Origin: Spizellomyces punctatus DAOM BR117 | Taxonomy: Eukaryota; Chytridiomycota; Chytridiomycetes; Spizellomycetales; Spizellomycetaceae | Length of the DNA stretch: 64,000 bases | Direction: 5' to 3' | NCBI RefSeq assembly: GCF_000182565.1 | Contig: NW_015971537.1 | Coordinates: forward strand, 965,299 to 1,029,298 | In this document: piece by piece, positions 1 to 64,000 of the stretch | How the letters are laid out: every line of letters begins with the position of its first letter | Position numbering within the stretch: position 1 is the first letter of the stretch | The notes under the pieces: generated by a model | Told to the model about the DNA's origin: nothing | Seen by the model: only the letters and a program-made list of their open reading frames with translations | Databases searched by the model: none | Program-made: the position numbers and the translations under genes

Positions 1-672
1 TTGAACATTTTGCAAAGAAGGTAGTCTTCACTGTAGTATTTTGTACCTGCTGAAATCACCGGCGATATAAAGCAACAGTAAATGTTATGAACATCTGATG
101 GAAGCTTTAACATGATAGAATGATGATTTGTCGTTTCTTCATGCCAACTCATCCTATCAAGCCACCGTCTTGACCGGGACCCCCTTTTACAACGAAGATT
201 GATATGTATGTCTGTTGGATAGCGGGGGTTGAGATTCCTTAGCGCGGCTTTTGCACCTTGTTGTCATATAGCATCACCTTTTGAAGGCAGAACGTGGCCT
301 GAATTGCTTTATTATAAACAAAAGGTCAGCCGGATCAGGAATCCTAACCCCCAGTATTTGACCATCACGACCATAAACGAAATGGAACTTTGAATTACCA
401 CGGAGAAAGCTTACACTTTTTTGCAGAAACAATTCGAGAACGTAATACTATAAACATGAAGATAATAAAATACGTACATAAAAAAAGTTTGCCAATGATT
501 TGCAGAATAATCCCACGTTTCAGCCCCCAAAAAGATCTAACCGACGTCGTCTACCCTCTCAAGTGCATCGGATTTCCCCATCACACAATTTCTTCCTGAG
601 CATCCGCCAATACATAAAAGATTAAGCCGTTGGTCCAATTCGCAGGGTGATGTATCCCACACTTTCCGATCT
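1..672. other. Intergenic, no gene recognised
   Basis: This stretch lies downstream (3') of the histidine kinase, which is on the minus strand. Only short open frames are present, with no recognisable motif, RNA gene or repeat. Confidence 0.5.
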
Positions 673-3600
673 TTATGCAGTTGCATCTGTTGGGAAACCA
701 CGGTATGGCGCCAAGTCCTCTGTAGATTCCTTCGTCTCGTCAACAGCGTCGAATCTATTATTCTGCTGCAACTCCAAAACATTCCCTCCAAAGGCCTCTA
801 AAGCCCAAGCCAGCGTTTCAATCTTGAACGGTTTCCCAATGTGCCCATCCATCCCTGCAGCAAGGCATTGATCGCGATCTGACGCCATGGCATTGGCTGT
901 CAGGGCGATGATAGCCGGACCGCCATCCGCAATACCTCCGCGTTCCTTTCTAATTACTCTCGTAGCTTCTATACCGCTCATTCTAGGCATTTGTACATCC
1001 ATCAGAATGACGTGGTAAGGTGTTCGGCGCGACATTTCTACCGCTTCGACCCCGTTGTTGGCAATATCGATGGCAGAGTTATATCCCAGTTGCGCAAGTA
1101 AGCGTATTGATACTTTTTGATTGATCTTTGTGGTTGTTGCGTTACAGAGATGTGCATTCAAGTACGTCAGCTGTCTGCACGCATTGAACTCTCCCAAATA
1201 TGACACCTACCAGGTTATCCTCAGCCAGCAGTATCTTAACTGGCACTTTGTCTGCGATTCGTTTCCATTCCTCCTTCCGCCGTCCGTCTTTCTCATGATC
1301 CCATGCGCCAAGTTCCGCTTCGAGCTCGCCTTCATAAACCGGAAATCGTATTCGAAACGAAAAAACACTACCCGCATCCTCGACACTCTCCACTCGTATT
1401 CCCTCCCCACCCGGGTCCATCAACTGCACTAACTGTTTTGATATTGCCAAGCCCAATCCAGTTCCACCATATTGTCGACTGGTTGAGGCGTCAACCTGAG
1501 AGAATGGTTGAAAGAGACGGCAGAGACGGGTTGCAGGGATGCCGATGCCAGTGTCGCGGACTTCAAAGTGTACCAAAGCGGTGAGCGACGTTGGCGAGGA
1601 TGTGGGAGTGCGAGTAAGAAAGTGGGTTGGTCGGCGAGGTTTCTCCGGTTTTTCCCGTCTCTCGTCTATCTCTGGTATCTCTGGTTTCTCTGCATTTGTG
1701 TTGGTGTTCGGACTGCTTTTGTCCGTGAATGTGAAGCGTCGTTGTTCAAAATGTCGGCCAGAATCATCCACAGTCCACGCTCTTATTGATACTCCCCCCG
1801 ACTTTGTAAATTTAACGGCATTTCCAACAAGGTTGATAAGAACCTGTCGAAGACGATTCCCATCACCAATAACGATGGAAGGTACGGCAGAGTCAACCAC
1901 AGTTGTTAAACCTATTTGCTTTTCCTTCGCTTTTAAATTTAGTACGGAGACAGCGTTGGTGATACAGGTGCGTAGGTCGAACGGTCGATTTTCCAAACTC
2001 ATTTTTCCTGCATCAATCTTTGAAAAGTCCAGCTGAAATTGATCAACGGGATTCATTGTCACTTTGAGTAGAGTAAGGTCACGTTGGAAAGAATTCATAC
2101 TGACCACATCATTTACAATAAGTAACAATCCATCAGAGCATTCTCGTATCGATTTCAGCAAATCCCGCTGCTCAGCGTTAAGTTGAGTATCCCACAACAC
2201 TTCACCTAGCCCGACAATACCATTCAACGGTGTCCTAATGCCCCGCGTAGTATGAGCACTGTAGTCCACCTACAAACTCTCACTAATGCATTCTCACCTA
2301 AATTCGTGTGAAATATTTGCGAGGAACTTTTCGCATGGTCAACATTAGCCACAAGTGCGATCGTATAACAAAAACATAACTCTTGCATGTCACGTAATAC
2401 TCACTTCCGCCTTCAATTGTACAGCCAAATCCAACTCTCGGTTCTTTTCATCCAGTTGCCGATTTTTCTCGTCCAGCAACTGATTCTTTTCATCCAGCTG
2501 CTTCGTCTTCTGCTCTAGCGCGAATTCAACTGCTTTCCTGTCGCTCACATCTATATGTGCGCCAACCTGTCATACAATACAGAGTTTTATATAGATGGAA
2601 CTCGGACGATCAAAGTTGTCTGCTTACCAACTTGGTGGGCTTTCCATCAGCATCACGAGCAAGAATCTTCCCCCTACACTAAGGATATGAGGATATGCTC
2701 CTTTACTAGCGTTGTACATTTGTGGTTACTGACCGGTTTAATAGCCATATGTAACTGCCACTCTTGGTCAAAAGTCGGCGCTCCATTTGAAAATTATCGA
2801 GCTGATGTTTGCCGCTCAGTATGTCCATCGTGACATTATTCATTCTTGATCGATCTATAGAGCAGTTCCAAAATTAATGTTTTGCCCCTCAAATACGAGG
2901 GAGGGACAAATAGACACACCAGCAGGATGCACAGCGTTCTGATACCCTTCTACGGTGCCGTATATTGCGCGGTACTCATCTTCATCGTAGCCAAGATACC
3001 TTTTGCAGGACCACAAATGTCCAGTAAGCCACGATTCCAAAACAGGACGGTAATCATTCCACCACCCCCACCACCAAGTGTGCAAAAAACACTGTACCTG
3101 GCAAGACGGTGGCTAAATCTGAAGTCATCATTTGGAATATCCCACTCCCAGACGCCTAGAGAGAGTCGCACATTAGTCTTGCAATGTGACTACCAAAAAT
3201 GGCAGGAAAATGCACCATCTGTTGCAGCATCCATAATTGTCTCTAATCTCTTCTCGCTCTCTCGTAATGCTTCCATCGCCCTACGTTCTTCAGAGCAATC
3301 ACGTAGCATCAACAAGTATGAGGAGCATCCATTCGTTGTTGAAGGACCCAAATAGACGGCGCGCACAACAAGTGTTGTGGTTCCTTCTGGCTTTCCATCT
3401 TGATTCCCCATATACAAATTCGGATACTCTTGTTCCCACTCCACCACCCTTCCTGTTCTCCGGGCTTCCTCGCAATGGCGCCCACAGTAATCTACGGCTT
3501 CGGTAGGACGACCCAAATCACTCCTAGCCCATTTTCCTAGAATGCGCGATGCCTCTACACCATAAATCTTCACCGCACCGCGATTAAGTTTCACGGCGCG

Positions 3601-4454
3601 ATAATCATAATGCCAGGAACGAGTGCGGTCTTGAAATCCACTTGATTTACGTTCAGCATCTATCTCATCGTCGGACATTCGTCGCTTCATAACATCGATG
3701 ATAGCCACTAATGCAACATGATGTTATTTTGATGAGATTCAGAGAAAAACACAGCCAAACCTTACTGTAGGAAGGATTATCCTCGAACGCTGTCCGATAT
3801 GTCGAGAGCTCGGCTTCAATCTCACCCACGTGGCTTGTAAGAAGGGCAACCTTTCCTTCCTCAGTATACCGCCGCCCAGTTTCAAGTGCAATCGACAAAA
3901 GCAGAGTTGTAAATGCCAGGCCTAACGCATCTTCAGCAAGTAGGTTGAATTGATGGAACAGGACACCAACAGCAATGATAGGGACCAGCGACGGCAAACC
4001 AAGCAAAAACGCCGATAGGCGTGCAGACGAAGGGGATATGTATTCGAAGAGAAGGATGTGAAACATGCCTTTTTTCAAGGGCTGCTGATCAGAGGAGAAA
4101 CGGCCGAATAAAATACAAAATAAGAAGGTAACACCCTAACGACAAAGTCACAAGCATCATGTCACTCAGCAGCGCAGGACTTACTTCAGTCGTTGAAAGA
4201 GAGGAGCGGGCGATATCGTCGTTGGAGTCCGCGGGACTTGGTAAATGGCTGCTTTCCCGAGGTACCTCCTCTACGTTCTCCCACATTCTGTGTACGACTC
4301 CCGTATACTTGCGTTAGTATGCCGACATGACTTGCTATGCCTTGCCGCATGGATTTTCCGACCCTTGGCCAGAACCTCCAAAACGTTCCTGTACCCTCGT
4401 CCACCCATCACTACGCAATGATTTCCACGCCTGAGTCACCCGTGTGTTTTTCAT
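673..4454 (-). CDS. Hybrid sensor histidine kinase with two PAS domains and C-terminal receiver
   Basis: Membrane hybrid histidine kinase. It would autophosphorylate on His and pass phosphate to its own receiver, then to an HPt protein. Exons: 4454-4395, 4307-4185, 4084-3766, 3707-3216, 3155-3098, 2999-2920, 2854-2734, 2673-2628, 2566-2405, 2326-2298, 2234-2105, 2032-1211, 1125-673. They sum to 2895 nt (964 aa) in frame. Order: hydrophobic helices (~70-150), PAS 1 (~165-310), PAS 2 (DGVWEWDIP to GSYIWLLNRG), a QLDEKN-repeat coiled coil, an H-box with SHEFRTPLNG (His ~494), N-box GNRLRQVLINLVGNAVKFT, G1 DTGIGIP, G2 GGTGLGLAIS, and a receiver with LLAEDN, ILMDVQMPRMSG (Asp ~857) and the GKP lysine. 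The ATG at 4454 is the first in frame after an upstream stop; an extra 5' exon is possible. The ligand is unknown. A Ser/Pro-rich insert lies between the N and G1 boxes. Confidence 0.88.
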
Positions 4455-5995
4455 GGACCGATTCAAATCCGCCCATCGCGGCTGGTCGTCTCGAACTCTC
4501 GATCGCTCCTTCTTTGAGCTTTCTGGCTGGAGTTCCAAAGCAACTTGAATGGCAATGGGTCATTGGGAGGTTCTGCCTCTGCCTATTCATAACCTATTCA
4601 CCAGGCACCAGCTGAGCATGTCCATAGGTTATCTTTGTGTCATTTGTGTCAAGTGCACGCACACGTTCAAACTAGTTATAGTACAAGGCGTTTGTAGAGC
4701 ATGCAACTGTTGATTACCCGCTTCATGTCTTCCAAAACTCAATTAAACAATGTAGCAACGGATACCAAATGGTCAGATTCATAAAGTTTAGCTTAAAGGA
4801 CCATCTTCGGTCGATGCCGATCATCGAGGATGATCGGTAAACCTGATCCGCACTCAAACACCGAAAGGGATCGACACCCGACAAACAAAGTCTACCAGTA
4901 GGGCCGCGATAGTTTTATGTGGGATTCACCATACTCCCAGCTCAATGCAATCGCGCGAAACTGGAACATGATGCCATTGTGTTTAGATCCTCTTTCAATA
5001 TGGTGTTGCCCGGTCATACAAAAAGAAGTGGAATTGTCACTGTTGATACCCATGAGTTTCCTATCTTGCTACTATATGTGGTAGTCAGCGTTGGCTTTAT
5101 GTGCTGGCAGCTAAAAGCGTTGCAGATCTACAGGTATCAGTTGCCACTAACCCCTCGTTTATTAATTGATATCCATGTCTTGCAAACGGTTAGGCATAAG
5201 GTGCGTGGACACTCGGTCTCGGGTACACTTGGCGAATGCATCTGGACCTTGTACGCTAGCCAAAGGAGTGAAGTCTGCTAGCTTGCCTTGCAGCATTAAC
5301 TCTGACAATGGAAGTTGGGAGCCATTCTAAATGCCAGCAAGATAACTTCGTGCCTTCCAATTGAATCCAGAGTTGCCTTGCTCCTAGAAGCGTTCAGGTC
5401 ACAACCTTTCATACGGACACATACTTTTAACCAGCCCGATGTAAAATACTAGAAGTTTTCGTTCTCAATCATCTCAGAGGAAGCCCCTCTTCAGACATTT
5501 GGGGACTAGCTCTTTCTCACAAATCTCAAATTATGCGCTCTACCTTTTGACACTTGTGGCCACAATGGCTTCAAGCATTGGAAAGGATTTCGAAAAGCAC
5601 ATGAAATGAGGTAAATATCCAGTCCTTTGCTGATCGATGACGCTGAGCATGAGGACTTTTCCAAAATGCCCATTCTGCGTGTTATAACAGCAGTTATTTT
5701 CAATATCCAATTTGAAATCTGAAAATGCGTTTGAGACGAATGCGATATCCATTATCTCCGTCCCTACAGGTCAGATGTCTTGATTTCGTGATGTGAAATT
5801 GTGCGATGGCGGGTCAAAGTGACACTGGAACCAGTCGGGTTGTAATTTGTCGAAATCGGCCTGCAAAAACACTTGGCATTTCGACAGCAATCATCAGTAG
5901 AAAACCTCATCGTCCCCCCCGCACCAACTGAGCCCCCTGTTATCGCACACTTCTTGTCGAGTCGTTACTTTTCTCATTTTAAAAAGCATCTCAAA
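4455..5995. other. Intergenic, no supported gene
   Basis: About 1.5 kb between the kinase start and YOP1. The longest open frame (4919-5281, +) has no recognised domain and no splice partners. I see no RNA gene or repeat. Both flanking genes are transcribed away from this stretch, so it should hold both promoters. Confidence 0.4.
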
Positions 5996-6624
5996 ATGGA
6001 TCAAATCCAGCCGTACCTCCAGCAGTTTGATAACTACCTCGGAAAGTTCAGAACCTTGAACAGAATTGAAAAGGCTACAGGAGTGCCAAAGGTAGCGTTG
6101 GAGCACCGAAGCATCAGCACCTGGTCGTGAATATTAACCGCCATTTCTTGTGCAAACCCCGCTAGACCTACTTCACGTTGGCCGTTTACGCCCTTACTTC
6201 GATTTCCGTTTTCTTCAACATCTTTGCTGGTCTCACCACCAATCTTCTTGCTATCATCTACCCTACATACCGCGCATTTGAGGCATCCTACAAGGAGGAT
6301 ACGGCGGCATTGAAAGTCTGGGCGACCTACTTCTGGGCTATTGGCATCGTGAACATTGTGGAATTGGGCATTACTACCATCTTGGCGTGGTTCCCGTTCT
6401 ACTACGTTGTCAAAGTTGTGTTTGTCTTTTGGCTCTTCCTGCCTCAGTACTTTGTAAGTTGCTGTAGAGGAATGTGACTTTTCTGCATTTCCTTAACTGA
6501 CCATCTCTTTACCTGCGTTCTTATCGCATAGGGAGCAAAACTTATCCATGACGCGGTTTTGCCTCAGTTGACTCCTTTCTTCAAGCGTGCTGAGGCCGAG
6601 CAGGCTCAAACCAAACTCGAGTAA
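5996..6624 (+). CDS. YOP1: YOP1/REEP (DP1/TB2/HVA22) ER membrane-shaping protein
   Basis: Reticulon-like hairpin protein that curves tubular ER and works with Sey1/atlastin and Rab (Ypt) proteins. Exons 5996-6091, 6166-6453 and 6532-6624 give 158 aa in frame. The N-terminus has an amphipathic stretch (QPYLQQFDNYLGKF). The family junction VPKTYF is rebuilt by splicing out intron 1. Long hydrophobic hairpins follow (ALTSISVFFNIFAG, then ILAWFPFYYVVKVVFVFWLFLPQY). The final GAKLIHDAVLPQL is typical of DP1/TB2/HVA22 proteins. Introns are 74 and 78 nt with GTAGCG and GTAAGT donors. Length is close to yeast Yop1. Confidence 0.93.
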
Positions 6625-6715
6625 CTAGTAGATAATTCATAGTATAGGGTAACTGGTACATAATGATACAAATAACGGGCCCACTTAAATGGTTCCATAT
6701 ACCTCCGATTTCATT

Positions 6716-6735
6716 CCCCCCCCCCCCCCCCCCCC
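6716..6735. repeat. Poly(C) tract of about 20 bases
   Basis: An uninterrupted C run about 90 bp beyond the YOP1 stop. Such tracts are prone to slippage and sequencing error, so the exact length is uncertain. Confidence 0.8.
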
Positions 6736-7253
6736 AATATTTGATAGGTTATGACATGGTTGATATCGCGCCAACAACACAAGTATTTAAGAGGACGTGT
6801 TGGCATCTCGAGCTCTAGATAATAACTCCTCACCGATATCTCCTATGACACATGCCGCCAGTAATATATTATGCATGGTGAAATCTGCATCGTATAGAGA
6901 CTGCGCACTTCGACTAGTAATAGGACGACCATCTTCGATGGTGGACTATGACGCTCCTGAAGCCGATATCATGCTGCCCCACCTGCAGTCAGGTCCGTAC
7001 CAATTATCCTCTCTGCGCCATAGTCCAACGCATGTCTTCCTCGGTGGGTCTCAAACTCCCTTGTGACCAGTCACCACGGCGCCCCTGTTCCAAGTCATGC
7101 ACCAAGATGTGACAATTGATAATTTCTCGGGGAGCGTGGGGTTCGATGCCCAAAACCCGTAGGCACATTATGGTCGTGCACGATGCGCGCAAGCGACATT
7201 TCAAGTCATTAAATACATAAGCGTCTGCGTACCCTCTGAACACCCCCCTTGCA
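6736..7253. other. Intergenic, no gene recognised
   Basis: This spacer lies between convergent YOP1 (+) and TSR3 (-). Only short frames without motifs are present, and it probably contains both 3' UTRs. Confidence 0.4.
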
Positions 7254-8363
7254 TTATGAATTCCGAGGAATCGTATTGCCAAACTTATCAAATTTCTCGT
7301 CGTCGTCCTCCTCCTCCTGCTCGTCCTCTTCTTCGCTCTCGCTTGGCGGCATATCCCTCGGTATTATATTTCCAAAACGATCCACTTCAATGTCGTCCTC
7401 GTCCTCCTCTAGTTCGTCTTCCTCGCTTTGGGGCAAATCCCGCCGTATTGTATTACCAAATTTATCAACTTCAGGTTGATCCTCCTCTTCTTCCTCCTCT
7501 TCTTCATCGCTCGGTGGCATGTCCAATGATATTGAATTTCCTGTCTCATTCCTTTTTTCACGATGATCTTTGTACTCTTGATTGATCTGTTGGAGATACT
7601 CGTTTTGGGTTTCTACTACCTCAGCAGAGGATCTGCAGGATTTGTACTTCTCAAAAAGGGCGCTGTATGGATGACAAGGGTATATGACCACCAGAGTCGC
7701 ATTCTTCATTGACGGCGTGTTACATACCCGTTGATTTCCCAGAAAGCATGACCCCATTTGAATTTGGAAAGAAGTGTATGACCATGCTCATCTAGGCCTA
7801 CGAAAAATGGAGGGTTAGACTTTTCTTTTTTCCAAAAATACACTGATTTGATCTTATTTTCAGAATCTACTGACCTGTGATAAAAAAGCAGGCGGCAAGC
7901 GCTTCAACGCAGTTCAATTTAAATGGTTTACCATAATTGACGGGATTAGCCGCTACCAAATAAGGCACTGTAATCAAAACTATCATGAGTAATGAGCGAC
8001 CGACCCGGAAGTTCCAGTATCTTACTGACGCAGTCGCTCATGAGGTGATCTGATCTTTTCAAATGGAACTTCCTCTATTCTCGCCCATGAACAGTCGACC
8101 ACACACAATCCAGCCCCTTCAATAATACTTCTATCAGCAGGAGATACACTCTGCGTTCCCTTTGGACTCAGAACAATCCCTTTGAATCGTTGACCGATTT
8201 TAAGGGTGCGAATGAGGTGCAAACGGGCGAGCTTTCGACCGCTGCAGCGCTTCGGGTCGCAGTGATCAAAGTCCCACATTGCAAGGGGCACGGGTATGCG
8301 GGTACTTGATTCAGATACTTCATCATCCTGTGGCCGTCCTCTGTTACGAGAGTGTTTGCCCAT
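7254..8363 (-). CDS. TSR3: TSR3, 18S rRNA aminocarboxypropyltransferase
   Basis: Transfers the 3-amino-3-carboxypropyl group of SAM to the hypermodified pseudouridine of 18S rRNA during late small-subunit maturation. Exons 8363-8030, 7967-7875, 7797-7728 and 7662-7254 give 301 aa in frame. Family landmarks are [57 protein letters not shown], then across intron 1 [19 protein letters not shown], and [15 protein letters not shown]. The C-terminal ~85 residues are an acidic tail with three degenerate units of the type DKFGNTIxRDLPxSEE. Tsr3 proteins often end in acidic tails, but this phased repeat is distinctive. The introns have GTCAGT and GTATGT donors. Confidence 0.92.
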
Positions 8364-8885
8364 TCTGATTGCTGAGTGGAACAAATTCAGGTCAGGGACC
8401 GACTGACTTTTAGATTCATAGTCACGTGGTAGCTGTGATTATGGAGCTGACATGTAGGAGTCATATCCATACGCTGCATTCTACATGCAACTCCTATCAA
8501 TGTGTTCAACAGCAGATAGAGTGGAAGTATACGTGCAGGTTACGGCAGACCTGAAAAATACACAAGATGCAGTCTATCATCCTATGAAAGTGTACTTGAA
8601 ATAAACCAGTGGTGTCTGGTGAATAGGTCGACGAGTTGTATTCCCTTGAGATATCTCAGCAACAACTGTTTAAACAGCTCATCCAAACCAAGCGTCGGAG
8701 TGCACTCACATGACTATGAGCCGCCCCTGCCCTAAACCAAAATCAAGAAACAAACCCTTTATCAGTTAACTGCATGGCCCACATCAAAGACTTGAGGAAC
8801 CAGGCGGATGCCTGAACCATAGAAAGATTCGTTCCGCCACCAAAAAAGAACGGAACCACAGGGACAATAGTTCTTCAAGTACAAG
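8364..8885. other. Intergenic spacer between divergent TSR3 and secreted-protein gene
   Basis: No open frame with support. It should contain the TSR3 promoter, and its right end holds the TATA box of the next gene. Confidence 0.4.
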
Positions 8886-8892
8886 TATAAAA
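8886..8892 (+). promoter_or_regulatory. TATA box of the small secreted protein gene
   Basis: TATAAAA about 95 bp upstream of the ATG at 8987, a normal distance for a short 5' UTR. Confidence 0.6.
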
Positions 8893-8986
8893 GAGAAGAC
8901 AGCTTTTAGGATTCTCCAGCACTTTATTACGCACGGAACGCCTAAAACCTGCTAAATTCCACCCATAAATTCGTTACATATACACG

Positions 8987-9296
8987 ATGAAGTTCTTCCT
9001 TGCCCTCCTCGCTCTCGTCTTCTTTGTTCTTACTCACTGTATGAAGTCTTTACTGTCGTTTACTTTCCGAGCAACTCTTCATACTAACTTTATCCTCATC
9101 CCATGCTGCAGTGACAACTGTTAATGCCAAATGCACCATCAGTGCTTGTGAACTTCAGCCCCGGTGCGACTTAGGCAACAATGAGAAAACATGCGTAGAT
9201 CAAAACGGGAAATCAACATTTACATGCACTGGGGTTACGAAAAGAGTGATGTGCTGCACCAATGACGAGTGCAGTAAGATGGACATCATTCCGTAA
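8987..9296 (+). CDS. Small secreted 8-cysteine protein
   Basis: Not assigned to a known family. Exons 8987-9038 and 9112-9296 give 78 aa in frame. Residues 1 to about 23 are a clear signal peptide (MKFFLALLALVFFVLTH, then an Ala-ending cleavage region). The mature part (~55 aa) starts near KCTISAC and has eight cysteines, including a CC pair near the end (VMCCTNDEC). An even count suggests four disulfides. Size, signal and cysteine pattern resemble small secreted effector or antimicrobial-like fungal proteins, but nothing in the sequence shows a target. It has its own TATA box and a 73-nt intron. The split between signal and mature exons is common for such genes. Confidence 0.8.
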
Positions 9297-9603
9297 AATG
9301 GAGGACCGCATCATGTTGATAGCTCGCAGAAACAAGAGCTATCGATTGTAAATTATATAGAAAATGGGGCCAGCGAGTGCAATGCTATCGCATAAAATAA
9401 AATGTACACATGTATCTAGAACTTTATACAGCCAAATACAAATAGAAAACTAATGAAGATAAACAAATGATGGAGAGCACGTGAGTTTGTCACATGCGAT
9501 CTGATTGGTCAACTTGTCAGTGCGATGGATGACTCACAGCCGATCTTTGATATTTGGGGCAGTCCCTTCCGTCTCCGGCTTTACTTTCTTGTTTATCATC
9601 TAC

Positions 9604-10571
9604 CTATTGAAGCACAGGGAACTTGCTTTCCTGTAAGTTCGCAACTTTACCTTCAAAGCTTACTTTGACACCCGCATCCCCAACCGTGGCGGCTTTTCGT
9701 CTCGGTTGGAGTTGCCCCGCCTTCGGGTCGGTGTCGCCTCGGTCGTTCCAGATGACCGTCGCCGACAACGACCTCGGTGTTGTAGCGTCCTCCGCCTTGG
9801 TAGGTGAACAATCTGTAGCATTGGAATTGATGAAGAGATGGATAAATTCTATCAGCATCAACGACCGTTGGGAACTGCCCCCTTAGCTGACAGTTTTCAT
9901 CGTTTGTCTCTTACTAGAGTGTCGAGGACCTCCACTGCGACGGGAGCCACAAAAGACGACGAAACAGACTCGTACGTCACCGTGCCCAAAAGCGCTATCG
10001 TAAAGCAAGCACCACCATACCCAGATCTAGCCCTCCTGCTGCTGAGGACAGCATGGCCTCTCTGTTGGACTTCCCCTCACTGCCGTCACTCAAGGCCCTC
10101 GACTCTACCATACTCTCAAGCATGGTCACCTCCGAAGCGTACAAGCATGCGCTTGTGTCTGTTCCGTTGGCCTCATCTGTGCCTTACGTAACAATCTGCC
10201 GTTCCATGAACCGCACACATCATTATAAGCCTGCCTCGATCATTCGAAGACGGATAGTCGTTCAACCCCCAAAGTGCAAGAGCAACATGTCAACATTTGC
10301 CAAATTGCCTCTAACTTCTCTACGGTTGGCAAGACCAATTGTCGATTTATGCCGCGACAGACGTCGTCGGGTTACCAGCATTAAGCGAAGAACTCCTGTT
10401 GTCGCATCCAGGAAGGACATTGCAAAAGATCTCAGTGCTTTGAACAAAGGCGCTGCTAACGCAAATCTGCTCCATTTCGAACCCGTGTGGGCACGATTTT
10501 CTTTACCATGGAATCAACAGTGCATTGCACGCGATCGAACTGTTGCATGCGCCGTATCTATTGCTGCATAA
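9604..10571. other. Possible unresolved gene(s), coding strand unclear
   Basis: A GC-richer stretch with overlapping open frames on both strands. On the plus strand 10053-10571 reads 172 aa beginning MASLLDFPSLPSLKALDST, and an adjoining frame covers 9838-10191. On the minus strand 9861-9604 reads an 85-aa frame ending VSFEGKVANLQESKFPVLQ. None has a domain I recognise, and I could not build a consistent spliced model. A rapidly evolving gene or a decayed one is possible. The remaining parts of 9297-10598 show nothing. Confidence 0.25.
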
Positions 10572-10598
10572 GCTCCTTATACTGTCACATATCCCAAA

Positions 10599-12369
10599 AT
10601 GACGGTAAGATGGCCTAGATAGTCTCTTCTCTTTCGCATTCGCATGTTCCACCACTCACATAGTCCTGATAGTCGAAACTGAAGCCCACGCTGGAGGAGA
10701 TTAAGGGCCTTGTGGCTAGGAAAGCGGGAAACATTATTCCTGTCCATCAAGACATTTCCGCTGATTTAATTACACCTGTTTCCGCGTATCTGAGATTGTC
10801 GGAAAGCAGTGATTATTCTTTCTTGTTTGAGTCTGTTTCTGGTGGTGAAAAAATCGGTCGTTATTCGTTTTTGGGCGCAGGTATGAGCGAGATTGCGCCT
10901 CATGTTTTGGCTGCGAAGGATGCCAGTGATTCACTCCACTTCGTTTCTATCTAGCCCCTTATAAGGTAATTCGTACCGGCGATAACGAAGCGGTGCAAGG
11001 CGATCCACTTATTGTGGTTGAAAACGAACTGAAAAATATCAAGTATGTCCACGTACCTGGAATTCCCGAGTTCACTGGTAAGAGAATTATAGCAGGATGT
11101 ATACCTAAGAACGACGTTAAGCATTATCTGGTTGCAATAGGTGGTGCCATTGGATACATCGCCTATGATTGCGTGCGATATTTTGAGCCCCGCACTGCAA
11201 AGAAACTTCGTGACCCCATTGGTATTCCCGATGCAATTTTGATGTTTTGCGACACGATTGTCGTGTTCGATCATCTCCACCACATAATGAAGGTCGTGAG
11301 CCATTTCCGAGTCGATAACACGGAAAGTGAAGCATATCAGATTGAGATGGAATACGCTCGGGTTACTGCCGAGATTCAAAAAGTGGTTCAGTTACTGAAT
11401 AGCGAACACATACCCCTTCCCAAGCAACCTCCAATCGAACTGAATCAACCAAGCGAATCGAACGTCGGGAAAGAAGGATACGAAAATTTTGTGAAAAAGC
11501 TTAAGCACCATATCAACGAAGGTGACATCATTCAAGCAGTACCTTCGCAACGATTGAAGAAGCGGACGTCATTGCACCCTTTCAACGCATACCGGCAGTT
11601 GCGCAGTGTTAACCCCTCACCGTATATGTTCTACGTGGATGTAAAAGATTTCCAGATTGTCGGTGCCTCTCCGGAGATGTTGATTAAGGTTGAAAACAAT
11701 ATTGTCTACACGCATCCCATTGCCGGTACTCGTAAGCGCGGAAAAACTCCCGAGGAAGATGATGCTCTTGCCGCAGATCTCCTTGGTGATCTGAAAGAGA
11801 GATCGGAACATATTATGCTTGTGGATCTCGGCCGGAACGACGTAAACCGCATTTGCCAACCTAGCACGGTGAAAGTTGATTCGCTTATGCACATTGAACG
11901 TTACAGTCATGTTATGCACATTGTCAGCAATGTTTCTGGTAAACTACGACCGGACAAAACTGGTTTCGACGCTTTTCGATCGATTTTCCCAGCTGGTACT
12001 GTCAGCGGGGCCCCCAAAGTTAAGGCTATGGAGCTCATATATGAACTCGAGGGTGAAAAGCGTGGCATCTACGCTGGAGCTGTGGGTTACTTTGCCTACT
12101 CGGGAAGTATGGACACGGCAATCGCTATCCGGACTATGCTGTTCAAGGATGGTTATGTCTATTTGCAAGCTGGAGCAGGCATTGTATACGATTCGGTCCC
12201 TGTGAGCGAATGGGAGGAAACCGTCAACAAGCTGAAATCAAATGTCACGGCTATCGAGAATGCCGAAATGTACTATCACAGTCGTAAAATTCAACAGAAG
12301 GAAACCCCTCTTCTGGAGCAAATTCTTATCGAACAAGACAACTTCACTGTGTATCCACACTACCACTGA
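10599..12369 (+). CDS. TRP2: Anthranilate synthase component I (TrpE type)
   Basis: Converts chorismate plus ammonia (from the glutaminase partner) to anthranilate, the first committed step of tryptophan synthesis. Exons 10599-10604, 10673-10880 and 10955-12369 give 542 aa in frame; the first coding exon is only six bases. The N-terminal domain has the feedback-site type motif (SFLFESVSGGEKIGRYSFLGA region). The chorismate-binding domain has IIQAVPSQRL, PSPYMFYVD, ASPEMLIK, HPIAGTRKRGKTPEED, GRNDVNRIC, PAGTVSGAPKVKAMELI and GAVGYFAYSG. The length is usual. It ends just 14 bp before the ATG of the gene for its own glutaminase partner, on the same strand. Confidence 0.96.
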
Positions 12370-12383
12370 AAGCGTACATCACA

Positions 12384-14798
12384 ATGACTACATTATTGAT
12401 TGACAATTACGACAGTTTCACCTGGAACGTATACCAGTATCTCTCGGAGCTGGGTGCAGACGTACAGGTGTACCGTAACGATCAGATCACGTTGGAGCAA
12501 TGTATTGCCATCAACCCCCGGAATGTGGTAATCTCACCCGGGCCAGGACGACCCGCTGATGCAGGGGTATCAAACGATGTCATTCGACACTTTGCAGGGA
12601 AGGTCCCAATACTTGGTGTATGTCTTGGTGAGCAATGTATGTACGAGACATACGGTGGAACGGTGACATATGCTGGTGAAATTGTGCACGGTAAAACTTC
12701 GCCTGTTCGACATGATGGTCGCGGTTTGTACGAAACGGTTCCGCAAGGTATCGAGGCCACTCGATATCATTCTCTGGCTGGCGATCCCAAGACGTTGCCG
12801 GAGTGTTTAGAAATTACGAGCTGGACGGATAGTGGAATCGTGATGGGCATACGGCACAAGACGTTTGTGATGGAAGGAGTACAATATCACCCTGAAAGTA
12901 TTGCTAGCGAATGCGGCAAGGTGATGTTTGCGAATTTCCTAAAGTGGGAGGGCGGTACATGGGATCGATTGCGGTTGCGGGAAGATTTGGTGAAGAAGCC
13001 TGACGGACATGGAGGACCTGCGGTCAATGGTGCCAGCGATGGAAAGCGAGCGGGCACCGGTGACGGCATTCCACTGGCAAAGGTGTCCAAAATTAATTCG
13101 ACGAGCACTGCAGGTGGAGGGGTGCATAGGGCAGGAGGCAGCTCTCCCGCGATAAGCGGGAAAGGGATGCAATCGACAACTGCTGCCTCCAAAAGCCCTA
13201 GCATCCTTCATACCATTTATGAGCAACGTCTCCGTGACGTGCGTGAAGCGCGATCTCGTCCCGGACAATCGGACTATTATTTGCAGCGGTCCATTGCACT
13301 TGGTCTTTCGCCATCGAAGATCGACTTCCCAGCTCGTGTGCTCGCTGCAGCAAACCCGGTGGCGGTGATGGCAGAGATCAAACGTGCATCTCCTTCAAAA
13401 GGCAACATTGATATCACAGCCCATGCACCTAGCCAAGCATTGGAATATGCTCGCGGTGGAGCGGCAGTCATTTCCGTGCTAACTGAACCTAAATGGTTCA
13501 AAGGTAGCTTGGAAGACATGCGCCTTGTCCGCGCCGCGTTAGAAGGAGTCCCTGACCGTCCTGCCGTACTTCGCAAGGATTTCATTGTGGAACGGTATCA
13601 AATTCTGGAAGCGCATTTGTACGGAGCGGACACTTTGCTACTTATTGTCGCGATCTTGGATGATGATAAACTGCGGGACCTGTTGGAGTATTCGCGGCAG
13701 TTGGGTATGGAGCCCATGGTTGAGGTTGCAAATTCTGCTGAAATGGAACGTGCGGTAGCCATTGGAGCCAAGGTCATTGGTGTCAACAACCGAGACCTGC
13801 ATACTTTCAACGTGGACATGAACAGGACGAGCGACCTTGCCACGATGGTACCGCAAGGCACCATCTTAGTTGCATTGAGCGGGATCACGGGACGTGCGGA
13901 TGTGGAAACATACATGAAAGGTGGTGCTAAGGCGGTTTTGGTAGGAGAAGCGTTGATGAGGGCACCCAGTAAGCGGGACTTTATCCAACAACTCTTGGGT
14001 AAGGACGTGGAAGAACAGCCAGCGGTCTCGAACCGAACGATGGTCAAGATCTGTGGGGTAACAAATGTAGAGGATGCGCTGGTGGCCGCCAAAGCAGGCG
14101 CCGATTTCATTGGCCTGATTTTTGCAGAGTCAGCACGAAAGGTGACCATTGACCGTGCCAAGGAGATTGTCCAAGCAGTGCGCAGAGAGCTAAAAATTTC
14201 CGACGAACCTGCGCCCGCTCTTCCCATCCCATCTCCCGACGCGAGTCCATCTACCTGGCTGAACTTGGCCCTCTCGACGATCCGAAGCCCACGCGCTGGC
14301 CCCCTCTTTGTAGGGGTGTTTGCAAATCATTCTGTGAGCTTTATCCAGCAGGCCGTTCGTGACACCAAGATCAACCTTGTACAGTTCCACGGGTCAGAAC
14401 CCTGCCATTTGGCAGCCCTCCTCCCTACTCCCGTCATCAAAGCTTTCCATGTCCTTCCTAACGAGACGCCGTCGCAAGTGATTGATCGCATTGTGGCTCG
14501 TGAAACTGTGGGTACGATTTCGGGTGTTTTGCTGGATACCGGTGTGAAATCTGGCCAGCAGGGGGGAACGGGACAAGTTTTTGATTGGGATGTCGCGGTG
14601 CATGTGCAGCGTGAGGGGCGTGTGCCGGTTCTGTTAGCGGGTGGGCTAAAACCTGAAAACGTTGCGGAGGCTGTCAGGAAAGTTAGGCCCTGGTGCGTGG
14701 ATGTGAGTAGCGGCGTGGAGTTGGATACGAAAAAGGGGTTCAAAGATCATGGAAAGGTTGTGGATTTTATCAAGGCAGTTAGGACGGTGGATACATGA
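12384..14798 (+). CDS. TRP1: Trifunctional tryptophan protein: anthranilate synthase II / IGP synthase / PRA isomerase
   Basis: Intronless, 804 aa, the usual size of the fungal TrpG-TrpC-TrpF fusion. Residues 1-195 are the glutamine amidotransferase, with ISPGPGRP, nucleophile Cys80 in GVCLGEQ and the YHPES histidine. Residues ~270-530 are indole-3-glycerol-phosphate synthase, with MAEIKRASPSKG, VLTEPKWFKGS, LRKDFIVERYQ, VNNRDL and VLVGEALMR. Residues ~545-804 are phosphoribosylanthranilate isomerase, with VKICGVT, GADFIGLIFAESARKV, LVQFHG, LAGGLKPENV and VDVSSGVE. A low-complexity linker (~200-265) joins the first two parts. With TRP2 it covers the steps from chorismate to IGP except the phosphoribosyl transfer. 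In other fungi the gene is called TRP1, trpC or TRP3; I chose the symbol by filamentous-fungus usage. Confidence 0.97.
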   Translation: MTTLLIDNYDSFTWNVYQYLSELGADVQVYRNDQITLEQCIAINPRNVVISPGPGRPADAGVSNDVIRHFAGKVPILGVCLGEQCMYETYGGTVTYAGEIVHGKTSPVRHDGRGLYETVPQGIEATRYHSLAGDPKTLPECLEITSWTDSGIVMGIRHKTFVMEGVQYHPESIASECGKVMFANFLKWEGGTWDRLRLREDLVKKPDGHGGPAVNGASDGKRAGTGDGIPLAKVSKINSTSTAGGGVHRAGGSSPAISGKGMQSTTAASKSPSILHTIYEQRLRDVREARSRPGQSDYYLQRSIALGLSPSKIDFPARVLAAANPVAVMAEIKRASPSKGNIDITAHAPSQALEYARGGAAVISVLTEPKWFKGSLEDMRLVRAALEGVPDRPAVLRKDFIVERYQILEAHLYGADTLLLIVAILDDDKLRDLLEYSRQLGMEPMVEVANSAEMERAVAIGAKVIGVNNRDLHTFNVDMNRTSDLATMVPQGTILVALSGITGRADVETYMKGGAKAVLVGEALMRAPSKRDFIQQLLGKDVEEQPAVSNRTMVKICGVTNVEDALVAAKAGADFIGLIFAESARKVTIDRAKEIVQAVRRELKISDEPAPALPIPSPDASPSTWLNLALSTIRSPRAGPLFVGVFANHSVSFIQQAVRDTKINLVQFHGSEPCHLAALLPTPVIKAFHVLPNETPSQVIDRIVARETVGTISGVLLDTGVKSGQQGGTGQVFDWDVAVHVQREGRVPVLLAGGLKPENVAEAVRKVRPWCVDVSSGVELDTKKGFKDHGKVVDFIKAVRTVDT

Positions 14799-15070
14799 AT
14801 GAGAGGCGGTTTAACGTGGATTGAGTATCATAATCATTATTGCATTTCGTATCCTTAATTTTGCAGTGAGAGCAACATTCTTTTTGTTTTGCGACCAGAT
14901 ATGTTTTTGCCGAAATGAGTAACATTTGCTTTGGGATCCCCCAACCCTAATCAGCCATAAATAAAAAGAAACCCTTCCGAACACAGTACTATATACATCC
15001 CCAACAAACAGCTATTGCAAAAAATAAAACCCAAATTCCTTCCATAGGTTGACGCCAAAAACCCGCGAGT

Positions 15071-20270
<5,200 letters not shown>

Positions 20271-21247
20271 GATTGGGCAAACCCAAAAAAGCGCCGCGCT
20301 TATGAACACCACCCCCCAAAACAGAGAGCCGACGCTGATCAACAAAAGATTCAAATGGGTCGTTGGTGGGTACGGACAATGAGACTTCCGTCCGACAGAG
20401 TTATTGTCCATTAGTCCAAATGCAGTCTAATGGACATTTGCCAAATAAGGCTATATTTGCAAGTCATCCAATGAAACTATATATGGATATATAGTATTAT
20501 GCCAATAAAGGTGAAATGACAAGGGAGGGAAATGATGCCCCTTTTACGTAGCCCCGCGCGCGTATGTTTGTATCCGCAGCAACACGCTTGCAAGCAGCAG
20601 CTACAGATGGACGACTTCTTGAAACTCGTAGGAATAAACAAGTCAAAGGGACTTGAGGGTGTGGCAAAAGATGGCCGCTGGACCGCATCCTTTTGAAAGG
20701 CTATATATATTGCTAATAAAAAGATGAAATCTCATTTCAACGACTGTATCTGGCATTCAAAGCAACTGAAGACCAGGAGGAGGACGCCAGGGGGGAAAAA
20801 CGAATCCTGATGGTTTTGCGCAGTGCGTAAAATGACGGCGAGTTGCACAAAACGAAGAGCAAGACAAAGCTCTTTGTTAAAACGTGGGGGCAGAGCAAAA
20901 AACTCAAAAAACGTAACATGCATGTGGCATTTCATCACTTCTACAGTCTTTTTGCTAGAAATGACTCTACCGTTGTTCTTGCTCGTTTGCTGTGCTTGTG
21001 TTTTTTCTTTTCCTGCGCTGTAGGTTCGTACAAGTGAAAGTCTTTTGCTCGAAGCATAAGCTCCCCCCCTTCCCCCCTCCTCCCCGCGGGAGAGCTTTTG
21101 CCAGAGAGTTTATTTAAAGCGAGGCTCTTTCCTCCCTTCCCCCCCTTATTCAACACATCCCCATCCCATCGCTTCCCCTCCCAGCAACACACACACGTTT
21201 CCCTCTGCGCATCGCCCTATTCCCGCCATTTTATAAATCTTTGAATC
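20271..21247. other. Intergenic, divergent promoters
   Basis: Lies between SMC3 (-) and the secreted protein gene (+). No supported coding frame. It is rich in pyrimidine and purine tracts near 21050-21160, with a TTTATTTAAA-like element near 21108 that may serve the plus-strand gene. Confidence 0.4.
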
Positions 21248-22326
21248 ATGCGATACACCTTTATCTACGCTCTTCTTTTGCTTTGCCTCGTTTTCTCTGT
21301 CACTGCGCAGAGGCAGCAGGCCGGAAAGCGATCCAATAATGGAAACAAGCAAAACAATGGCAACAATGGTAATAACGGCAACAACGGCAATACCGGCAGC
21401 AACGGTAACAACGGCACCACTGCCAACACTGGCAACCAGGCGGGCGTCGGCGGGGCCACTAGTGGTGGTGACATCAACCGCAATGTGGGGCCTTTCCCGG
21501 AAACCCAATTTTGCAAGGACACTGGCCTGACGCCCTCGGATGGTACTCAGATCAGGACAGGCGCCTGTTCGTCGACTCCAATGGGTGCCATCCCCGCCGT
21601 CGAAAAGATGGTGCGTTTGCAATGTCGCCAATTTCCATTAGTTTTTTGTAGTCTCACAGAGTGTCTTTAAAGGTGTCGAGCATCATCATTGAGCCCGAGA
21701 ACGGTGCAAGGATCGACGCCAGCAAGGATTTGACCATTACCACCGACTACCGAAACTTGGACACCGGTTTTTTCTCTGGTAGGCTGCGCAACCAGAAGAT
21801 TTTAAAAATTCGTGCCATGTATACTTATAACATTTTCACAGACCCGCAAACTCAATACTACATTGTCCCCCAGACTCTGAGCGCCCAAGGCATCATTCAG
21901 GGCCACTCCCACATTACAATTCAAGAACTCAAGTCAACGCGATCTGCTCCAGACCCACAAGCTTTTGCCTTTTTCAAAGGTCTCAATGACCGTGCCGCTG
22001 ATGGTCGCACTCTCTCTGTCACCGTTCCCGGAGGAACATTCAAGACCAATGGCCTCTACCGTATCTGCTCCCTTAGCAGCTCGGATGCCCACCAGCCGGT
22101 TATCATGCCTGTGGCGCAGCGTGGCGCCCAGGACGATTGCATTCGTATCAACGTGGAAAACGCTGGTACTGGGAAGCAACAAGGAAACAACCGTGACAAC
22201 AGAAACCAAGGTGGCAACAATGGGCAAGGAAACAACAATGGCGGAAACAAGAGGCAGGCCAGATCAAACATCTTTGGTCGTCACGCGTTAACCGCGGAGC
22301 GTCGCATGGCAAGATTGCACGTCTAG
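21248..22326 (+). CDS. Secreted Asn/Gly-rich fungal protein
   Basis: Probable extracellular or wall protein. Exons 21248-21610, 21673-21778 and 21842-22326 give 317 aa in frame. Residues 1-20 form a signal peptide (MRYTFIYALLLLCLVFSVTA). Residues ~30-60 are a low-complexity NGNNGN run. The conserved-looking core starts at GPFPETQFCKDTGL and includes IPAVEKMVSSIIIEPENG, TDYRNLDTGFFSDP, and QGHSHITIQEL, with TFKTNGLYRICSL further on. A second Asn/Gly-rich run (~265-295) and a basic tail follow. The core resembles a widespread fungal secreted family with an uninformative name, which I recall but cannot place. It has no C-terminal hydrophobic segment, so no GPI anchor is indicated. Confidence 0.8.
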
Positions 22327-22947
22327 ATACGTTCCGTCAACCCAAACGCACTCGCGATTCAGATGTTGACATCAAACGCATGCACCGAACACATTTCATA
22401 ATCCACTTTGTTGTTCTCTGCTTCGGACCACACATACTATCATCAGATAGAGCTTTTAGTGTCCATCCTCCTTGCTTGTACTTTTTACTTTTGTAGTGGA
22501 ATTTAGCTTAGTTTGGTTGTTGGTTGGTTTTATTACTTCTTGTTCTTGCTTTATGCTTTAGTCTCCCAAAATGTGCATAGTGTGAATATGTTGCCAAGAT
22601 CTGTCTCGTAAAAGTTTGTATGCTCAGCAATAATCTGAGCTTTTGATTTAGTTTGCACGGCAGCTATGTCCTGTGTTAATCCTCCCATCCTTTCTGGACC
22701 ACAACCGAATTATGCTCTGCCAATTGGTCACACTGGGATTTTGCGGCTTGCACAAGAGTTTAAAATAGTAACTACCTTCTTACCACCACTTTTGTTAAAA
22801 TCTTGAGTTTGTTTGGGTGACATGGGACGCAAATGCAAACACTAGAAAAGAATTTGGAAATCTTGTATTTGTATTTAACTATTATTGTGTGCTTTGTCAA
22901 AGACTCTTTGCATGTGAACGTCGTTCCGCTTTGTAGAACAAGCTTAA
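22327..22947. other. 3' flank of the secreted gene and left flank of the Fanzor element
   Basis: AT-rich and non-coding. It ends with AAGCTTAATATA just outside the inverted repeat. No gene recognised. Confidence 0.4.
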
Positions 22948-22949
22948 TA

Positions 22950-22979
22950 TAGTGCGGAGCCGATGGGTATTGGCACTAG
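22950..22979. repeat. Terminal inverted repeat, Fanzor element (left; 3' of the gene)
   Basis: Begins TAGTGCGGAGCC and ends TTGGCACTAG. It differs at one position from the inverted complement of 25051-25080. Confidence 0.92.
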
Positions 22980-23060
22980 CACCCGCACCAGGGATTGAAC
23001 CGGCGACAACCAGTTCGGAAAAGGTAATCTAACTAATCTACGCTACGGCTGGAACACCCC
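22980..23060 (-). ncRNA. Candidate omegaRNA (Fanzor guide RNA) 3' region
   Basis: TnpB and Fanzor guides are known to derive from the element end 3' of the nuclease gene and to run out into flanking DNA. This segment overlaps the Fanzor stop codon (23038-23040) and reaches the terminal repeat. Its block 22986-23023 is kept at 34 of 38 positions in each of the two short elements that otherwise lack Fanzor sequence, as expected for a functional RNA rather than leftover coding sequence. On the minus strand the block ends GGTTCAATCCC, resembling a Pol III B box. The 5' end of the RNA cannot be set from sequence; the guide would start beyond 22950. Confidence 0.55.
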
Positions 23061-24915
23061 TGCTGAACACTTTTGGTCTACCGTGTCCATCTAACATTGA
23101 TTGCACGATCATCAGCATGTTGCAGGTGCTCAGCGTGTCCCTGTTCCAGTAGCGCATCGTCCAGGCTTGCTGACAGTTAGGGTTGGTACAACCCAGCAAT
23201 CCATGGACTTTTTCAATCTTGCCTTCGCGACGGCGCCAAGGTCTTGAATGAGGTCGTGTTTTGAAGCCTTTTTCAAGGAAGTCAGCGGATGAGGCCAAAC
23301 AGTGAGGGCAGACAGATGAGGTCTTGTACTCGTCGAGAAGGAAGCAGTTGATCCTGTTGCGCTTAAAGAGGGTGCGCCAGCCTTTCGTCTTTGATGAGGT
23401 CTGAAATCTCGCAGTTCGACCGGCATCGCTCCAATCTCCCATCACAATGGTAAAGTTCCCAAACTTGTTGTGCATGTTGGATATGAGGTCTGATTCGCTC
23501 TTCTGACGGTTTATGAATGCGTGCCATTTCCATCGCGTGTGGGCAGGGTGGGAGTAGAATTCCTTGCGACGATCCGAATCTGCGCGGCGAACAAGAAGGT
23601 AGCGAGTAAAGTCCATGAGGTTCATCGTCTTGTGGCTTGGGATACGTGATTCTATGAGGTCAATTCCCGCTTCCTTCTTCATCTGCTGTCGTTCCTTTCG
23701 CTGCCGACGGCTGCCTGTCTCCATGGCTCGCTGGTTTGCGGTGTAACGGAACGTTGTACCATTGCTGTCTTGGCAGTAGAGAATATCGCGCTTGTTTGGG
23801 TCAATGACGACAATGTTTTCTGCTGCCCGACAAGCAGGTAAGTTTTTCTCCATGTATTGCACTTTAACTTCGTCCTCTAAACTCTTTGCTGACTTTCTCG
23901 CTCCCTTTCCATACTTGTCTGCTTCTGGGTGCTTTAGGTATACAGACACCGAGGTTCCATCTGTACTGATCGAGCCTTCAAACTGCATACCGCGGCGAGA
24001 CCGAAAAGCCTTGTTCCGCAGGTTGCACACGCGCAACCATAAATCGACCTTTTCGACAGTTTCCGCTTCTCGTCGTGTGATGCAAAGGATATGCTGGTAC
24101 AGGATGACGGTGTCGATGCGAATATGGGACTGCATCAGAGACCGACGAAGAGGTATTGCGCTGAACCGACGGAAGCCATGTCGTTCATACAGCACAGAGA
24201 GTTTGCAGTAAGCAGGAAAGAAAGCGAGAGGGTCAACAGCAACCGAATATGCGAGCGGCTGGTCAGAAAGGGGAATGAAGGACCACATCTCTTCTAGAAG
24301 CTCACTCTCCTCAGCAGTCAAGTCATCCAGTGACTCGGGCATGACATCAAAAAGAAAAATTGACTTCAAGTAGCGAAGACGAGCAAAGAAAGCTTTCCGC
24401 GCATCGCTTTTCAGTGGCAGTCGCCCCCGTCCCTTCACGTTGAGCCGCAGATTGATATACCGGAGCAGCATCTGCATGAAATGCTCTTGAATGTTGACTT
24501 TCAGGTTTGTCATCATACTCGCTGTCAGGTAATTGATTGACTGCTGCTCGCCTCGTAGATTTGGGTGAATGAAGCCGACGATTTGGCAGTACCGACGAAT
24601 GTATGGCAACAAGCATCCGCGTAGTGCCTTCTTTGCTTCCTTTCTTGGATGCCAAGCCTCCCCCTTGTTGAGAAGATAGAGAATCGCTTCGATTGTATCT
24701 TCATTTACCGTGGGAAAGGTTGGTGCATATAGGATGTAGAATTTGAGAGCGTGGGAAGCATGGTCAGCGAGTTGATGGATGATGGCGATGTAATCTAGAA
24801 GACGCTGCCGGTAGGTCTCATTAGGCAAGAAAGCTTTTGCAAAGGAAGTCTTGTTGCAGGTATGTAAGGTGGGTTTGTCGAGTTTTTCAAGCTTTTGCTT
24901 CTTTTTTGGTGGCAT
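23038..24915 (-). CDS. Fanzor, eukaryotic TnpB-like RNA-guided nuclease
   Basis: Programmable DNA endonuclease family related to TnpB and Cas12. Single exon, 625 aa, in a neighbourhood of intron-rich genes. The N-terminus MPPKKKQKLEK is a basic, nuclear-localisation-like stretch. RuvC-I is NIVVIDPNKRD (catalytic Asp). The usual RuvC-II glutamate position reads TIVMGDWSDAG, without Glu. A Glu appears ~38 residues later in FLLDEYKTSSVCPHC, matching the displaced catalytic glutamate described for Fanzors. The zinc finger is CPHC ... CTNPNC, and RuvC-III is YWNRDTLSTCN (Asp ~593 from this start). A frame-extending ATG exists at 25002, but a TATATAA at 24968-24974 lies between the two, so I favour 24915. 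All catalytic and zinc residues are present, so it looks functional. Confidence 0.93.
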   Translation of the reverse strand: MPPKKKQKLEKLDKPTLHTCNKTSFAKAFLPNETYRQRLLDYIAIIHQLADHASHALKFYILYAPTFPTVNEDTIEAILYLLNKGEAWHPRKEAKKALRGCLLPYIRRYCQIVGFIHPNLRGEQQSINYLTASMMTNLKVNIQEHFMQMLLRYINLRLNVKGRGRLPLKSDARKAFFARLRYLKSIFLFDVMPESLDDLTAEESELLEEMWSFIPLSDQPLAYSVAVDPLAFFPAYCKLSVLYERHGFRRFSAIPLRRSLMQSHIRIDTVILYQHILCITRREAETVEKVDLWLRVCNLRNKAFRSRRGMQFEGSISTDGTSVSVYLKHPEADKYGKGARKSAKSLEDEVKVQYMEKNLPACRAAENIVVIDPNKRDILYCQDSNGTTFRYTANQRAMETGSRRQRKERQQMKKEAGIDLIESRIPSHKTMNLMDFTRYLLVRRADSDRRKEFYSHPAHTRWKWHAFINRQKSESDLISNMHNKFGNFTIVMGDWSDAGRTARFQTSSKTKGWRTLFKRNRINCFLLDEYKTSSVCPHCLASSADFLEKGFKTRPHSRPWRRREGKIEKVHGLLGCTNPNCQQAWTMRYWNRDTLSTCNMLMIVQSMLDGHGRPKVFSRGVPAVA

Positions 24916-24967
24916 TGATGATATCTGTGGGAAAAGATGAAAGCCTGGGAAAATGGGCGACGACAAC

Positions 24968-24974
24968 TTATATA
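24968..24974 (-). promoter_or_regulatory. TATA box of the Fanzor gene
   Basis: TATATAA on the minus strand, about 55 bp upstream of the ATG at 24915 and inside the element. It would place transcription start downstream of the alternative ATG at 25002. Confidence 0.5.
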
Positions 24975-25050
24975 GGATTTTTTGGATCAAACCATAGTTC
25001 ATGAGTCTAAATCGAGTAAAATTATGATTAAATTGGTTGGAATCTATGTA

Positions 25051-25080
25051 CTAGTGCCAATACCAATCGGCTCCGCACTA
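25051..25080. repeat. Terminal inverted repeat, Fanzor element (right; 5' of the gene)
   Basis: Begins CTAGTGCCAATACC and ends CTCCGCACTA, followed by TGGAAG. On the minus strand the flank therefore reads TTCCATA into the element. Confidence 0.92.
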
Positions 25081-25406
25081 TGGAAGCTGTCACAAGATTA
25101 CGTCAGCTTCAATCTCCGCTGTTCGCCACGGTTCATGCTCCGCGTACTAAAAATAACAACAATATTATGACTATCTTTCGCAGAGCCCCACGGCTCTGTC
25201 AAACGACTAATAGTTTGGCATACTTATGTGGCTTCAAATTACCGGAAGAACTTCGAAACTTCTGTCCGCAAGAGCCTTCCGAGCTTATTCATTCTAACAG
25301 TGGCTGGTCTCTGCTCCATGAGCAACTTTTGATTCTTGTTCTGAGCCCAGCAATATTTAGGGCGAACGTCTGAGTCTGTCTGTCGTTAGTGATCCAAAGA
25401 GTCTGC
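25081..25406. other. Upstream region of the RAX1-like gene
   Basis: 325 bp between the Fanzor element and the RAX1-like start. It has short frames only and no recognised element. It must contain the promoter, so the insertion lies close upstream of it. Confidence 0.4.
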
Positions 25407-26691
25407 ATGATCATGTTCAAGTCATCACCGGAAGAACCCCCCGTAACGCTGAAAGCCGTCCTAAGCGGGCAAACCTGCCCGCCTATTAGTTATACTGACT
25501 TTGCGCAGTATATGAATCGAGAGGGGCAGGGACAATACATCGAATTTTATGAGGCTGTTCTTGGGTATGTTCTGCTGTACCGACAGTGGTCGGCCGGACA
25601 GATTGAGCGGGAACACCAGGCTCGAGTGGCGGAGAGAGCAAGGAAGGAAAAGGAGAACAGAGAGGCTAGAGAACGGGAACGGGAGAAGGAGAAAGGGAAG
25701 GACACGGAGTGTCTCAGCGAAGAAGGCAGATTGTGTGCTTTGACGGAAAGTGACGTGGAGAACGCAAGCGGTGAAAAGCCCAGCTCGTCAAATACGTTGC
25801 CAGCGGCTCAAAGTAATATCGCTTTGGAGCAATCAGATTGGGGTACCTATATGAATGTTATTCAAGGTCGACGCTCAACTTCAGCTGGAACCGACCAAAC
25901 CGCCGTCCGTGGTCCGTTCCCTTCAAAGACCGAGAAGAAAGAGAGCATCAAGCTAGAGAACATGCCGATCGACTCCTTACACGAAGCTCTCGACACAAAA
26001 GCTCGACTAATCTTTGACACCTTTTTACGACAAGATAGCCCCAGTGTTGTTCCTATCCCAGAGGAACTCCGGACGTTCCTTCAATCCCACATTTGCGTAC
26101 CGCCTCCCACGTACCAGCCCCACTCGCCCTCTCTTCTTCACCCAACCTTCAACCACGTTATAACGCAACTATCCCAAACGCACTTTCCAAAATTCCTTCA
26201 CCAGGCAACACGTTACAATCTCTCATCTGGCGGCATCGCCCGTCGCATCCTCCTCTTTTGTACCTCCGCATTTATCACTGTCGCATCCCTGCTCATTAAC
26301 ATCTATTTGAAGCATTCACCGTATCTGCGGCTGCTCATGGCTATACCGATCTATTTTATGATTATTGGCGTCTGGCAGGCAAAAGCTAAATTTTGTGTCT
26401 TGTTTGCAAGACTCGGAAGGAGGGAAGATGCTGGCGGAGACATGTTTAGCTGGATGGCTGATAATTGTGAGTACAGTTTGTCGCTTGGCTTGGTTTGCTG
26501 ATGAAAAGGCTTTTGACGATGTTTATTTCCCAGTACCCGTCGTCGACCCGGTAGTTCTTCGTATGCAACGGCGAAGAGCTCGCAAGGTGTCCACACTTAC
26601 ACAATTGGCAGCCATTTTATGCTCGGTAATCTTGTTGGTGGCTGTACCATCTCAGATTCATCCAGAGTATCGCTGGGTGTGGAGTCGATGA
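25407..26691 (+). CDS. RAX1-like RGS-domain membrane protein
   Basis: Exons 25407-26466 and 26533-26691 give 405 aa in frame. The N-terminus carries an RGS-type fold start (LKAVLSGQTCPPISYTDFAQYMNREGQG, then IEFYEAVLGYV), interrupted by a long Arg/Glu-rich insert (~65-110) and a Ser-rich part. The second RGS half appears near MPIDSLHEALDTKARLIFDTFLR. The C-terminus has about three hydrophobic helices (ILLFCTSAFITVASLLINIY, LLMAIPIYFMIIGVW, and in exon 2 LAAILCSVILLVAVPS). RGS plus a cluster of C-terminal helices is the architecture of fungal Rax1, which marks bud or growth sites in yeast. The role in a zoosporic fungus is unknown. The intron uses GTGAGT and CAG. Confidence 0.75.
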
Positions 26692-27297
26692 TATGATACC
26701 TATCCTCATCCATGTACATAGTTCATGTATTAAGGACAATTGATTTTATAGATGGTTTCCTTTTTAATAGAAGCGTATTATAGGTAAGATGTGAGTAGTA
26801 AAAAGGCAAACATGAACCAAATCACATGAGAGCCAAAGTTGAAGATTTAAATGATTGGTTACTGGTTGGAGAAATTCAGACGGTTTATCATCATTGGCAT
26901 TCCTTTCGCGATATTATGCATGCTCTTGACGTTGAACACAAGCAAGAGGCGATCGTAGAGGGCCTCGAGTATGCTCATCTATTGTGATGTTCAGTTGTTA
27001 CTCTAATCTCTTCGCAATTAAATGGGTAGGCAGCAAGTATAGGGACCCATAGCTTTGACAGATCCTTGGCCATTTCCAATTCCGAGATACACCCAAACTC
27101 CCTAGCACATTTTTGCGTGCTCTCATTATCCGTCATATGCTGACACCCCAAAGTGCCGTGACCTCTGCATAAGACTTTGTTCGAGTGACTGCTCAAATGA
27201 CAGGTCAAGACTAGGACCAGACCTAAAATTGCATGTTGACATCTGCCCGCTAGCCACAGCTTGGAGACTGGGGACTCTCAGATATTTACATCGTAAA
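26692..27297. other. Intergenic, no gene recognised
   Basis: AT-rich 3' region of the RAX1-like gene. The minus-strand frame at 26975-27208 has no recognised domain; it may be remains of the adjacent retroelement. Confidence 0.35.
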
Positions 27298-27700
27298 TCA
27301 TGCTAATGCTATGATTTTGACCCATTCCACATTTTCTTTCGATCTGGCTGCAATAACCAGATCATCGACATAGAGCACAAAGGGCCATATGCATTTTGAA
27401 TTATGATGCGCAACGTGGCAAGAATGGATCGATTCCCTTGAAATCTCACTATCTACTGGTAGGATGACACCGGCCATTGGATACCTTGCATGGTGAAGCG
27501 GGCGATTGTTGCGCATGCTGCACAGCCATGGCATGGGCGCTAGAATGAATTTGTCGCTTTGATTGCGCGCAAGTCCCGGCGCAAGAATCGGCCGCCCTTC
27601 GCCCATATGGGCGCCGCAAGTCATTCCACACAAGGCTTTCGCGTCGGGCACTGGCCACACACCAGCCACTGCCTATCGTAATTCGGCTCAACTCTTGCTT
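27298..27700 (-). pseudogene. Degenerate Ty1/copia-type reverse transcriptase fragment
   Basis: The minus strand reads FVLYVDDLVIAA, the YVDD active-site motif with the flanks usual in copia polymerases. Some 100 residues upstream is KALCGMTCGAH, resembling the copia KALYGLKQAPR motif. The sequence between does not align with an intact enzyme, and no integrase, RNase H or long terminal repeats are visible nearby. This is an old, truncated relic, or a chance YVDD in a decayed frame. Confidence 0.45.
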
Positions 27701-27836
27701 TGCGAGAGTGTAGATCGTTCATTACGAATTGTATGTCTTTTGTTATTGACTATGCCTGCAAACTTCATACCTGAGGTCAGCACTCCATAGCAAGAATCCT
27801 GCGAGCTCCTCGCGACATCACCGCTCAACGTCCAGC

Positions 27837-29315
27837 ATGGGACGTACAAACCCTTTGACCGGGCGACGGTTCATGATTCCTCCAACGAGCCACTTGAGCC
27901 CCACAGAAGCTTCTGTATTGAAGAGATGTTTCCCGGTGGAGGACATTGAGATATTTGACGCTGGGTATCGACATAGTTTGAACCAGTATGGTGACAATCA
28001 TGAGTATGAGGAGTTTGACGGCAGCTTTCTTGGGTTTGGTAAGCGTTTTGCACTGTCTAGGCACGCTGTATTTGATGTTCATGATATCGGTTGGTCTTTT
28101 CAGGCCCTCCTATGAGGAAAAAAAGGAAGAGCTCAGACGCAGCAACCGCAGATACCGATGCCTCCCCTGAATTCGTTCCGAAGATAGCAAGGGCTGTGAG
28201 CCGGTCTTCTTCTGACTCTATAACCTCAGCCCGTGGTATGGATGGAACATGTTTGAACGTTCATTTTAAAGGCCTGTATTAAATCCTATCGTTAAAGTAT
28301 CACCACCAAAGTCGTCGAATGAGACGAGCACGCAACCAAACCATCCATCAACAACCCAACTTCCAACGGCGTCAAAATCACACGAGAAAGGTGAACGGCA
28401 CGGCATTTCGTCATCATCGAGAATATCACCAAAACGCCCATCTGGCAACAAGAGCCAGAGTCCATCTATTTCATTCATCGCATCGCAACATTCGTCGAAA
28501 GGACAGACTACCATTGGCTCAAGCACTCCATCCGGTTCCTCCTTATACCCTCAGTCCTCTCGTCATCGTGTACAAGATATCAAGCATTCTTCACCCATTT
28601 CACCTAGTCTTCATACAAGCAATGTGGCAAGTCCACCGACCAAGCGGTCATCCAATAACAAAAGCCCTGCAACCTATACATTGCCCGATACTCCACAGTC
28701 CAAAGTAACTGATGCCAGCCGATCATCACCTACTCGACTCGGATCTCCCAGCAATAAAAGCCGACTTGCCAAGCAAGCAGAAACGGCTGGAAACCTCCCT
28801 GCTAAAGATAAGGGTGATATACCAGAGTTTCTTCGAAAAATGATGCAGCGAACATCGCGACCTACCCTCTCTGCATTTGCGGGTGCAACCCGATATCATG
28901 GTAAACCCCGGCTGGCGCACGGAGGCAATCGTATTTCGAAATCGACAACGATCCAGCCGCCAGATTGGTTGACCAAATACAAGGATGGAAAGGTTTCGAG
29001 GGTTAGCATTGAATCTACCTTTTGCATGCGACAAGTGGAGCTTCCTGATATTCTCTTTCATATTTAGATTGAGAGATATCGTCAAACTCATGGATTTCCA
29101 GATTTACTGCAGATCTGGAAAGAAGCAGGCCAGCTGACAGCAAGGTATGCGTCAGTCAGTGAGCCAAGAGAGCAGTATGGTCCGTTTACGTGTACCTCTA
29201 TGTCAGGATGGCATCTGTAAATATTAAAAACAACAAACGGCACGCAAAACTCGAGGACGAGCAGCGAAGGAAGTCTTCACCTTTCAGAAAAGCTGGATTC
29301 GGGAGTTCAAAGTAA
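27837..29315 (+). CDS. Ser-rich protein of unknown function
   Basis: Not recognised. Exons 27837-28038, 28104-28235, 28298-28992, 29068-29144 and 29207-29315 give 404 aa in frame. The N-terminus (MGRTNPLTGRRFMIPPTSHLSP, then VLKRCFPVEDIEIFDAGYRH) looks folded and acidic. A basic patch RKKRKSS follows, then about 170 residues of Ser/Pro-rich disorder (repeated SSP, SPS and SPT sites). A more conserved-looking C-terminal part reads DIPEFLRKMMQRTSRP, DWLTKYKDGKIERYRQ and HGFPDLLQIWKEAGQ. The basic cluster and disorder suggest a nuclear or phospho-regulated protein; that is inference. The in-frame joining of five exons is the main support that the gene is real. Confidence 0.7.
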
Positions 29316-30205
29316 AAACCAACCCTGTAAATAAACAAAGCATGACGCGGACGCGTCCTTTATGAATGGAACCACATCTGATCGAGTCGAACCGAATCCC
29401 GGATATTTTCAAAACGAAAGACGCAACAAACCCGACTGACTTTTCCATTTTGTCCTTTTGCCGGCCCATTAGTGGTCTTTTTTGTACAGGCGTCCGCCCA
29501 TCTTTACTCCCATTCACGCCTCCTTTTTGCAGGGAGGATTAATAGGAGTTTGGTCGTTCACCAAGAATACAAAGGCATTCGCACGCAATTTGATTCGTGC
29601 TCCGTCCTCAAGAATCCAACCGTTAGTAACAAGGGACCACTGTTCTCGAACACTACCGTCACTTGCCCACCAACACCATTATCTTTTCCCTTGCAGTGCA
29701 TCGTTGGACTTTAGGCAGAGATTGAAAGTATACAGACGCTCTGCTCTGGCACTTTGGTAGGTTCATATTCCTGGTGCATTGCGCCCTCTGATTTGAAACG
29801 AAAGCTATCCTGGCTGACTGCGGAGTATTTGGCTGCTTTGCAGAATCGAGTTATCGGTGTACAGTTATTTGGAAGTTGCATCTTAGATTAACACGAGGTG
29901 GGTGTCGTGGGCGGCTTCTATTCGGTTTTTCCAGCCTGCGTTTTCCAAAAGCTGACAAACCCGACTGCGGTCCTAATAAAGCAGCATCCCTTTAAAGTTT
30001 TGCATCGTTGATATTAAGACGTTAAGTCTGCGCGGTAGGTATTTTCGTTCTTTGTAGACGGTGTAGTGCGTAATCCTGCCATTTACTGATCATTTTGGGC
30101 CTCTCTTCACCCTGTTATTTTTTCCGCATCACCTTTCCTTGCGCCTTCCGCCTCGCCCAACCCTTTTCCGGACTGTATCCTTTGGACGCATAGCCAGATC
30201 ACGAG
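29316..30205. other. Upstream region of eIF4G
   Basis: About 0.9 kb without a supported gene. It contains pyrimidine-rich stretches near 30090-30190, consistent with a promoter and 5' UTR. Confidence 0.45.
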
Positions 30206-33200
30206 ATGACTACGTGGGCGCAAAGAGCATCTGCTCCAAAAAAGCCAGCGCAAGCGGCTCCGACTGTGAATGTAGGGAAGGGTAAAACTGGCGGCGGTGG
30301 GAATGTGAAAGCAGGATCTCCCACAACTACAGAAAAGTCTCCTATTGCACCAAGCCCTACCAACACGACACCTACTTCATCCGCCCAGCCTCCACAACCG
30401 GCACCTAGCCCGGTTGCTAACGGACCTGCTAATCCCAACACAACATCCGCTCGTCCAAAATCACCCCAAGGCGCCGTCAAAACACCAATGAGCTTTGCAG
30501 CTATTTTGGCGAAAGGGAATCTTCCTACACAGAATGCGGCTAGTGCTGGAGGAAATGCCCCACAACAGGCAGCAGCTGAGGGTCAGGTGAACGGTAAGGC
30601 CTCCGTCTCAAAAGGTACATCTCACGTCAATGGCAAGCACACTGGGAAAGAAGCGCGACACAAAGACACTCAATCGAGGTTAGTATAAGTTGATTGCCAT
30701 GATCTACCTTTTTCATATTGACCGATTTCGTACGTTTCCTGCTGCTGCAGACAAAGTGCGAGTGGAAACGGAGAGGCTGTACAATTTAAGGGAGCACTGA
30801 AGAATAAGTTGCATAGTGTTAATGCGCCAACGAAGCGGATGTCTTTTGGCTCTTTTGACTCGGAAGAGGCGCCAAATGGTGCACCTGCAACCGCAAATGC
30901 CCCTAGGGCAGCATCACCTCAGGATGCTGCGTCACCGGTAACATCGCCGATCGACGCACCTGCACCGGTTGCTCCCTTGGCGGTGAAGGATGCTCCCACA
31001 GCCACCGCGGCGTCCAGCGCCGCTACACCAACACCAGCTACTGGCACTCCAGTCTCATCTACGGCTCCGACGACGCTTTCTCATCAACCCAAACCCGTGA
31101 GTATCCGCTGAGGCAAAGAACATGTTGTTTCACAGAGCTCATTTATATATCCTCTATGAATATAGGTATCTGCAGTTGCTGCACGTGCTGTTCCCGTTCA
31201 ACCTACCATTCCGCGCACTATGTCTGCTCCCCCGACGATGAAGCAGGGTGGCAAGGGGCCCGCAGTTGGACAAGTGCAAGGACAACCATCTGGGACCTCG
31301 GTAGCTGGGGAAGTTCAGCACACCGTTCCTGTCACTGGTGTCAGTGCACCGGGACCTGGTCAAGTTTCCCCTGTGACCCCAATGCAGCAACACGTCTCAC
31401 AGCCGCACGTTCATCCCGCACATCCGGCAGGTCACCATGCACAAACTCACGCTCCTCACCACCCGCAGTTCCATCAACCAACGGCACAACACCATCACCC
31501 GCAACATCATCATCAGCAGTTGCACCCCGCTACTCATCAGCAGGCGCACACGTATGCACCTAGACATCAACAACATATGAGACCACCTGCCATGCCCAAC
31601 GCTGCGCCATACGTGAAACAGTACAAGCCACATGGTGTGGCGGTGAGTTTCTTGTCACCGTTACTTTCTTATTTGCCCCCCTGATTGACATTAATTTTGA
31701 TTAGCCCAATGCTCACGTGGCGGCAATCTCGCAGCCAGGAGTACCGCATCAAATGTTGGGCCCGACCCCAATCTCGGGGCCGAATCCTACAGCCATGTAC
31801 GCGTATGTCCAAGGAGTCCCACAAGTGAGTAGGCTCGCTGACTTGCTGCCTGCTGCTTGCTAATAATTGTATCATTATGCACACCAGTATTATACGTCGT
31901 ATTATGACCCACAGATGCCATACACACAATTCACACCCGCATACATGCAGTATCCGCCTCAAATGATACCTCAAGGAGGTATGCCTTCGACACCGACGGG
32001 GCAAAGATTTACCGGACCCAATCATGCACCAACTACACCGACAAGCACTCCTGGAAGTGCTCGCAATAGTAAAGCAAGAGTGCCTGTTACCATCAAGCGG
32101 CCGGACACCGATGAGCCAGTTCAGCTTCCTCAAGCCACAACAGCATCCTCACCTGCACCACGGACAAGTGCTCCAGCCATTCAGCCAAAGGTTGAAACTC
32201 CCAAATCTAAAGTTCGTATTGTGTTGAAGAATCCTGAGACAGGCGAAGAGATCTTGAACATCAAAGGCGAGGAAGCACAGAAGAAGGAGGATGATGTCGT
32301 GACAAAGACTGAGAAGAATGAGGATACCCCGGTAGCTGAAACGAAAGAGACACCGCAACCCGAAGCTCCAACTGCCGTCCTGAAGGAGGCAGACGAAGCT
32401 CTTCCTACCGCGGAAGCGAAGCCGGTAGCGGAAGTCAAGGTTCCAGTTAAGGTAGATACTAAAGAGGCGAAAAAACCAGAGGTTGTTCAGATACCTAAGC
32501 CGGAGACAAAGGAACAACCCAAACCTGTTCCGTCGAAGGAGGTCACGGAGGATGTTTCCGCGGAGCCTGCTAAAGTGACACCGCCAGCTCCGGTACCCAC
32601 TACGGCTGCTGAGATTTCTACTGAGAAGACAGATTTGGCACCTTCCCAGGAGGCCAAAGTGGCGCAGGCGAAGGAAGACGTAGAAAAGGTGCCGGATTCG
32701 AAAAAGGATGTAGAAAAGGTTCCGGAATCCAAAAAGGAGGAAAAGATTGAAGCTCCGAAAGAGGAACAGGTGACACTGAAAGAAGCCGTCTCGGTAGATG
32801 AAAGTGCAGTCGCAAAGTCGGAAGTTCCTGAAGCCGCGAAACCAGCAGAACCTGTGGAGCCTGAGCTGGAAGATGGGGAAATTGCGGAGGATGACGGTGC
32901 AAAGGAGTCCGCCCCGAAACCTGAAGCACCAGCGATTGATGGCGCGAAACCAATTGCCACATCCGAAGATGTTCCAACGGACGCTAATCTGCGGCGATCT
33001 GCCTCACCTCTAATTGATGAGGAGGCTACCAAGCCAGCTGGGTCCAAAGGAGAGCTGCCAAGTAAAATTGACACACGACCAGCCATGAAGCGCTTAGAGT
33101 CTTTCGAAGGTGTCAAGTATCCCAGTACCGTCCCATCGCCTTCCCACGAACCTGGGAAGCCCTTCCGGTATCAAAGGGATTTCCTTCTTCAGTTTGCAGA

Positions 33201-36200
33201 AATTGCCAAAGAAAAGCCGCAGGGCTTGCCGGCGCACTCTGACATTTACGGAGATGATAAGGGGACATCTCCTCGCGGCGATCGTAAAGACTCGAAAGGT
33301 CCTGGTCGTCCTCTCAGTATGTCTCGCCAGGGATCTTCCAGTGATGTCCGCATGGGCCCACCAGGTAAAACAAGCGAGGAAAGATGGCAGCAAGCGATGG
33401 CATCAAAGCACGGCGGTGTTGGCGTACAAGGTGTTATGAGTGGTGTGGCCCCTCCACCTACTGCACGAATGAGCCGTACAGGTTCTGGCGGCGGTGGACG
33501 CATGCCACCCATGATGCGTCAAGGCTCTTTCCGCGACGGCGTACAGTCTGGTAGAGATAGTCGAAGTGGTCGTGGAGGTCGCGATCGTGGACCACCGCGC
33601 CATGCGGCTCCTGAGCCACCAGGCGAACCCGTTGAGCCACTCGTCAAGTCTGAGACTGCTTGGGCGCCTATGTCTGTGAAAAAGTCGGCCAAGAAGCCCG
33701 CCGATGGGGAGGACAAGGAGAAGGCCGAGGAGGAGCTGATATACAGAAAGACAAAGGGTCTCTTGAATAAGCTGACCATTGAGCGCTTCGATTCCATTTC
33801 ATCCCAGATTTTGAACATTGGCATGACAAGGGAGAGCATTCTCAAGGGAGTTATTGCCCTTATATTTGAAAAGGCGTTGGATGAGCCCAACTTCGGGTCC
33901 ATGTATGCTTCCCTTTGTGCTAGACTGTCGAGCGAGCTACCAAAGGTCCAGAGCTGGATTGATATAGATGCGAAAAACAATACCTTCAGAAGAGTATTGT
34001 TGAATCGGTGTCAGGAAGAATTCGAAAAAGGTGCTAAATGGAGCGAATCAGAGGAGAAGCTCCTCGAACAGCGGCGGGAAGCCCGTACCAGATTGGAAGC
34101 CATGACTGACGAAGAGAAATTGAAGATCGCTGAGGAGGATTACCAACGCGGCAAAACGAAGCGGCGGGTGCTCGGTAACATCAGGTTCATTGGTGAGCTT
34201 TTCATACAGAGCCTTATTACCGAGAAAATCATGCACCAGTGCATACAACAACTTCTTAAGAACGTGACGGACCCAGAAGAGGAAGATGTAGAGTCGCTGT
34301 GCAAGTTGCTCACTACCATTGGTGCACGCATGGACCACTCCAAGGCTAAGGGTCACTTTGAGGCATACTTTGCGCGTATCGAGGAATTGACCAAGAACGC
34401 CAAGTTGTCTGCTCGTATCCGATTCATGCTGCTTGATCTGATAGACCTTCGCAAGGAGGGCTGGAAAGCACGAAACGCGCCCACTGGGCCGAAGACTATT
34501 GCTGAAATCCGGGCTGAAGCTGAACGTAAACAAGCGGAGGAAGCACAAAAGATTCAAGAGCGAAACCGAAGCTCAGGGGGAGCCCGGGGATTGCCAACAC
34601 GGGATCAGCAGTTCCGGGATCGTCGGGGAAGTGGTCGGGGCAGTCAAGACGGACGTACCGGAGGTGTGGCCCAAGTTAGCGGGGACGGATGGGTCACACA
34701 GGGATCAACGCGAGGCATGCCTCAGGCATCGCGGCAAGTTGAGACCTTTGCCAACTTTGGTCAGATCAAAAAGGCTGACCGTACGTCGATTACGTTTGGT
34801 CCGGGTGGTGGTATGGGCTTTGGACAAGGTGCGAAGGGATGGGGTGCCAAGAAGACCGAGGCGAAAGAGGCTGGAGCGCCCTTGAGCAGATCAAGCAGTG
34901 CTGGAGAGGGTGGCCTTGCTGCTCCCAACATGTTCAGCGTGTTGGAGGGTATGGACCGAAAGAAGTCTGTTGATGAGGGACGCAAACCTACTGCGCCTAA
35001 AGCGGTGACGCCAAGCAAGGACGAAGAGCAGCCCAAGGAAGAGGAGGTCAAGAGATTGACAAAGGGTCAGGCCAGTGCAAAGCTTGACGGAATCATTGAG
35101 GAATGGTTCACCCTTTTGGACGTGAACGTAAGTTCCACTGGGGGCTTTTATCATGGGAACATTTAGAACTAATGTTCCTGTGTAATTTATAGGAGGCTTT
35201 TCTGTCCCTAAAGGAATTGGGAGCATATGAGTATCACCCGGACTTTGTGGATACCGTCTTGAACAAGAGTTGGGAGAATAAGCCGGATGTGATCAAAAAG
35301 GCTGTGAAACTTTTGCTCAAGCTCCTGGACGAGGGCCTTGTCGCCAATGAGGATTTGAAAGACATGTAAGTGTTTTCACCGATTTGTAGTACCGTATCTT
35401 GTGGCAGCCACTGACACGGATTGTGGCCTACAGCCTAGCTCCCCACATCGAGGTCATTGATGATTTGGCAATAGATGTGCCAGACCATTACAAAAATGCT
35501 GGTCATCTATTGGGCCGCCTTGTGGCTTCTGATTTCATAAATCTGCAAACCGTCCTTGAGCTATCCGCTCCTCTCCTCTCAATATCATCCATGAAACCCC
35601 CCGGCGCGCGGCTGTTGGCTGAGACACTCAAAGATATCAAATCTTTGGATGGCGATAACGCCCTAGTTGATATCGTCACAAAGGACGCTGTCGATCTCAA
35701 AGAATGGTGGCCAAAGGAAAAGCGTACTGATGAGATTCTGGCAGATTGGCTGGATGCGAATGGGCTTTTCATTTTGGCCCCGGAGCTTGAAACATTGAAG
35801 GGGTTAAAATGGAGATTAGGAAAGGATAATGTGGAATCTGTGGCGGCTTGGTTGAAGGTAAACAAAGCAGTACATTGACCTGCTCATTTGAAATGGTAAA
35901 TTTAACGAGTGGATGTTTCGTAATTGTAGGAGCCGAGCAATGATAAAGTGCGCGCGTCGCCGGAATTCGTGCGAATCTTGACAATAGGTGTTTTGTCACA
36001 CATTGCATCGCAAACAGTATTCGCGAACGGCCCCAACAAACCAGTAGAACCCACTCCCGATTCCGTGCAAAAGCAAAAGGAGATGTTGACATCGCTCAAG
36101 CCGTTGTTTGATCCATACGTGGATGGGTCTAAGAAAGTGGATGTATTGTTTGCTATTCAAGCGTACTGTGGCAATATTGGATTCCCTACTGGTTGGTTGA

Positions 36201-36400
36201 AGCTTTATATTGCCAGCAACTCGTTTTTCAAACTTCTAACGATGCCAAAAATCGTTGCAGAACTCTTACCCAACATGTTCCGTCATTTCCGAGAAGTCGG
36301 CATTGTAGACAAGAGCGCATTTGAAGCATGGAAACAGGACACATTGCGAGAGCAGAGTACAAAGAAGGAGGCCCTTGCCGCCGTCGGAGACATGTCCTAA
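30206..36400 (+). CDS. Translation initiation factor eIF4G
   Basis: Scaffold that links the cap-binding eIF4E, eIF4A and PABP to the ribosome. Exons 30206-30678, 30751-31096, 31166-31642, 31705-31824, 31888-35127, 35193-35365, 35434-35857 and 35930-36400 give 1907 aa in frame. The N-terminal ~770 residues are disordered (Ala/Pro/Thr, a His/Gln-rich stretch, then Lys/Glu/Pro). The eIF4E-binding motif YxxxxL-phi is seen in FRYQRDFLLQFAEI. The MIF4G domain begins at KGLLNKLTIERFDSISSQIL. RG-rich segments flank it. The MA3 domain begins at LTKGQASAKLDGIIEEW. The C-terminus (VDVLFAIQAY ... GIVDKSAFEAWKQD) matches a W2-type domain, which yeast eIF4G lacks. Two closely spaced introns fall in the MA3 region. 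Confidence 0.93.
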
Positions 36401-36860
36401 AATTGAACGGATCAACACATAAACAAGGGGGGAATCACGTTTTTTGCATATATAATAGTTGGGTTTTGTTTATCTTTCCATTTCTGCCGGATTTCTTTTT
36501 CTGCACGGATGGATGGCATCAAGGTGTGCAGAAGGCATCGCATATGGCTGTTTCTTTTTTTCTTTTGTTTTTTGTTTGAGGAGATCTAGTTAATATATCC
36601 ATTTGGAAAATCGTTTCATCAAATTGTGCTCGTTTCGTTCTACCTTGTTTTTATGGTATATGGATTATTCCAATACTGCGAGTCCCATTGCACCTTTGTG
36701 ATGACGATGTGCGGTTTTGCGGGGAAGCGCTGTTTTACAGTCGAAAAGAATTCTTTGTCATTGTTTCAAATGTTTGCCGTTGAAGATGTGCAGCAGCATT
36801 AGATGCAAGAGCTGGAATACTTTATACGCAGCCCAGTATTGTGTAATTGTTCATGTTGTG
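36401..36860. other. 3' region of eIF4G
   Basis: T-rich and non-coding. It runs up to short element A, whose left flank reads TTGTG. Confidence 0.45.
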
Positions 36861-36896
36861 TAGTGTAGAGGTGACAGAAAATGGCACTAGCTACTA

Positions 36897-36934
36897 CACC
36901 AGGGAATAAACCGGCGACAACCGGTTTGGAAAAG
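36897..36934 (-). ncRNA. Candidate omegaRNA-like block in short element A
   Basis: 38-bp block kept at 34 positions with the Fanzor element's 3' end, at the same distance from the terminal repeat. The B-box-like stretch is altered here (GGTTTATTCCC). Confidence 0.4.
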
Positions 36935-36938
36935 CTAA

Positions 36939-37338
36939 CTAAGCTACTACTAGGCAATTATACACGCAATACGTAACGGTTGGTTCTAACCGGATAATTG
37001 CCCTCCACCACACGCGGTCCCTACTAGGCCTTGATCCAGAACTCTTGATGGCATTGAAGCCAGACTCTTGCATCCAGGAGCGAATCGACTGGGCAGCGTC
37101 ACAAGCCAGAGGATGTTCAGTGACAAGGCTTGGAGACTAGAGAAAAAAACTGCATGTCAGAAGATGACCCGATGACAAGAAATGCAAGAAATGCCATCGA
37201 TACATACCAACCAAGCTCAACTAATGTGGCAGCATAATAGTAGGTTTTGTTATCAGATCCGATTGGTTGCCACTGGTTCTGGTCACGGTTGCTGTCGGGC
37301 GGTCGAGGTCCTCGACACCACCACATCGGCGTTCTCAT
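36939..37338 (-). CDS. 110-aa element cargo protein, copy A
   Basis: Not recognised. Exon 1 37338-37204 (45 aa, starts MRTPMWWCRGPRPPDSN) and exon 2 37136-36939 (65 aa plus stop, starts SPSLVTEHPLACDAAQSIRS) join in frame across a 67-nt intron (GTATCG...CTAG). It is rich in Trp, Tyr and Arg, with DRVWW and YYYAATLVELGWY. The second copy at 44617-45004 has exactly the same exon lengths. The intron between differs greatly in sequence and length (67 versus 55 nt) while the exons stay close, with a mix of silent and replacement changes, which supports translation. A TATAAAA lies ~120 bp upstream. The stop sits just inside the omegaRNA-like block, as in the Fanzor gene. Its function is unknown. 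Confidence 0.6.
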
Positions 37339-37456
37339 GGTTGACCGAGTCGCGATGAGGTTGCAATGTGGGTCGCAATGAGAGTTGTGCAGATGCAGAT
37401 GCTTTGAGAGTCGAGGATGGGTAAAGAGGAAAGAGGGAAGAGACAGAAGGCTCCCC

Positions 37457-37463
37457 TTTTATA
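37457..37463 (-). promoter_or_regulatory. TATA box of cargo gene A
   Basis: TATAAAA on the minus strand about 120 bp upstream of the cargo ATG. It is kept in element B at 45109-45115. Confidence 0.5.
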
Positions 37464-37620
37464 GACCTTTGGCATGCGCCTCACCGCAGTTTAAAAAAAA
37501 AACATTAGCATGCCACACCAATCTGAGCGATAGATGGGGGTTCTCATTATGCGATATGATTAACCGGATTCATCCGGATAATAATGAGTCCTAGTGCCAT
37601 TTTCAATCGCCTCCACACTA

Positions 37621-38545
37621 TGTGATGTGCTTATGTAATCCAGCCCATCCAATTTCAATTCTGCCTTTTACGACACGCATGGTTTGCTTTTGTGGTGAAC
37701 TCACTACGACTTTATCCGCCTCTCCAATTCCCAACGTGATCAGCTGTGTGGGGAGTCAAACCACATGCTAAAAGGGCCATAGCAACCAAAGTGTGTGCAG
37801 TGTGTGTGTGTGTCGATACCGTTCTTTTTTTTCCTTTAAAATGGAGAGATCATTCATCATCATCATCATCATCTTCATCATCAGCTGTGTTTGGGGTCTT
37901 GACTTGCTTTTCCTTTTGCCTTTAAAGTAATTACATACATTATCATATGGCTCCCCCGCTTTCTCTTTTGTACACACACATTCAAAAAGGAAACACACAC
38001 TCATTCCCCCGTTCAGCTTTTTTTGGTGGTTGGGGGCGGTTCAAACTTAACAACGGCTACTTTGGAGAGAGAGACTGCGCCCCACCGCCCAAACTAGAGG
38101 CGATTTTAGGCTGACTGTTCAAACGGACCCTCGTTGAACCGCTTTCTCGTCGTCGTCGTTTTCCTTTCATCTTTGAGACGCGACGGCAATTCACCTGTTC
38201 TATTTAGGTACGTTATCCACACATGGGATTTAGCTTGGAAGGAGGCTTCTACCTATTGGAAAAGATGGAATTTACACGACGGGGGCGTGTATTTTATCTT
38301 TTACATTGGCGTCCCCAAAGGACCAAAATATCCATTAGGAAAAAAAACAAAAACGAGAGCGGAAAACCGCGTAGGAAAAGCTATATACGACACTTTTACT
38401 GACACACTTACACACACACATAACTTTTACACATACTTACATTGCTCTTTTCTTACTCTTTGACATTGACTTGCACAATGCAGACAAACCAACTGTACCC
38501 ATTGTCGAACGACCATCCCTCATCTTCCAAGTGTGCAATTGCGCC
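37621..38545. other. Upstream region of HPC2, with CAT microsatellite
   Basis: A (CAT)n-like run lies at about 37853-37885. Near 38205 there is a TTTAG-GTACGT donor-like site, and 38400-38480 is pyrimidine-rich, ending in GCAG. That fits an intron whose last exon would open the HPC2 coding frame upstream of 38546. Confidence 0.4.
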
Positions 38546-41500
38546 ATGTCGTTCCCACGCATGGGCACTGGTCATGGCGACATGCCCGAGGAAGAACATA
38601 ATTTCCAGAAAGCAATACGAATAAAAATACCTTTCAACAAGGAAAACCCAGAGGCAAACGTCTTCGACTATGCGCAGCTGGTTGCGGCTCTGCATGGCGG
38701 TGCATCGTCCTCCTCGGGCGGAGACATGCCTAAAACCGACACTGGTTCAGCTGGTTCTGATAGCGAGGAGGATGGAGAAGACGAGAACGGAGTAAGTTAA
38801 AAATTACCACTGTCTTATAGTTCCTTGGTCGTTTAAGCAACTGGGTAGTAATATGTCTATCAATATCTTTCAGCAGCAACCTCGCAAAAAGAAGAGTGCT
38901 GCAAAAAAGATACAAGAGGACTACGATTTTGAGGACGACTTTATCGATGATAGCGATCTCTTTTACAACGAGGTCGGATATGTCCCTCCTAGCGAATGGA
39001 ATTATGGTTTCTTTGCATGGCGAGGACCAGTGGAGAATTTCTTCGAAGAGTAGTACGTATTGTCTCGACAAGTATATATGCACTTAATAGACCGTCATCT
39101 CATGATCTTCTAGCCAAACAGACTTATTCGACAGAGATGCACCAGCTACTGCTGCAAAGCAGAAGGGCAAAAAGAAGGCGACCGCTGCATCTGCGGAGAA
39201 GAAGACAGTAAACGGAGCCGACAAAAAAGCCAAAGGCACTGGCGAGACCAGCCGAAAACGATCCAAAAAGGCAGCGGTTACCGCGCCAGCCAGTAGTGCG
39301 CCAACCTCACCAAAGGTGAAGCGCACTAACATTTCGCCTCCAGAGTCAGCAAAGCTGGGGATTAGTATAGCATCACCCGAGCCCGCAAAGGATACAGTCA
39401 CTTCTACGCCTGAAGGCGCACGGGCTGGCGGCACCACCATCACTTCAATCCCGAACTCTTCCGCTCCAGAACGGCGTGGCCCATCACAACCTGCAGATTC
39501 TGCTACTACTGGAGCACCGGACAACCATCCACTTGGACCATACATCATTGTCCCAACAAGGACCGATAGCGAATTGTCAGAGGACGATATGCCACTCGCT
39601 GATTACGCCCGGATAAAAACCACAAAAGACGAACCACCGGTTCCACAACGAAAGCCCAGCCAACAAACAAAAAAACGAGACAGAAAGGAGGATAAACACA
39701 CGACTTTGGGGCCGGCTGCAATTGCGGACGTAGCAGTGCGACATGCATTTTCAGAACCCTCCAAGAAGAAGCAGAAAAAGAACAGAGAAAAAACTGCCCA
39801 AGAAGGGCTACTTGCTGCGCCTCCATTAGCTATCTCTGCATCTCTTCTTGAGGTTTCTATGGGTCTATCGGATCCTTCCGGATCGAAAAAATCCAGTTCA
39901 AAGAGCGAGAAAAAATCTTCGTCAAAAAAGAGTTCCAAATCCAAGCGATCAGAGGTTCGTATATTTTGGTAGTTGGAGTACAGCGTCCCGACGAGGCTTT
40001 GGGTTGTATACTGATTGAAGCATTATAGACCGGGTTCCCCCGTAAAGTTGAGCAATTGTTGCAACATCTTGAAGAGAAGGCATACCTGTTACGTGAGTAC
40101 ATTTATGGCTGTACTCTCTAGCTCATGTCTTCCCAATATTGATCGTGACCATTGTTGTATTAGAACCACCGGCCCATGAGCCTCTCACGGGTGAACTGAG
40201 AGATTGCCTCCACCAAGCCGCCCTTACTGCGTCGAATAACAGCTGCTTGAATGCCTCATTCTTTGCGCGAGTTGGAGCCTTTTTGCCGTACCCTGAATAT
40301 TATCTAAGAGTAGGTTGCAGTATAACGTTGAGGTCGCTCAACTTCCAGCCAACTGTCATATTCTGTCATCCAGAAAATCATCGGCATACACGTTATACCC
40401 AAAAAGCTGGAAAGAATGCAGCCAGCCATAAAGCAGATGTATGATCATTTCCGCGCGCTCATCAAGGAAACTTTAACGCAAAATCCAATCGCAACCCAAC
40501 CCTCTACATCGTCTGCTGCCTCGCCAGAGGGGAACGACGGCAGTTCTAAATTCCCTTGGACCGAAGATCTGAGGACGCTGTTTTGGAATTTGTTGTGCAG
40601 TGAATGGGAGATGGCCGAGTTGGATAACGAGTATCAGTGAGTACTGTCATCTTTGTCTCTATATGTGATCTCCATACTCAGCATTGCGTTAACAGCATAC
40701 TTACCGATACTAAACCCGAATTCAATGAGAGCGCTGTGCGCAAAGCTGTTTATGGAAAGGTCCGACTCGCATATGATGATTCTTTCGCTTGTGGTTTGTT
40801 CTCACTATCCCTGTTTCTATTATTAAGGTATTAAGTTTTTGGCCCGAGGGAATGATGACGGTCGAGACGCTTTCCCGTACATATAGTCATATGAAAAGAA
40901 AGCTGGAACGACGAGCAGCCAGTGGTTACGGCGGCGGCAGATACCACGGTGCCAAACCCGATCCTTTCAAGAATAACAAAAGATTGAACCCTCGCAAGTC
41001 CGCTCCGCCGATACTGGAGGGTGGTCCGCTGGGGCGAGATGAGGACGATTCACAAAAAGTGTCCGTGAACCTTGTCTCTTCAGTATCAGCTATGACTCCG
41101 GCAAAATCTGATGGTGGAGTATCTTCGCCGCTGTCGTCTCCTTACGCAATGGGTGGTAGTCAAACACCAGAAGCTGGACCCAGTTCCACCCCTTCCAATG
41201 AGATTCCCCCCCGACCCCCCATACCTCCCAAACTCATATCCAAGGTTCCTGCTGCGGGCCATTTTACTCCAGACGGGTGGAAAGTGGAAAAGGACAATGT
41301 GAAACGCAAAGGATCTTTTGAGCCCCCAAATTTTGAGCATATCCCTCTGGACAAGAAACAGAAAATCTCGATCATGACATCAACAACTGAGTTCGCGACG
41401 CCGACTCCATCAGGTTCAGCCGGAACTGCTGGAGGAAGTGGTTCGCCAGGACCAATAGGAACCACACGGAGGGCCTCCGACGTCAAAATTCAAGTTATCA

Positions 41501-41619
41501 TCCCTGTTGAGAGCCACGATTCTGTGACAGAAATAGCATCGCCTGCGCGGAAAACGTCTGATGCTACGAGAGAGAATTTGGGTGGGAGGGCAATGTCGGT
41601 TGCAGAGTTGATTGGATAG
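38546..41619 (+). CDS. HPC2: HPC2/ubinuclein subunit of the HIR histone chaperone complex
   Basis: Partner of HIRA in replication-independent H3-H4 deposition. Exons 38546-38791, 38874-39052, 39114-39954, 40029-40092, 40164-40309, 40374-40636, 40696-40759 and 40828-41619 give 864 aa in frame. The Hpc2-related domain is DYDFEDDFIDDSDLFYNE followed by EWNYGFFAWRGPVENFF (~95-140). A long Lys/Ser-rich disordered part follows (to ~420). The ubinuclein middle domain includes FPRKVEQLLQHLEEKAYLL, KFPWTEDLRTLFWNLL and VLSFWPEGMMTVETLSRTYS. The C-terminus is disordered. The frame stays open upstream of 38546 with no ATG to a likely 3' splice site at 38479, so an extra 5' exon may add residues. Confidence 0.88.
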
Positions 41620-41773
41620 GATAGCCATTATCACCGATGTCTTTCTTTGCATCAGTCTTTTTTTCGCTGTACATTTCTTTTTTAACGGAAATTTTTGATA
41701 TACGCAGTACGATTGTCCAATGCCAGAGTCAGGAGGGTCAACATCAAACAATTTAATTAACGTTTTACTACAA

Positions 41774-42403
41774 TTAGACGATCCCAGCCTCTACAAAATC
41801 CTCTTTCCCAAACCTATGTCCTAGTCTCACTCTTTGTACGCCATGTTCCACGTAATCTCGTACTCCACCCGGCACAACGTACCCGCCAACCTCCATAACG
41901 TCCTCTCGATCAAAGTAATCCTCGTCAGCTAGCACAAACCTTCCCGCATGTGCCATTTTTGAGTTACACCGACATTGATCCCTTCCATATGCATCCTCGT
42001 CCACCTGAAAGTGAACCCAGGTAACATTCGCCAGCCACCTATCCACAATCGATCCAGAGTTGATCTCAGGTTCCTCTTCCAAGGCCGGCGAAGGACATGA
42101 CCCGCCTGTTAACGTTGTACTCTCGTCACCGTCCACGTCACTGTCGCCAGTAACACTGCTTGACCTTGTTGATATACTTGTGCGAGGTGGTGAGGCGATT
42201 CTGCCTACGATAGACGCTCTGGGTGGGGAATGGTGGGCGAGTGCTGCGAGACCGAGATGTTCGTCCTGATGTGTTGTGAAGGGAGTGAAGCTGTTTGTAT
42301 TTGCTGTTGTTGGTTTGCTTGTTGCTGGGACGGTATGGAATGCTGTGGGATGTTCAAAGTAGTCTTCGTCACAGGACCAGCGATATGATAGGATGGTAGC
42401 CAT
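41774..42403 (-). CDS. Hypothetical protein
   Basis: Intronless, 209 aa from the ATG at 42403 (MATILSYRWSCDEDYFEHP). Not recognised. The middle is Ser/Thr-rich and disordered. The C-terminal third looks folded, with VDRWLANVTWVHFQVDEDAYGR, CRCNSKMAHAGRFVLADEDYF, then a GYVVPGGVRDYVEHG segment. Note that the N-terminal CDEDYFEHP echoes the later ADEDYFDRED. It shares a 218-bp divergent promoter with TAP42. Support is the long clean frame and the biased composition; there is no homology I can name. Confidence 0.55.
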   Translation of the reverse strand: MATILSYRWSCDEDYFEHPTAFHTVPATSKPTTANTNSFTPFTTHQDEHLGLAALAHHSPPRASIVGRIASPPRTSISTRSSSVTGDSDVDGDESTTLTGGSCPSPALEEEPEINSGSIVDRWLANVTWVHFQVDEDAYGRDQCRCNSKMAHAGRFVLADEDYFDREDVMEVGGYVVPGGVRDYVEHGVQRVRLGHRFGKEDFVEAGIV

Positions 42404-42621
42404 GGTCGCCCTTGTTCGTAGCGCAGAAAGAGCCCACAACCTTGCAAGTCAAATGAGGTGGTCAAAACGAACAAAGGCAAATACAACAACGGGTGCGCGC
42501 AGCAGTGTGATCCTTGATGTGGCGCAAGCTGACAATTGCGCCATCTTACGCGAATCAGGTGGCCAACAGACCCAAGCAAACGACAGCAAGTTTGGAAACT
42601 GGTCAGTACAAGTAGCCAAAG

Positions 42622-44076
42622 ATGGCAGCAACAACCGATTCTTACGCGTCTGACCCATCCACTACCTACGCCCTCCCACTGCGCAAGGAGTTTCAGCGGG
42701 GACAGGCTCTATACCAGAAGCTCGAAAACTCGGAGCTTGCGTCGTCAGATCCCGCCTTCCAAGTAATACAAGCTGCGGACATTTTCTTTGGCCCACATTG
42801 TATGTCTCAACGCCGTGCTTCACGCAGGAAGATGTGACGGAAGGGATCAATTCTCTCTTGCGCTGCGCGGCGCTCGTAGAAACACTTGGAGTTTTTAGTT
42901 CAAATGAACTTTTGGAAGATATCAACACGGCTGATCTACGGTAGGTCAAGCAACATAGATCACCCACGTCAACAATCATTGATCTTGTCAAGCAGGTATC
43001 TTTTAGTCAATGCTTATCTTGCGGTATTGATTTCGAAACGCATGGGGCAGGATCGCCTCGAAGTATTGCAAACTGCACAGGTATAAAATTCTTGCAGAAT
43101 CTTCCTTTAGTCGAAAGTGCATACTTATCAACAAGTCGATGCATACACAGCATCATTATGAACGATTTCTGGCGGCATGTGAACAACATGAGATACTTCG
43201 GGCAGATGACAAAAAGTTCTTGGAAACCCAAATGAAGGGCGGTATTGCGGACCCCGAAAGGAAAAGAATGGAAAAAATTGCACGATATAAGCGGGAGAAA
43301 GCCACAAAGGAAAAGCTAACGGTACTTTCCAAGCTCGTCTACTGTTCCGAGTCTGAGTAACTTGACGTTTGCGTATCATGATTCAGGAGCTCCATGAACA
43401 GCTTTCCTATCAGGCCAAGGCAACCCCTAATGAAGATGAAGATGTCGATGAGGAATTAGACCGCGAAATCATTTTAACAACTATCGACTTGTTTATACAA
43501 CGAACGGCTGAAAACCTTAAGCTCATTCAGGATGAGCGCAAATTGTTGGAGATGGCAAAAGCAAAGGGGACACTTCGAGGACCCGATTCAAGAGATCAAA
43601 CCACGATCATTGAAGGAACCCCCCCACCACGGATGAACCACCAAGGACCGTTATTAGCCTCAGATGGGAAGGTGCGCATTGTGACTGCTCAACTTTGGAC
43701 ATTTACCCAACACTGACTTTTTGTCGCTCAGATCCTTCGACCGTTTGTAATCACATCCAAACGTGAAGCTCTCCGTCAGCAAGTATTCCGGCCCGGTCAT
43801 AATTTGCCGACAATGACAGTAGAAGAATATATTGACAAGGAAATCGAGCGCGGGAACTTTCTCAGTGGTGGAGGGTAAGGGAGTATATATATCTCTTGTT
43901 CCACTACCTCGCTAACTATACCTCCTTTATCTATATCCAGCAAAGAACCAGAAACAAAAATAGCTGACGATAATGACCATGAAGCTCTTGATGCTGAGAC
44001 ATATAAAGCCCGACAATGGGATGAGTTCAAAGATGATACTCCCCGCGGATGGGGAAATCGGTATAATAAGGGTTAA
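42622..44076 (+). CDS. TAP42: TAP42/IGBP1, PP2A-family phosphatase regulatory protein
   Basis: Binds catalytic subunits of PP2A-like phosphatases in TOR signalling. Exons 42622-42762, 42828-42940, 42996-43080, 43151-43321, 43387-43671, 43732-43874 and 43941-44076 give 357 aa in frame. Landmarks are LVETLGVFSSNELLEDINTADLR joined to YLLVNAYLAVLI (TPR-like helical N-domain), the basic DPERKRMEKIARYKREK motif of the family, and the C-terminal ILRPFVITSKREALRQQVFRPGHNLPTMTVEEY. The acidic end DDNDHEALDAETYKARQWDEFKDDTPRGWGNR is typical. Length matches yeast Tap42. It is divergent from the hypothetical gene at 41774-42403. Confidence 0.95.
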
Positions 44077-44399
44077 TAGTCGGAGTTGACTAGCAAGTAG
44101 ACTAGCTTCCGTCTCTCGATGTGGATGCGTGTTACCTCCAGTATAGAACGACAGAGTGATGAGATTATTCCTGTGGTTCCAACGATGCGACACCTAATAA
44201 ACGCGTCTTAGGCTTCAAAGTTTATCCGAAGGAAAACTACAAGCGCTATTTGTTGATACTTTGTCATCCGATAAAGCCCTACCTGGTGCATGACTTGAAT
44301 ATTATAGAGGGACCATGCAATGGGGGTGGCTTACACATTCAATTGGTTTTTCAATCTGGTTTTTCATCGAGAATCACATGTGGTTTGTGGTTTATCAAC

Positions 44400-44473
44400 G
44401 CCTCCTTGGCTCAGTTGGTTAGAGCGTCTGCCTAGTAAGCAGAAGGTCCCGCGTTCGAATCGCGGAGGAGGCA
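44400..44473 (+). tRNA. tRNA-Thr (anticodon AGT)
   Basis: A complete 74-nt cloverleaf without intron. The acceptor stem GCCTCCT pairs with AGGAGGC, followed by the discriminator A. The D-arm holds GGCTCAGTTGGTTAGAGC (A box). The anticodon stem TCTGC/GCAGA encloses loop CTAGTAA, anticodon AGT at 44434-44436. The T-arm is CCGCG-TTCGAAT-CGCGG (B box). A TTTT run at 44496-44499 can end Pol III transcription. CCA is not encoded, as expected in eukaryotes. Short element B starts 65 bp downstream. Confidence 0.97.
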
Positions 44474-44495
44474 TCAACTGGTTTAGAGTTATTCA

Positions 44496-44499
44496 TTTT
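44496..44499 (+). terminator. Pol III T-run terminator of tRNA-Thr
   Basis: TTTT 23 bp after the tRNA 3' end. Confidence 0.5.
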
Positions 44500-44574
44500 A
44501 CTCCCGGTGCCAACATCAACAGGCGGCGTGTTCTTTGCTAGTGTAGAGGTGACAGGAACTGGCACTAGCTACTA

Positions 44575-44612
44575 CACCAGGGAATAAACCGGCGACAACA
44601 GGTTCGGAAAAG
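44575..44612 (-). ncRNA. Candidate omegaRNA-like block in short element B
   Basis: Same 38-bp block as in the Fanzor element (34 of 38 positions) and element A, at the same place relative to the terminal repeat. Confidence 0.4.
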
Positions 44613-44616
44613 CTAA

Positions 44617-45004
44617 CTAAGCTACTACTAGGCAATTATACACGCAATACGTAACGGTTGGTTCTAACCGGATAATTGCCCACCACCACACGCGGTCCCT
44701 ACTAGGCCTTGATCTGGAACTCTTGATGGCATTGAAGCCCGACTCTTGCATCCAGGAGCGAATCGACTGGGCAGCGTCACAAGCCAGAGGATGTTCAGTG
44801 ACAAGACTTGGAGACTATACATGCATGTTAGTGACAGAATAACATGAAAAGAGATGATGCCATTGGTACATACCAACCAAGCTCAACTAATGTGGCAGCA
44901 TAATAGTAGTTTTTGTTATCGGATCCGATTGGTTGCCACTGGTTCTGATCACTGTTGCTGTCGGGCGGTCGAGGTCCTCGACACCACCACATCGGCGTTC
45001 TCAT
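44617..45004 (-). CDS. 110-aa element cargo protein, copy B
   Basis: Exons 45004-44870 (45 aa) and 44814-44617 (65 aa plus stop) match copy A in length codon for codon. The intron is 55 nt with GTACCA donor, a CTAAC branch-like site and ATAG acceptor. Replacements relative to copy A include Arg/Ser and Thr/Asn in exon 1 (DSNSDQNQW, SDNKNYYY) and Gly/Arg and Arg/Trp in exon 2. Several other changes are silent in this frame, but would be replacements in the alternative exon-2 frame, which argues for the frame given. Function unknown; no recognised domain. Confidence 0.6.
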
Positions 45005-45108
45005 GGTTGACCGAGTCGCGATGAGGTTGTGTGGGTCGCAATGAGCGTTGCACAGATGCTTGCGAGTCGAGGGATAAAGAGGAAACAGGGAAGAGGGAGC
45101 AGGTCCCC

Positions 45109-45115
45109 TTTTATA
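45109..45115 (-). promoter_or_regulatory. TATA box of cargo gene B
   Basis: TATAAAA about 105 bp upstream of the cargo ATG, in the same context as in element A. Confidence 0.5.
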
Positions 45116-45272
45116 GACCTTTGGCATGCGCCTCACTGCAGTTTAAAAAAAAAACATTAGCATGCCACACCAATCTGAGCGATAGATGGGGGTTCTGATT
45201 ATGCGATATGATTAACCGGATTAATCCGGATAATAATGAGTCCTAGTGCCATTTTCAATCACCTCCACACTA

Positions 45273-45657
45273 TGTATGGATGGTTGTTGGCATTCAGGCC
45301 ATGTATATTTCTTACTCTGTACAAATACAAAAATATCGCAAAGAGAGTGCAAAATGGGATAGGCATACTAAACATAACCCGGACGACCCCGCCAGATATT
45401 CTTGTTTTTTTTTGCGTTTTCTTCGCCTTATGTCCAAAGGCCAACACATTCATCTCATATGTAAAAAAGTACGACATCTACCTCCGACAATGGCCTATGT
45501 TACATCCCAGAATCATATGCACGATGATCGTCGTCTAAACTCATAACCGCATGTGATGTTTTTGCTACAGATGTTCATCATACAGCATATTGAGCAAATC
45601 AGATACAAATATATACAGAACCCCGGAATCCTCACCTCACACCTTTCCAATTGAAGT
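45273..45657. other. 3' region of RPB1
   Basis: Short spacer between element B and the RPB1 stop, without a supported gene. Confidence 0.4.
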
Positions 45658-48600
45658 CTATGACGAGCCACTGGGGCTGTACGCAGCGCCATTTGGCTTG
45701 GATGTACTGCTACCAGTGCCCGTTGAAGGGTTTGCACCAGCTGGAGCATACCCCCCGCCAGCGACCGGTCCTGGAGAGGTTGGGCTGAATGTTGGGGATG
45801 TGGGGGAATATTGTGGAGACGTCGGCGAGTATTGCGGCGACGTCGGGCTATATTGAGGTGATGTCGGAGAGTATTGAGGCGAGGTTGGCGAATACTGCGG
45901 TGAAGTGGGCGAGTATTGCGGTGATGTGGGGCTGTAGCTCGGACTCGTAGGTGAGTACATGGGAGACGTTGGCGAGTACTGAGGTGAAGTGGGACTGTAA
46001 TTGGGCGACGTTGGGGAATACGTCGGGCTCGTTGGACTGTATTGCGGCGATGTTGGCGAATACGTTGGACTGGTAGGAGAGTAACTAGGGCTTGTAGGGC
46101 TGTAGCTTGGAGACGTTGGCGAGTAACTCGGCGACGTAGGACTATAACTCGGGCTAGTCGGCGAATAACTAGGACTTGTCGGACTGTAACTGGGGCTAGT
46201 TGGCGAATAGCTGGGTGACGTCGGCGAGTAGCTCGGGCTTGTCGGACTATAACTGGGCGATGTAGGGCTATAGCTCGGACTGGTCGGTGAGTAACTCGGA
46301 CTCGTTGGGCTGTAGCTCGGACTTGTCGGACTGTAGCTCGGACTGGTGGGCGAGAAGCTTGGCGACGTCGGCGAGTAACCAGGTGACGATGGACTGTACC
46401 CAGGACTCTGCGGACTGTACGATGGCGAGAATCTAGGTCCACCGGGTCCGCTCCAAGGCTTGCCACCATCGGAATCCACCCCGTAAGGTGAGAAAACCAC
46501 AGGTCCAAGTGGGGAATAGCCACCCGCTGGAGTCATTGGCATTGGACTTCGATCCAAGTACGGAGTATGCGCCGGACTCATAAAGCCTGCCTGGAAACCA
46601 ATATCCATCGCATGATGGTCTCGCATAGGGTCCATGATGGAGGGCGCCTTTTTCAACATGTCCTCGTCCAAGATAACGTCAACATATCCAGTTCCCATAG
46701 GTGCCAACTGTCCAAGAATGATATTCTCCGACACACCCTTACAGTCATCAACTTCACCCATGCCAGCTGCTTCAATGAGTAACTCGACCGTCTCTTCGAA
46801 TGAAGATCTGGCCAACGCTCCAGCTTCCGTTCGGTTGATACCATGGCGTGTGATAGCCATCAAGTGACCACGTTGCGTCATAATATCGCAAAGCAGCGCC
46901 AAATGCCGATAGTTGACGTAGGAACCGTCGAACTCGATGACCTTACGCACTTCTTTCAACACTGCCGCACGAGTCGCTTCGATGCCAAACACATCGTTGA
47001 TCTCAACAGTGAAGTTGGAGTACGTTCTTTGGGCATCAACTCCATCATGAGCGAGCACGGCAGCCAATGCTGTCCCGTCCGTCTCAAGGAACCATTCTTT
47101 CTCTCCGTTTGCATTAAGTCGTCCGTCGTGATCATAGGTAGGCCGGTTGAATTCAGAAATGAAAGCTCGTTGGATACCAGGGACACCAGCCAGAGTAATT
47201 TGCGTTAGCATATTCTCTTCAACTTTCTTCAAGAACTGGTCTTCATCCAGTTTGCTATCATCATCCTCCTCCCCCTGTTTTGCCTCGCTCACGATACGCG
47301 CAAGAATGACCAACTCCTCCGCGTTGTCATCAGAACACCAACACTTCAAATCGCCTTGGAACTCATCCATAATACGGGCACAGATGGCTTCGAGACTCAA
47401 TCCCTTATCGAGCTTTCGTCTGAAATCCAACTTAATGCGCAACACCCACGGTGAGTATCTGCTGAAATCATCGTCCTCCATGTCACCATAAGGCTGCATT
47501 ATAATACGATCTCCTTCAATGACCGAATTCAGTGGGTCCGGATCGTACCAAATCTCCGTCTCCGCCGTAAGGCTCATCAAAGTGGTATGTGGGAGTGTAC
47601 TTTGAATCCGTTTCGCTCGGTCAACAGACGTACGATAATCTGCATCCAAGAATACAGACACACTTGGGGTCTTTATATTCTTAGCAACGTTGATGATTTC
47701 CTTCAATCGAGGTACACCTAGCGTCACGTTTTTGGAACTGACACCAGCAAAGTGAAACGTGTTCAAGGTCATCTGCGTTGCTGGCTCTCCGATGGATTGT
47801 GCGGCAAGAACTCCAACCATTTCACCCGGGTTGACGATGCATTGATTGAAGCGAGTGTGGATTTCATTGATTATCCAATCAAAGGCTTCGGGGTTCAGAT
47901 GGAACTCTTCGATGACACGTCGGGACGCCAACGTGCTTCGAATAAGGATCTGAAACAAAAGTGTGGCATTCTCTTGCCCTTCTCTACTGAGATCATCATT
48001 TCCGCGAACGACGATCAGCTTTTGCAAGAGATCCTGAACACTGTCCATAACCTTGACAGGATGCAGGCCCGTGGGTTTATTGCGATCAACTTTGAAGGCA
48101 TTCTGCGCATTCCATATCATCCGACGAATATTCAGCGGCAATGGCCATGTAGTGGTACTATTGTCACGGAAAATCTGTTGTCGAAGAATGCGGCGGTCTT
48201 CCTCAAGCTGTTCAAACTCGGCGTCAAACCGTGCCTGCGCTTCGCTTTTGATCAGCTCTTCGGAAATACGGAAGTCCAGCGTATTCGGTTTCCATCCATG
48301 CGGACCATCAGCGACATCAACCTTGTACTTGCTGCGGAACTGCTGGTCAGATATCTTCATGGTGTCCAGGCTCTGCTTTTCCACCTTTGCTCCGTCCATG
48401 CCGTCTTCTCCGTAACAAAATTGAACAATTTCACCTAATGCATTCCGAACCGTGCCATCATACTGTGCCATCAAATCCTCCAGTGCTTTCACAAGACGGC
48501 GTTGAATATACCCAGTTTCTGCAGTCTTCACGGCCGTGTCGATCAAACCTTCACGTCCACCCATGGCATGGAAGAAAAACTCTTGCGGTGTCAGACCCCT

Positions 48601-51600
48601 CAAGTATGAGTTTTCAACAAAACCTCGACTTTCGGGCGTATGATCGTCCTTTGTAAAGTGCGGCAATGAACGATACTTGAACCCAAATGGTATACGCTTT
48701 CCTTCAACGTTTTGCTGTCCGACACAAGCTGACATTTGCGAAATGTTGATGTACGATCCTTTGGATCCGGCAACCACCATCTGCTTCACATTATTGTATT
48801 CTTTGAGAGAGGCCTGAGCGCTCTTACCCGCGTTGTCACGGGCACGATTGAGCTCCTTGTTGACTAAGGACTCGAAACTCTCACGGATCGTCATACCAGG
48901 CAAACCTTCAAGTTTATCAGATTGAGCTTTCTCAATGATTTTGGTCACCTCCTTCTTCGCATTCGAGATAGTTGAGGTAATCTGATCAGATGTCGGCCGA
49001 TCTGCGATGGTGTCACCAATACCAATAGAGAATCCGTTTTGCAGTAGCCAATGGTTAACAACCAATTGAGTCCCATTGAAAAACGCCTTTGCCGCCTCCG
49101 GTCCATGCTCATTCATTGTGACGTGAATGATACCATTCGCAGAACTACCCACCGTCTTCTTACAAAGAATGCCGGTGAGCAACTCCCCGTTTTCAATCAG
49201 GACCTTACAATCACTCGAGCTTCCGTCATCTTTATCAGTTTGCTCATCAAATGCAGAGTGGTATCCAGTGACGTTGATTTTAGGTGGGATGACCAAACTC
49301 ATGATTTGCTTTCCAGTCCACAAAGGTACCGGCTTAAGAATGGCCGGCTGAGGAACTGTTCCATCCCAATCCGGTACCCACATCAAAAGGTTCATGACAA
49401 AGTCCCGCCGTAGAAAGGTATCGCGCTTTGTGAATTTACGGATACCACAAAGCGTATCCTGAACGATTCCCATAACAGGTGCGTTTTTTTGCGGTGATAC
49501 AATTTGCTTTGGTACCATGCAAAGCTCCATCAGCTCGGCTTTTGTCTCATACGACTGCGGCACGTGTAAGTTCATCTCATCTCCATCGAAATCGGCGTTA
49601 TACGGACTTGTTACCGACAGATTCAGACGGAAGGTGGAGTAAGGCATAACCTTTACTCTGTGGCCCATCATACTCATTTTGTGTAGTGACGGCTGACGGT
49701 TGAAAATGACAATATCGTTATCCATCAAATGCCGTTCCACGCGATAGCCGTTTTGAAGATGAATATCTCCACCACGGCGATTATACCGTAGGTCGATTCG
49801 TTGGCCATCATCTTTGATGACGTATTTGGCCCCCCCATGTTCTAAAGGTCCCTTTCGTACCATCTCCTGCAAACGGTGAATATTGTACGGCGTGACTGTC
49901 TCGGGGAAAGTCAAGTTGCGGGCAATGCTCCGGGGTACCCCAACCTCGTCAATCGAAAGATTGGGGTCACCAGTGATGACAGTACGAGCTGAGAAATCTA
50001 CACGTTTCCCCATCAAGTTTCCACGTAAACGACCTTCCTTTCCTTTTAGACGAGCTCGAATGGATTTCAACTAAGACACAAACATGAGTCAACCACAAAA
50101 CTGCTCTCGTCGAATGACAAGACGATAATGATCTTACCGGTCGCCCAGACTTTTGTAAAGACGGAGGAAGCCCGGCGATGTCATTATCCATGTAAGTGGC
50201 GATGTGATACTGCAGTAGCTTTTCAAACTCGTTTATGACATGTGCTGGTGATCCTTCCGTCTCGTGCTTCCGCAGAAAGCTATTTGCCAGGACGATATCA
50301 CGCAATTTATGTGTCAAATCATCCTGATTTGTCGCCACACCATCCATGCTGACAGCCGGTCGAACTGCCATCGGTGGAACAGGAAGTACAGTGATAATCA
50401 TCCACTCTGGTCGAGCCCAGTCTGGATTTAACCCCAAGCTCATACAATCATCCTCGCTGATCTTCTGGAAAAGCTGATGGACCTTTTCCGCCGTCAACGG
50501 TTCAGTTTTCGGTTCTTGGCCGCTTTCCTCCTGCATAGAAAGGACACAAGATTAATTATGTTGGGAAAAATATGTGAACAAAGCATGTCCCTTACCTCAT
50601 CCTTGGTGGCTTTCCAGTACGTAGCTAGCTGCAACGGCCCCTCTTTTTTGAAAATGGGCTGCCTTCCGCCGCAGCCTCCATGAGTGGGCTTTGACTTGTA
50701 GGGATCCTCCATGTCCATCTAGTTGTCAGGTATACTAGGTGAGTTGTCCCAGACAAATGGCAGATCAATGTCTAGCTTTACCATGTCATCATCGTCTGGA
50801 GCAGTATCGCTGCCCTCGCACACCATTTTGGTCTTGCAAATCTCCCACACCGCATGAAATCGCCGCTTTTTGTCTTTAATGATCCTTGCCTGGCGAAACC
50901 GCTCATTGCTGTGACCGTGGGNNNNNNNNNNNNNNNNNNNNNNNNNNNNNNNNNNNNNNNNNNNNNNNNNNNNNNNNNNNNNNNNNNNNNNNNNNNNNNN
51001 NNNNNNNNNNNNNNNNNNNNNGAGACTATATTGCAGATTCAGTACCTTTAGCTTGCCGCAATGAAAGCACACGCATTCCAAGATCTTTTTGATCTTGCTG
51101 ATGAAGCCTACGCGAAGAACATCAATAGAGAGTCACAAACAGTATGGGCATTGCGACATCCAGGCACAGAGCAGGTTCATGATTTGTTTTCCCATTGGTG
51201 ACCTCCATTGACACTCTTGCCATCAACTATCAAGCAAGGCTTACCAGCGTGATACACGGGCTTGGCAAGATCAATGTGGCCAAAGTGACCGGGACAATCT
51301 GTCATGTTCTCGCCACAGGTAGCACATCTGAAGTTCCTATCAGTGGTTCCTAGCCGTCTATCCAGTAGACCGCCAGTTTTGGGGTTGTTTTCACTTTCAT
51401 AAAACTCGGGATGCTCCACTTTGACGACAGACATGGCTTTCTACATTTGTCAATAAAGAGAGGAAGAATCAAAGAGGTTGAGGAAAGATATTCACATCGG
51501 AAATGGCAACCACAAAGTGCAAAAAGTATTGAAAGAAGGTGATAGAGACGGATATATAGCTCCACCAAGAATTCTGAACGAAAACACTCACCGTATCCTC

Positions 51601-51666
51601 TGGCGAGAGAATGCCGAATTGCACCATCTGCGTCTTTCGCAGCGGCATCGCCGAGGGCGGAAACAT
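45658..51666 (-). CDS. RPB1: RNA polymerase II largest subunit RPB1 (with assembly gap)
   Basis: Catalytic subunit of RNA polymerase II. Exons 51666-51592, 51440-51245, 51107-51046, (gap), ?-50782, 50718-50596, 50530-50138 and 50070-45658. The N-terminal zinc region reads [20 protein letters not shown], then [20 protein letters not shown]. The 100-N gap follows, removing part of the clamp and at least one splice site. The last exon holds the catalytic loop [12 protein letters not shown], the funnel/bridge-helix regions, and domain 5 ([28 protein letters not shown]). The CTD has about 30 heptads (46420-45770). Early heptads are mostly YSPTSPS; later ones are mostly YSPTSPQ. The ATG at 51666 gives [25 protein letters not shown]; a second Met six codons in is possible. 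Confidence 0.96.
45770..46420 (-). repeat. RPB1 CTD heptad repeat array
   Basis: About 30 tandem 21-bp units encoding YSPTSPx. Codon use varies enough between units that the DNA repeat is imperfect while the peptide repeat is near perfect, which shows selection on protein. Confidence 0.9.
50922..51021. other. Assembly gap (100 N)
   Basis: A run of exactly 100 N, a usual placeholder for a gap of unknown size. It falls within RPB1 between the CFHCGKLK exon and the exon reading [16 protein letters not shown]. Confidence 0.98.
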
Positions 51667-52445
51667 TTGCACTCCCTCAGAACGCATTGCTTTGATCGCG
51701 GAGGAAAATCAAAGGATTGCCTGAGATGCCCGATGGACGATGAAGAATCACGTAGCAGTGAGCCAGGCGTAGCTGGAGAGTGGAAGCTGCTACTGCAGGG
51801 ATATGGAGGAAAGAGTTGTCTTCCCTTGAAGAACAGAGTCTGCTTTACACACCAGATGCGACCGGACAAACGATGGCGGACTGCGTGCCGATTGTACGGC
51901 GACGGGGCCTTCACAATCGAAACGGGGAATGGTACCCGAAAAGAGTGAGAGCGTGCCCTCTCTCGTTATTTAGTATATTATTTTGCAGTTATTTTGTAGG
52001 CTGGGAACTCAAAATGCTGGCAGGTAATGATGTTCGGAAATCTCGAGATTCCCGATTGGTTTGGAGGAAAGCAAACAAGGAGGGGGGAACAAGCTTGCTT
52101 TGTCCAGAAGATATTTTGCCCACTGAATGGTGGCACAGTTTCGCTGTCTCCTAAAAAGGCATTTTAAAATCACCAACCACGCGACCTTTCATTCGTTGGA
52201 CTGCTCATAAGCAGTCGATTCTTTTTGAAAAGCTGGAGGGAGGGGAAGAGAGAGAGACTCCCCTTTTTATACTCATCGGCTGCCCTCCGACATTCCGCGT
52301 CATGGGATTCGTCCCTTCCGAAAGTTTCCGGCTTGCTGCGCTTGCTGACATATACATGTTCACGTGACACAATCGGATTACCATACTGTACTGTACAAGG
52401 ATTGCTCGTATCGATTCTACTCGTAGGATTCCATCCTCGACAACC
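51667..52445. other. Divergent promoter region, RPB1 / serine hydrolase
   Basis: Open frames here lack motifs and are not assigned. A frame continuous with the hydrolase runs back to 52225 without an in-frame ATG. Confidence 0.4.
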
Positions 52446-53412
52446 ATGGCACCGTCTACCAACCCGCCTGCGCATCCTCTGCCTACATGGGTACACGCAA
52501 AATGCGGAAATATTCGGTAAGCGGATAGCGGTGCTTGCCAAGGATCTAAAGAATCTGGCAGAATTCGGTAAGTTGTGGCGGACAACTCACTCTGAATACT
52601 AGCAAAATGCTTCAACTTTATTGACAGAGTTACATGTGTAGTCTTTATTAGCGCACCACATGTTATCCCTGAGAATTCTCCACAGACCGATGCCGAGAGG
52701 GTAACCTACCCAGAGGGTAAAAGCGTTCCTAAAATCTGATGCCAACTTGTGATCTAATCGTGGTGTCCGTGAAAGGTGATGGACAACGAAGATGGTGGAG
52801 GGTAGATGACGAAAGTCAAGCATACGAAGGAGCCGAGGAGAGTTTGGAGTTTGTGAAAGGGTAGGGCAGATACATCCTTCATTGAAAGTCTGCAGCATGC
52901 GATTGATCCTGTGTTCAACACACAAAAAGGATATGGAAAAGTCAAGGGCCTTTTCACGGCATCCTCGGTTTCTCCCAAGGCGCGACAATGGCAGCATTGC
53001 TTGTGCCAATCCTCTCTCCTTCGCCACTGTTTTCCATTCATTTCAGCGGATTTCTACCCAAATCACCTGCGTATATTGTACTGCTTGATTCAATCCCACC
53101 TCAGATACCATCTCTTCATGTGATGGGACAAGGTGACACATGGGTGAGCATAGAGCGAAGTAGATATTTGGCTGAAAGATTTGGGCAAGGAAGAAAAGTG
53201 GTCGTCCATGACGGAGGGTGAGTTTTTCCTTTTTTTTGTTTTGTTTGGTTTGCTCGGCTAGCTAAACTGAGGGCGAATTCGCACTTCGTAGACATTTCAT
53301 TCCAACAAATGCCGAACACCGTCGGACGTACCGGGAGTTTGTTGCACGGTTTATTGAACAACATGATAGTGATAGTGTAGACTCCAAGAAAGCCGATATG
53401 GAAAACGCATGA
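52446..53412 (+). CDS. FSH-family serine hydrolase (start unresolved)
   Basis: Alpha/beta hydrolase of the Fsh1/OVCA2 type. Exons (52468)-52567, 52642-52716, 52776-52860, 52942-53217 and 53292-53412 join in frame. They give LRILCLHGYTQNAEIF, then VFISAPHVIPENSP, WWRVDDESQAYEGAEESLEF, the nucleophile motif GILGFSQGATMAALL (Ser), GQGDTWV (Asp) and GGHFIPTN (His). The triad is complete, with ~218 residues from LRIL. The only nearby ATG (52446, MAPSTNPP) is one base out of frame with LRILCLHG. So either a one-base indel lies near 52461-52468, or the true start is in an upstream exon. Fsh1-like enzymes act on small esters; the substrate is unknown. Confidence 0.82.
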
Positions 53413-53698
53413 CTAGATTGGTTAGTTTACTTAGATGACACAGACTGATACATATGTGAATAACCTGTTGAACTTAGCGTTGGAACACTGATTTCCCGTG
53501 TAGAAATCACTTCTGACAGGCCTAGGAATGCCTGTGGATGGTGGTGACACTTCTGGGTACTGTAACTTGTTTGACTTATGCTAATGTACCCTCCTTGCCT
53601 ATTCCTTCTCTACACTAGGGTCGTCCTGTCCCTGAGGCTTGTGGGATACCTATCTTCGTCTCGGGCTCCCCTAGGTCCCCGTTCCATCACGGCCCTTA
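53413..53698. other. Intergenic, no gene recognised
   Basis: Spacer between convergent genes. It holds nothing I can assign. Confidence 0.4.
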
Positions 53699-54566
53699 CT
53701 ATAGAATACAGTCGGATTCCTTCGTAATATATTGATTACCTACATGGCAACCATCACATCTATTGACCCAGAAATCCTCCCAGCCAAATTCAGCTGCTTG
53801 GTGTTGGTCCTTACCTGAGAACCAAAAATAGTCGCCTCTCCACATGCAATCCAGTGAACCTGCCCAATTAGGGTGTCCTGCTATGTTTTCCAAAGTCATG
53901 TCGTATCGTAAGGTACAACCAGGAGAGTTTGATCGATAGGAGGCCACCAACTGATTCCGCACTTTCCACTGGGTCCACTGCCCTGCTATCGTTCCAAAAC
54001 TGGTTTCTATCCTCTTGGTCCTTGAACCAGTCGCTGGAGTGGTCTTGTTGGCGATATTTCTCCTGCGAAAACGCCATCCCTTCTCTAAATTGGGATTGAG
54101 TCCGCCTGCTCAACCTGTGTCCTAGTCCAGCTGTTCTGTTAACATGGGATAAGTCTTTCGGTTGGTCCCTATCTCCACCCACAAGAGACGCCCTGTGCGA
54201 CACTTCCTCCCCTGAGTACGTGTATGTAACGACAACCGGATCGCTCCCTCCGTTATCTACGAGCGCATTATACGTGCCCTTATTCCTGAGGTTGTCAAGG
54301 TCTTGACATATTAGGGTTATATTCTCCCCTCTTCGCAGGCGGTACTTGACTTCATTTACTAGCGCCCATTCATGTACAGATAGCTTCTTTCCCCTTATAT
54401 CGAGAGTTGCGATCCTGAGACAATCTTCATGAGTTAACCAATAGTCGGCCCCTTCTGCCCCTCTGATTATGTCGTCTCTTGAGTGTAGGGTTGTCCCCTC
54501 TGCACCCCTTAATACAACGGAAGCCCAGAAGACTAGCCGCACCAAGTTGTATACTAGTAGATACAT
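53699..54566 (-). CDS. Probable secreted protein, unknown (frame change unresolved)
   Basis: From the ATG at 54566 the first frame reads 232 aa with a hydrophobic start (MYLLVYNLVRLVFWASVVLRG), then polar sequence including WLTHEDCLRIATLDIRGKK and ENITLICQDLDNLRNKG. A second frame, open from about 54110 to 53699, holds a Trp/Cys-rich end (SPGCTLRYDMTLENIAGHPNWAG, AEFGWEDFWVNRCDGCHVGN). This second part looks like the true C-terminus. Either an intron or a +1 frameshift between ~54250 and 53960 joins them; I could not choose a splice pair. It could be a secreted ligand-binding or effector-type protein, or a recently broken gene. No family recognised. Confidence 0.45.
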
Positions 54567-54782
54567 TATTACTGCTATATCCTAAACTAACGAGGACCTA
54601 CGGGACGTTTTCAAAAACGACATAGTGAGGCTCTAAAAGTACAAGTCACGATGCATCCTGGACGCCAGAATTCCCAGTGTTCGTGGTATGGCCGGTTCCA
54701 GTGTGGATCCAAATTGAGGAAATAACACTAACTCTCTCGTGCATGCCAAACGATTGCTGGCTGTTCTCCATTCCTCCACACC

Positions 54783-55212
54783 ATGCCCCCCTTCCGTCCA
54801 GCCTGGATTCTACACTCCACAGGCCCAGTGCCAAAAATCATCCACGCGACACTACCACCATCAGTTGCACATCCACAATCCCCATCATACCTGGCTGCCG
54901 CAAAAAAGCAGGCAAACTATGTGGCGATCTTTGCGTCCGGTATTGCCCTCACCTCTATCGTCACGGTCTTTATCGGTACTATAAGTATTTAATAAGTATG
55001 ACATCAATGTTATGAATACTGGCTTATCAGATCTCCAAGGATATCATATTCAACACCTCACTGAAGAGCTGGAGCACACAAAAGCGGACACACATAAGCA
55101 TATATTGGCGTTGGAAAAGCGGCTGCAGGCTTTGGAATCTGCATCATTAGAACAGGAAGGTAGCAGAGCGCCGCATTCGGAGACCAAGGGGAAACGTAGT
55201 GGCTGGTTCTAA
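54783..55212 (+). CDS. Small single-pass membrane protein with coiled coil
   Basis: Not recognised. Exons 54783-54975 and 55031-55212 give 124 aa in frame. The N-terminus is Pro-rich (MPPFRPAWILHSTGPVPK). One hydrophobic helix spans about residues 46-64 (ANYVAIFASGIALTSIVTVFIG). A charged helical segment follows (QHLTEELEHTKADTHKHILALEKRLQALE), then a basic C-terminus ending in GKRSGWF. Short proteins of this layout are common among mitochondrial inner-membrane assembly factors, but that is a guess. The 55-nt intron lies right after the helix. Confidence 0.55.
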
Positions 55213-55438
55213 ATTGTCAGTGAAACGGCGACTTACATATGGCATTGGATCACAGCAACAATTTACAATGATACTGAATAAAACCTACTCTTTTAATGAC
55301 CCATCAGAATAAACGACAACCTACTTCCATATATGATACCAGTATTTCCCACGGATACCAATAACAAACGTCACATCCTTTGACCCACCGATCTTCCATA
55401 AAATTCCGCTGTTTTCCCATTCTGCGCCAAAAGCGCTA

Positions 55439-56293
55439 CTAAACCACTGTCTGGTCCACGGGGCTACTCTTCCTGAACCTAAACACCCTGCCAAAACTCT
55501 CCTTCAACGAAAGAGATACGTGCACAGATGCGTTGTCCTTTTCAAGCTGAGGCGAGCTGGGGCGTTTCGAGAGGAAACCACCCACACTCTTGTTCCCTTT
55601 CTTCCACTGCCTCTTGTACGAGTCAACGATCCAGTTCAATTGAACAGAGTTCAACGCACCCCGCCGACGACGACGAACAAACTCGACTGCATCCAACGGG
55701 GCCATCCCGGCTTCCACGAGAGCTGCAGTCACCAGGACTGGGGCACGTCCGAGACCGGCAACACAATGAACTGCCTAATGTCAGAAAGTCAATAAGACAC
55801 TGAACTTCAAGCATTTTGCGATTGACTGCATTGAAAAACTTACAATTACAGGACCGGTGCCTTCTTTGTAATCCTTTGGCATGGTCACGAGACCAGCGAA
55901 GCGATCGTCGCACAGGGCGAGAAAGTTGTTCAGAATGGAGGCAGGTGGAATACCACCGTCCTTGAATGGCCAATCGTGCACTTTGATGTCACTGTTCTCC
56001 AAGATGGTCTTGTCATAAGTTGGTTCACAGAGACGAACAACGTCGGTCACGCCGCGATTCTTCATCTCCTCAAGATACATCGGTAAGGTATTTGCAGTAG
56101 GACAGTCGAGGATGACGAACCGCAAGTTGCGAAATTCGACTGTCGACATAATTCTCGCAAAAGGGATGCAAGCGGGCATTTTTTGCGGAATGCTTCTAAT
56201 GTTTTGTACGCTTTCAGGGATTCCGGTGTCCGACCTGGTTGCAGGTTGTACTCCAACGACTGTAGTAATGGTAGTAGTTGTGGTCGCAGACAT
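55439..56293 (-). CDS. PRL/PTP4A-type protein tyrosine phosphatase
   Basis: Dual-specificity-fold phosphatase of the PRL group. Exons 56293-55844 and 55774-55439 give 261 aa in frame. After a ~50-residue N-terminal extension with a Thr run ([13 protein letters not shown]), the domain reads [24 protein letters not shown]. It then has [24 protein letters not shown] (general acid Asp) and the P-loop [10 protein letters not shown], assembled across the intron. Ala after the P-loop Arg, instead of Ser/Thr, is typical of PRLs. It is longer than animal PRLs (~170 aa), because of both the N-terminal extension and a ~60-residue C-terminal tail. The tail ends DQTVV without a CAAX box, so prenylation is not predicted. 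The ATG at 56293 could be replaced by an internal Met near residue 49. Confidence 0.9.
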
Positions 56294-57148
56294 GAGACCT
56301 TTCTTGATAATACAAGGTAGATATTCTAGAGTGTGTTACTCTGGCTCCAGTTCCGAGGCGGCCAACAGTACAGACTCGGTCTCTCTCCCACCAGAGAGAG
56401 CACGCGGGCTGCAACTTCCTACTCGCTTGACAAAGGGCTTCTCAGCCCATGAAAGGGAGAAACGTCGAGCAAATGGGCGGAGATGCGTAGCCAGATTTGA
56501 CCAAACGAGAATACGCGCAATGTCAACGTGTGCGCGCACAATAGCAAAAACAAAAGAAACCGCCGAGAAACAAGCAATCGAGATACGAGCGAAGATAACA
56601 AAAAAAATAAAGGACAAGGGTTGCGTTCGATAAAGTTATTTACGAGTCGAGAGAGTGCAAGAGAATTAACCTCTCTTAGCCTCCGTCGTCCGAGTTTGCA
56701 AGGATGCCGCAGTCCAAAAGGAGGAAGCGGCCAGCAGCAGTCTGAGCGTTGTTTGCCAGTGGAGTGACGGCAAAGTCAAAGCGGAATACAATGTGTTGCA
56801 GCTGATGTAAGTCGGCGATCATGACAGTATGAAGAGCAATCTTCCCTCAAGCTGGGAACGGGGAGGTAAAGAAAAAAAGCAAGGTCGCGGGCTGGGGGGG
56901 ATCGTGTTTAAAAACGACGGCCCCCCAATAATGGCGCTGTCAAGAAAATTCAAAATTTTCTCACTTTGGAACGTCTCATTCTAGTGTGACTGTGCCTCTC
57001 CTTCCCGCAAGGGCCAGTCACCAAACAAATCACAAGACTGCGCTTGGATTACGTTATCATTCCACGTGGATTGGAGAACGGGGGAGTTTGGACGATACGT
57101 TACGTGAATCCAAAGCCACCATCTTGTTTGCTTCATCTTTGCGTGGGC
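56294..57148. other. Divergent promoter region, phosphatase / EXO84
   Basis: No supported gene. Open frames are short and without motifs. GC-rich runs lie near 56890-56930. Confidence 0.4.
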
Positions 57149-60100
57149 ATGACTTCCTACGAGCGGGAAAAGAGGGCCTCTCAGGTGTCCACAAAGGGTC
57201 TGGGCACGATGGCCCAAAGAGGAAGCGCGGACATGAGTGCCCCTCGTCCAACGCTGGGAGAACGTCCTCAGCTCAGGGCACTTCCGCGTGGACCGGGCGG
57301 GTCTCCCGGGATGCCTTCCCCGAGTCCTACCTCAGCGCGCCTTCCTTCGTTGGACATTCTTAAATTCGCTGACGAGGACTTTAAGGCTGAGAAATGTTAG
57401 TAACATTCGTTCTTTTTCGTTTTGTGCACTGAAGAATGGCCGGCAGCATATTGAACAGAGTGGGGGCGTAGTGGGAAAAAGGAGCAGAAACAGAGCGGAT
57501 GCTCTGGGCAGACTGACTGCGTATCCTATACTGTTGCGTTTTTTTGTGTATTCTTTTTAGACTTTTTAAATACAATTGTGATAACCGAGTGCATTCTTTC
57601 TCTTCCATGTTTCCTTTCACTTTCGGGCCAAAAACTTAAACTTTTGGATATGTTTCTCGAAAGACGTTCACAACGTTCTCACCCAAAGTACGGAAGAAGG
57701 TGTGCGCGGGTTCCATCAGTCACTCATTGATGCACGAGATGCGGCTGCAGTCGATTTGCAAAGAAATGTTTACAAAAACTACAACGAATTCGTCCTCATT
57801 TCCAAGGAAATTTCAAATATCCTTTGTCTTTAATTGCCATGCTTCTGCTTTTGCTGTTCTGCTTTGTAGATCTGACGGGTGAATATCCTTAACTCTTGAA
57901 TGCGTACAGCTCGAAAGTGATATGCTCACACTTCGGTCGCTCTTGAGTGATCTGAAGGATATCAATGCAAATCTACAGACAGAAGAGACAACGGCAGAAA
58001 GTACGGAGTATATTTTGATGTGAACTATTCTGTGATCGCTAATATCATGTTGCTTATCATAGAGGTTACAGTGGAATTAGTCGCCGCGGATGAGGACGAA
58101 AGCGCAACTCAAAAGGCGGCACCAGCTTTATCTGGACTGGCAAAACAGAGCGAAGAACAAACGCGACGGCAGCAGATGGAAGCATTGTATGAGACTGTGG
58201 AAGGACTGCAGGTAATTGACCGACATTTGTGATTCATATGTGGGAAGTCATTTCAACCAACAGCATGTCTGGATCGGTTCCCCAATGTAGAAAGTCCTTC
58301 CGGAATGGCGAAATCGCTACCTTGTTCGTGACGGTTCCCATGCCCGTTTCGCAGAAGTGAATCCAGCAAACTACAAGACAGTGCAAAATGTTCATTTTTA
58401 CCTACTGAGTGACACGTTACTTGTAACAACTAAGAAGAAAAATATCATATCAGGAAAAAGTCGCATGGTTTTAGACAAGTGTTGGAGTTTAGCGGATGTG
58501 GCGGTGGTGGACATGAAAGATTCCATTGGTATGGAGAGATATATGTTGTCTGAAATTGGCTCTTGCAATATGCAATTAACTCACTACGTTGCGTTGGGCA
58601 TGCAGAGGTTAGCAACGCGTTCAAAGTAATGAGACATCCTGATATGTTCATCTATCGAAGCGAGTCTTTGGAAGAAAAGCGATCTTTTCTGGGTGCCTTC
58701 AAAAGGTTTACCGACGAGCTCATGCTGCAGAAGAGACAAGCTGTTGAGTCGGCCAAAGCTAGACAAAGTGCGTGGGATGGAACTGCTGTTTTATCATGCT
58801 GGCTTACTGGACACTGACGCGTATTGCCCGACCGACTGTTTTGATCGCAGAGCTAGCAATACCGGTAAATTCAAGAGTGTGGTCGCTTGTACGTTTGTAT
58901 TTACTGGTTCTGTAATGTGTTTAAAGGCCGCCGACCCGGAGCCTTTCTCTCCAACTCGCTCGGATACTGGTGATAGAGACACGGAAAAGCGATCAGGAAG
59001 GCCCACAAAGGATGATCTAACAGCCAACGACATCAAATGGCTCATGGAGCTACCAGACGAGCTGGATGTTCTTATCGCACATAGAGATTTCGATCACGCC
59101 GTTTCACTTATTGAGCAAGGTAAGTGGAAGACCCCACTTGTGCGTGGCGACAGCTACCGCTACAAATCTGGCATTCTTTATGTTCCAGCGCGCCACACGC
59201 TTTCAAAAGCCAACGCTGAAACGCCACGGGTGTCGGTTATTCGAAGCAGTGTTGAAGAGCGTACAAATAGGCTTGCACAGCTGGTTAGTTTGGATCTTGC
59301 AAATCCAGTGGCCAGCAAAACGCAAGTTCAGATGAATATTGATAAGTTGCTGCGATTGGGAATGGGAGATCAGGTAATCAAGGAATTCAAGGTGTTTCGG
59401 AGGCCTCTACTACTAGTGCTCAGTTGCTCCTAATGCTTAGGCTCGAGATTTCTTTCTCACTGCTCGGACAGCTATCATCCGACATCGCATCAGGTAGATT
59501 ATATCTTCTGCCTTTTCACCATAACCAATTCGCCTGATGATGTCACTCATGACTGTGCATATGTTCAGGCTCATTCGCTTCGACGGGGATGTCGCCGTCT
59601 ATATATCGGACCTCGCAGAAATCGTCTTTCGCTTGATACGTAGTACATGCGACTGGTACGGCGGTTCCTTTAGGGATACAACGATGGCATCTGGTAAGCT
59701 TGGTACTTTCTAAACCTGGGGGCGAATCCATCAGACTAAAGCAGATATCTTGCTAGGGTTCATGAAATGGGTCAACCAAGAGCTCCAGAATTTTGGCACA
59801 ATTTTCCGGCGTCAAGTGTTTGACTCGAAGCAAAATTTTAGCGTTATTGCCGACTGTCTCCAGCATACTTTGCATCATTGCAAACAGGTACAGTAACACA
59901 TGCGTTTTCATTCGTTGAACGTCTTTATGGAGCTCGCCAACTGGGTTTTAGCTTCGAGATCTTGGCCTAGACATCACATTCGTACTTGACGACGCGTTTC
60001 ACGACGACATTGTGAAGTCTATCAAAGATCATTCCAAACAATGTGAGAACGCGATCGTGGCTGCTGTGGAGGCGGATAAGTTTGCGGCGATAAAGCCCGA

Positions 60101-61589
60101 TTCCCAATTCCTCGTAGGGAGAGAGGATGAGTTTGGTAAGAGGAGCTTCATCGTCTACATCGTTCATGCGCGTTTTATATCGTATGCTTCGGGTATCTAA
60201 CAAATTTTCTGACAGCTGATATCACGGCCAACGTGTCGCAAAGCGTTTACGAGCTCTACAGCGTGTTCATGGAGTTTGGCGCGGACGTCTCGGTGTTAAT
60301 GTCTATCTCAGTAAGCCACCCTGCTGGTCAGCAAAATGACAGGATATTGCTGACTTCCTATATTCTGTCCAGTTGTACAGCAAGATTGTTAATTGTTTGA
60401 CAGGCTTCTTTGCCACTTACATCCGCAAACTCGTTGAAGTATTTGGGGGCGACTGGATTTACCGACAGGTACATCGCTCCTGAATGACATGGTATTCCTA
60501 CTATCATAAATTCTGACGTGGACCATACTATAGCGCTCCACTATATTAGTTGATGCTACATTTGTTGTTGACGATTTACTACCAAAAGTTGCCGGCCAGC
60601 TGGCTGTAGGTTTGCCCACTGGCGTGCAATGGCATTACCCTCATTTTTACCACGACTAATGGATGTCTCCTTCCTCTTCACAGCATCGCTTTGAAAGACC
60701 GATTCCAGAACTTGAGGATATGCGGGAGAAACTGAACCGTAAGATGGCTTCCCTAAGTAGCGCGCTAGTACCGACGGTCTGACCCAACGTATTTCCTTCT
60801 TGCAGACTCCATAACAGCCATGCAAACCAAGTTTATAACGCAAACTCGCGAAAAGCTTCTTAAAGACAAATACAATTTTCCATTGGTTGATTATTCTAAT
60901 GTGGGTATATGTATCTTCGCGTCTGTGGGAGATCAATGCTGACGTTTTTTCTCAATGGATTAGAACGGGGGAATCCTTGATACAGCCAAGCCTTCGGAAC
61001 ACATCATGCGGGTACGAGTAGTAGTCACATCATGATCAATAACTGTTAATGCCGATCGTTAAACCGGGTCCTATGCCCTATCTCAGCTTATTGACGAACT
61101 CAATACTCTGCAAGGAGCCCTAGATCCAACGCTACCGCGCAAATCAATCCTAACATCCATCGTCGATGGCATCTTCACATTCATGAATGATCGTAAGTGT
61201 CTATATCTGTGAACCATATTTTCGTGATCTTAATTTTTCTTCCTAGCGTCCTGCTGGCAAAACGCACGCGGTCCTCGCCGCCTTGGCTTCCAAGGCGTTC
61301 AGCAGCTCATCCTCGATATCCATTTCTTTCTAAGAATATGCGAGCCATTGGTATCCGAGGAAACAAACTCGAACGCGAATATCGTATGTGAAAAGGGCCT
61401 GCGGACCTTCTTCTCACAAAACAAAGAACTCAAAGCGGCTTTAAAGGTTGGGTTACTTTGCTTTGTGATATTACCGGAGTGTATTTCTCACTGCATTCAC
61501 TGCAGACGGGCGATTGGTATGATAAACGTGTGGACGATGTCATGGCTCTCATCTCTTCCGAATTCCCCCATTTGATATCTATCACATAA
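57149..61589 (+). CDS. EXO84: EXO84, exocyst complex subunit
   Basis: Subunit of the vesicle-tethering exocyst. The gene is split into many small exons. Exon 1 (57149 to about 57397) is a Pro/Ser-rich leader. The conserved Vps51/Exo84 N-terminal helix follows: HQSLIDARDAAAVDLQRNVYKNYNEFVLISKEIS, then LESDMLTLRSLLSDLKDIN. The PH domain comes next (LPEWRNRYLVRDGSH, VQNVHFYLLSDTLLVTTKKKN, DMFIYRSESLEEKRSFLGAFKRFTDEL). The C-terminal helical cargo region starts NDIKWLMELPDELDVLIAHRDFDHAV. Later exons continue to the last one, TGDWYDKRVDDVMALISSEF, stop at 61587-61589. I did not settle all of the exon borders. It ends 81 bp from the stop of the convergent DBP9. Confidence 0.88.
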
Positions 61590-61670
61590 AGTGAAATGAT
61601 AGTATCCAAAAGATGTATACCTATACAAAATGCTTCGAATGTACATTAAACTATGCCTTGGATATTTGCA

Positions 61671-63809
61671 CTATTTTACGTGAGTAAAACTCTTCAATGG
61701 ATCCTGTTTCCGACTTTGTCCTCTTCCCCTTGCACCACCACGCCCTTGTCCCTGTCCCCGTCCCCGTCGTCGATTGTTCTGCATTCTAAATGGTACATTT
61801 CCCACCCGCGTTCTCGACGACGCATTATTCTTTGAGGGAAGGAGGTAATCGGGGACATGTTTCATATGCTGCTGAACGCGGGCTGGGTGGAGTGGTTTGT
61901 CGTGGCGGAGAGCTTGGAGATCTGTTGGGTTATCCTCAAAATGTGCCTGTGACATCAAAATAACGTTCAGTCTTCATCCGGAAAATGTCATGCTGGACTC
62001 GCATATACCTTAAGCTTCTCCGAATTCAATATCTCCATCTTTAATTCTTTCATTCGCGCCTCCTTCACTGCGGTTCTTGTTACTGCTCTAAGGGCATCCT
62101 CTGCTCTGTACCTGAAGGCTTCCACCTGCTTCATGTCAAAAGTGTAGGGAGTTATACTCCGCCCAATCGCAGTCTGTTTCCTTTGTATCCGCTCAAGAAC
62201 AGATTCATCTTCAATAGGTTTGGCAGACACAGGTTGCTGGCCCTTTTTCTTCTTTGGTGGGAGGGGAGTGGGACTTTCAGGGGATTGCACCACAAAACTT
62301 AGAGCCCAACCTTGGTTACCGACGCCTCGTGCAGTTCGGCCAACGCGATGCATGTACGAACGTGAGGAAATGGGGAGATCGAAGTTGATGACGGATTGAA
62401 CGTTTTGAAAGTCGATTCCACGAGAGACTCCATACTCGGTGTCTTTCGGTTGCTGTCTTTGGCGTTTATTCTTCGATGATGCAGAATCTGAAGGTGCCGA
62501 CCGTTTCCGGCCTGTCGACTCATGTTCTTCATCATCCTCGACTTCGGCAGCACCTTGCTCATCCTCCGCATCGCCTTCGTCGTCTGAATCTCGCTCGTTG
62601 TTCAACATACCAGCCTCATCCGTTGCTATGATGTAATCATATACCCCCCTATTGAATTCCTGCACGATGTGATATCGACTCTTCAAAGGAAGTCCTGAAT
62701 TCAAAGTACAGCATTTTATTCCAAATTGCTCCAGGAATAGTTTTAACTTGTAGCACCGATCTATATCATTGACGAATATGATACATTTCCCTGTACCAAA
62801 GGGATGTATCCGGAGTTTCAGAATGAAATATGTAAGAAGGAATTTGTCGTTGTCCAGACACTTGACAAAGTATTGAGTGAGTAGGGATTCGCTGGCTGCT
62901 GCGTCGTTGAGTTTGAGGATGGCTGGATTACGGAGAACGAGTTGTTTTAACTGATCTACGTCCTTTGGATAATATGCACTTTATCAGACAAGGGACGGAT
63001 AAGAGGATGTATAGATCTTCGTCCACTTACGGATGACATGGTTGCACTCATAAGATAGCTTTGGTATATCTTTGGGAGGAAGCCCAGAACCTTACGAACG
63101 TCCTCATCGTATCCATAGGACAGAATCAGATCAGCTTCGTCGATTACCAGAGATTCCAATGAATCCTTCAATTCCACGTTCTGCAAATGTACAAGCGAAG
63201 GCGTTAGAAGAGTCTTTCACAAGAATTTACGAAAATGTCCGCTGCCTTACATGTGCTTCCAACTGAGCCAGAATCTTGCTCGGTGTTGCAATTATAATAT
63301 CCGGTCTTTCTGCTAAAATGGCTCTAAAAATGTCAGATTGTTGAAGTTAGCAAAGGGTGAGGGCTGGGTGAGGGTACCAGGACCACCTACTTTTGATTGG
63401 CCACCGACTGATCGCTCGTCGCTAAATTCACCGCAACTACCTCCTTTGAGCAGTACAAACATAAATCCTTCACATGTCTCGAAACTTGCTCCGCCAACTC
63501 CCTCGTTGGAACCAATATCAGCGCTCGAACACCTGGTTCCTTGGAACTCCGTCCACCTTCTTTTCCCAGCAGAATTTTTTGGATAACCGGCATGCAATAT
63601 GCAGCTGTCTTTCCAGAGCCCGTCCGTGCACGAGCCAGAATATCTTTGCCTTGAAGTGCAAGTGGAATTGCGCTGGACTGGACAATTGTGGGGTGTGTGT
63701 AGCCAAGTTTGGCTATTGCACGTAAAAGTCGGGTGTCAAGGTCCAAGGACGTAAAGCCGGAATCGGTATCAAGAAGGTCAGACGAGACGGAGCTCGCTTG
63801 GACCGCCAT
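61671..63809 (-). CDS. DBP9: DBP9/DDX56 DEAD-box RNA helicase
   Basis: Nucleolar ATP-dependent helicase of 60S subunit assembly. Exons 63809-63391, 63323-63251, 63180-63031, 62962-62009 and 61946-61671 give 623 aa in frame. Motifs in order: Q motif ([20 protein letters not shown], then [10 protein letters not shown]), I ARTGSGKT, Ia [19 protein letters not shown] (DEAD), III MSATMSS, IV region [23 protein letters not shown] and [11 protein letters not shown]. An acidic/basic insert ([20 protein letters not shown], then RKRSAPS) sits between motifs IV and V, as in Dbp9 orthologues. The C-terminus is an RG-rich tail. Length fits Dbp9 (~600 aa). Confidence 0.95.
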
Positions 63810-64000
63810 ATTTTAGAGTAATACGACAGAAAGGAAACCAAAAGGAATCTATGTGAAATTGGGCAAACTTTGGGAATTGCCCATCCGTCCGCACGCGTTA
63901 GTTCAAACAAAAACAAATAAAATCCACCATTAAACCTGTTTGGGAATTCGTTGAATTCGGATAGATCCAAATAGGTATTGAATTGGATTTAATTCCAATT
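63810..64000 (-). promoter_or_regulatory. Upstream region of DBP9
   Basis: A 190-bp stretch at the window edge upstream of the DBP9 start. It is AT-rich with GAATTC/TTGAATT-like repeats near the end and no clear TATA box. Confidence 0.35.

Follow-up and report, generated by a model that had tools for sequence, protein, structure and literature searches.

The closest described relative of the locus analysed here is SPu-1, the prototype Fanzor family, for which 17 full-length copies and putative TA duplications have been described (Bao and Jurka 2013, PMC3627910). SPu-1 is also the source of SpuFz1, the Fanzor whose structure has been solved, and 42 Fanzor and 134 ghost loci have been counted for the family (Saito 2023, PMC10432273). 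According to the same work, SpuFz1 binds an RNA consisting of a scaffold and 14-15 nt of flank, and cuts DNA that carries CATA beside the match to the guide. The biological role of Fanzors is called unknown there.

Two other systems are instructive. Tc1/mariner elements with Fanzor1, for example PGv-1, share with SPu-1 the TA target and the Fanzor1 cargo, but PGv-1 encodes its own transposase, while SPu-1 is described as encoding none (Bao and Jurka 2013, PMC3627910). TnpB of IS200/IS605 is likewise an RNA-guided cutter with RuvC and zinc finger, takes its guide from the flank and has a proposed role in retention; it differs in being prokaryotic and a smaller protein, with a pseudoknotted RNA and a TnpA partner (PMC10432273, PMC10711439).

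The window studied here is a stretch of 64,000 nucleotides from the genome of Spizellomyces punctatus DAOM BR117. It contains an intact copy of SPu-1, an already known family of non-autonomous DNA transposons of this species. We hypothesise that this copy was moved in trans by a transposase and has been kept and copied by its own nuclease, and we consider this explanation probable.

The element and its place in the SPu-1 family

The complete element occupies positions 22950-25080 (Table 1). The first-pass annotation had described inverted repeats of 30 bp matching at 29/30 positions, and comparison of the outer 30 nt of the two ends agrees with this, the repeats having a mismatch at one position; the inverted-repeat arms are 34 nt long and 94% complementary. 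A 25-base pattern of the terminal repeat, with up to three mismatches allowed, was matched 73 times across the genome, while its reversed control had 0 matches.

The annotation of one intact Fanzor frame also stands. There is a single long open frame on the minus strand (23041-25002, 654 aa in the list of open reading frames), which ends at a stop codon at 23038-23040. The ATG at 24915, giving a protein of 625 aa that begins MPPKKK (24915-23041), is most likely the true start, because TATATAA lies 59 nt upstream of it and because the same MPPKKK motif opens the reference SpuFz1 gene. A TATATAA-type motif is present in 16 of the 19 Fanzor left ends examined. Only three other frames of at least 80 aa lie between the repeats (98-139 aa), and all overlap the Fanzor frame. 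The statement that the element is without its own transposase is therefore borne out at the level of the list of open frames within 22950-25080: it contains no DDE transposase frame inside the repeats, and neither of the genome's DDE_3 matches falls there.

Table 1. Features of the SPu-1 copy and of the two ghost elements in the window.
Feature	Positions	Strand	Basis
Terminal inverted repeat, right end (3' of Fanzor ORF)	22950-22979	+	sequence, arm comparison, genome count of terminal repeats
Putative target duplication TA, right end	22950-22951	+	sequence
Predicted 15-nt guide TATTAAGCTTGTTCT, from flanking host DNA	22935-22949	-	published register
omegaRNA scaffold (predicted), 74 nt; stem 1, 6-nt linker, stem 2	22950-23023	-	numbering of PMC10432273
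Fanzor1 ORF, 625 aa + stop (open upstream to 25002)	23038-24915	-	
TATATAA, TATA-box-like, 59 nt upstream of ATG	24968-24974	-	
Terminal inverted repeat, left end (5' of ORF)	25051-25080	-	29/30 against other end
TA at left end	25079-25080	-	sequence
CATA (flank CA + TA), equal to published SpuFz1 target-adjacent motif	25079-25082	-	
Ghost SPu-1, no Fanzor ORF, CATA at left end	36861-37622	-	
Second ghost SPu-1, CATA at left end	44539-45274	-	

The link to SpuFz1 is provided by locus L012 on contig C17. This encodes a 638-aa protein that is identical to the chain in PDB 8gkh (SpuFz1) over residues 2-638; its flank continues with the native target found in the substrate oligos of PMC11423790, and its scaffold fits 18 of the 18 checked letters of the published omegaRNA (PMC10432273). 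Since L012 corresponds to the SpuFz1 chain and has the matching flank and omegaRNA, the window copy can be assigned to SPu-1. The active Spizellomyces Fanzor that had been cited as a precedent is thus relevant, but is not merely a precedent: that gene and the window copy are paralogues, apparently in the same genome. The two share repeats, ORF, omegaRNA scaffold, CATA and the lack of a transposase, and differ in that the window copy has four changes among 48 checked residues, a scaffold one G shorter, and its own guide.

A six-frame search of the genome (24.0 Mb, 29 contigs) gave at least 69 Fanzor pieces, many of them with stops. Over 292 bp the right end of the window copy shows 100% identity to the right end of L033 (C5:368580-368701), with different flanks, and over 153 bp it is identical to that of L031 (C12:137959-138080), again in a different flank; in neither case does the match continue upstream of the shared right-end stretch. 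The 292-bp identity with a differently flanked copy suggests recent movement.

Two of the other pieces, L028 and L030 (C9:617499-619415 and C9:622459-624375), are adjoining diverged copies, 61% and 58% identical, with stops; SPu-1 ends were not recognised in their fetched flanks, and they are perhaps an older subfamily. In four further places, pieces of the SPu-1 ORF lie on one strand with gaps of approximately 39 kb (C9:314780-355809), 20 kb (C4:454959-477071), 24 (+ 4.6) kb (C16:381637-412784) and 15 kb (C8:958058-975824). These spans may be single copies split by large inserts; Ty3 inserts have been reported (Saito 2023, PMC10432273).

Conservation of the Fanzor protein

The window protein matches the SpuFz1 chain (8gkh) with a phmmer score of 1209.7 bits over residues 28-654, a full-length match that establishes its homology to Fanzor1. 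Scores against the Fanzor1 proteins of Parasitella and Guillardia are 157.2 and 40.9 bits, and Pfam models give no match to the window Fanzor. It aligns with the protein of L012 end to end, and no catalytic residue is lost in this alignment. The RuvC aspartates and four-Cys zinc finger proposed in the first-pass annotation are supported: D383, N385, E541 and D606 of SpuFz1 are all kept, and the finger is present as CPHC ... CTNPNC.

A set of 48 residues named in the SpuFz1 structure paper was checked on the same alignment. The window copy keeps 44 of these, including all six of the TAM contacts checked. The differences from SpuFz1 are that R419 is replaced by E, R550 by H and M607 by T, and that S598-G599 is missing. 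Both S598 and G599 are missing in 22 of the 27 loci in which the C-terminal region was read, the window copy included, while four loci retain the two residues and in L015 there is one residue more; the loss is therefore a trait of the subfamily.

Thirteen of the 30 loci examined, counting the window copy, are intact in the sense of having an open frame of more than 600 aa. Pairwise comparison of the window copy with the 12 others gives dN/dS of 0.11-0.18 at dS of 0.29-0.74, values that all share the window copy and so are not independent. The silent sites are much changed and the protein is kept, and these pairwise comparisons point to purifying selection.

The missing S598-G599, the changes R550H, R419E and M607T, and the stops in many of the 69 genomic pieces could be taken to mean that the window copy only looks intact and is in fact a dead passenger. 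We regard this as highly unlikely: dN/dS is well under 1, and the right end shared at 100% identity over 292 bp with the differently flanked L033 suggests that it moved recently. The window copy could be functional.

The omegaRNA, its guide and the ghost elements

The predicted scaffold extends from beyond the stop codon across the right end of the element, and its predicted fold has two stems, as in the published structure. It is one nucleotide shorter than the reference copy (74 against 75 nt), with one G fewer in stem 1; the same G is absent in 16 of 25 aligned right ends and in 39 of 41 ghosts. For stem 2, 86 right ends were collected, and six were dropped (end or linker not recognised), giving 80 different loci (35 Fanzor, 45 ghost). 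Counted over the eight outer pairs, 629 of 640 cells hold a standard pair, compared with a mean of 580.5 and a maximum of 596 when the 3' arms were reshuffled in 2000 trials, a count to be read with the caveat that the 3' arm doubles as the terminal repeat. The changes in stem 2 occur mostly between a few related groups, and therefore count as few events.

Polymerase III promoters have recognised A and B box consensus sequences, and in some copies sequences overlapping the stop codon, such as TAGCGTAGATTGGTTAG...GGTTCAATCCC, have the order and spacing of such tRNA-like boxes. The omegaRNA could therefore be made by polymerase III, and among the 35 Fanzor right ends a B box is found in 32 and an A box in 18. 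However, both boxes occur jointly in only 16/35 Fanzor and 1/45 ghost right ends, and ARAGORN and Rfam give no tRNA at the predicted box region. TATA-like motifs, on the other hand, are present in 16/19 Fanzor left ends and in 21/24 ghosts (the entire fetched ghost stretch being scanned), so that transcription by polymerase II would be the simpler reading. Although attractive in some copies, polymerase III is rejected as a general mechanism, and we consider it very improbable.

The ghost Spu-1 elements described by Saito (2023, PMC10432273) share ends, omegaRNA scaffold and CA with the window copy. They differ in having no Fanzor ORF, and in that the TATA-like motif (21/24) and an open frame with a splice-donor-like end (15/24) precede the omegaRNA. 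The two ghosts in the window follow this plan: in each, a TATA-like motif is accompanied by an omegaRNA scaffold and by a short open frame whose end is a splice-donor-like GTATGT. A first exon-like frame could be called in 19 of 24 ghosts; four of the others have no splice-donor-like site and one has no start. Fifteen of the 19 frames are open and end in the same phase, at 125, 128 or 131 nt, and four are broken. The pooled pN/pS is 0.35 in the nine frames of 131 nt, a value based on few changes between related sequences. Conservation is lower in the second part of the frame, and the ghost peptides match no family in Pfam. The frame may be a small gene belonging to the ghosts themselves, which is a lead and not a demonstration.

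It may be added that one locus (L089, C6:278339-278547) appears to be a fusion of two right-end stretches of ghosts, lying on opposite strands, and that a tRNA-Thr (agt) gene lies at 44400-44473 of the window, with 65 bp between it and the second ghost's right end.

The genome was searched for targets of the predicted guide using 18 bases, CATA joined to bases 1-14 of the guide, and up to three mismatches were allowed. This gave 25 places, against 8 for the reversed control, and none had fewer than two mismatches; the nearest CATA-flanked match elsewhere has two. Among the matches listed, the guide is intact at its own locus only, where it is preceded by ACTA and not by CATA.

Stem 1 has 182 matches in the genome (89 + 93), compared with 0 and 1 for the controls, and this is far above the number of full Fanzor genes. 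It could be explained if the nuclease worked mainly in trans for other mobile elements, the omegaRNAs of Fanzor copies and ghosts forming a shared pool of guides; a role of this kind was suggested by Saito (2023, PMC10432273). The ghosts' still paired stem 2, and the CA that they have in common with Fanzor copies, would suit the same idea. Against it, the purifying selection suggested by pairwise comparison of the Fanzor ORF fits a benefit in cis, and the guide has no CATA-flanked match with fewer than two mismatches elsewhere in the genome. A predominantly trans role is in our view unlikely.

The one-sided CA and a candidate transposase

The left end of the element carries a marked bias. Among 60 loci scanned there are 23 Fanzor copies with a readable left end, and in 22 of these the TA is preceded by CA, L023 having TA instead. 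The same CA is found in 21 of the 21 left ends found among 24 ghosts, and TA comes next in 20. Of 37 distinct right ends of Fanzor copies only 5 have the mirror-image TG, as do 3 of 39 among the ghosts (40 were fetched, one without a readable end), which is not clearly above the 7% background. The CA itself has been reported, as conserved nucleotides upstream of the 5' repeat (Saito 2023, PMC10432273); the present analysis adds the counts and shows how the right end differs. A transposase acting on near-symmetric repeats should not favour CA on one side, and we therefore read the CA as a trace of the nuclease motif. The bias would fit nuclease-driven retention.

The CA could also be no more than the outer border of an asymmetric left end, and would then be uninformative on the nuclease. 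TA flanks both ends of the element. As a test of the TA duplication, flanks were joined for 20 insertions, one in the window and the others at further loci, and compared with sequence amounting to a small fraction of the genome. No empty site was seen, which leaves both the duplication and the role of the CA putative. This result, and the description of the CA as conserved nucleotides upstream of the repeat (PMC10432273), favour an end sequence. However, one of the 23 copies (L023) has TA in its place, the terminal repeats are otherwise near-symmetric, and SpuFz1 strictly requires CATA (PMC10432273). We therefore think it rather doubtful that the CA is only an end sequence.

The explanation that we prefer, movement in trans followed by retention through the nuclease, would operate as follows. 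A transposase supplied in trans would move SPu-1. The occupied site would be spared by the nuclease, because the bases before its guide are ACTA. An empty allele, which would present CATA and the guide sequence, would be cut and then repaired from the occupied copy, and in this way the nuclease would both keep and copy the element. This bears on the role of Fanzors: here the ORF appears to be kept by purifying selection in a multicopy element without a transposase, and a CA bias at one end only is the trace expected of nuclease-dependent retention. The best candidate for the transposase would be a single-copy element of Tc1/mariner type on contig C3.

Saito (2023, PMC10432273) reports that no transposase flanked by Spu-1 repeats was found, and a literature search, limited in reach and with supplements outside it, met no report of a transposase with SPu-1 ends. 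A six-frame search of the genome with DDE_3, in which only the candidates picked by the search itself were scored and which therefore gives a lower bound, found two matches, on C3 and C5, and only that on C3 is an open frame. It has 405 aa, matches PF13358 (DDE_3) at 47.9 bits, and contains a helix-turn-helix domain. D162 and D242 are invariant in nine sequences, and the E of (N/D)P(V/I)EL is present in eight, the ninth having a gap; by comparison with the family these are presumably the catalytic residues. The element is 3030 bp (3.0 kb) long with 38-bp repeats that are 89% alike (C3:531538-534567; L101:2039-5068), and is single copy as judged by its ends. A second ORF (L101:2903-3637) has a weak likeness to SUKH-3, below the cut-off.

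Compared in register from the first base, the ends of the C3 element match the ghost left end at 22/30 positions, the ghost right end at 19/30 and the Fanzor ends at 19-20/30. When the letters were shuffled 100,000 times, the best of eight comparisons never rose above 21. A match of 21/30 can arise by chance in about 128,000 positions; the 22/30 therefore owes its weight to the register of both ends, which is set by their being the repeats of the transposase element. The element also stands between two mirror-image ghosts, about 655 and 165 bp away. From the 182 stem-1 matches genome-wide, two such neighbours would occur by chance at about 1e-5, but this estimate is post hoc, and clustering of transposons has other causes as well. 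The flanks are TTA/GTGTG and CAC/TTA, with no CA at either end and no clean TA duplication; a 3-bp TTA duplication would fit them better.

On these grounds the C3 element is a candidate helper for SPu-1, although likeness of ends does not show binding by the transposase. That it moves both SPu-1 and the ghosts, after which Fanzor keeps only the insertions next to CATA, is a tentative proposal, quite possible but falling somewhat short of probable. If true, a single genome would hold a three-part system, comprising a transposase element, a nuclease element and guide-only elements, and this would answer the question raised by the lack of a Spu-1-flanked transposase in Saito (2023). With a candidate transposase named, the movement of SPu-1 and the effect of Fanzor on the survival of insertions become testable.

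Other candidates were set aside. The DDE_3 match on C5 (C5:992487-992582) is a short relic, and its neighbourhood (L102, ghost excluded) contains no 30-mer matching the SPu-1 ends at more than 19/30. Transposase matches found by tblastn on C2, C1 and C7 have stops and no SPu-1-like ends (best 18-19/30), and are decayed relatives of the C3 transposase. PF03184 and PF01359 had no match in the genome, and the control genomes were equally silent, so that absence is not shown. In the window, position 54825 matches the SPu-1 ends at 21/30, and is taken as chance, there being no partner repeat on either side. Viral contigs were searched and gave no relative of either Fanzor or the C3 transposase. Relatives of the latter are found in Phlyctochytrium (Phlyctochytrium arcticum), Lobulomyces and Clydaea, which we take to be chytrids.
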